Below, piece after piece: positions 1 to 34,170 of a stretch of 34,170 nt of DNA. The position numbers and the translations under genes were made by a program. Location of the stretch: NCBI RefSeq assembly GCF_020037015.1, contig NZ_JAIQDE010000049.1:1-34170 (forward strand). The letters are read 5' to 3'. Position 1 is the first letter of the stretch. Every line of letters begins with the position of its first letter. The notes under the pieces are model-generated. The model did not search any database, was not told the DNA's origin, and saw only the letters and a list, made by a program, of their open reading frames with translations. Origin of the DNA: Corallococcus sp. AS-1-6. GTDB lineage: Bacteria > Myxococcota > Myxococcia > Myxococcales > Myxococcaceae.

Positions 1-77
1 AGCTCAGCCCTGACCACGGTGCTGGCGGCCGCTCGGCCTCCAGCACCTTTCTTCAGCTAATTAGGGACACCCCCTAG
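1..77. mobile_element. Insertion-sequence end (left boundary)
   Basis: Bases 58-77 are identical, in inverted orientation, to 34095-34114 at the other extremity; the core is TTAGGGACACCCCCTAG. The right copy adjoins an IS5-type transposase C-terminus, so this copy is read as the terminal repeat of the same or a related element lying to the left. The 57 bases inside it differ from the equivalent bases on the right, so the two could be opposite ends (IRL and IRR) of one IS type. A hairpin sits at 18-47. No transposase fragment is convincing here, although one frame ends at a TGA at 11-13. The exact outer edge is uncertain because CTAG could be part of the repeat or of the target. Confidence 0.55.
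18..53 (+). terminator. Terminator-like hairpin in the left IS end
   Basis: GGTGCTGG (18-25) pairs with CCAGCACC (40-47). An inner GGCC/GGCC pairing (27-30 with 35-38) leaves a 4-nt loop, and the T-rich stretch TTTCTT follows at 48-53. The T tract lies on the plus-strand side, so it would stop transcription leaving the IS toward the window. Termination is inferred from structure only. Confidence 0.4.
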
Positions 78-652
78 CGCGTGGTGCCGTTGTTGGGCGC
101 CATCGTGCCGGTGGAGTCCGGCACCGGCGTGGTCATGTTGCCCTTGGCGCCGGAGCTGTTCGGGTCCAGCGTGGAGTCGTTGGGCAGGTCGCTGTCGTCC
201 GGGATGGCGCTGTCGTCCGTGTCCATGCCGGAGCCGCCCGTGCCCGGCTCGGTCATCTCGCCGTCGTGCACGCCGGGCTCGGCCTCGCCGGTGCCCGCGC
301 CGCCCGTGCCCGGATCCATCATGCCGTCGTCGTTCGCGGGCGGCAGCGTGGAGTCATCCGTCGTGCCGGAGCCGCCGGTGTCCATGTCCGACGGAGGCAT
401 CGTCGGGTCCTGCGACGTACTGCCTGTGTCGTAGCCGGAGCCGCCGCTGCTGGGCGGCGGCGTGGTGGTGTTGCCGGAGCCGGTCGTGTCCGTCCCCGTG
501 CCGCTGGAGTCCGTGCCCATGGTGGAGTCGGAGGCCGGCGCCGGCTCGGTGCCGCGCGTCGCGGACTGGTCCGACTTACAGCCCGTGCCGAGCGCGAGAG
601 CACCCGCGAGAACCGCCGCCACCGTGAGCTGGGTCTTCAGGAACTTCTTCAT
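74..652 (-). CDS. Low-complexity lipoprotein, probably truncated at its C-terminus by an IS
   Basis: This 192-aa protein has a lipoprotein signal: basic MKKFLK, a hydrophobic stretch and lipobox LGTGC with the acylated Cys at 25. The rest is almost entirely Gly, Ser, Thr, Asp, Pro and Asn, with loose repeats around GTGGSG and DDS, so it is probably a disordered, acidic envelope protein. The ATG at 652 follows a GGGGG purine run. The stop codon (TAG, read from bases 74-76) lies inside the 20-bp repeat shared with the other end of the window. The native reading frame was therefore probably longer and was cut when the IS inserted, though a coincidental native stop cannot be excluded. No enzymatic domain is visible. 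Confidence 0.7.
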   Translation of the reverse strand: MKKFLKTQLTVAAVLAGALALGTGCKSDQSATRGTEPAPASDSTMGTDSSGTGTDTTGSGNTTTPPPSSGGSGYDTGSTSQDPTMPPSDMDTGGSGTTDDSTLPPANDDGMMDPGTGGAGTGEAEPGVHDGEMTEPGTGGSGMDTDDSAIPDDSDLPNDSTLDPNSSGAKGNMTTPVPDSTGTMAPNNGTTR

Positions 653-875
653 GTGGATTCCCCCGATAGGAGTCTGACTGCTTGAAAGGTCCTGGCTGCC
701 TGCAGGACCGAAGGTGAGCAGGCCCGGGGGTGTGTGCAGGGGTGGCTCATCCGCCTGCCTGCTCGGGGGACGGCAGGGGCGGACGCGAGGGGTGGGTTGC
801 GCGGAAGGGGGGTGTCCTGCGCGCGTCAGGCCCGGTGGCCTGGAGTGCGAGCCGGCGAGCCCGGGCCTCGGGGGC

Positions 876-1589
876 TCAGGGGCTCGGAGGCTGGGTCACG
901 TTGCCGCCGCCAATCGGCGTCACGGAGTTGCTGGACGTGTTGCTGTCCGGCGTCAGCGTGTTGCCGCCTGGAGACAGCGTGGTGGTGGGCTGGGAGCCCG
1001 TGATGGTGGGCGGCGTGAGGCCGGTGGCCGGCGGCAGCACCGCGCCCGTGCTGGACATGGTGCCCGTCGGGGTCCCCGGCGTGACGACGCTGGTGGAGGC
1101 GCCCGGCGCCAGGGTGCCGGGGGTCGTCGTGGCGGGCGGCATCAGCGCGCCCGTGGTGGCGGTGGAGCCCGTGGAGCCCGCCACGGTGGAGCTGGTGCCG
1201 GGGGCCAGCACCGCGCCGGTGCCCGTCACGGTGGTGGCCGAGCCGGGCGCCACCACGGTGCCTCCGCCCGTCACGGTGGTGGCGTTGCCGGGGCTGGACG
1301 GCCCGGTGCCGGAGAGGGACGGCTGGGCGCTGTACGGCTGCGGAATCACCGCGCCCGTGCTCGTGCCGGCGCCGCCGGTGCCCGTGTTCGCGCCGGTGAG
1401 GTCTCCAATGGGCTGGGTCACCGGACTGGCCGACACGCCGCTGATGGGGGCGGGGGTGCCCGCCGGTGCTCCGGGGTTCGGCTGGCTGGTGGTGATGGCG
1501 CCCGCGGAGTTCGGATCCACCTGTGCGTGCGCGGAGCCCAGCGCCAGGGTGCCCGCCGCCACGCTCATCCAGATCCATTGTTGGGACAT
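876..1589 (-). CDS. Secreted P/G/T/S-rich low-complexity protein
   Basis: The 237-aa product begins with a Sec signal (about residues 1-22, ending GSAHA before QVDPN). The remainder is an imperfect repeat sequence built from Gly, Thr, Ser, Pro, Ala and Val with recurring VTGxGxVxAPG and STGAVxPP units. No known domain is recognised, and it is likely a disordered exported or surface protein. The ATG at 1589 is 4 nt downstream of the stop of the RND exporter gene, and its RBS (GAGGAG) overlaps the end of that gene, so the two are very likely cotranscribed and translationally coupled. That makes it a candidate partner or cargo of the exporter, which is inference only. Confidence 0.75.
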   Translation of the reverse strand: MSQQWIWMSVAAGTLALGSAHAQVDPNSAGAITTSQPNPGAPAGTPAPISGVSASPVTQPIGDLTGANTGTGGAGTSTGAVIPQPYSAQPSLSGTGPSSPGNATTVTGGGTVVAPGSATTVTGTGAVLAPGTSSTVAGSTGSTATTGALMPPATTTPGTLAPGASTSVVTPGTPTGTMSSTGAVLPPATGLTPPTITGSQPTTTLSPGGNTLTPDSNTSSNSVTPIGGGNVTQPPSP

Positions 1590-1593
1590 CGCT

Positions 1594-4161
1594 CTACTCC
1601 TCGCGGGTATGGGGCCAGACGGGCGACACCCCGGCCTGATGGGAGGGCGTGGGCCGCTGAGGACCCTGGCCCTCCTTCATGAAGTGCTCACCCCGGAGCC
1701 TCGGGGGAACCGCACGGTGGCGGCGCTTGCGGTCGGAGAGGACCAGCAGCAACGCCGGGAAGGTCACCAGCATGATGAGCAGGTTCATCCCGAACCCCAC
1801 GTTCGCCAGGGCGCCAATCGAGTTGAGGCCCGGGTGGTCCGCGAGCAGCAGCGCGCCGAACCCCACCGCGCTCGTGAGCAGGCCGCCGCAGATGGCCTTC
1901 CCCGTCTCCGAGTACACCCGCACGAAGTCGCTGCGCGGCGACGCGAGCCGCGTGATGAGGTGCACGCCCGCGTCCACCGTCGTCCCGATGAGCACCGGGA
2001 TGACCAGGATGTTGAGGTAGTTGAACTCCATGCGCAGCAGCGGCATCACCCCCAGCACCGCGAACAGCGACACCACCGTGGGCATCAGGCACAGCAGCGC
2101 GAGGCGCAGGCCGCCCAGCGTCACCCACATGGCCAGCAGCACCATGAGCGTGGAGCCCAGCAGGATGAACGGCGCCTCGTGCGACACCAGGTTGAAGATG
2201 TCCGCCTGCACCATCGCCTCGCCGGCCACCACCGCGGGCCGGCCGTCCGGCAGCGTCATCCCGCGGACCTCCTTCGCCATCCGGCGCATGGCCCGGCCGT
2301 CGGACTGGTCCGCGGAGGGGTACACCAGCACGAAGCCGGTCCCCGGGCCGCCGCGCCCCTGGAACTGCTGACGCACGCTGGAGGGCAGGTCCGCCTCCGT
2401 GAAGGGCTTCGCCCGCACCTGCCTGCGCAGCTCCGCCAACTGCCCGCGCTGCTCCGGGGTGAGCTGCCCTTCGGGCACGTCCTCCACCAGCCTCCCGATG
2501 TCCTTCAGGATGGCCTGCTTCTCCGCCTGCCGCTCCGGCACCAGGCTCGCGAGCGCCGCGACGAAGTCCACCGTGGAGTTCGCGCCCAGCCGCCGCTTGC
2601 GCTCCTGGAGCTCCCGCACGACCGCGGCCTCCTCCGCGCGGGAGCGCGTGAGCACCACCAGCGGGACCTGCGAGTAGCCGATGAGCTGGTTGACGGCGCG
2701 GTCCAGCACGAACGAGTCCAGGCGCTGGTCCTGCAGCGAGCCGATGTCGTAGTCGAACCGCAGGCGCGGAATCTGCGTGAGCAGGCCCGCCACGACGAGC
2801 GCGGACACCGCCGTGAGCAGCCCGCGCCGGCGGGTGATGACGCGGCCCAGCGGCGCCTCCGTCATCTCCGTCGCCTTCGCGCGAGGCCTCCAGCCCCAGC
2901 GCGCCCCCAGCCCCAGCACCGCCGGCAGCACCAGCACGTACGCCAGGATGAGCACCAGCATGCCCACGCCCGCGATGACGCCGAACTCGCGGAACGCCGT
3001 GAGCCTGGACGTGCCCAGCACGAAGAAGGTGAGCGCCGCCACCAGCGCGGACACCAGCGCCGCGCCGCCCGTGTGCATGAAGGACTCGCGCGTGGCCTGT
3101 TCGGAGGAGCACCCCTCTCCGCGCAGCGTGAGGTAGCGGCCCAAGAGGTGGATGCCGTGCTCCACGCCCAGGCCGCCCAGGATGGCGCCCAGGAACGCCG
3201 TGAGCAGGTTGACGCGGCCGTACGCCACGCCCACCAGGCCGTAGGTCCACGCCAGGCCCGCGCCCACCGGCGCCAGCACCATCCCCACCGCGAGCACGCT
3301 GCGGAAGTGCAGGAACAGGTAGAGCAGCACCAGCACCGTGGCCACCGTGGAGGACACCGCCACGTCGCGGGTGATCTGCGCCTGCTGATCCATCTTCTTC
3401 TGGAACGAGCCGGTGATGGACGTGTGGAAGCCGGGGCCGTACTTCGACAGGTCCTCGCGCCGCAGGACGCCCCGCACCTCCTGGATGATGTTCGTGGAGA
3501 AGGTGAGGTCCGCGGACGACACCTCCGGCTTGGCCAGCACCACCACGCGGCGCGCGTCCGGGTCCAGGTAGTAGTCGCTGGGGTGGCTGGACAGGCGCGT
3601 CACCGCGCCGCCGCCGTACTTCTGCTCCAGGTCGGAGAAGTCCAGCGGCGGGGGCGGCTCATCGTCCAGCGACACGAAGAGCGGGTTGGCCCGCGCCTTC
3701 TCCCAGGTGAGGCGCGCGTCGATGCGGCGCTCCACCTCCCGCAGGTCCTCGGGTGACAGGAAGTAGAGCGCGTGGGCGCGGAAGAAGCTGCTGGGGCGGG
3801 TGATCTCCACGTAGCGGATGCCCGGCAGCGCCTCCAGCTTCGGCGCCACGTCCTCCGCGAATTTCTGGAGCTGCGCCGGGTCCCCGTTCTCTCCCACCAC
3901 CACCACCCACCCCTGGGCGCCGAAGCGCTGCTCCAGGGTGTGGATGGCCTGCACGCTTTCGAAGGACCGGGGCAGCAGGTCCACCAGGTTCGCGTTGAGG
4001 GTCAGGTGGCGCGCGGACAGCAGCCCCAGCACGGACAGCACCAGCGCGCAGACGAGCGCCGTGAAGGGGCGGCGGTGGTTGTGCGCAGCCAGCGCACCCA
4101 TCGCGCGCTCCACCCGGTGCATCCACGCGCGCTCCGCTGCTGAAGACGGGTTCGAGGCCAT
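1594..4161 (-). CDS. RND/MMPL-family exporter (copy A)
   Basis: This 855-aa inner-membrane protein has the duplicated RND layout: a transmembrane helix, a large periplasmic loop and a helix bundle, all repeated. Each half carries the conserved TM4-type motif, GLGVEHGIHLL in the first and GTTVDAGVHL in the second, followed by the LTSAVGF / HPGLNSIG region typical of MMPL and hopanoid-type exporters. The start chosen is the ATG at 4161 (MASNPSS), preceded by GGGGGG at 8 nt; the frame is open 135 nt further upstream but that stretch lacks coding character. It is closely similar to the divergent gene at 4539-7028. Members of this family move lipids or other hydrophobic molecules toward the outer membrane; the substrate here is unknown. 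Confidence 0.88.
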   Translation of the reverse strand: MASNPSSAAERAWMHRVERAMGALAAHNHRRPFTALVCALVLSVLGLLSARHLTLNANLVDLLPRSFESVQAIHTLEQRFGAQGWVVVVGENGDPAQLQKFAEDVAPKLEALPGIRYVEITRPSSFFRAHALYFLSPEDLREVERRIDARLTWEKARANPLFVSLDDEPPPPLDFSDLEQKYGGGAVTRLSSHPSDYYLDPDARRVVVLAKPEVSSADLTFSTNIIQEVRGVLRREDLSKYGPGFHTSITGSFQKKMDQQAQITRDVAVSSTVATVLVLLYLFLHFRSVLAVGMVLAPVGAGLAWTYGLVGVAYGRVNLLTAFLGAILGGLGVEHGIHLLGRYLTLRGEGCSSEQATRESFMHTGGAALVSALVAALTFFVLGTSRLTAFREFGVIAGVGMLVLILAYVLVLPAVLGLGARWGWRPRAKATEMTEAPLGRVITRRRGLLTAVSALVVAGLLTQIPRLRFDYDIGSLQDQRLDSFVLDRAVNQLIGYSQVPLVVLTRSRAEEAAVVRELQERKRRLGANSTVDFVAALASLVPERQAEKQAILKDIGRLVEDVPEGQLTPEQRGQLAELRRQVRAKPFTEADLPSSVRQQFQGRGGPGTGFVLVYPSADQSDGRAMRRMAKEVRGMTLPDGRPAVVAGEAMVQADIFNLVSHEAPFILLGSTLMVLLAMWVTLGGLRLALLCLMPTVVSLFAVLGVMPLLRMEFNYLNILVIPVLIGTTVDAGVHLITRLASPRSDFVRVYSETGKAICGGLLTSAVGFGALLLADHPGLNSIGALANVGFGMNLLIMLVTFPALLLVLSDRKRRHRAVPPRLRGEHFMKEGQGPQRPTPSHQAGVSPVWPHTREE

Positions 4162-4538
4162 CGACCATGCCCCCCAGCGGCGCCTGCCTCCTGGCAGGGC
4201 CCATGTCGAAGCAGAAGCTGGCCACGCCGCGATCCTCCGACACGACGGCGCGAGGGGTCGCTCCGCCCGTCCGCCACGTCTGGAAGGGTGGGGCAAAATG
4301 CCTCAATCCCCAGAGGAGAAGCGGATCCCCTGGCGGGCTTCGCGCCCGGGCGGCATACATGGCGGCGTTCGTTGATGCGCCTCTTGTTCCCCAGGCCAGG
4401 CATGCGGCCAGTGGAGGCCCCGGGCCGATGCCTGGACGCACGGTGGCCCGAGGCATATACGCGTGAGCGGCCCGGTTCGTTCGGGCTCAAGGTTGTCCCC
4501 GGCCGTCAGGCGCGGGCTTTCAGCAGGAAATCACATCC
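4162..4538. other. Divergent intergenic region between the two RND genes
   Basis: These 377 bp separate the 5' ends of two divergently transcribed exporter paralogues and must hold both promoters. A plus-strand promoter candidate is listed separately. No convincing minus-strand promoter, operator palindrome or small gene was found. Short open frames here lack RBSs and host-like codon bias. Confidence 0.6.
4433..4461 (+). promoter_or_regulatory. Candidate sigma-70-type promoter for RND copy B
   Basis: TGGACG (4433-4438) and TATACG (4456-4461) are separated by 17 bp, each matching the consensus hexamer at four of six bases. Transcription would begin near 4468, giving a leader of about 70 nt. 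In a 70% G+C genome this is suggestive only. Confidence 0.3.
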
Positions 4539-7028
4539 ATGAGTGAGACGCGGTGGTCCGGACGGTTCGAGGCGGCGATGGGCTCCCTGGCGGCCCGCAG
4601 CCACCAGAGGCCCTGGGTGGCGCTGTTCGTGACGCTGGTCCTGACGGGCCTCGGCACCTTCTTCGCGCGCGACCTGCGCCTCAACGCGGACCTGGCCAAC
4701 CTGCTGCCCAAGTCGTTCCAGTCCGTGCAGGACCTGGAGAAGCTGCGCACGCGCTTCGGCGGCCAGGGCAACGTGGTGGTGGCCGGCATCGGCGCGGAGC
4801 CCGAACAGCTCAAGCAGTTCGTGGATGACATGGCGCCGAAGCTGGCGACGCTGTCGGAGATCCGCTTCGTCAACGCGCAGCGGCCCAGCCAGTTCTTCGA
4901 CGAGCACGGCCTCTACTACGTGGACCTGCCGGACCTGAAGACCATCGAGGAGCGCATCGACGCGCGCTTCGCCTGGGAGAAGGCGCAGGCCAACCCGCTC
5001 TTCGTGCGCCTGGAGGAAGAGGCGCCCCCGTCCCTGGACTTCAGCGACATCCAGAAGAAGTACACCGGCGGCGCGAACATGCGGCTCGCGGGGCAGGGCG
5101 GCCTGTACTACCTGGATCCGCAGGAGCGCATGGTGGTGATGCTCCTGAAGGCCCGGGGCTCCTCCGCGGACCTGGGCTACTCCAAGACGGTCATCGCCCA
5201 GGTGGAGGACTACCTGGCGAAGCAGGACCTGTCGAAGTACGGCCCCGGCTTCCGCACGGAGATCACCGGCACGTTCAAGAAGAAGATCGACCAGCAGGCG
5301 GTCATCACCGGGGACCTGGCGCGCGCGTCCACGCTTGCGCTGGTGCTGCTGCTGGCCTACCTCATCTTCCACTTCCGCAGCGGCCTGTCCGTGGGCCTCA
5401 CCATGGTGCCGGTGGTCGCGGGCCTGTCGTGGACCTACGGCTTCGTGGGCGTGGCGTACGGGCAGGTGAACCTGCTGACGGGCTTCCTCGCGGCGGTGCT
5501 GGGCGGCCTGGGCGTGGAGCACGGCATCCACCTGCTGGGGCGCTGGGGCACGCTGCGCTCGGAGGGCATGACGTCGGAGGAGGCGGTGCGGGAGACGTTC
5601 CGGCACACGGGCTTCTCCGCGCTCATCTCCGCGCTGGTGGCGGCGCTCACGTTCCTCAGCCTGTCGTGGTCGGAGTTCAGGGCGTTCCACGAGTTCGGCG
5701 TCATCGCGGCGGTGGGCATGATGGTGAGCGTGGCGTCGTACCTGCTCATCCTGCCGGCGCTGCTGGGGCTGGTGTCGCGCTGGGGCTGGGTGCCGCGTGA
5801 GCACCAGTCGCAGTCCGGGCCCATGGCGATGCTGGCGCGCTTCCTGCCGCGCCGCTACCGCGCGGTGGCCATCGTCATCGGCGTGGCGCTGGTGGGGCTC
5901 ATCAGCCAGGCGTACCGGGTGAGCTTCAACTACGACTCCACGAAGCTGGATGACGTGTCGCTGCCGAGCGTGCGGTTGGACCGGCGCATCGACCACATCC
6001 TGGGCTACTCGGCGACGCCGGTGGTGGTGCTGACGGACTCGGAGCCGATGGAGCGCGAGGTGGTGAAGCAGCTCCAGGCGCGCAAGGAGAAGTACGGCAA
6101 GGACTCCACCATCGACTTCGTGGGCGCGCTGGAGGACCTGGTGCCCCAGCACCAGGAGGAGAAGCACGCGCTGCTCCAGTCCATCCACCAGAAGCTCCAG
6201 CGCATCGATCCGGAGCGCGTGGACAAGGCCCAGCGTGACGACCTGGTGCGCGCGGTGAAGATGACGGGCGCGAAGCCCTTCACGCGCGAGGACCTGCCGG
6301 TGAGCCTGCGCCGCCAGTTCGAGCCCGCGGCCGGCCAGAAGGGCGGCGTGGTGCTGGTCTACGCGAACGTGAGCCTGTCGGACGGCGCGGGCACGCGGCG
6401 CTTCACCAAGGAGGTGCGCAACCTCCAGATGCCGGACGGCAGCCAGGTGTCCGCGGCGGGCGAGGCGCTCATCCTGGCGGACATCCTGGACATGGTGGCC
6501 TCCGAGGGCCCGCGCATCCTGGTGGCCGCGGTGGTCAGCGTCTTCCTGGCCATGTGGCTGACGCTGGGCTCGCTGCGCAACGCGGTCATCTGCATGCTGC
6601 CCACGCTGCTGTCCATCGCGGCGCTGGTGGGCCTGATGTCCCTCATGGGCCTGCAGTTCAACTACCTGAACATCGTGGTCATCCCGGTGCTCATCGGCAC
6701 GACGGTGGATGCGGGCGTGCACCTGATTGAGCGCCTGGGCGAGCCGGGCGCGGACTTCGTGACCGTCTACGCGGAGACGGGCCGGGCCATCACGGGCGGC
6801 CTGCTCACGAGCGCCATCGGCTTCCTGGCGCTGGTGTTCGCCAAGCACCCGGGCCTCAACTCCATTGGCGACCTGGCCAACCTGGGCTTCGCGGTGAACA
6901 TGGTGGTCGTGCTGGTGGGCTTCCCGGCGCTCCTGCTGCTCGTGGACCGCTGGCGCAACAAGCACAGCAGCGCCACGTCCACCCCGGCGGCCGGCGGCGA
7001 CGAGGGCCAGCGCCCCGCGGAGAGCTGA
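4539..7028 (+). CDS. RND/MMPL-family exporter (copy B)
   Basis: This 829-aa inner-membrane transporter is collinear with copy A along its whole length. Shared blocks include SKYGPGF, GLGVEHGIHLLGR (Glu near residue 327), FNYLNI and the C-terminal-half motif GTTVDAGVHL (Asp near residue 724). The ATG at 4539 follows AGGAAA. In RND transporters the TM4 acidic residue relays protons; here the N-terminal half has Glu and the C-terminal half has Asp, in both copies. The two genes form an inverted, divergent paralogous pair. A fatty-acid hydroxylase gene follows 133 nt downstream. Lipid or hydrophobic-molecule export is the family expectation; the actual cargo is unknown. Confidence 0.88.
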   Translation: MSETRWSGRFEAAMGSLAARSHQRPWVALFVTLVLTGLGTFFARDLRLNADLANLLPKSFQSVQDLEKLRTRFGGQGNVVVAGIGAEPEQLKQFVDDMAPKLATLSEIRFVNAQRPSQFFDEHGLYYVDLPDLKTIEERIDARFAWEKAQANPLFVRLEEEAPPSLDFSDIQKKYTGGANMRLAGQGGLYYLDPQERMVVMLLKARGSSADLGYSKTVIAQVEDYLAKQDLSKYGPGFRTEITGTFKKKIDQQAVITGDLARASTLALVLLLAYLIFHFRSGLSVGLTMVPVVAGLSWTYGFVGVAYGQVNLLTGFLAAVLGGLGVEHGIHLLGRWGTLRSEGMTSEEAVRETFRHTGFSALISALVAALTFLSLSWSEFRAFHEFGVIAAVGMMVSVASYLLILPALLGLVSRWGWVPREHQSQSGPMAMLARFLPRRYRAVAIVIGVALVGLISQAYRVSFNYDSTKLDDVSLPSVRLDRRIDHILGYSATPVVVLTDSEPMEREVVKQLQARKEKYGKDSTIDFVGALEDLVPQHQEEKHALLQSIHQKLQRIDPERVDKAQRDDLVRAVKMTGAKPFTREDLPVSLRRQFEPAAGQKGGVVLVYANVSLSDGAGTRRFTKEVRNLQMPDGSQVSAAGEALILADILDMVASEGPRILVAAVVSVFLAMWLTLGSLRNAVICMLPTLLSIAALVGLMSLMGLQFNYLNIVVIPVLIGTTVDAGVHLIERLGEPGADFVTVYAETGRAITGGLLTSAIGFLALVFAKHPGLNSIGDLANLGFAVNMVVVLVGFPALLLLVDRWRNKHSSATSTPAAGGDEGQRPAES

Positions 7029-7161
7029 GGCGCCCGGGGATGGCGGGGCCGGTCCGCAAGGCAACACCGCGGAGGGACGAACGGGCATGGGCACCCGGCG
7101 GTCCCCGGCCCCACCTTCGTCCTGTATGGGGCGCTCATACTTCAGGTATCAATCTGGCCGG

Positions 7162-7797
7162 ATGTTCGAGAACGCCTTCCTCGAGGCGGCCTCGAAGCTA
7201 CACCCCGCGGTGCCGGTCCTGCTCTACGGCCCGCTCACGCTGGGCCTGCTCGGGTGGGGGCTGTCAGGGGGACGGACGACGGTGGGGCGGGCCCTGCTGT
7301 TCATCCCGCTGGGCCTGCTGACGTGGATCCTCATGGAGTACTGCATCCACCGGTTCTTCTTCCACTGGGAGGGCAAGGGCCCGCTCAGCCGGCGGGTGCA
7401 TGAGATTGCGCACGGCTACCACCACAAGTACCCGGACGACTCGCAGCGCCTGGTGATGCCGCTCATCGTCACCGTGCCGCTGTCCTCGCTCATCGGGGTG
7501 TCGCTGTGGTGGGTGGGCCGCCCGGCGGAGATGCTCCCGTACTTCGTGGGCATCGTCTGGGGCTACGTGACCTACGACACGCTCCACTGGGCCACGCACC
7601 ACCGCACGCCGCGCACGGCCTGGGGCAAGGCGCTGCGCGCGCACCACATGGCGCACCACTTCGCGACGCCGGACCGCAACTTCGCCATCAGCAACCGGTG
7701 GATGGACGCGCTGATGGGGAGCGGAGGGCGGCGCCCCGCGAAGGAAGCATCACGCGGCGAGGCACCTCCCAAGCAGGGCGCCGGCGTGGGGCCCTGA
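7162..7797 (+). CDS. Fatty acid hydroxylase superfamily membrane enzyme
   Basis: This 211-aa membrane protein has the di-iron histidine clusters of the fatty-acid hydroxylase / sterol desaturase superfamily: HRFFFH (63-68), HEIAHGYHH (80-88), HWATHH (142-147) and HHMAHH (161-166). Four hydrophobic segments surround them. The spacing resembles Scs7/Fah1-type enzymes, which 2-hydroxylate the acyl chain of ceramide. The frame is open to 7087, but the codons before 7162 (TCA, TAT, CAA, TCT) are unlike host usage and the peptide looks random, so I start at ATG 7162; its RBS is weak. The basic C-terminal tail is probably cytoplasmic. The gene ends 9 nt from a convergent gene. Substrate assignment to lipids is by family. 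Confidence 0.8.
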   Translation: MFENAFLEAASKLHPAVPVLLYGPLTLGLLGWGLSGGRTTVGRALLFIPLGLLTWILMEYCIHRFFFHWEGKGPLSRRVHEIAHGYHHKYPDDSQRLVMPLIVTVPLSSLIGVSLWWVGRPAEMLPYFVGIVWGYVTYDTLHWATHHRTPRTAWGKALRAHHMAHHFATPDRNFAISNRWMDALMGSGGRRPAKEASRGEAPPKQGAGVGP

Positions 7798-7806
7798 GGC
7801 GCGGCG

Positions 7807-8577
7807 TCAGGGGTCCATACGCCCGCCAATCACCGGGAACCGGTCGTAGGCCCGCAGGAGCGCGTCCAGGTGGGCAGGATTGTCGAGGGTGAGCGGCGCG
7901 TCCGTGAGCTGGACCAGCCACCCGCCGGATGGGAGCCTCCTCGAGCGCGAGAGCAGGTCCGCGTCGTGCTCTGGAGCCGGGAACCCGATGGTTCGTGCGG
8001 CTGCGGCGGACCAGTAGTTCAACCAGCCCAGCCGATGGGGAATCTCTGGCGAGCGGAGCTCTTGGGGGAACTTGAGTGCGGGCAGGCCCCGCGGAGGCAC
8101 CTGGGGTTTGCGCACGGGGTGGACTGTCTGGCGTGAGAGTTCCGCCGCCGCCTCAAAGGGCGTGGCATGACCCCACAGCGCGTGCGCTCCTTCGCCCATG
8201 GCCTCCAGAGCCTTCGAGGCTACCGCAAGGCTCTCCGCGTCCATTGGGAGCTTGGCGTGGACGTCGAGCAGTGGCGTGGGGCCAGGTCCATCCAGTGCGG
8301 ACATCGTCACGGGCGCGCCTTCATCGTTGTTGCAGATGAAGGGGATTCCCCCGTCCCTGCGGATCCGGGCGAGCCACTCATCCCGCTCAGGGAGGGGCAC
8401 GAGTTCCTGCTCATCCGAGACGGTCCACCCCAGCCGAAGGCCGGGAACCACGTGCTCCAGTCCATGCGCCGCGGCCACGAGACAACGCTCGTCCCCTGGA
8501 TGTGCGGGCACATAGACCCGGATGGCGAGGGAGGTGGAAGTAACGTGCGATGTACGCGGAGGTGCGGGCGTGGGCAT
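7807..8577 (-). CDS. DUF5953-like protein of unknown function
   Basis: The 256-aa protein resembles a Myxococcaceae-restricted family I recall as DUF5953, with the characteristic stretches VPGLRLGW, ELVPLPERDEWL, VHAKLP, LWGHATP, PPRGLPALKFP and LGWLNYWSAAAAR. It has no signal peptide or membrane helix and is probably cytoplasmic. In my recollection such proteins occur near polymorphic-toxin immunity genes, but no toxin gene is present here. The sequence upstream is a 600-bp A+T-richer island with possible gene debris. The ATG at 8577 lacks a strong RBS, so the start is uncertain. Identification of the family is moderate; no biochemical role is known to me. Confidence 0.65.
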   Translation of the reverse strand: MPTPAPPRTSHVTSTSLAIRVYVPAHPGDERCLVAAAHGLEHVVPGLRLGWTVSDEQELVPLPERDEWLARIRRDGGIPFICNNDEGAPVTMSALDGPGPTPLLDVHAKLPMDAESLAVASKALEAMGEGAHALWGHATPFEAAAELSRQTVHPVRKPQVPPRGLPALKFPQELRSPEIPHRLGWLNYWSAAAARTIGFPAPEHDADLLSRSRRLPSGGWLVQLTDAPLTLDNPAHLDALLRAYDRFPVIGGRMDP

Positions 8578-9184
8578 GCCTGGGCCGTGGCTGTACCTCC
8601 ATGAACGGTCAAAGGGGAGCGAAGTGCTTCGCGTCCGTCATGAAGGTGCACCTGAGAGAGTAAGTGCTCATGCGGCCACGTCGCAGAGTATGCGCACGAA
8701 GTTCATGAGCTTCTCGGGCTCACCAAAGAGCGAATCATTTTGCACTTAGAGTTGCCGGTGCCTTTTCCCTGGTTAAACAAGGACGCTGGGACCGTCGTCA
8801 GTTGAAGCGAGCTGTCGCCCATGGAGTTCAGACGGTTCGGGCAGGTAGTAGCTACTGTAAGTGGTTCGCATGGTCGGCTATCGCCGTCGCTGTTGTCGCG
8901 CTCGTCGGTTTGAAGGCGTTCGCAAGCGTCGTCGTGAGTCTAAATCAGCCGGAGGTCACCATGGGAGTCATCAAGTCGTTGTTCACGTGTCGGGTCGTAC
9001 TTGCCGCATTCGTTGAAACGGCGTGGTCGATCTTCGTGAATCTTCTTACGAGTAGCCGCCTCGCTTGAACTGATGACATCCCGCCCCCGGCGTGTGAGGC
9101 GCTGACAGTGATAAGAACAATGGGCCTCAGTGGAGGACACTGGGGCCTTTGTTCAATTCAGGGATGCTAGAGCCCCCGTGCATA
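8578..9184. other. A+T-richer non-coding island with possible gene remnants
   Basis: About 600 bp with visibly lower G+C and no host codon bias. No intact gene is supported. Short pieces that look protein-like occur in several frames. On the minus strand, 8668-8745 reads GEPEKLMNFVRIL before a stop. On the plus strand, 8656-8805 includes HELLGLTKERIILHLELP. Another plus-strand frame through 8802-9068 has one hydrophobic segment (AIAVAVVALVGL). Together they suggest decayed or transferred sequence, possibly the remains of a gene that once preceded the DUF5953-like gene. A long hairpin lies at 9115-9154. Confidence 0.45.
9115..9154. repeat. Long imperfect hairpin, possible bidirectional terminator
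   Basis: GAACAA (9115-9120) pairs with TTGTTC (9149-9154). After a T/T mismatch, 9122-9132 pairs with 9138-9147 apart from one bulged G and a G-T wobble, leaving the 5-nt loop GAGGA (9133-9137). Arms total about 16 pairs. It lies 30 bp beyond the stop of the minus-strand phosphatase gene, on its 3' side, so it could terminate the inositol-lipid operon; the imperfect T tract makes this inference. Confidence 0.5.
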
Positions 9185-9766
9185 CTAGGCCGCCTTCTCC
9201 GGAACGCCCGTCCACGCGGCCACGAAGTCCGCCAGACCGCGCAACTGCCGGTCGTTGAGCGTGGCCTGCCAGCGCGCGTGGCGCACCGCCCGGTACGCCT
9301 CCGGCGCATCCCAGCCGCGCGCCACCATGACCGCCAGGCCCATCAGCGGGCCGCGCCCCACGCCGTGCTCGCAGTGCGCGTACAGCACGCCGCCCGCGTC
9401 CAGCCGGGGCAGCGCCCAGTTCACCCCTTGCGACAACTGCTCCACGGACGGCGGGTAGCGGTCCGTCACCGGCAGGTGGAGCAGCTCGATGCCCAGCGCC
9501 GCCAGCGCCTCGCGGTCGTCCCAGCGCTCCGCGCGCAGGTCGATGACACAGGTGATGCCCCGGGCCTTCAACTCGCCGTAGCGCGCGCGGGACACGCTGC
9601 CGCCCACGTGCAGCCACGGGTTCACCTGGGACACGTTGAGGGCGCGCTTGCCGGGCAGCTTGGTGGTCCACTCCACCCCGCGCGCCACCACCCGCAGCAC
9701 CTGCTTGCGCACGAACCCCCGGACCCCGGGGACGTGATGCACCGACCGCAGCAACGACTCGCTCAC
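9185..9766 (-). CDS. Dual-specificity/tyrosine-phosphatase-like protein (candidate phosphatidylinositol-phosphate phosphatase)
   Basis: This 193-aa protein carries the Cys-phosphatase signature HCEHGVGR, with nucleophile Cys132 and Arg138 (CX5R), and a likely general acid Asp102 in LPVTDRYPP. The preceding VNPWLHVGGSV and GITCVIDLRAE match the DSP fold entry. It has no clear signal peptide; a basic, weakly hydrophobic N-terminus could sit at the membrane. The GTG start at 9766 follows AGGGG by 8 nt and lies 19 nt after the lipocalin-like gene, so it is the last gene of the five-gene operon. PTPMT1-type DSPs dephosphorylate phosphatidylglycerophosphate. Here the neighbours suggest phosphatidylinositol phosphate as substrate, which is inference; a protein phosphatase role cannot be excluded. 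Confidence 0.8.
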   Translation of the reverse strand: MSESLLRSVHHVPGVRGFVRKQVLRVVARGVEWTTKLPGKRALNVSQVNPWLHVGGSVSRARYGELKARGITCVIDLRAERWDDREALAALGIELLHLPVTDRYPPSVEQLSQGVNWALPRLDAGGVLYAHCEHGVGRGPLMGLAVMVARGWDAPEAYRAVRHARWQATLNDRQLRGLADFVAAWTGVPEKAA

Positions 9767-9785
9767 GCTGAGAACCCCTGCTCCG

Positions 9786-10781
9786 CTACTCGCCTTCCAA
9801 CGTCACTTCCATCAGGCCGTCCACCGGCGCCTTGCCCGGGCGCTCCATCACGCCCCGCAGCAGGTACGTCACCGGCGAGCCCACCATCGGCCGCACCAGC
9901 CCGCTCAGCACGCCCAGCGACTCCACCGGCGCGCTGCGCTGGAGCAGCGACGTGCCCTTGAGCGTCACGGCCGGCTTGCCGTCGCGGTCGGTGAACTCCG
10001 CCCGCCAGGTGCTCTTGTCCTTCGTCCCCGTCTGGTTGAGCGTGAAGGACTCCAACAGCCGCGCGTCCCCCTGGTCCTCCCAGAGGTACACCGGCGCGTA
10101 GTCGCCGCCCTGGCCCTCGCGCCCCAGCACCACCGCGTAGGGCGGCCCCTTGAGCGCGCGGAAGCGCACCCAGCGCTTCGCCACCTTCGCCGGCGCCACC
10201 GTGCTGCGCGAGTGGTCCACGTACCCGCCGCCCTTCAGCGTCACCGCCTCTTGCTGTGGCACGCGCAGCTTCACCGTCACCGGGCTGCCGGCCAGCACGA
10301 CCTCATGGCGGTAGCGGTCCTTGCCGCTCTCCACCACGGAGCCGTCCGGCGACCACGGCTCCGGCTTGCGCGCGTACTCCAACTGCACCCGGCCGTTGTC
10401 CAGGGCCGCGTCCACCGTCAGGCCCGTGTCCGAGACCCGGGCGGTGCACTCCCCCAGGGTCAACTGGTCCAGGGCCGCGTTGTAGCTCCAGTCGTTCGCC
10501 CCCAGGCGCTTCTGCGGCGCCCAGGCGCGCTTGCCCGGCCGCAGGACCGTGGCGCGGCAGATGCCCGTGCGCGACCCCGGGCCGATGTTCGTCACCGTCA
10601 GGTTCACCGACACGTAGGTGCCGTCGTCCGCGTCCGCCACGAAGGTGAAGCTCTCGCCGTACCGGTCGCTGGAGTCGAAGGACACCTTCAGCACGCCACC
10701 CGCCGCCGCCACCCCCGGGAGCGAAAGCAGGGCCCCCACCAGCAGGGCCCTCAAGCCGCGGGCGAGCGTGTCACGCCGCAT
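9786..10781 (-). CDS. Secreted Svf1/AttH-like lipocalin-fold protein
   Basis: This 331-aa protein has a signal peptide (about residues 1-27, ending GVAAA) and no later membrane helix, so it is probably periplasmic. Its first half contains YGESFTFVADADDGTYV and VTNIGPG, and the second half opens with GGGYVDHSRS and WVRFRAL. That two-part pattern resembles the double-lipocalin Svf1/AttH/CrtC-like superfamily. Yeast Svf1 is reported to bind ceramide. The ATG at 10781 overlaps the 3' end of the CDP-alcohol transferase gene by 11 bp, implying translational coupling. A role in carrying or presenting the lipid made by the operon is plausible but inferred; the family match is moderate. Confidence 0.65.
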   Translation of the reverse strand: MRRDTLARGLRALLVGALLSLPGVAAAGGVLKVSFDSSDRYGESFTFVADADDGTYVSVNLTVTNIGPGSRTGICRATVLRPGKRAWAPQKRLGANDWSYNAALDQLTLGECTARVSDTGLTVDAALDNGRVQLEYARKPEPWSPDGSVVESGKDRYRHEVVLAGSPVTVKLRVPQQEAVTLKGGGYVDHSRSTVAPAKVAKRWVRFRALKGPPYAVVLGREGQGGDYAPVYLWEDQGDARLLESFTLNQTGTKDKSTWRAEFTDRDGKPAVTLKGTSLLQRSAPVESLGVLSGLVRPMVGSPVTYLLRGVMERPGKAPVDGLMEVTLEGE

Positions 10782-12012
10782 GGGGCCGCTGCTCCAGGAG
10801 CTCGTCCGAGGTGTCGTTGAAGACGTAGTCGCGCTGCAGCGGCAGGTTCCACGCGAAGTACACGACGCCGCGCACCACCCACCAGCCCAGCGTGTACGCC
10901 AGTTGCGGGTGCAGCGTGAGCAGCGCCACGCCGCCCGCGTTGAGCAGCGCGCTGGTGGCGCTCACCAGCGTGTAGCGCGCCAACTGCGGCGCCACCGCCC
11001 CCTGGCTGCGGAAGGTGATGACCCGGTTGATGGAGTAGTTCACCACGCCGCCCAGCACGCAGCCGGCCACCGTGGCCCACACCGGGGAGATGCCTCCCCA
11101 CTCCACCATGCCCAGCACCGCCACGAAGTCCACCGCCGTGGCGATGGCGCCCGCCGCCGCGTTGAAGCCGAACAGCGCCACGCCCGAGCGCTGCGTCACC
11201 GGCTTCTTGGGCGTCAGGGCCCGCACCAGCGTGCGGAAGCGCGACACCGCCGTGACGTTGCTCAGGATGGCCACGAACACCAGGCCCGCCACCGCCAGCC
11301 AGTGCATGGGGTGCTTCTGCTCCGGCCAGAACAGCGCCTCCAGGATGGGCGACAGCGCCGTGCCCACGCCCAGGAACAGCACCCGCTCCAGCCGCTGCAT
11401 CGCGCCGTCGCGCACGCTCACGCCCAGGCCTTCCCCCTTGGCGCGCACGTACGGCACCAGCGAGGAGCCCATCAGCGCCCCCAGCGCGGGCAGCAGCACC
11501 CAGGTGTCCCGGTAGTACCAGGCCAGGCCCATCAGGATGGCGGAGTCCACGTACCGGTCCAGCACGGAGTCCAGCGCCGCGCCCGCGGGGTTCGCCTCCT
11601 TGCGGGTGCGCGCCACGCGGCCGTCCATCACGTCCAGCACGCCCGCGAAGAGGAACAGCCAGCCGCCCAGCGCGAAGCGGCCCGCCGCCACCGCCACGCC
11701 GGAGGACACGCCCAGCAGGCCCGACAGCATGGACAGCGCGTTGGCCGGCAGGCCCGAGCGCAACAGCACCGTCCACAGCGGCTGGATGACCCAGAAGAAG
11801 TAGTGGCGCAGGAAGAAGCCCACCAGCACCGACTTGCCGCGCGTCAGCGTCTCCGCGTCCCGGGGGATGCCCTTGATGGCACACCGGATACAGAAGAGCA
11901 CCAGGCCCACGAGGAAGTACGCGACCGCGAACAGCGCGGGCGCCAGCGCGGTCCAGATGCGCGCCGAGGGGGACAGGTCTCCACTCAGCAAGGCCAGCAC
12001 GTTGTCATGCAC
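10771..12012 (-). CDS. CDP-alcohol phosphatidyltransferase fused to GtrA-like domain
   Basis: The 413-aa membrane protein has two domains. Residues about 60-265 are a CDP-alcohol phosphatidyltransferase with a complete catalytic motif: D127, D130-G131, A134-R135, G144, D148 and D152. This family joins CDP-diacylglycerol to an alcohol such as inositol phosphate. Residues about 278-397 form a GtrA-like four-helix domain (GVVNYSINRVITF), seen in proteins linked to polyprenyl-glycan or lipid translocation. The fusion may couple lipid synthesis to flipping. The GTG start at 12012 overlaps the preceding gene by 8 bp (GTGCATGA). Given the adjacent inositol-phosphate synthase, inositol-1-phosphate is the likely acceptor; this is inference. 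Confidence 0.85.
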   Translation of the reverse strand: MHDNVLALLSGDLSPSARIWTALAPALFAVAYFLVGLVLFCIRCAIKGIPRDAETLTRGKSVLVGFFLRHYFFWVIQPLWTVLLRSGLPANALSMLSGLLGVSSGVAVAAGRFALGGWLFLFAGVLDVMDGRVARTRKEANPAGAALDSVLDRYVDSAILMGLAWYYRDTWVLLPALGALMGSSLVPYVRAKGEGLGVSVRDGAMQRLERVLFLGVGTALSPILEALFWPEQKHPMHWLAVAGLVFVAILSNVTAVSRFRTLVRALTPKKPVTQRSGVALFGFNAAAGAIATAVDFVAVLGMVEWGGISPVWATVAGCVLGGVVNYSINRVITFRSQGAVAPQLARYTLVSATSALLNAGGVALLTLHPQLAYTLGWWVVRGVVYFAWNLPLQRDYVFNDTSDELLEQRPHAA

Positions 12013-12940
12013 GGGTGTTCCCTCCAGACGGCAGGGTCATGGGCGCCACTCCCGGCGCTTCCACGGCCCGTCTTGCGAAGACAGCCCTCACGACGACGTA
12101 GGCCACGACCGCCGCGGTGGCTCCCGCGAGCACGTCGAGGACGTAGTGGTGCGTGAGATACACGGCGGAAAAAGCGACGAGCAGCGCGAACAGCCCGGTC
12201 CCCACCCGCCAAGCGGGGCCCTTGTGCCACATCACGAGCACCATCATCAGCGGGTAGGCCGCGTGCAGCGACGGCATGGCGCCGAAGACGTTGGGGTTGC
12301 GCCCGTAGAAGTTCGCGAAGTACTGGATGCCGAAGAAGGCGTCGAAGCGCGCGGTGCCCGCCGGACTGGGTGGCGCCGCCAGGTCCGCGAGCCCCGGCCC
12401 GTACTTCAGGATGTACCAGGGGGGAGCCGCGGGGTAGATGACGTAGGTGACCACGCCGATGGCGTTCACCACGAAGAAGGCCCAGCACAACTGTTCGAAG
12501 CGTGCGTCCTTCTTGAAGAAGAACCACAGCGCCACGAGGAAGACCTCGTAGATGTAGGCCGCGTAGGCCCAGCCGCACAGCAGGTCCAGCGGCGTGTTCG
12601 GGTGACGCGACCACCACTCGGGCCAGTGCGTGCCGCCCGGGGCGGGGAACAGCAGCTTCTCCAGGTTCCACAGGTCGCCCGTGTGGATGGTGCCGCGCAC
12701 CCCCAGCCACAGCGCCTGGCTGTCCAGAATCATGCCGGTGAGCCACAGCGGAAACGCGCCGCGGAGGAACCGCCGCGGGCCGGCGCCGGCCCAGGCCAGC
12801 ACCACCAGCAGCAGGTCCGCCGCGACGTGCTCCCACCGGACCCTTCCGGTGGAGACGACCAGCGCGAAGTGGCCCGCCGCCATGACGGTGACGAGCCACT
12901 TGAACGCGGAGTCCTTCTTAGCGGGAGAGCGGGAGGTCAT
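12005..12940 (-). CDS. Aur1/inositolphosphotransferase-like PAP2 membrane protein
   Basis: This 311-aa polytopic membrane protein has the three blocks of the Aur1-like PAP2 branch: YPAAPPWY (169-176), FGAMPSLHAAYP with H226, and YLTHHYVLDVLAG with H265 and D269. In fungi Aur1 moves phosphoinositol from phosphatidylinositol to ceramide, with the His/His/Asp residues catalytic and facing the lumen. The gene overlaps the 3' end of the inositol-phosphate synthase gene by 23 bp and the next gene by 8 bp, so all are one operon. Inositol phosphoceramide synthase is the best guess from motif and context; a lipid phosphatase or another phospho-head-group transferase is the alternative. Confidence 0.82.
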   Translation of the reverse strand: MTSRSPAKKDSAFKWLVTVMAAGHFALVVSTGRVRWEHVAADLLLVVLAWAGAGPRRFLRGAFPLWLTGMILDSQALWLGVRGTIHTGDLWNLEKLLFPAPGGTHWPEWWSRHPNTPLDLLCGWAYAAYIYEVFLVALWFFFKKDARFEQLCWAFFVVNAIGVVTYVIYPAAPPWYILKYGPGLADLAAPPSPAGTARFDAFFGIQYFANFYGRNPNVFGAMPSLHAAYPLMMVLVMWHKGPAWRVGTGLFALLVAFSAVYLTHHYVLDVLAGATAAVVAYVVVRAVFARRAVEAPGVAPMTLPSGGNTRA

Positions 12941-14252
12941 CCCCGTAGTAGTCCATCCCCAGGTGCGTGATGGGCTCTTCGCCCGCGACGACGCGCAGCG
13001 TGTTCTTCAGCTTGGTGAGCTGGATGAACAGGTCGTGCTCCACCGGCAGGCCCGGGTGGGCCATGGGGCTCTTGAAGTAGAAGGACATCCACTCCTGGAT
13101 GCCCCGCCACTCCAGCCGCTTGGCCAGGTCCATGAACAGCGCGATGTCCAGGACGAGCGGCGCCGCCAGGATGGAGTCGCGGCAGAGGAAGTTGACCTTG
13201 ATCTGCATCGGGTAGCCCAGCCACCCGGTGATGTCGATGTTGTCCCAACCCTCCTTCGCGTCGCCGCGGGGCGGGTAGTAGTGGATCGACACCTTGTGCG
13301 AGTACTTGTTGTACAGCTCCGGGTACAGGTCCGGCTGCAGGATGGTGTCGAGCACGCTCGACTTGGTCACTTCCTTGGCCTTGAAGGCCTGCGGATCATC
13401 CAGCACCTCGCCGTCGCGGTTGCCCAGGATGTTGGTGGAGAACCAACCCTCCAGGCCCAGCATGCGCGCCTTGAGCGCGGGCGCGATGACCGTCTTCATC
13501 ATCGTCTGGCCGCTCTTGAGGTCACGGCCCGCCACGGGCACGGCCTCCTGCTTCGCCAGCTCCTGCAGCGCCGGCGTGTCCACGCTGGCGTTCGGCGTCG
13601 CGTTGGCGAACGGCACGCCTTCCTTGATGGCCGCGTAGGTGTAGAGCGCCGTGGGGTTGATGTCCGGGCTGTTCGCGTCCAGCGCCTTCTCGAAGTTGGC
13701 CAGCGTCTGGAAGGCCTCCGGCAGCGGGCGGAAGGTCTCCACGCTGCTGCACACCACCATCACGGCGCGCTTGGCGTTGAGCTCCTTCTTGAAGTCCCGG
13801 ATGTCCTGGCGCAGCGCCTCGATGCTCTCGCGGTGCGTCTTGGTCGCCTTGACGTGGTTCGCGGCGATCCGGCGCACGAACTCCGGATCATGCACGCCCG
13901 GCTTCGGCTTGATGCCCTGGAGGAAGGGCTTCACCTGCTCCAGGTGCTTGTCCGTCAGCACGCCCGAGCGCACGGCCACCTGGTAGGCGTCCTCGCTGAT
14001 GATGTCCCACGCGCCGAAGACGACGTCATCCAGCGTGGCCAGCGGCACCAGCTCGTTGAGCTTCACGGTGCGGCCGTCGGTGCGCTTGCCCAGACGGGCC
14101 GTGCCCATCTGCGTGAGCGAGCCGATGGGGGCGCCCTTGCCCTGCCGCGCCAGCTCCACACCCGCCATCAGCGTGGTGGAAACAGCGCCCAGGCCCGGGA
14201 TGAGCACCGCCAGCTTGCCCTCGGGCTTCGCGACCTTCTTCTTGTTCTCCAT
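12918..14252 (-). CDS. ino1: myo-Inositol-1-phosphate synthase
   Basis: The 444-aa cytoplasmic enzyme converts glucose 6-phosphate to myo-inositol 1-phosphate with NAD as a recycled cofactor. The N-terminal Rossmann motif is LIPGLGAVSTT (17-27). GRDLKSGQTMMKT (232-244) and NFLCRDSILAAPLVLD are the nucleotide/active-site segments conserved from bacteria to yeast INO1. I chose ATG 14252 because homologues begin just before the KPEGKLAVLIPG segment; the frame is open further upstream without coding character. Purines (GAAGGA) precede the start. It is the first gene of an operon with lipid head-group transferases, which points to inositol-lipid synthesis as its purpose; osmolyte or mycothiol-type use is less consistent with the neighbours. 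Confidence 0.92.
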   Translation of the reverse strand: MENKKKVAKPEGKLAVLIPGLGAVSTTLMAGVELARQGKGAPIGSLTQMGTARLGKRTDGRTVKLNELVPLATLDDVVFGAWDIISEDAYQVAVRSGVLTDKHLEQVKPFLQGIKPKPGVHDPEFVRRIAANHVKATKTHRESIEALRQDIRDFKKELNAKRAVMVVCSSVETFRPLPEAFQTLANFEKALDANSPDINPTALYTYAAIKEGVPFANATPNASVDTPALQELAKQEAVPVAGRDLKSGQTMMKTVIAPALKARMLGLEGWFSTNILGNRDGEVLDDPQAFKAKEVTKSSVLDTILQPDLYPELYNKYSHKVSIHYYPPRGDAKEGWDNIDITGWLGYPMQIKVNFLCRDSILAAPLVLDIALFMDLAKRLEWRGIQEWMSFYFKSPMAHPGLPVEHDLFIQLTKLKNTLRVVAGEEPITHLGMDYYGDDLPLSR

Positions 14253-14369
14253 CGTCCTGATTCCTTCGAAAGGCGGGAAATCGCTCCGCCCAATGAGCGT
14301 CTCCGAGTCCGTCCATCCGGCGCCGGCAGGAATGCCGGACGGAAGGTGGAAAATCTCGAAAGCGGATGG

Positions 14370-14398
14370 TTGATACTCTAAACCGTCTGTCACTTCAA
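14370..14398 (-). promoter_or_regulatory. Candidate promoter of the inositol-lipid operon
   Basis: On the minus strand TTGAAG (14398-14393) and TATCAA (14375-14370) are 17 bp apart, each matching the sigma-70 consensus at four of six bases. This lies in one of the few A+T-richer patches of the intergenic region. It would give a leader of about 110 nt containing the hairpin at 14308-14343. Confidence 0.4.
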
Positions 14399-14612
14399 CG
14401 TGATGTGCGGGACGGTGCCCGGCTCGTACCACGGCGGCGCCCGGCTGCATGACTCGGGCCGGGGCTGGGTTACAAGCCAGGACGAACGGCGCTGTCAGAG
14501 AAACAGCAACCACGGGACAAAAGTCTCACCCACCACGGCAGGCTCACTCGGGTGCGCCTGCCGGGTGGGCCGGAGTGGTACGGGTCTGAGCCTGTCCTGC
14601 TTTCACACACCC

Positions 14613-14630
14613 CCTGACACACGTGTCAGG
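14613..14630. promoter_or_regulatory. 18-bp palindrome, operator-like
   Basis: CCTGACAC and GTGTCAGG are perfect inverted 8-bp arms separated by AC. The size and symmetry fit a site for a dimeric repressor such as a TetR- or GntR-type regulator. It lies about 215 bp upstream of the candidate operon promoter and 52 bp beyond the stop of the FMN-binding protein gene, so an alternative role as a transcript hairpin is possible. No regulator gene is adjacent. Confidence 0.45.
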
Positions 14631-14646
14631 TTTCAAGAGGGTGGGA

Positions 14647-14666
14647 GCCGCCGGTCTTCCGGCGGC
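14647..14666 (-). terminator. Hairpin terminator after the FMN-binding protein gene
   Basis: GCCGCCGG and CCGGCGGC are perfect 8-bp arms around a 4-nt loop, starting 17 nt beyond the stop codon of the minus-strand gene at 14683-15201. The downstream minus-strand sequence is pyrimidine-rich (CCCACCCTCTT) but not a true U tract. Confidence 0.55.
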
Positions 14667-14682
14667 CCTGTCCGGGTTCCCG

Positions 14683-15201
14683 TCAGTTGTGGCGGGGGGC
14701 GCCCCGGTCGAGCTTCTGGTTGTCACCGGGGTGGTACCTGTCGCCGGTGAGGACGGCTTTCACGAAGCCGACCAGTTGGACCATCTTGCTGTTGGGCGTG
14801 TCCCAGTACTCGGCCTTCTCGACGGAGACGCGCAGCAGGGCCAGGTTCGGATCATCCAGCCCCTGGGGGAACCAGGCCTTGAGGGCGGGGTTCCACAGCT
14901 CCTTCGCCTTGGCCTTGTCGTGGATCAGCGTGCAGCGGCCGCTGACGGACACGTACCGGTCCCGGGTGGGGTCGGCGTAGGCGAGGCTGACGTGGTGGTC
15001 CTTCCGCACCTCGTCCACCTTGTGGGTGTGGTCGTTGGTGAAGAACCACAGCTCCCCGTCGAAGTCCTTGTCGTAGGTCCACATCGGCCGGCTGCGAAGG
15101 CTGCCGTCGGTGTCCACCGTCGTCATCATCGCGACCTTGATGCCGTGGATGAGCTTGCCCAGGTGCTCCACCACGTCCTGCGGACTCTTCGTCGTCGTCA
15201 T
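14683..15201 (-). CDS. Pyridoxamine 5'-phosphate oxidase-like FMN-binding protein (general stress protein 26 type)
   Basis: This 172-aa soluble protein has the split-barrel flavin-binding pattern: KVAMMTTVDTDGSLRSRPM, then GELWFFTNDHTHKVDEV, then HHVSLAYADP and YVSVSGRCTL. This subfamily binds FMN or F420-like cofactors and is often induced by general stress; the reaction is usually unknown. The ATG at 15201 has a strong RBS (GGGAGG at 7 nt), so the longer open frame to 15276 is discarded. The gene stands alone, is followed by a hairpin terminator, and is divergent from the gene at 15369. Confidence 0.85.
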   Translation of the reverse strand: MTTTKSPQDVVEHLGKLIHGIKVAMMTTVDTDGSLRSRPMWTYDKDFDGELWFFTNDHTHKVDEVRKDHHVSLAYADPTRDRYVSVSGRCTLIHDKAKAKELWNPALKAWFPQGLDDPNLALLRVSVEKAEYWDTPNSKMVQLVGFVKAVLTGDRYHPGDNQKLDRGAPRHN

Positions 15202-15368
15202 GTGCTCGCCTCCCTTGGCGGTTGAAGGTAGGCAGCGGTCGGGCGGCGAACATCGTCCGCGCCGCCGGGTCGGCACCCGGGCAGCCGGGCGTGTGATAGG
15301 GGGCGTTGCGGGCCCACTCGCTTGTTTCGTCCTTCGGAACGAGGCGTGACGGCCGGGAGCGACAAGGG

Positions 15369-15872
15369 ATGCTGAAGACCGCGTGGAACGAGTGGAGCCT
15401 GAAGGCGCTGCAACTGGAGACGGCCCTGCTGGCGCTGGAGGAGATCGAGCTGCCGGACGCGATGCACGCGCTCCAGGACGCCGCCCAGCAGAAGCTGCTG
15501 GAGCTGGCGCGGGCGTGGCAGAAGACGCAGCCCGCGAAGGAGCCGCGCCAGTGGACGCGCGAGGAGAAGGCGGGCGGGGTGCCTCGCGACGAGGAGCTGG
15601 CGGACCTGGTGAAGGGCTTCCGCGAGGACGGCAAGACGTGGACGCTCTACCGCCTCACCAGCGACAAGAAGGAAGTGGTGGAGACGGTGGTGTCCGAGGG
15701 GCGCGCGTGCATGGCCGCGGGCGGCGAGTACTACCTGGGCCAGTGGGACGCGGAGGAGGGCGTGCTGGAGGTGGGGCGTGACGACGAGGCCGGCGAGCCT
15801 GGCACCGGGCTGGTGCTGGAGCCGGGCGGGGAGCTGCGCTACGCGCCTTCCCCCGAGCTGGCGGACCTGTAG
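15369..15872 (+). CDS. Conserved hypothetical protein
   Basis: The 167-aa product is hydrophilic and acidic. Its N-terminal half is helical (WSLKALQLETALLALEEIELPDAM), and a mixed C-terminal half contains KTWTLYRLTSDKKEVVETVVSE and GGEYYLGQWDAEEGV, which looks like beta structure. It has no signal peptide or membrane helix. I recognise no family. The ATG at 15369 is supported by GGGAG 8-9 nt upstream and by codon bias starting there; the frame is open to 15306. The stop codon directly abuts the stop of the convergent aldo/keto reductase pseudogene with no base between them. Confidence 0.7.
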   Translation: MLKTAWNEWSLKALQLETALLALEEIELPDAMHALQDAAQQKLLELARAWQKTQPAKEPRQWTREEKAGGVPRDEELADLVKGFREDGKTWTLYRLTSDKKEVVETVVSEGRACMAAGGEYYLGQWDAEEGVLEVGRDDEAGEPGTGLVLEPGGELRYAPSPELADL

Positions 15873-16470
15873 TCAGGATTCGAAGAGCTTCACCATCCGC
15901 GCGCGCAGCTTGTCGTCCGGCAGCCGTCCGAAGCCTGCCTTCACGTTGTCCTCCAGGTGGGCGGGGTCGGACGTGGCGGGGATGGGGCAGTTCACGGCCG
16001 GGTGGCCCAGGATGAACTTGAGGAAGAACTGGGCCCAACTGGAGCAGTCGAACTCCGAGGCCCAGTCCGGCAGGGGCTTCCCCTTCATCTTGCGGAAGAG
16101 GTGGCCCTTGTCGAAGGGCTCCATGACGAGCACGGCCACGCCGTGCTCCCTCGCCGCGGGCAGCAGGCGCGCCTCCGCGTCGCGCATCGCGAGCGAGTAG
16201 GGCAACTGCACGAAGTCCAGCTTGCTGCTTTTGATGTGCTTCTCCAGGTCGTCGAAGGCGCCGCGCAGGTAGTGGGTGACGCCCACGTAGCGGATCTTCT
16301 TCGCGGCCTTCAGCTCCCGCAGCACGGGCAGGTGCACGTCCACGTCCAGCAGGTTGTGCACCTGCATCAGGTCCATGCGGCCGTGGCCCATCTTCTGGAG
16401 GGAGGCGTGGAGCTGCGCCGATGCCCGCCACCAGGACCTCTCTGCGGGACGGGGGAGGGGGGCGGGACAT
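15873..16470 (-). pseudogene. Aldo/keto reductase pseudogene with internal deletion and frameshift
   Basis: From 16391 to 15873 one frame encodes the C-terminal half of an aldo/keto reductase: GRMDLMQVHNLLD, KIRYVGVTHY, FVQLPYSLAMRDAEARLLP and PIPATSD. The catalytic Asp, Tyr and Lys region that should precede it is missing. Immediately upstream, from ATG 16470, a different frame encodes a Tat-like start (SRREVLVAGIGA). The C-terminal frame can be followed back through QLHASLQKMGHG to this junction near 16420. The simplest reading is a deletion of roughly 120-150 codons that fused signal peptide to C-terminal half out of frame. A 172-aa product could be made from 16391 but would lack the active site. 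Confidence 0.75.
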
Positions 16471-16595
16471 GGGGGGAGCGTAGCGGCCGGAGGCGCCGGG
16501 CACCGGGCTTCGTGAGGCGCGAAGACGGGCAGGTGACAGTTCTGGAGGGCCGCGGTGTTCCCTTCGCCGAATCCCTTTCGAGGAAGGTCCAGGCG

Positions 16596-18008
16596 ATGAA
16601 GCGGAAGGTCGCGGTGTGTGTCGGGGTGATGGTCGCGGTGGCGGCGGGAGCGGCCGGGGCCGAGGAGCGGACGGAGGGGACCGCCGCTCCGGAGTCACAC
16701 GCTGCTCCGGCGCAGGAGGCACCGGCGCCCACGGCCGTCGCGGTCCCGGTCTCCGCGCTGTCGCCCGCGCCCCTCGTGGAGGCGGCGACGGGCGGTGAGC
16801 CCGCCACCGTGGCCCGGCAGCGCTCGGACGCGGAGGAGCTTCACGTCCCGGTGGTGCTGATGGCCCTGCCGCACGTGAGCACGGCGGGCACGGCCACGGA
16901 GCGGCTGGTGACCACGTTCGCGCTGGGGGCGCTCGCGACGCATGCGAAGCGGGTGGACGGCGCGGCCATGTCGCTGGGCGCGAACTGGGTGGGCGAGGAC
17001 CTGTCCGGCGTGCAGCTCACGCTCGGGGCCAACGTGGTGCGAGGCACGGCGTCCGGCGCGCAGTTCTCCGTGGGCGGCAACATCGTCACGGGCGACCTGG
17101 ACGGCCTCCAGGCCGCAGTGGGCCTCAACGTGGTGAAGGGCGCGGCGGTGGCCGGCCAGTTCTCCGTGGGCGGCAACGTGGCCGCCGGCGCGCTGTCCGG
17201 CGGCCAGTTCTCCGTGGGCGCCAACATCGCGGGCTCGGGCGGCGTGGGGGGCCAGTTCACGGTGGGCGCGAACATCGCGTCCGCGCCGTTCAAGGGCATG
17301 CAGGCCGCGGCGGGCGCGAACATCGCCCAGACGCTGTCGGGCCTCCAGGCCTCCTCGGGCTTCAACTACGCGGGCCGGATGGAGGGCGCGCAGGTGTCGC
17401 TCCTCAACGTGGGCGGGGACGTGTCCGGCGCGCAGGTGGGGTTGATCAACGTCGCGGGCAAGGTGGACGGCCTCCAGTTGGGGTTGATCAACGTGGCGCG
17501 CGAGTCCCAGGGCGAGGCGCTGGGCCTGCTCAGCTTCATCGGCAACGGCCAGGCGAACCTGCAGTTGTGGGCCAGCGACATCGCGTACACCAACGTCGCG
17601 GTGAAGTTCGGCGGCCGGCACTTCCACACGCTGCTCACGCTGGGCTTCAACCCGGGCACGGACACGCACCGGCGCCGTTACGTGGGAGGCATGGGCTTTG
17701 GCGCGCACATCCCCGCGGGGCCATTGTTCTTCGACCTGGATGTCATTGGCAGCGGCGTCCACACGGACAACCTCTTTCGCGATGGCGACGGCTTGAACGT
17801 GCTGGGACAGTTGAGGCTGGTGGCGGGCTGGCAGGTGGCGAAGCGGTTCGCGCTCATCGGCGGCGTCACCGGCAACACGCTCGTGACCTGGGACAACGGG
17901 GACCGTTGGGAGGAGCTGGGCATCGGGCCGGAGTGGCGCAGCGTCTCCGACGGGGGGCGCACCACCGTGCGCGTGTGGCCGGGCGTCCTGCTGGGCGTGC
18001 AGATCTGA
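16596..18008 (+). CDS. Surface repeat-containing protein (LA_2272-like)
   Basis: The 470-aa protein has a Sec signal (about 1-22, GAAGA before EERTE) and a low-complexity linker. Residues about 120-310 hold tandem repeats of 20-22 aa of the type GxQxSVGxNI / GLQxGLINVA. These resemble the LA_2272 family of surface repeat proteins first named in Leptospira, probably an elongated beta structure. The C-terminal 150 residues (FHTLLTLGFNPG to the end) look like outer-membrane beta strands, ending GVLLGVQI. The ATG at 16596 follows GGAAGG; the frame is open far upstream but that part is antisense to the pseudogene. A lipoprotein gene follows after 33 nt, probably in the same operon. Function unknown. 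Confidence 0.8.
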   Translation: MKRKVAVCVGVMVAVAAGAAGAEERTEGTAAPESHAAPAQEAPAPTAVAVPVSALSPAPLVEAATGGEPATVARQRSDAEELHVPVVLMALPHVSTAGTATERLVTTFALGALATHAKRVDGAAMSLGANWVGEDLSGVQLTLGANVVRGTASGAQFSVGGNIVTGDLDGLQAAVGLNVVKGAAVAGQFSVGGNVAAGALSGGQFSVGANIAGSGGVGGQFTVGANIASAPFKGMQAAAGANIAQTLSGLQASSGFNYAGRMEGAQVSLLNVGGDVSGAQVGLINVAGKVDGLQLGLINVARESQGEALGLLSFIGNGQANLQLWASDIAYTNVAVKFGGRHFHTLLTLGFNPGTDTHRRRYVGGMGFGAHIPAGPLFFDLDVIGSGVHTDNLFRDGDGLNVLGQLRLVAGWQVAKRFALIGGVTGNTLVTWDNGDRWEELGIGPEWRSVSDGGRTTVRVWPGVLLGVQI

Positions 18009-18041
18009 CGCGGCATCTGATTCGAAGGACGGGAGGGGAAC

Positions 18042-18884
18042 ATGTGGAAGCGCTTGGGATGGGCCGCGCTCGCGGCGGGGCTGATGTCCGGCTGCTACTT
18101 CACCGACGAGCTCCAGGGCGACGGCAACACCGTCACGGAGTCGCGCATGGCGACCGGCTTCTCCACCGTGGAGAACCGGGGCTCGATGGAGGTGGTGATT
18201 CGCGAGGGCGAGGCGCCGGACGTGAAGGTCACGCTGGATGAGAACCTCCAGCACCGCGTGCGCACCTTCGTGTCGCCCGGCAACACGCTGGTCATCGAGA
18301 CGGACGGCTCGTTCGCGCCCCGGGGCCCGGCGCGCGTGGAGGTCCTCGTCCCGCGCATGGTGGGGGCGACGCAGGACGGCTCCGGCTCCCTGCGCGTGGA
18401 GGGCTTCGAGCACGTGAAGGAGGACGTGAAGCTGCTGGCGAAGGGCTCCGGTTCGCTGCGCTTCTGCGGCGGGGTGCGCACCCTGGAGGCGAAGCTCAGC
18501 GGCTCCGGGAGCATGGAGCTGTGCGCGGCGGGCGAGGGCCTGGCCGAGTGGGTGGACCTGTCGCAGTCCGGCTCCGGCGACCTGAAGTTCGAGGGGGCCG
18601 CGAAGCACGTGCGCGCCCGGGTGGACGGCTCCGGCTTCATGACCCTCCAGGGCGTCACCAACCGGCTCGACGCCTGGCTGGACGGCAGCGGTGGCATTGG
18701 CGCCCCGGGCCTCCGGGCGGTGGACGTGAACATCTCGTCGCGAGGCTCCGGCCCGGTGGCCGCGTACGTGGACGGGGGCGGGGCGAGCATCGTGCTCGAC
18801 TCGTCGGGGAACGTGGACCTGTATGGCCATGCGCTGTCGACCCAGCTCCGGGTCAACGGCAGCGGTCGCGTCGTCTGGCACTGA
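18042..18884 (+). CDS. Head-GIN-domain (DUF2807) lipoprotein
   Basis: This 280-aa lipoprotein has signal MWKRLGW with lipobox LMSGC (Cys18). The body is the head-GIN/DUF2807 beta-helix-like repeat: ATGFSTVENRGSMEVVIREGE at its start, then recurring GSGSLR, GSGSMEL, GSGDLKF, DGSGGIG and NGSGRVVW turns. Such domains are thought to be surface adhesin-like or structural modules. It lies 33 nt after the repeat surface protein gene with a GGGAGGGG RBS, so the two are likely cotranscribed and may form one envelope structure, which is inference. Confidence 0.85.
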   Translation: MWKRLGWAALAAGLMSGCYFTDELQGDGNTVTESRMATGFSTVENRGSMEVVIREGEAPDVKVTLDENLQHRVRTFVSPGNTLVIETDGSFAPRGPARVEVLVPRMVGATQDGSGSLRVEGFEHVKEDVKLLAKGSGSLRFCGGVRTLEAKLSGSGSMELCAAGEGLAEWVDLSQSGSGDLKFEGAAKHVRARVDGSGFMTLQGVTNRLDAWLDGSGGIGAPGLRAVDVNISSRGSGPVAAYVDGGGASIVLDSSGNVDLYGHALSTQLRVNGSGRVVWH

Positions 18885-18936
18885 CTAGCTTGTCCTCGAC
18901 ACCCGTGGAGGGCACGGGTGGGGAGGCAGGCGGGCC

Positions 18937-19944
18937 ATGGCAGGGACGATGCGGGCGATGGTGCTCCACGCACCGGGACAGCGCCTGCGGCAGGAGGAGC
19001 GGCCCATTCCGGAGCCCGGGCCGGAGCAGGTGCTGTTGAAGGTGCACGCCTGCGCGGTGTGCCGCACGGACCTGCACGTGGTGGACGGAGAGTTGACGCG
19101 CCCGAAGCTGCCGCTGGTGCCGGGCCACGAAATCGTGGCCACGGTGGTGGAGGCGGGCGCGCGGGTGGAGGGCTTCGCCCCCGGGCTGCGCGTGGGCGTG
19201 CCGTGGCTGGGGTGGAGCTGCGGGCAGTGCCGCTTCTGCCGCTCCGGGCGGGAGAACCTCTGCGACACGGCGCGCTTCACCGGCTACGACCTGGACGGGG
19301 GCTTCGCGGAGTACACCGTCGCGGATGCGCGCTTCTGCTTCCCGTTGCCGCCGTCGTACCGGGACGTGGAGGCCGCGCCGCTGATGTGCGCGGGGCTCAT
19401 CGGCTTTCGCTGCCTGCGCATGGCGGGAGAGGGCCCCCGGCTGGGGCTGTATGGCTTTGGCGCCGCCGCGCACATCCTCATCCAGGTGGCGCGGCACCAG
19501 GGGCGCCGCGTGCATGCCTTCACGCGCGAGGGCGACGCGAAGGGCCAGGCGTTCGCGCGGGAGCTGGGCGCGGTGTGGGCGGGGGGCTCGGAGACGCCGC
19601 CGCCGGAGCCCCTGGACGCGGCCATCCTCTTCGCTCCCGTGGGGGCGCTGGTGCCCGCGGCGCTGAGGGCCGTGGACAAGGGCGGCGTGGTGGTGTGCGG
19701 CGGCATCCACATGAGCGACATCCCGTCGTTCCCCTACTCCATCCTGTGGGAGGAGCGCGGGGTGCGCTCGGTGGCGAACCTCACGCGTCAGGACGCCATG
19801 GACTTCCTGGCGTTGGCGCCGCGAGTGCCGGTGCGCACGGAGGTCCAGGCGTTCCCCCTGTCCGCCGCGAACAAGGCGCTCCAGGCCCTGCGTGAAGGCC
19901 GGGTGCGAGGGGCCGCGGTCCTGGACATGTCGCTGGCGGAGTAG
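18937..19944 (+). CDS. Zinc-dependent alcohol dehydrogenase
   Basis: The 335-aa cytoplasmic oxidoreductase belongs to the medium-chain dehydrogenase family. Catalytic zinc ligands are Cys42 (CAVCRTDLH), His64-Glu65 (PGHE) and Cys151. Structural zinc ligands are Cys95, Cys98, Cys101 and Cys109. The nucleotide site LGLYGFGAAAH is a variant of GxGxxG. It resembles the AdhA-like subgroup that oxidises or reduces simple alcohols and aldehydes with NAD(P). The ATG at 18937 is used; a second in-frame ATG (MRAMV) lies 4 codons later. It appears to be a single-gene unit. Confidence 0.9.
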   Translation: MAGTMRAMVLHAPGQRLRQEERPIPEPGPEQVLLKVHACAVCRTDLHVVDGELTRPKLPLVPGHEIVATVVEAGARVEGFAPGLRVGVPWLGWSCGQCRFCRSGRENLCDTARFTGYDLDGGFAEYTVADARFCFPLPPSYRDVEAAPLMCAGLIGFRCLRMAGEGPRLGLYGFGAAAHILIQVARHQGRRVHAFTREGDAKGQAFARELGAVWAGGSETPPPEPLDAAILFAPVGALVPAALRAVDKGGVVVCGGIHMSDIPSFPYSILWEERGVRSVANLTRQDAMDFLALAPRVPVRTEVQAFPLSAANKALQALREGRVRGAAVLDMSLAE

Positions 19945-20003
19945 GGCCGCGCTGGAGCGAGTGCCCGCGCGCCTGGCTGCCCGGATGCTTGGGGGCAGGG
20001 GGA

Positions 20004-20036
20004 GTGCACAGCTTTGGCGGCACGGAGGCTGTGCAC
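20004..20036 (+). promoter_or_regulatory. Hairpin enclosing the Shine-Dalgarno site of the DUF1360 gene
   Basis: GTGCACAGC (20004-20012) pairs perfectly with GCTGTGCAC (20028-20036). The putative Shine-Dalgarno GGAGG (20024-20028) lies at the edge of the 15-nt loop, its last base in the stem, and the ATG follows 3 nt after the stem. Such a structure could limit ribosome access; this is inference from geometry. Confidence 0.4.
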
Positions 20037-20039
20037 CCC

Positions 20040-20669
20040 ATGAAAGCGATTCAGGAGACGGGACCATTCGAAGGGTATGACCTGGAGGAGACGCACCCGC
20101 TGGGCTCGTACGCCATCTTGCTGGGGACCTTCAGCACGACCGTGCTGGGCTTCCTGGGCTGGATGGGGGCGTCGGGGCGGAGCCTCCCCGAGCGGTTCAG
20201 CGGCCCTGACCTCGCGCTGCTTGGCGTCGCCACGCATGTCGTCACCCGGGTGGTGGCGGCGGACAAGGTCACGGCGGTGGTGCGCGCCCCGTTCACGCGG
20301 TTCAAGGGCAACGCCAGCGCGGGCGAGGTGAGTGAGCAGGCCCGTGGCACGGGGTTCCGTCGCGTGATGGGCGAGCTGCTGGACTGCCCCTTCTGCCTGA
20401 GCCCGTGGGTGGCCGCGTCCTTCCTCATGTCCGCCACGCTGCGTCCCCGTCAGACGCGGTTCGTGGCCTCCATCTTCGCGCTGAGCGGCGCGTCCTTCTA
20501 CCTCCACCGGGCCTATGAATGGCTGGGCGAGAGCCTGCACCGCACCCGTTCGCAGGCGCAGATGCTGGCGAAGCGGCAGCAGCGCGAGGCCGACGCCGAC
20601 GTGCAGCTCCCCGGCCGGGGGCCGCAGGTGGTGGAGCCGGGCCGCGCGCCCATCCCGTCCCCGAGCTGA
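20040..20669 (+). CDS. DUF1360 family membrane protein
   Basis: This 209-aa protein has three or four hydrophobic segments (about 24-42, 57-72, 123-145) and the family hallmark DCPFCLSPW (Cys116, Cys119) in a loop before the last helix. The adjacent VTRVVAADKVTAVVRAPFTRF is also typical of DUF1360, a family of unknown function found in spore-forming and soil bacteria. The two cysteines could bind metal or form a disulfide. I use the first ATG at 20040 rather than a TTG at 19989. The start is preceded by a stable hairpin that includes the RBS. The C-terminal 50 residues are basic, then Pro/Gly-rich and cytoplasmic. Confidence 0.8.
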   Translation: MKAIQETGPFEGYDLEETHPLGSYAILLGTFSTTVLGFLGWMGASGRSLPERFSGPDLALLGVATHVVTRVVAADKVTAVVRAPFTRFKGNASAGEVSEQARGTGFRRVMGELLDCPFCLSPWVAASFLMSATLRPRQTRFVASIFALSGASFYLHRAYEWLGESLHRTRSQAQMLAKRQQREADADVQLPGRGPQVVEPGRAPIPSPS

Positions 20670-20723
20670 CCTGCGGAAGGTGGACCGCGAGAGTGTTTGG
20701 CGTTTGGATGCCGCCCGTCCGTG

Positions 20724-22142
20724 ATGACTGGCGCCGTCCGACAGCGATTGTGGGAAATGCTCCTGCTGCCGGGGCTGGTGTTGGCGTGGCTGGTTTTGAT
20801 GGTGGCGCCGGTGTGGCTCCAGGCCGCCCGCTTCTGCTTCGCGAGCTATGACCTGGGCATCTACACCCAGGCCCTGGCGCGTCTGTCATTCCAGGAGCCG
20901 AATCCCTGGCTCAGCGTCCGGCAGGTCCACCTGTTCGCGGACCACTTCGACCCGGTGCTGTGGCTGGCCCGGCCGCTCGTCGCGGTGCTGCCCGCGAAGT
21001 GGGTGGGGCTCGTGGCGGAAGGGGCCTTCGTCCTGCTGTCGCTCGCGCCGCTCGCGTGGCTCCAGGCGCGGGGGCTGCTGGACCGGGCCTCCACCGCGCT
21101 GCTGGGCGCGCTGCTGCTGTTCAACCCCGGGACGACGGCCGCGCTCACCTTTCCCATCCATCCCACCACGTGGGCCATGCTGCCGTGGACGTGGCTCGCG
21201 GTGGCGTATGGACTCAAGCGCACGGGGTGGATGCTGGGCGCGCTGGTGGTGCTGTTCGCGTGCAAGGAGGAGTTCCCCTTCGTGGGCCTGGTGCTCGCCG
21301 GAGGCCTGTGGCTGCGCGGTGAGCGGCGGGCCGCGCTGGCGGTGTTCGCGCTGTCGGCGGCGTGGCTCGCGTTCGTGTTCGTGGGGCGCTCGGGGTGGCT
21401 GGGGCAGACGGTGGACTACCGCTCGCGGCTGCTGCCGGAGCAGGGGCAGGGGTGGGGCGCGTACCTGCGGGAGCGGCTGGCCGGAAAGCAGGTGTCGCGC
21501 ATCGGCACGCTGCTGGTGGGCTTCGTCCCCTTGAGCCTCTGGGCGTGGCGCCGCAAGTGGAGGCCGGATCCGCTGTGGCTGGCGCTGCTCCTGCCCATGC
21601 TGGCCATCCGCTTCACGGGCATGGCGTGGCGGTTCCAGTACGGCGCGCCCCTGATGGCCGCCGCGGTGATGGTGTTCCTGCCGCTCTTGCGCCAGCACCG
21701 CCCACCGGCCTGGGTGCTGCTGACGACGGGGCTGCTGCTCTACACGACCAACGACAACACCGCGCGCGCCGCGTGGCGCACCGTCTTCACCCCGGAGGCC
21801 TTCCCCGCGCACTGTCCCGCCACGGGCCCTCGCCTCGCGAGCGTCCGGCACGCGCTGGACGTCCTCGCCGCGAATCCGGGCGGACGGGTGCTGCTGGAGG
21901 GCCACCTCGTCGCGGAGGTGGGGGCGCGGGACGACGTCTTCGCGGTGGGCGGGCCGCAGTCCGATGACCTCGTCTACGACCTGGTGCTGGTGGAGCAGCC
22001 GCCCGCTGGCAGCGTCTGGCCGCTGCCTCCCGGACGCATGGAGGAGCTCATCGGCGCGTGGCGCTCGGGGCCGGACACCCAGGTGCTCCTCGACGACGGG
22101 CACGTCTTCCTGGCGCGAGGCCGCTTCACCGCGAGTCGCTGA
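20724..22142 (+). CDS. DUF2079 family polytopic membrane protein
   Basis: The 472-aa protein has about ten hydrophobic helices in its first 340 residues and a soluble tail. The segment FASYDLGIYTQAL followed by HLFADHFDPVLWLARPL matches DUF2079, whose layout (an acidic loop after TM1, then alternating helices) resembles GT-C type glycosyltransferases. A role in transferring sugars from lipid carriers outside the membrane is a reasonable but untested guess. The ATG at 20724 lacks a clear RBS; another ATG lies at 20757. A 54-nt gap separates it from the DUF1360 gene, so they may be cotranscribed. Confidence 0.78.
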   Translation: MTGAVRQRLWEMLLLPGLVLAWLVLMVAPVWLQAARFCFASYDLGIYTQALARLSFQEPNPWLSVRQVHLFADHFDPVLWLARPLVAVLPAKWVGLVAEGAFVLLSLAPLAWLQARGLLDRASTALLGALLLFNPGTTAALTFPIHPTTWAMLPWTWLAVAYGLKRTGWMLGALVVLFACKEEFPFVGLVLAGGLWLRGERRAALAVFALSAAWLAFVFVGRSGWLGQTVDYRSRLLPEQGQGWGAYLRERLAGKQVSRIGTLLVGFVPLSLWAWRRKWRPDPLWLALLLPMLAIRFTGMAWRFQYGAPLMAAAVMVFLPLLRQHRPPAWVLLTTGLLLYTTNDNTARAAWRTVFTPEAFPAHCPATGPRLASVRHALDVLAANPGGRVLLEGHLVAEVGARDDVFAVGGPQSDDLVYDLVLVEQPPAGSVWPLPPGRMEELIGAWRSGPDTQVLLDDGHVFLARGRFTASR

Positions 22143-22189
22143 GGCGCATTCGCAGGCAATGACCGCGCGGACCGCGCCGTAATAGGGGC

Positions 22190-23608
22190 ATGTCTCTTCC
22201 CCTGCTCGTGGGCGCCCTGCTGACCGCGGCGGCCCCCTCTCCGTCCTCTCCGTACCTGGACTCGCGGACCACCGGCGCCGCGTACTGCTACGACCCGGAG
22301 AGCCCCGTGCTGCGCGAGGCCTTCCGCCGCCCGAAGCCCACGCCCGACACGCGCATGGACAGCGCCGCGCTGGCGGAGGACGTGCGCTTCCTGCACCAGC
22401 TCCTGCGCACCACGTACTCCGGCTGGCCGGAGCTGCTCGCGCACCGCACGTTCGACCCGGATGCCTTCTTCCAGGACTGGAGCGCGAAGCTGGCCGCGTC
22501 CGGGCCCACCGTGTCCTTCCAGGATGGCGTGCTCACGCCCACCCTCGCCATCCGCGAGGCGCTGACGGACAACCACTTCGGCCCATCCGGCCTCTTGAGC
22601 ACGCTGCGCGAGGAGCCACGGCTCGCCTTCCGCGAGTACCAGGCCGACGCGCCTCCGGGACTTCAGCTCGCGTCCTGTGACGCGAGCACCGTGGCGGGCG
22701 CGCAGACGGACACGCTGCGGGTGGCGCCGGTGCTGAAGCAGGATGGCTCCCGCGCGCAGCGGCTCACCGTGTCCGCGCGAGGCGGAGGCGACGCGCGGAC
22801 GCTCCGGTGCGGTGACACGTCGCTGCCGCTCACGGTGCGCCCCTCGCGTCCGGGCCGGGAGTTCGCGCCGAAGGACACCTATACATACGAGCCGAAGGGC
22901 GACGTGGGCATCATCACGATCCGCCGCTTCTCCGGACCGCCCGAGGCCGAAGCCGGGCTGCGCCAGTTCGTCGCGGACGCGCCGAAGCACCGCAAGCACA
23001 AGCTGCTGGTGTTCGACCTCCGGGGCAACAGCGGCGGCAACGACGGCTATGTGTATGAATGGCTGGACACCCTGGTGCGCGGGCCGTGGTTCGCCTCCGG
23101 AGAGGTGTGGATGCACGGCGCCTTCTATCCGTGCTTCGAATGGAACTCGCGCGTGCAGCGTCAGGCCATGGATGGACGGCTGGACACGCCGGAGGCGAAG
23201 GCGGAGCGTGACGCCATCCGGGCGAAGTGGCCCGTGACGCCGGAGCCCTCGCGCCCCGTGTTCGACAGCGGCCGCGTGGAGGGCCACGCGAAGACGCCCT
23301 TCACGGGGCGCATCGTGGTGCTGGTGGACCGGAACTCCGCGTCCTCGGGAGAGAGCGGAGCCTACGCCCTGCACCGCGCCACGGGGGCGCCAATGGTGGG
23401 GGAGAGGACGGCGGGCTTGCTCACCTACGGCAACGCGCCGAGCTTCGTGCTGCCGCGCACGGGTTTCGCGTGGGTGGTGCCCACCAAGCGCAATTTTTTC
23501 GCCGACCCCGTGGAGGGCGTGGGACACGCCGTGCAGGTGTACCTGGACGCGGAGGACCTGGGCCGGCCCGTCGCGGAGCTGCTGCCTCGCCTGCGCAAGC
23601 TGCCGTGA
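22190..23608 (+). CDS. S41 family peptidase
   Basis: The 472-aa protein has a short hydrophobic N-terminus that may be a signal (MSLPLLVGALLTAAA). The C-terminal half has the S41 (C-terminal-processing/tricorn-type) core: VFDLRGNSGGNDGY (274-287), then RIVVLVDRNSASSGESGAYAL with probable nucleophile Ser386, then PMVGERTAGL. No PDZ domain is evident between the N-terminal helical part and the core. It is probably a periplasmic serine protease. It starts 47 nt after the DUF2079 gene, so cotranscription is possible. The start at 22190 is preceded by AGGGG very close to the ATG. Confidence 0.85.
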   Translation: MSLPLLVGALLTAAAPSPSSPYLDSRTTGAAYCYDPESPVLREAFRRPKPTPDTRMDSAALAEDVRFLHQLLRTTYSGWPELLAHRTFDPDAFFQDWSAKLAASGPTVSFQDGVLTPTLAIREALTDNHFGPSGLLSTLREEPRLAFREYQADAPPGLQLASCDASTVAGAQTDTLRVAPVLKQDGSRAQRLTVSARGGGDARTLRCGDTSLPLTVRPSRPGREFAPKDTYTYEPKGDVGIITIRRFSGPPEAEAGLRQFVADAPKHRKHKLLVFDLRGNSGGNDGYVYEWLDTLVRGPWFASGEVWMHGAFYPCFEWNSRVQRQAMDGRLDTPEAKAERDAIRAKWPVTPEPSRPVFDSGRVEGHAKTPFTGRIVVLVDRNSASSGESGAYALHRATGAPMVGERTAGLLTYGNAPSFVLPRTGFAWVVPTKRNFFADPVEGVGHAVQVYLDAEDLGRPVAELLPRLRKLP

Positions 23609-23695
23609 GTCAACGTGCCCCACGCACCGGGGCGCGTGTCCCGTCATGCCCCGTTGGATGGGGGCCGTTATAGGTATTTCCGTGGGCCCGGGACG

Positions 23696-23713
23696 TTGGC
23701 AGGGCTCATGCAA
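23696..23713 (+). promoter_or_regulatory. Candidate sigma-54 promoter upstream of the hibernation-factor gene
   Basis: TTGGCAGGGCTCATGCAA carries the invariant GG (23698-23699) and GC (23710-23711) exactly 10 nt apart, with TGGCA at -24 and TGCA at -12. A start near 23723 would give a 44-nt leader before ATG 23767. The match to the TGGCAC-N5-TTGCA consensus is good, and HPF-type genes are linked to rpoN in many bacteria. Confidence 0.5.
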
Positions 23714-23766
23714 ATGCCTTGAATCCACACCGGCTCCAGAGCACGGAGCCCAACCCGAGGCGGACG

Positions 23767-24102
23767 ATGAAGCGCGCACTGCGAATCACCTACCGGGGCA
23801 TGGAGACGAGCGACACCCTCAACGAGCACATCCGCGACCAGGCGGACAAGCTGGAGCAGTTCTACGACGGCATCACCGGCTGCAACGTGGTGGTGGAGGA
23901 GCCGCACCGCCACCACGCCCAGGGGCACCGCTTCCACGTGCGCGTGGAGCTGCACGTGCCGGGCAGGGACATCGTCGCGGACCGGGAGCCGGCGGAGCTC
24001 GCGGCCCACGCGGACGCCTACCAGGCCGTCACCGACGCCTTCGAGGCCGCGCGGCGCCAACTGCAACACCACGCGGACCGCCAGCACGCGCACCACCGCT
24101 AG
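23767..24102 (+). CDS. Ribosome-associated/hibernation-promoting factor-like protein (S30AE family)
   Basis: This 111-aa protein matches short HPF/RaiA proteins: LRITYRGMETSDTLNEHIRDQADKL, then a beta strand with VVVEEPHRHH, then HVRVELHVPGRDIV and a C-terminal helix. These proteins bind the 30S decoding region and silence or pair ribosomes in stationary phase or starvation. The C-terminus is unusually His-rich (HHADRQHAHHR). The ATG at 23767 has GAGG 6 nt upstream; the frame is open to a TTG at 23719 without coding character. A sigma-54-like promoter lies upstream. The stop abuts the stop of the convergent porin gene with no gap. Confidence 0.85.
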   Translation: MKRALRITYRGMETSDTLNEHIRDQADKLEQFYDGITGCNVVVEEPHRHHAQGHRFHVRVELHVPGRDIVADREPAELAAHADAYQAVTDAFEAARRQLQHHADRQHAHHR

Positions 24103-25242
24103 TCATTGCAGGCTGACCGTGGTGCGCAGGAGCGCCAGGTACGACCAGTCGCGCGTGGGCATCTCCACGGGCGGCGTGTCGTAGTGGTTCACGTAGCCCG
24201 CGACGCCGAAGCCCAGGAAGCGCGTGACCCACCAGCGCAACGCCAGCGCGCCGCCCGTGGTGCCTCCGGGCTCCACGTCCGGCGCGCCCCGGCCCAGCCA
24301 CAGCCGCTCCACGCGCGCGGCCAGCTCCAGTGAGCCGGAGGGGATGCCCTCCGAGCCCACGCCCGCGAGCGCTTCCGGCCACCGCGCCCCCTGGCGCGGC
24401 ATGCCCCGGATGACCCAGGACGCCTCCACGCCCAGGCCCTGGCTGCTCATCGTGGGCAGGGCTTCGCGAGGCGTGGCCGGGTTGCCGTCCGTGTCGCGCG
24501 AGCGGTGCTCCCACGCGGCGGCGGCCTGCACGTCCACGCGCACCGGCCCCGCGTCCAGCCGCCCGTGCGCCTCCGTCACGGTGCGGTAGCCGGACACCGG
24601 AGGCGGCCGGTAGAAGAGGAAGTTCTGTGCCCCGCGCCCGCCGATGCCGGGCCGGTCGAAGGCGTCCTCCACGTGCGCGCCCGCGCCCACGCGGACGCCG
24701 CCGTGGCGCACGTCCATCCGCACGTCCACGGAGGGCTGGGCGTTGTCGTTGCCCAAGGGGCTGCCGGAGCCGTTGCCCAGCCGCAGCCAGCCCTCCAGGG
24801 GCAGCGACGCGGGCGTCCACTGCACCTCCGCGCCCAGGTCGCGCCGGGCCCAGAACGCCGCCGTCACCAGCGGCAGCTCCGGGATGGGCAGCGTCTCGAT
24901 GCTCTGGTCGCGCCCGGCGGGGAACAGCGGCGTCTTCGCGTAGCCCACGGAGAAGCGCAGCCCGTCGATGACGAGGAAGTCCACGTACGCGTCCAGTAGC
25001 GCGGGCTTCTCCTGCGCCCACTCCGCCGTGCCCACGGCCACCAGCCAGGGCACGGGCTGGCCTCGTCCGCCCAGGCGCAGGCGCGCCAGGTTGAAGCCGT
25101 TGTGCCCCTCGATGTCGTCCGCGTGGACGCGGTAGTCCACCTCCCCCACGAAGGTAGGGGTGAAGCGCGGGAAGTTCTCCTCCCCGGCCAGGGCGGTCGC
25201 TGACGCGAGCAGGGCCAGCGTGAACAGGGAAGCGGACTTCAT
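24103..25242 (-). CDS. Phosphate-selective porin O/P-like outer-membrane protein
   Basis: The 379-aa protein has a signal peptide (1-19, TALA before GEE) and alternating beta strands throughout. Segments such as FTPTFVGEVDYRVHADD, FNLARLRLGGRG and DAYVDFLVIDGLRFSVGYAKTPLF resemble OprP/OprO-family porins, and it ends on an aromatic strand (YLALLRTTVSLQ). It should form a beta-barrel pore for anions or small solutes; specificity cannot be read from sequence. Its ATG overlaps the stop of the upstream beta-propeller lipoprotein gene (ATGA), so the two are coupled. Confidence 0.82.
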   Translation of the reverse strand: MKSASLFTLALLASATALAGEENFPRFTPTFVGEVDYRVHADDIEGHNGFNLARLRLGGRGQPVPWLVAVGTAEWAQEKPALLDAYVDFLVIDGLRFSVGYAKTPLFPAGRDQSIETLPIPELPLVTAAFWARRDLGAEVQWTPASLPLEGWLRLGNGSGSPLGNDNAQPSVDVRMDVRHGGVRVGAGAHVEDAFDRPGIGGRGAQNFLFYRPPPVSGYRTVTEAHGRLDAGPVRVDVQAAAAWEHRSRDTDGNPATPREALPTMSSQGLGVEASWVIRGMPRQGARWPEALAGVGSEGIPSGSLELAARVERLWLGRGAPDVEPGGTTGGALALRWWVTRFLGFGVAGYVNHYDTPPVEMPTRDWSYLALLRTTVSLQ

Positions 25243-26135
25243 TCGAGCGGGATGATGCGCAGGGTGTGGTTCGTGCCGTCTTCCGGAGTGCCGTCATGGT
25301 CGGCGATGAAGAGGCGCTTGTTCTTCGCATCCCAGGCCAGGCCGTGCGGCTCCTGGAAGCCGCCGGCCACCACGCTCACCTCGCCCGTCTGGCGGATGCT
25401 CAGCACGGTGCCGTCGCGGCTGCCGGTGAGCAGCGTGTCGTTGGGGCCCACGGCCAGCAGGTCCGGGCTGTTCAGCGTGGCGAAGGCCACCAGTTGCGAC
25501 GGCGCGGACAGCGGCGCGCGGTACACCTTGCCCGCGAGCTGGTCGCTGATGAAGAGCGAGTCCTTCACCGCGAGCACGCCCACGGGCTTCTGGAGCGCGC
25601 CCACCACCTCCGTCTCGGTGCCGTCCAGCGTGAGGCGGGCCACGCTGCCCACGTTCACGTTGTTGTTGCGCACGAAGTAGCCGTCGTAGAGCTGCCCGTC
25701 CTCGGTGACGGTGATGCCGATGCGGCGGCGCACCGCAGGCAGGTTGGGGACGATGGCGGACGTGCCATCCGGCCGGACGTAGACGACGTCGCCTGCGGTG
25801 CCGCCTCCGAAGCGCACCACCACCAGCGTGCCGTCCGGCAGCCGCACCAGGTCACCCAGGCCCGGGCCGTTCGCGGGCGCCGCGGGCAGGTCCGCCACCT
25901 TCGCGATGCCCTCGCCGTCGCGGTAGCTCAGCACGCGGTTGTTCTGGTCGTCGGCCATGTAGAGGGTCGCGCTCTCCGCGTCCCACCAGAGGCCGTTGGG
26001 GTCGCCGTCCAACGCGATGGTCTTGGGGCCCCGCTCGATGACGGGGTTCTCCGAGGGGCCGGGCACTTCGGGGGACGACGAGCAACCCACGGCGGCCAGC
26101 GTCATGCCCAGCAGGGCAGGGAAGAGGATTCGCAT
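25239..26135 (-). CDS. Beta-propeller (SMP-30/NHL-like) lipoprotein
   Basis: This 298-aa lipoprotein has signal MRILFPALLGMT and lipobox AAVGC (Cys18). The body shows repeated blades such as LWWDAESATLYMADDQNNRV, SLFISDQLAGKVYRA and GLAWDAKNKRLFIADHDG, typical of six-bladed NHL/SMP-30 propellers that bind ligands or hydrolyse lactones. The ATG at 26135 follows GGAGGGG; the longer open frame upstream is antisense to the thioredoxin-like gene and is discarded. It is translationally coupled to the porin, suggesting a shared outer-envelope role such as solute capture or sensing, which is inference. Confidence 0.85.
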   Translation of the reverse strand: MRILFPALLGMTLAAVGCSSSPEVPGPSENPVIERGPKTIALDGDPNGLWWDAESATLYMADDQNNRVLSYRDGEGIAKVADLPAAPANGPGLGDLVRLPDGTLVVVRFGGGTAGDVVYVRPDGTSAIVPNLPAVRRRIGITVTEDGQLYDGYFVRNNNVNVGSVARLTLDGTETEVVGALQKPVGVLAVKDSLFISDQLAGKVYRAPLSAPSQLVAFATLNSPDLLAVGPNDTLLTGSRDGTVLSIRQTGEVSVVAGGFQEPHGLAWDAKNKRLFIADHDGTPEDGTNHTLRIIPLE

Positions 26136-26271
26136 GGAACCCCCTCCTAGCGCAGGGGGAGGCCGGGAAATACAGGCACCGGACATTGACCCGGCCCTGG
26201 AGGGCGCGACGCCGCCGGGGCGTGTGCCGGTAGCGTCACGGTGGACGGACATCTCCCAGGAGTCGTTCGGA

Positions 26272-26871
26272 ATGAGCGGGTCTTCTACCCGGGGCTGGCT
26301 GATGCTCGCGGGGGCGCTGTGGTTGGGCGGAATCGTCACGGGCATCGTGGCGCTGGCCCGGTACGCGATGACGCCGGGCGCCGCGCCCGCGACGGCGGCG
26401 ACGTGGCCGGAGGGAACGCGGCTGGTGCGCCAGGCCGGACGTCCGGTGCTGGTGATGCTGGCGCATCCGAAGTGCGTCTGCACGCGGGCGAGCCTGGCGG
26501 AGCTGGCGCAGGTGATGGCGCACGCGGGCGGGCGCGCGGAGGCGTTCGTGCTGTTCCTGCGTCCGGAGGGACTGGAGGACGGCTGGGAGCAAGGCGACCT
26601 GTGGCGCACGGCCGCGAGCATCCCGGGCGTCACGGCGCTGCGTGACCCGGACGGCGTGGAGGCGAAGCGCTTCGGCGCGACGACCTCCGGGCACGTGGTG
26701 CTCTACGGCGCGGACGGGCGCCTGCGCTTCAGCGGAGGCATCACGGTGGCGCGCGGGCACGTGGGCGACAGCCCGGGACGCGAGGCGCTGGAGCGCGTGC
26801 TGCGCGAGGACGGCGAGGGCGGCGGCACCCCGGTGTATGGCTGCGCGCTGGAGACGCCGGAGGGGCGCTGA
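26272..26871 (+). CDS. Membrane-anchored thioredoxin-like protein with CxC motif
   Basis: The 199-aa protein has one N-terminal transmembrane helix (about 8-30) followed by a thioredoxin-like domain. The active-site position reads HPKCVCTRASL (Cys68, Cys70), a CxC rather than CxxC arrangement. ATTSGHVVLYGADGRLRFSGGIT matches the cis-Pro/strand region of peroxiredoxin-like folds. It is probably periplasmic and may act in thiol or copper/haem chemistry; related proteins are sometimes named RedB. The ATG at 26272 has AGGAG upstream at 9 nt. It is divergent from the propeller lipoprotein gene. Confidence 0.75.
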   Translation: MSGSSTRGWLMLAGALWLGGIVTGIVALARYAMTPGAAPATAATWPEGTRLVRQAGRPVLVMLAHPKCVCTRASLAELAQVMAHAGGRAEAFVLFLRPEGLEDGWEQGDLWRTAASIPGVTALRDPDGVEAKRFGATTSGHVVLYGADGRLRFSGGITVARGHVGDSPGREALERVLREDGEGGGTPVYGCALETPEGR

Positions 26872-27028
26872 GGCGCGCGGATGTCCTGCGCTGGTCGAAT
26901 GGGCGCGGGAGCGTGTCTGGCTTTGGACGTCCCGGGGGGGAGGGCGGTTGGCGCGGTGGAGGCGTCTGGGATTGGCTCCGCGCGCTTCTGGCGGCCGTGC
27001 CACGTTCATCCGCGGGGGAATCCAGTCC

Positions 27029-28114
27029 ATGTCGCTCGACCACTACGTCACCCTGGGCCGCTCCGGCCTGCGCGTCAGCCCCTTCTGCCTGGGGGCCATG
27101 ACGTTCGGCGAGGACCTGGGCTGGGGCAGCAGCGTGGAGACGTCCAACGCCATCCTGGACCGCTTCATCGAGCGGGGCGGGAACTTCATCGACACGGCGA
27201 ACGCGTACACGTTCGGGCACTCGGAGAAGATCATCGGGGACCACATCGGGAGGCACCCGGCGAAGCGCGACCGGGTGGTCATCGCGACGAAGTTCTTCTC
27301 CAACCTGTTCGAGAAGGACCCGAATGGCGGCGGCGCGGGCCGCAAGTCGGTGATGGCGGCATGCGACGAATCGCTGCGCCGGCTTCAGACGGACTACATC
27401 GACCTGTACTGGATGCACGCCTGGGACGCGAACACGCCCATCGAGGAGACGATGCGGGCGCTGGACGACCTGGTGCGCTCGGGCAAGGTCCGCTACGTGG
27501 GCTTCTCCGACACGCCCGCGTGGAAGGTGTCGCAGGCGCAGGTGACGGCCTTCTTCCGGGGCTGGGCGCCGCTGGTGGCGTTGCAGATCGAGTACTCGCT
27601 GCTGGAGCGCACGGTGGAGGGCGAGCTCATCCCGATGGCGCGAGAGCTGGGGCTGGGCGTGACGCCGTGGTCGCCGCTGCGCAGCGGGGTGCTGAGCGGC
27701 AAGTACACGCGGGAGAACGCGGGCAGGCAGAAGGCGGACCGGGGCGCGTGGGCGGAGGCGTCGCTCAACGAGAAGACCTACAAGCTCATCGACGTGCTCC
27801 AGCGCGTGGCGAAGGAGCAGGCCTCCACGGTGGCGCGCGTGGCGCTGGCCTGGGTGCAGGGCCGGCCGGGCGTGGCGTCCACCATCCTGGGCGCGCGCAC
27901 GCTGGAGCAGTTGGACAACAACCTGGGCGCGCTGGACGTGAAGCTCACGCCCGCGCAGGTGAAGGCGCTGGACGACGAATCCCAGCCCACGCTCAACTTC
28001 CCGGCGGCCTTCCTCCAGGGCGCGCCGTCCTTCATGCACGCGGGCCTGCGCGTGAACGGAGTCCAGGCCCCGCCCAGCAACCTGACGCCCAAGGCAGGCA
28101 CCCCCCGGTACTGA
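27029..28114 (+). CDS. Aldo/keto reductase
   Basis: The 361-aa cytoplasmic oxidoreductase reduces carbonyls with NADPH. The catalytic tetrad is visible: Asp and Tyr in NFIDTANAYTFG, Lys in VVIATKFF and His in LYWMHAWD. The C-terminal cofactor site includes VASTILGARTLEQLDNNL. It belongs to the YajO/Tas-like group and is not closely similar to the nearby pseudogene. The ATG at 27029 is preceded by GGGGGAA. It lies 157 nt after the thioredoxin-like gene. Confidence 0.9.
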   Translation: MSLDHYVTLGRSGLRVSPFCLGAMTFGEDLGWGSSVETSNAILDRFIERGGNFIDTANAYTFGHSEKIIGDHIGRHPAKRDRVVIATKFFSNLFEKDPNGGGAGRKSVMAACDESLRRLQTDYIDLYWMHAWDANTPIEETMRALDDLVRSGKVRYVGFSDTPAWKVSQAQVTAFFRGWAPLVALQIEYSLLERTVEGELIPMARELGLGVTPWSPLRSGVLSGKYTRENAGRQKADRGAWAEASLNEKTYKLIDVLQRVAKEQASTVARVALAWVQGRPGVASTILGARTLEQLDNNLGALDVKLTPAQVKALDDESQPTLNFPAAFLQGAPSFMHAGLRVNGVQAPPSNLTPKAGTPRY

Positions 28115-28141
28115 GGTGGAACGCCGTGTCGGGGCATTCTG

Positions 28142-28165
28142 TATGATACGTACAGAACGTACGTT
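28142..28165 (+). promoter_or_regulatory. Antitoxin promoter/operator region
   Basis: A -10-like TATGAT (28142-28147) is followed by TACGTA (28147-28152) and the 10-bp perfect palindrome AACGTACGTT (28156-28165). Two ACGTAC units 9 bp apart just upstream of a Phd-type gene fit the autoregulatory operators of this family. No good -35 hexamer is present at 16-18 bp. The RBS GAGGAA and ATG 28181 follow. Confidence 0.5.
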
Positions 28166-28180
28166 TCCCGAGGAACGGCC

Positions 28181-28534
28181 ATGATGGAAGTCAGCATCAC
28201 CGAAGCGCGCGACGACCTGGCGGAGCTGCTCAACCGGGCGGCCTACGGGAAGGAGCGGCTCGTCCTGACCCGGCACGGCAAGAAGCTGGTCGCGGTGATT
28301 CCCTTCGAGGACCTCCAGGCGCTGGAGGCGCTGGAGGACCGGCGGGACATCCAGAAGGCGGACGCCGCGCGCCGGGAGTCCGAGGGCCAGCCGCGCGTCG
28401 CGTGGAAGCAGGTGAAGGCGGAGCTGGGGCTCACGAAGAAGAAGGCGAAGAAACCGGCTAGCGGTAGATCTCCCGCCGGTGGCCCAGCTCGACGATCAAC
28501 ACCACGAGCCGGCCGTCCTCGACCTGGTAGATGA
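28181..28534 (+). CDS. Phd/YefM-family antitoxin
   Basis: The 117-aa protein begins with the Phd/YefM DNA-binding fold: MEVSITEARDDLAELLNRA, then RLVLTRHGKKLVAVIPFEDLQALE. This N-terminal domain dimerises on operator DNA, and the C-terminal tail normally wraps and neutralises a RelE/ParE- or Doc-type toxin. The tail here is basic (GLTKKKAKKPASGRSP) and extends 25 codons into sequence that encodes the end of the toxin on the other strand, so the annotated C-terminus may be longer than in relatives. The toxin gene is convergent rather than downstream in the same operon. Confidence 0.85.
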   Translation: MMEVSITEARDDLAELLNRAAYGKERLVLTRHGKKLVAVIPFEDLQALEALEDRRDIQKADAARRESEGQPRVAWKQVKAELGLTKKKAKKPASGRSPAGGPARRSTPRAGRPRPGR

Positions 28535-28730
28535 CGCGGTAGTCACCGATGCGGATCCGCAGGTAGTCGCTGCCCTTGAGCTTCTCCGCGCCCACGGGCC
28601 GGGGCTCCGTGGCCAGGGCGTCGATCCGCTTCGCGATGCGGCGCTGATGGACCGGATCCACCGCCGCGAGCTGCTTCACGGCGGCCTGGAGGAACTCGAC
28701 CGTATAGATGGCGGAGGGCTTCGTGCTCAT
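28458..28730 (-). CDS. RelE/ParE-family toxin, convergent to its antitoxin
   Basis: The 90-aa protein is a full-length RelE/ParE-fold toxin: YTVEFLQAAVKQLAAVD, RRIAKRIDALATEPRP, then GSDYLRIRIGDYRVIYQVED and the typical ending VELGHRREIYR. RelE members cleave ribosome-bound mRNA, whereas ParE members poison gyrase; the sequence alone does not separate them securely, though the RIRIGDYRVIY and GHRREIY blocks favour RelE. It overlaps the Phd-type antitoxin gene tail to tail by 77 bp on the opposite strand. No strong RBS precedes ATG 28730, so expression may be low. Confidence 0.85.
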   Translation of the reverse strand: MSTKPSAIYTVEFLQAAVKQLAAVDPVHQRRIAKRIDALATEPRPVGAEKLKGSDYLRIRIGDYRVIYQVEDGRLVVLIVELGHRREIYR

Positions 28731-28996
28731 TCGGGGCGGGTGGCCCCCGAGTGTCTACCTGCCCCTCCTGACATGGCGGGTTGGCAGTGGAAAGCCGAAC
28801 CCTGTCGGCACACCGGCGCACAGTGTGGAGTGCGGGGCCTTACGTTTCGGGGCTCGGGTGGGGGCAAAGGGCCGCTGGAACGTTCACGGGCGGACGCTGG
28901 CGGTAGCGCGAACGGGGGGCGTTCCTAACATCGGCCCCCTGGCAGTGAGTCGGTGGTCGGGCGGTCTGGCGCGGTACGGGCGGCGGGGAGGGTGGC

Positions 28997-30532
28997 GTGA
29001 GCGAGCGACTGACGGGTGATGTGTCTTCGCGGGCGCAGGCGGGTGGTCCGGACTTCTCCCGCGACCCCGAGACCTTCGAAGCAGAGCTGGATGCGTGCCT
29101 CGAACGCGCCCTCTCCTCCGTGTCCTCCGAAGAAGAGGAGCTCGTGCCGGAGTCCTTCGCGACCGGCCCGCTGCGCACGCTGCTCGACCTGGCCTCCACG
29201 GAGGAGTCCTGGCTCCAGTCGCTGCCGCCGTCCTCCAACGACAACGTGGAGCCCCAGCTCACGCTGTCCGCCGAGGCCGCGAACGTCGTCATCCCGGAGT
29301 GGCTGCGCGCGGAGGAGTCCGCGTCCAGCACCTCCCAGCAGCGCTCCTGCGGCGCCGTGACGTCGTGGGATGCCCCGCCGCCGTCGCCCGCCTGGGCCAC
29401 GCCCGGCTCTCCCGCCGAGGCCTACGCGCCGCAGCCGTGGATGCCGTACGCCCCCGTGGCGCCCGAGCCTCCGCCGCCCGTCATCGCCGACGCCTCCACG
29501 CACATCCTCGGCATGAGCCCCATGTCCTTCGTCAGCGCCGTGGCGATGGGCGCGCTCGCCGCGGGGCTCCTCGTCGTCGCGGGCCTGCGGCTCACGTCGA
29601 AGGATGAGGCGCGGTCCATGCCGCAAGCGCAGGTCCTGACTGGCACCGTCGCCGCGCGAGCCGGCGCTCCGGGAACGCAGGGCTTCGCGACGACTCAGCC
29701 GAACACCCTGGCCACCCAGGGCGCCATGCCCGCGCAGGGCTTCTACGGTGTCCCCGGCATCCAGGCGGGCACGCCGGACCTCTCCCAGTCCATCGCGGGC
29801 GGCGTGAACACCCCCGCACTCACGGACGCGCAGCGCGCCGCGCAGGCCCTCACCCCGAACACGCCCGTCCTCGCGGGCCCCGCGAGCGCGGGCCTGACCA
29901 CCGGCCTGCACACGCTGGCCCCGGACCCCACGCCGTCCCAGCAGCCCGCTCCGGCGGCGCCGAAGAAGGCCCCCGTGGCCCAGCGCGCCGCCACGCTCGA
30001 AGCGCCCGAGGACACCGGCGATGTCCGCGAGATGTCCTTCGGCGGCGAAATCTCCGAGGAGGAGCTGGCCCGGGCCCGTCAGGCCGCCGCCGAAGCCGAG
30101 GCCGAGGAAGCCGCGCAGCCCGAATCCGAAATCGACGAGGACTTCGCCCGCGAGCTCGGCTTCACCGACGACGCGGAGGCCTCCGCCCCGAAGCAGACCC
30201 AGGAGAAGACCGTCTACATCCCGCCGGCCCCGACCTCCGAGCGCGAGCAGCTCGCGCCCTCGGACATCACCAACGTGGTCGTCACGAACCAGCCCGCCAT
30301 CGCCGCCTGCGTCCAGAACTTCAAGGCCGGCACCGCGCTGGAGAACGGCGGACGCTTCCAACTGCGCTGGTCCGTGGACACCGCCGGCACCGTCTCCGGC
30401 GTCGCCATGGAGACCGAGGCCCTGCAGGGCTCCCCGCTCGCCGGCTGCATCGAGGACCAGGTGCGCGGCTGGAAGTTCCCCGTGCACCGCGTCGCCATGA
30501 ACGCCCCCGTGCACTACCCCTTCGTCTTCTAA
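28997..30532 (+). CDS. AgmX/PglI-type TonB-like C-terminal domain protein
   Basis: The 511-aa protein has an acidic cytoplasmic N-terminal region (1-170), one transmembrane helix (about 173-197, SFVSAVAMGALAAGLLVVAG), a long Pro/Ala/Glu-rich periplasmic linker and a C-terminal domain of about 95 aa. That domain (ITNVVVTNQPAIAACVQNF, GRFQLRWSVDTAGTVSGV, CIEDQVRGWKFP) matches the TonB-like AgmX/PglI C-terminal domain of myxobacterial gliding-motility and envelope-spanning proteins. It probably reaches across the periplasm to couple inner-membrane energy to an outer-membrane partner; no ExbB/ExbD genes are nearby. The GTG at 28997 is used with GGGAGG upstream. Confidence 0.8.
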   Translation: MSERLTGDVSSRAQAGGPDFSRDPETFEAELDACLERALSSVSSEEEELVPESFATGPLRTLLDLASTEESWLQSLPPSSNDNVEPQLTLSAEAANVVIPEWLRAEESASSTSQQRSCGAVTSWDAPPPSPAWATPGSPAEAYAPQPWMPYAPVAPEPPPPVIADASTHILGMSPMSFVSAVAMGALAAGLLVVAGLRLTSKDEARSMPQAQVLTGTVAARAGAPGTQGFATTQPNTLATQGAMPAQGFYGVPGIQAGTPDLSQSIAGGVNTPALTDAQRAAQALTPNTPVLAGPASAGLTTGLHTLAPDPTPSQQPAPAAPKKAPVAQRAATLEAPEDTGDVREMSFGGEISEEELARARQAAAEAEAEEAAQPESEIDEDFARELGFTDDAEASAPKQTQEKTVYIPPAPTSEREQLAPSDITNVVVTNQPAIAACVQNFKAGTALENGGRFQLRWSVDTAGTVSGVAMETEALQGSPLAGCIEDQVRGWKFPVHRVAMNAPVHYPFVF

Positions 30533-30588
30533 CCCTCCTACTTCCCCCGCGACGCTCGACGAGGTGTGGGCGCTGGTTAGATTGGCGC

Positions 30589-30909
30589 ATGGCCGCGCGG
30601 GAGGAAGAAGACCCCATCGAGTTGCACCTGTGTCACCGTTGCCTGATGCGGCTGCCGGTGGACGCGGGCGGGGTGGACCTTCCGCGCCGGGTGCGTGAAG
30701 CGCTCAAGGCCCACGGCCTGGCGGACAAGACGCAGCTCATCCCGGCGTCCTGCCTGGGTCACTGCCCCACGGGGAAGGTCACCGTGCTCGTGGTCCCCGA
30801 CGCCACGGCGCGGGGCACGCACGCGAAGCTCATCGACCCGAAGGAGGACGGCGAGGACCTCGCGAGGCACCTGTGCGACCGGCTCGCGCCGAAAGCCGGG
30901 CCGCCTTGA
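30589..30909 (+). CDS. Thioredoxin-like [2Fe-2S] ferredoxin-type protein
   Basis: This 106-aa soluble protein has four cysteines in the spacing of thioredoxin-like ferredoxins: HLCHRC (Cys15, Cys18) and SCLGHCPTG (Cys55, Cys59), followed by KVTVLVVPD. It probably binds a [2Fe-2S] cluster and acts as a small electron carrier or metal-binding protein. The gene begins 56 nt after the AgmX-like gene. Its last 80 bp overlap, on the opposite strand, the 3' end of pdxA. Confidence 0.78.
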   Translation: MAAREEEDPIELHLCHRCLMRLPVDAGGVDLPRRVREALKAHGLADKTQLIPASCLGHCPTGKVTVLVVPDATARGTHAKLIDPKEDGEDLARHLCDRLAPKAGPP

Positions 30910-31876
30910 GCAGGGCCTCCATCATGGGCACGCAGCTCGCGGTCCCCGTGCCGGCGATCGCATAGGCGGTGCCGTGGTCCGGGGACGTGCGCGGCACCGG
31001 CAGGCCCAGCGTCACGTTCACCGTGCGCTCGAAGTCCAGCGCCTTGGCCGGGATGAGCCCCTGGTCGTGGTACATGGCCAGCACCGCGTCGTACTTCGCG
31101 CCGACCTCATCGGGCCGGGCGAACAGGCCGTCCGCGGGGATGGGCCCGTGCGCATCCACCCGCTTCGCCCGCGCGAGGCGGATGGCGGGCCCGATCACCT
31201 CCACCTCCTCGCGCCCCAGCATCCCGCCTTCGCCCGCATGCGGGTTGAGCCCCAGCACGGCGATGCGCGGCTTGCGGCCCACCACCGGCTGGAGGCTGCG
31301 CGAGAGCAACTGGAGCTGCGCCACCAGCTTCTCCACCGTCAGCAGCTTCGGCAGCGCGGAAATGGGGACGTGGTTCGTCGCCAGCGCGATGCGCACGCGA
31401 GGCCCGTCCATCATCATCAACACGTCCACGCCGAACGCGTCCGCCAGCACCTCCGTGTGGCCCATGAAGGGGATGCCCGCGCGCGAGATCTCCTCCTTCG
31501 ACACGGGCGCGGTGCACAGCGCGTCCACCGTCCCGGCGCGCATCGCGTCGATGGCGGCGCGCACGTACGCGTACTGTGCCTTGCCGCCCTCGCGCGTGGG
31601 CTTGCCCGGCACGCGGTGCTTCGCCGGCAGGTGCGTGACCTCCACCACCGCGGGCCCTGTCGTGCGGCCCAGCGCTTCCAGGGCCACGCGCGGGAAGCGG
31701 CGGAAGAGGGGGAAGCCGTCCAGCGTGGGCCCGTCACCGAACACCACGGGCACCAGCGCGCGGCGCACCGCGGGCTTCGCCAGCGCCAGGGCCGTCACCT
31801 CCGGCCCGATGCCGGACACGTCCCCCAGCGAGATGCCCACGCGGGGCCGCGCGTCCGCCGTGGCCACCGCGCTCAC
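30830..31876 (-). CDS. pdxA: 4-Hydroxythreonine-4-phosphate dehydrogenase
   Basis: The 348-aa cytoplasmic enzyme oxidises 4-phosphohydroxythreonine in pyridoxal phosphate synthesis. Metal and substrate residues are in place: His140-Thr141 (GHTE), His169 (ATNH), His213 (NPHAGEGG) and His270 (MYHDQGL), plus RTSPDHGTA near 300. The usual N-terminal GDPAGIGPE reads GDVSGIGPE here, a conservative variant at the loop. The ATG overlaps the stop of the SurA-like gene by 4 bp, matching the surA-pdxA order known from E. coli. A 25-residue tail beyond the conserved domain runs antisense into the ferredoxin-type gene. Confidence 0.93.
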   Translation of the reverse strand: MSAVATADARPRVGISLGDVSGIGPEVTALALAKPAVRRALVPVVFGDGPTLDGFPLFRRFPRVALEALGRTTGPAVVEVTHLPAKHRVPGKPTREGGKAQYAYVRAAIDAMRAGTVDALCTAPVSKEEISRAGIPFMGHTEVLADAFGVDVLMMMDGPRVRIALATNHVPISALPKLLTVEKLVAQLQLLSRSLQPVVGRKPRIAVLGLNPHAGEGGMLGREEVEVIGPAIRLARAKRVDAHGPIPADGLFARPDEVGAKYDAVLAMYHDQGLIPAKALDFERTVNVTLGLPVPRTSPDHGTAYAIAGTGTASCVPMMEALLKAARLSARAGRTGASRGPRRPPSGR

Positions 31877-32844
31877 ATCTTCACTTCGACGTTGGCCTTC
31901 GAGCGCAGCTCCTGGACGTACTGGTCCAGGAACTTCTCCGTCTTCTCGTTGAGGAGCTTGGACTCCAGCTTGGGCTTCATCTCCTCGAAGGAGGCCACGG
32001 CCACGTTGCGGCGCTCCTCCACCTTGAGGATGTGCCAGCCGAAGTTGGTGCGGATGGGCTCGCTGACCTCGCCCTCCTTGAGGTTGAAGGCGGCCTTCTC
32101 GAAGGCGGGCACCATCACGCCGCGCTTGAAGTAGCCCAGGTCGCCGCCGTCCGCCGCGCTGGGGCCCTCGCTGCGGGCGCGCGCCAGGGCCGCGAAGTCC
32201 ATGCCCGGCCGGCGGGCCTCCTGCGCGATGCCCTCCGCCTTCTGCTTCGCGGCGGCCACCTGCTCCGGCGTGGCCTTGGGGTCCACCTGCACCAGGATGT
32301 GGCGGGCGTGCACCTCCACGTCCTCGGTCTCCAGGCGCGTGTACTGCGTGTACGCGGCCTTCAGGTCCTCCTCGGTGACCTTCACCTTGGGGCCCACCTT
32401 CATGCGCAAGAGCTTGTCGCGCACCACACGCTTGCGCAGCATGTCCTTGTAGCTGGCGAGCGTGAAGCCCTCGTTCTTGAGCAACTGCTCGAACTGGCTC
32501 ATGTCGCTGACGTTGTTCTGCTTGAGCACGTCCTGCACCAGCTCATCCACCTCCGCCTCGGTGGTGGTGATGCCCAACTGCTGGACCTCCGCCTCCATCA
32601 GCTTCTCGCCGATGAGCGTGTCCAGCGCGGTCTTCATCAACTGCGCGCGGGCCTCGGCGCGCCGGTGCGGGTCGATTTCGGAGTTCACGCGCTGGAGCTC
32701 CGGCGCGGCGCGCTGCTGCACCTCCGACAGCGGGATGATGTCGCGGTTCACCACCGCCGCCACCTTGTCCACCAGCTCCGCGCGGGCGGACGTGGCCCCC
32801 GTGAAGAGCATCACCGCCGCCAGGAACGCCACCAGGTTCTTCAT
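31873..32844 (-). CDS. SurA-like periplasmic peptidyl-prolyl isomerase/chaperone
   Basis: The 323-aa protein has a Sec signal (1-22, TSARA before ELVDK). It then has a SurA N-domain with KVAAVVNRDIIPLSEVQ and LIGEKLMEAEVQQLGI. A single parvulin domain (about 178-270) contains VHARHILVQV, FAALARARSEGPSAADGGDLGYF and GWHILKVEER. It should help fold outer-membrane proteins. The ATG at 32844 is chosen because the signal peptide starts there and AGAGGG lies 8 nt upstream; a GTG at 32913 overlapping the previous stop is the alternative. It lies between a PrsA-like gene and pdxA in one operon. Confidence 0.88.
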   Translation of the reverse strand: MKNLVAFLAAVMLFTGATSARAELVDKVAAVVNRDIIPLSEVQQRAAPELQRVNSEIDPHRRAEARAQLMKTALDTLIGEKLMEAEVQQLGITTTEAEVDELVQDVLKQNNVSDMSQFEQLLKNEGFTLASYKDMLRKRVVRDKLLRMKVGPKVKVTEEDLKAAYTQYTRLETEDVEVHARHILVQVDPKATPEQVAAAKQKAEGIAQEARRPGMDFAALARARSEGPSAADGGDLGYFKRGVMVPAFEKAAFNLKEGEVSEPIRTNFGWHILKVEERRNVAVASFEEMKPKLESKLLNEKTEKFLDQYVQELRSKANVEVKM

Positions 32845-32909
32845 CGCAACGACCCTCTTGAACGCCATGACACCGGCGAGCCCAACCGCCCGGCCCCCGG
32901 AAAAGTCCT

Positions 32910-33917
32910 TCACTTCGCCGCCTGCGGCGCCGGCCGCCCGCGGATGGTCTGCAGCGTGGCCTCGTTCACCACCACCTGGGCCTTGTCGCGAAGGTCCTTC
33001 TCGAAGGACTCCTGCGCCGCCGCCCGCTTGGCCTCCAGGAGGCGCCCCTCCACCTTCGCGCGCACCTCCGCCAGCTCCCGCTTCCTCGCCGGCCTGCGCT
33101 CCAGCACCTTGAACAGGTGGTAGCCGTACTCCGTGGACACCACGTCCGAAACCTGCCCCACCCCCAGCTTGAATACCACCTCGTCGAAGGCCGGCGGCAT
33201 CTGTCCCCGGGGGAAGAAGCCCAGGTCGCCCCCCACCTTGGCGTCCGCGCTGAGCGAATAGCGCCGGGCGAGGTCGGAGAACTTCTTGCCCGCCTTGAGC
33301 TGCACCTGGAGCCGGCGCGCCTCGTCCAGGCCCTTCACCACCATCTGCGCGGCGTGGACCTCCTCCGGCTCCTGGAAGTCCGCCTCGTGCGCCGCGTAGT
33401 ACGCGCGCAGCTCCTCCTCCGTCACCGCCACGCGCGAATAGACGTGGTGGGTGAAGAGCTTCTCGATGGTGAGCCGGCTCGCCTCGCGGGCGCGCAGCTC
33501 CGCCATGGACAACTGCCCCTGGGCGAGCACTTCATTGAAGTTGCCCGCCGGGTAGTCGCCGGACAGCCGCAGCACGCCGCGGTCCACCTCCTCCGGCGTG
33601 ACGGCGATGTTGTTCTGCTTCGCCGCCTGCAGGAGCAGCATCCGCTTCACGAGCGTGTCCACGAGCGCCCGCTTGAAGGGCTCCACCTCCTCGGGCGTGG
33701 GCTCGGGCCCCTCCGTGGTGGCCAGCTCCCGCGCCAGCTCCTGCTCGAAGTCCGCCCGGCTGAGCGACTCGCCGTTCACGGTGGCCACCACCGTGGGGTC
33801 CGGCCCCTCCTGGGCCTGCGGCCGGCAGCCCGTCAGCCCCAGCACGCCGAGGGCGAGGCCCAGGCTCAGGACGGCGGACCACGGCATCGGGGAGGCGCGG
33901 AAGGAAGCGGGACGCAT
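32910..33917 (-). CDS. PrsA/SurA-like parvulin lipoprotein
   Basis: The 335-aa lipoprotein has lipobox VLGLTGC (Cys31 from the ATG at 33917), then a SurA N-type domain (VVATVNGESLSRADFEQEL, LVKRMLLLQAAKQNNI). A parvulin-type isomerase domain follows, containing VHAAQMVVKGLDEA, FSDLARRYSLSADAKVGGDLGFF and GYHLFKVLER. It is probably membrane-anchored and folds exported proteins together with the next gene's product. A second in-frame ATG at 33887 is an alternative start. It is the first gene of the operon with the SurA-like gene and pdxA. Confidence 0.85.
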   Translation of the reverse strand: MRPASFRASPMPWSAVLSLGLALGVLGLTGCRPQAQEGPDPTVVATVNGESLSRADFEQELARELATTEGPEPTPEEVEPFKRALVDTLVKRMLLLQAAKQNNIAVTPEEVDRGVLRLSGDYPAGNFNEVLAQGQLSMAELRAREASRLTIEKLFTHHVYSRVAVTEEELRAYYAAHEADFQEPEEVHAAQMVVKGLDEARRLQVQLKAGKKFSDLARRYSLSADAKVGGDLGFFPRGQMPPAFDEVVFKLGVGQVSDVVSTEYGYHLFKVLERRPARKRELAEVRAKVEGRLLEAKRAAAQESFEKDLRDKAQVVVNEATLQTIRGRPAPQAAK

Positions 33918-34094
33918 GCGCGGAGGCCTCGGGGGAGGGGACGGGGGGCCGTCCACGGTGGTGCCGGGCCGCCGGGCTTTCAAGCGGGACGTCACGGCCG
34001 GGATGGGAAGCGAACGGATGGGCCCATGGGACGGCCTTCCGGGTAGCACGCCGGGCGGGCCCGGACAACCGGCGCCCCGGGAGGGGGCTGCCCC

Positions 34095-34170
34095 CTAGGG
34101 GGTGTCCCTAATTAAGCCAGAGCATCATGCAGGCCAGATGGAGGACCGCCAGGTAGTTGGTGGCGGTCTT
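34095..34170 (-). mobile_element. Insertion-sequence end (right boundary)
   Basis: Bases 34095-34114 repeat, in inverted orientation, the 20-bp sequence at 58-77. The transposase reading frame enters from the right and stops inside this repeat (TAG at 34110-34108). The element continues beyond the window. The outer edge is placed at the limit of identity between the two ends and is approximate. Confidence 0.65.
34108..34170 (-). CDS. IS5-family-type transposase, C-terminal fragment
   Basis: Twenty codons run from the window edge to a TAG inside the terminal repeat, reading KTATNYLAVLHLACMMLWLN. The pattern (aromatic Asn-Tyr-Leu-Ala, then Leu-x-Leu-Ala-Cys) matches the last helix of IS5-family DDE transposases, next to the conserved final catalytic region. 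The gene is partial because the window ends. The subgroup cannot be named from this length. Confidence 0.7.
   Translation of the reverse strand, partial: KTATNYLAVLHLACMMLWLN

What the first reader, a model, noticed from the sequence alone, without database searches (positions are those of the whole stretch)
28181..28730. Tail-to-tail Phd/RelE-type toxin-antitoxin pair overlapping by 77 bp
Canonical Phd/YefM-RelE modules are one operon with the antitoxin first. Here a complete RelE/ParE toxin gene lies on the opposite strand, its 3' end buried in the antitoxin gene, while the antitoxin has its own palindromic operator. Antitoxin transcription would run antisense through the toxin mRNA, adding RNA- or collision-based control, and the operator no longer governs the toxin directly. 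An inversion of an ancestral operon is one origin.
Basis: partly seen in the sequence, partly recalled or inferred. Interest (0 to 1): 0.62.

Follow-up and report, generated by a model that had tools for sequence, protein, structure and literature searches.

The report
Tail-to-tail toxin–antitoxin gene pair
In a few soil myxobacteria a bacterial toxin gene and the gene for its likely antidote protein point at each other on opposite DNA strands and share their last 77 bases, instead of sitting in one operon as such pairs normally do; the layout is shared by two genera and could add an RNA layer to a protein antidote.

Summary
A PhdYeFM antitoxin gene (28181-28534, +, 117 aa) and a complete RelE-fold toxin gene (28458-28730, -, 90 aa) converge and share 77 bp. 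It is not a misassembly: 4 of 16 held genomes of the genus carry it as a ~665-bp cassette at one site; 10 others show that site empty. A 67%-identical toxin in another genus of the family (G102) is also convergent, again with 77 bp shared, at another place. Relatives are mostly ordinary antitoxin-then-toxin pairs on one strand (73 of 80 kept; 0 convergent), and the intact convergent toxins group together (92/96, just short of the starred threshold): most likely one inversion. The toxin is still under purifying selection. The antitoxin has a tail of about 30 residues, 25 of them written antisense over the toxin's end. Protein neutralisation is the best-supported mechanism, untested; antisense or collision control is possible and untested. 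One genome (G011) has lost 41 toxin codons. New variant of a known kind: a type II pair in a type I-like layout.

The parts
28181..28534 (+). Phd/YefM-family antitoxin gene, 117 aa; residues 1-68 match PF02604; 33 residues beyond ..LGL, where most of the canonical relatives read end
28458..28730 (-). RelE-fold toxin gene, 90 aa, complete; R58, R65, R85, Y89 (invariant in the 32 homologues aligned) present
28458..28534 (.). 77-bp antisense coding overlap; toxin codon position 3 faces antitoxin position 2 (reckoned from the coordinates), so every toxin-synonymous third-position change alters the antitoxin codon's middle base
28156..28165 (.). perfect 10-bp palindrome AACGTACGTT, likely operator for the antitoxin; AACGTACGTTT invariant in 5 of 5 convergent loci; binding not tested
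28140..28147 (+). extended -10-like TGTATGAT (TATAAT in G010), possible antitoxin promoter; by eye, not found by the stricter consensus scan
28170..28174 (+). GAGGA, likely Shine-Dalgarno of the antitoxin (by eye); none seen at the usual distance before the toxin ATG, where a GGAGG lies some 30 bases too far upstream
28122..28786 (.). about 665-bp cassette holding both genes, absent from the empty site of 10 other genomes of the genus; borders approximate, read by eye

Best explanation
A type II toxin-antitoxin module (RelE-fold toxin, Phd/YefM antitoxin) in which the toxin gene was inverted, most simply once, within the Myxococcaceae. Shown by sequence: convergent layout, shared 77 bp, the same layout in two genera at different places, insertion as one cassette in the window's genus, purifying selection on the toxin protein. 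Inferred: the antitoxin protein binds and blocks the toxin as in canonical relatives; it represses only its own promoter through the GTAC palindrome; the toxin lies outside that loop and is made separately and probably weakly (no evident Shine-Dalgarno or promoter, no coupling to the antitoxin). Possible further effect, inferred only: antitoxin transcription runs antisense into the toxin gene and lowers its expression.
For: Family matches; RelE fold, best PDB matches RelE 2khe and 1wmi; invariant residues kept; the nearest same-family relatives of toxin and antitoxin apart from G102 sit together in one canonical operon, G025:C53 (toxin 55%, antitoxin 56%); 73 of 80 antitoxin-first, 0 convergent; intact convergent toxins on one side of a branch, 92/96, 90% of 200 bootstrap trees; same layout and overlap length in G102. 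Toxin pN/pS outside the overlap: 0.28 for G000-G001 (Fisher p 0.003), 0.34 for G010-G001 (p 0.008), 0.34 for G000-G010 (6 changes, p 0.17, not significant), 0.41 for G000-G102 (p 3e-6). Antitoxin dN/dS 0.06-0.09 outside the overlap. The toxin is the only PF05016 match in this genome.
Against: No activity, binding or transcription was tested. G011 lost 41 toxin codons in frame while its antitoxin stays intact, and G001 has Leu for the nearly invariant R60, so the toxin may be decaying in some lineages. No toxin promoter or ribosome-binding site was recognised. In G102 the toxin start overlaps the stop of another ORF (ATGA), so another partner cannot be excluded there. The branch uniting the convergent toxins misses the starred threshold and its bootstrap had not settled. 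The model's last five residues, which hold Y89, have pLDDT under 50.
Confidence: 0.72

Rival explanations
1. A relic: after the inversion the toxin lost its promoter and ribosome-binding site and is decaying, while the antitoxin survives as a solitary DNA-binding repressor or as protection against related toxins.
For: G011 toxin lacks 41 codons with antitoxin intact; R60L in G001; antitoxin more constrained (dN/dS 0.06-0.09) than toxin (0.24-0.33), both outside the overlap; no evident toxin Shine-Dalgarno or promoter.
Against: Toxin under purifying selection outside the overlap, G000-G001 p 0.003, G010-G001 p 0.008, G000-G102 p 3e-6; the layout persists with an intact toxin in G102.
Confidence: 0.25
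2. Two-layer antitoxin gene: the antitoxin mRNA pairs with the toxin mRNA 3' end (at least 77 nt) and lowers it by RNase III, blocked translation or polymerase collision, on top of protein neutralisation; it works like a type I pair such as BsrG/SR4.
For: 77 nt shared in two genera; no terminator-like site found in 27900-29100; the 77 nt identical in three genomes with 1 change in the fourth; toxin wobble sites variable at 0 of 25 inside against 13 of 65 outside (p 0.016). Analogues seen in passages: BsrG/SR4, 123-bp overlap of convergent transcripts, RNase III (PMC3874152); antisense RNA acting on mazEF (PMC8749433).
Against: No RNA data. The conservation is as well explained by two overlapping reading frames. 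At fourfold sites the contrast is not significant (0 of 13 against 7 of 35, p 0.17). Between G000 and G102 17 of 77 bases differ and toxin-synonymous change is only mildly lower inside the overlap (pS 0.50 against 0.64).
Confidence: 0.3
3. The antitoxin tail written over the toxin gene is itself selected, for example as a basic tail that binds nucleic acid or toxin.
For: The 25 overlapped residues are identical in G000, G010 and G001 with one change in G011; antitoxin wobble sites variable at 0 of 25 inside against 24 of 91 outside (p 0.0018); the same antisense frame is open for 24 or more codons in 7 of 30 readable toxin homologues, 3 of 12 with locus GC of 0.6 or more (53 of the 80 loci given, 23 unreadable); canonical antitoxins G025:C22 and G037 have basic tails too.
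Against: Only 12 of the 25 overlapped residues are identical in G102; antitoxin wobble sites there are toxin second positions, held by the toxin anyway; few genomes. (Odds lowered from 0.25 to 0.22 after a recount from 14 to 12.)
Confidence: 0.22

Closest known systems
Canonical Phd/YefM-RelE type II modules (e.g. G025:C53 here; solved relative M. tuberculosis RelBE1, 9g12)
   Same: Both protein families; 55-56% identity to G025:C53; a GTAC site before the antitoxin (by eye); RelE fold
   Different: There: one strand, antitoxin first, genes adjacent; here: opposite strands, 3' ends overlapping by 77 bp, antitoxin about 30 residues longer
[quoted passage not shown]
   Same: Departure from antitoxin-first order
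   Different: Order changed, not strand, as the passage tells it; that they stay one operon is recalled
RacR/YdaST of the rac prophage (PMC5700373, abstract and passages)
   Same: Toxin gene and its controller on opposite strands, not one operon
   Different: Divergent, not convergent; the paper describes control by transcriptional repression rather than by a toxin-binding antitoxin; no 3' overlap
Type I pairs with convergent, 3'-overlapping transcripts (BsrG/SR4 and Fst, TxpA/RatA; passages)
   Same: Toxin and antitoxin genes face each other and share 3' sequence
   Different: Their antitoxin is an RNA and the toxin a small peptide; here both products are proteins
mazEF with antisense RNA aMEF (PMC8749433, abstract and passages)
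   Same: Antisense transcription across a type II system
   Different: There a separate RNA opposite the mazEF operon, and it stimulates synthesis and translation of mazEF

Membership tests
Type II TA, Phd/YefM-RelE/ParE | Antitoxin of PhdYeFM family | tested here: met
   PF02604 E 5.5e-15, 55.3 of 29.8 bits; TIGR01552 phd_fam 39 of 20.8 bits
Type II TA, Phd/YefM-RelE/ParE | Toxin of RelE/ParE fold with conserved residues | tested here: met
   PF05016 E 2e-13; RelE fold match E 6.5e-7; R58, R65, R85, Y89 kept; against it, TIGR02385 RelE_StbE just below its cut-off, 27.2 of 27.9 bits
Type II TA, Phd/YefM-RelE/ParE | Two tandem genes on one strand (typical of types II to VII in TADB 3.0, PMC10767807, passage read) | tested here: not met
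   Genes on opposite strands in 5 of 5 loci; the passage calls it typical, so this is layout rather than mechanism
Type II TA, Phd/YefM-RelE/ParE | Antitoxin protein binds and neutralises the toxin | not testable with these tools
   needs a toxicity and rescue assay
Type II TA, Phd/YefM-RelE/ParE | Palindromic operator before the antitoxin | tested here: met
   palindrome present, AACGTACGTTT invariant in 5 of 5; binding and autoregulation not tested
Type I TA with 3'-overlapping transcripts | Antitoxin is an antisense RNA | not testable with these tools
   needs strand-specific RNA-seq and an untranslatable antitoxin allele
Type I TA with 3'-overlapping transcripts | Toxin is a small, usually hydrophobic peptide | tested here: not met
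   90-aa RelE-fold protein

The most novel reading that the evidence does not exclude
A hybrid system: one antitoxin gene that works twice, as a Phd protein that neutralises a RelE toxin and as an mRNA whose 3' end is antisense to the toxin mRNA, kept as a unit in at least two genera of Myxococcaceae, with the toxin freed from the shared operator and the overlap locking both reading frames together.
Probability: 0.27. Interest if true: 0.75.

Novelty: new variant of a known kind. Interest (0 to 1): 0.52.

Why it matters
Type II toxin-antitoxin pairs are explained and searched for as one-strand operons; TADB 3.0 keeps operon-structure detection for types II to VII (passage), so pairs like this would probably be passed over. 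It is a natural test of what gene order, coupling and shared autoregulation contribute: the toxin appears to have left the antitoxin's operator, yet stays under selection. It is also a traceable case of the end of one gene written over another.

Tried and rejected
Misassembly: rejected (four assemblies at one site plus a fifth at another). Independent chance meeting of two genes: unlikely, since close relatives of both sit together in canonical operons. Mobile-element ends: neither cassette end (70 and 76 bases) has a second copy in the 16 genus genomes at E 0.001 or better. A separate antitoxin before the toxin on the minus strand: two minus-strand ORFs there were scanned and gave none; the further one at 28840-29400 was not scanned. 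Inverted repeats that could explain the inversion: 12 imperfect or short pairs of 8-22 nt, none convincing at both ends of the toxin. Plasmids and phages: no record holds the convergent pair at DNA level; 2 and 6 records match a stretch of one gene. The ORF before the G102 toxin: no Pfam match; 3 of 195 genomes match, itself included; the G135 match shows no recognisable pair beside it by eye.

Limits of the counts: one search took toxin ends as 3250 for loci with a full flank, and antitoxin hits up to E 0.01. In one search three of the six 'canonical' calls are weak (L007 a fragment, L008 E 0.003, L147 hit inside the toxin match). One search used 53 rows, 40 of them from the 80 loci; truncated or distant rows (L005, L009, L010, L012, L014, L015) were left out. 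For the structure alignment 41 rows were asked, 33, 32; besides the rows named in the errors I left out seven. One search read 33 of the 75 loci with an antitoxin, and lengths there start at the profile match. One search was given 53 of the 80 loci and could read 30.

Literature: (77 returned nothing) showed no convergent type II pair. Of the papers listed I read passages of eleven; the rest were seen as listings. Mostly open-licence papers are held.

Full report
Check of the observation. The antitoxin ORF runs 28181-28534 (+, 117 aa) and the toxin ORF 28458-28730 (-, 90 aa); they share 28458-28534, 77 bp. Pfam gives PhdYeFM_antitox (E 5.5e-15) and ParE_toxin (E 2e-13), both above cut-off; the NCBIfam RelE_StbE model is just under its cut-off. 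A model of the toxin (mean pLDDT 79; residues 1-3 and 86-90 under 50) matches RelE toxins best: T. thermophilus RelE 2khe (E 6.5e-7), then P. horikoshii RelE 1wmi. R58, R65, R85 and Y89 are invariant in the 32 homologues aligned and align with E. coli RelE positions that I recall as catalytic (alignment; the roles are recalled).

The locus in the genus. The 16 held genomes show the antitoxin in 4 of 16 (G000, G010, G011, G001) and the toxin in the same 4, convergent in all four. All four sit between the same two genes. In 10 of the other 12 genomes these two genes are adjacent with about 220 bp between them; in G002 and G015 the left gene was not on the stretch examined, but no antitoxin or toxin match was found anywhere in those two genomes either. 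On trees of the right flank (16 rows) and of the left gene (14 rows) the four do not form one clade; at least 4 changes are needed, 3 forced by starred branches; the other main branch (7 genomes on the first tree, 5 on the second) lacks it throughout. One gain with later losses, or spread by homologous recombination, both fit. G010's contig length suggests Corallococcus coralloides DSM 2259 to me; this is recalled and unconfirmed.

A second genus. The family search (96 genomes; toxin in 12) found G102 with a 67% identical toxin. It is convergent with an antitoxin 64% identical to the window's, and the overlap is again 77 bp. The two genes that flank the window's pair are not found in the 14 kb around it. 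In the phylum search (195 genomes; antitoxin at E 1e-8 or better in 12) the same 5 genomes are the convergent ones. Of 10 antitoxin loci checked, 1 is convergent (G102), 7 canonical, 2 have no toxin found within 900 bp.

Relatives elsewhere. Of 21 loci from the genome searches 5 are convergent, 6 canonical (three of these calls weak), 10 without a recognised antitoxin. A 53-row toxin tree puts the four intact convergent toxins on one side of a branch (92/96; 90% of 200 bootstrap trees; bootstrap not settled), just short of the starred threshold. One inversion is therefore the simplest origin, not a proven one.

Selection. Outside the overlap the toxin has pN/pS 0.28 between G000 and G001 (12 synonymous, 10 nonsynonymous; Fisher p 0.003), 0.34 between G010 and G001 (p 0.008), 0.34 between G000 and G010 (3 and 3; p 0.17) and 0.41 between G000 and G102 (p 3e-6). 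Antitoxin dN/dS is 0.06-0.09. Inside the overlap three genomes are identical and G011 has one change. Toxin third positions vary at 13 of 65 outside and 0 of 25 inside (three genomes, p 0.016); over the part shared by four genomes 5 of 15 against 0 of 25 (p 0.005); at fourfold sites 7 of 35 against 0 of 13, not significant (p 0.17). Expected synonymous changes inside are 4.8 for G000-G001, seen 0 (Poisson 0.008). Over the longer G000-G102 distance the contrast is mild (pS 0.50 against 0.64). So dual constraint is suggested, not proven.

The antitoxin tail. The 33 canonical antitoxins read mostly end at or just after ..VKxxLGL or LGW (73-93 residues from the start of the profile match in 32 of 33, one 106); the convergent ones are 113-117 aa with 29-33 residues after LGL. 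The tail probably came with the inversion, although two canonical Myxococcota antitoxins have basic tails of their own (G025:C22, G037). The overlapped 25 residues are identical in three genomes, with one change in G011, and 12 of 25 identical in G102. The stop of the antitoxin is made by the toxin's Val-Ile codons GTC ATC read on the other strand, which explains why the overlap is 77 bp in both genera.

Expression signals. The antitoxin has a TGTATGAT element, the AACGTACGTT palindrome and GAGGA before its ATG (by eye); AACGTACGTTT is invariant in 5 of 5. The consensus scan found no sigma-70-type promoter and no terminator on either strand in 27900-29100. The toxin has no evident Shine-Dalgarno close to its ATG in the four genus genomes (by eye). 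In G102 the toxin ATG overlaps the stop of a 175-aa ORF (ATGA), so coupling to another gene is possible there.

Decay. G011 has lost 123 nt (41 codons) of the toxin in frame, with the antitoxin intact; G001 has Leu at R60. The toxin is the only PF05016 match in the window's genome, and 6 of 16 genus genomes have any; PF02604 has 2 matches here.

Mechanism. Protein neutralisation is inferred from family membership and from canonical relatives. Uncoupling from a shared operator follows from the layout. Antisense or collision control is open; control by convergent, 3'-overlapping transcripts is described for type I pairs such as BsrG/SR4 (PMC3874152, passages), antisense RNA acting on a type II operon for mazEF (PMC8749433, abstract and passages), and antisense RNAs at type II loci in archaea (PMC6523106, abstract and passages). 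A toxin and its repressor on opposite strands, but divergent, is described for RacR/YdaST (PMC5700373, abstract and passages). TADB 3.0 describes types II to VII as typically two tandem genes on one strand and keeps operon detection for them (PMC10767807, passages). My searches for a convergent type II pair in print showed none; this is limited to the held library and, for most papers listed, to listings.

Noticed in passing
L158 (G102:C1:98000-112000), 6007-6203 and 7744-7940: A perfect 197-bp direct repeat brackets the G102 convergent pair and its upstream ORF in a stretch of lower GC (0.60-0.62 per kb against 0.66-0.75); a run of N lies beside one copy, so a real duplication or an assembly effect are both possible.
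   Followed up: partly
L158 6458-6985 (+): A 175-aa ORF without a Pfam match whose stop overlaps the toxin start (ATGA) in G102; 2 other weak matches in 195 genomes.
   Followed up: partly
window 28116-28121 and 28787-28792; 28122-28133 and 28767-28778: Possible 6-bp target duplication (GTGGAA) and an imperfect 12-bp inverted repeat (10 of 12) at the cassette borders, by eye; could be chance.
   Followed up: partly
G000:C19:30928-31116: A second PhdYeFM match in the genome; 5 of the 15 other genus genomes have a match of that weaker class over the cut-off and 5 more below it; partner unknown.
   Followed up: no
L095 3001-3511: Acidobacteria locus with a partial toxin match followed by the antitoxin on the same strand (reversed order).
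   Followed up: no
G011:C9:21452-21592: Toxin copy with an in-frame 41-codon deletion next to an intact antitoxin.
   Followed up: yes
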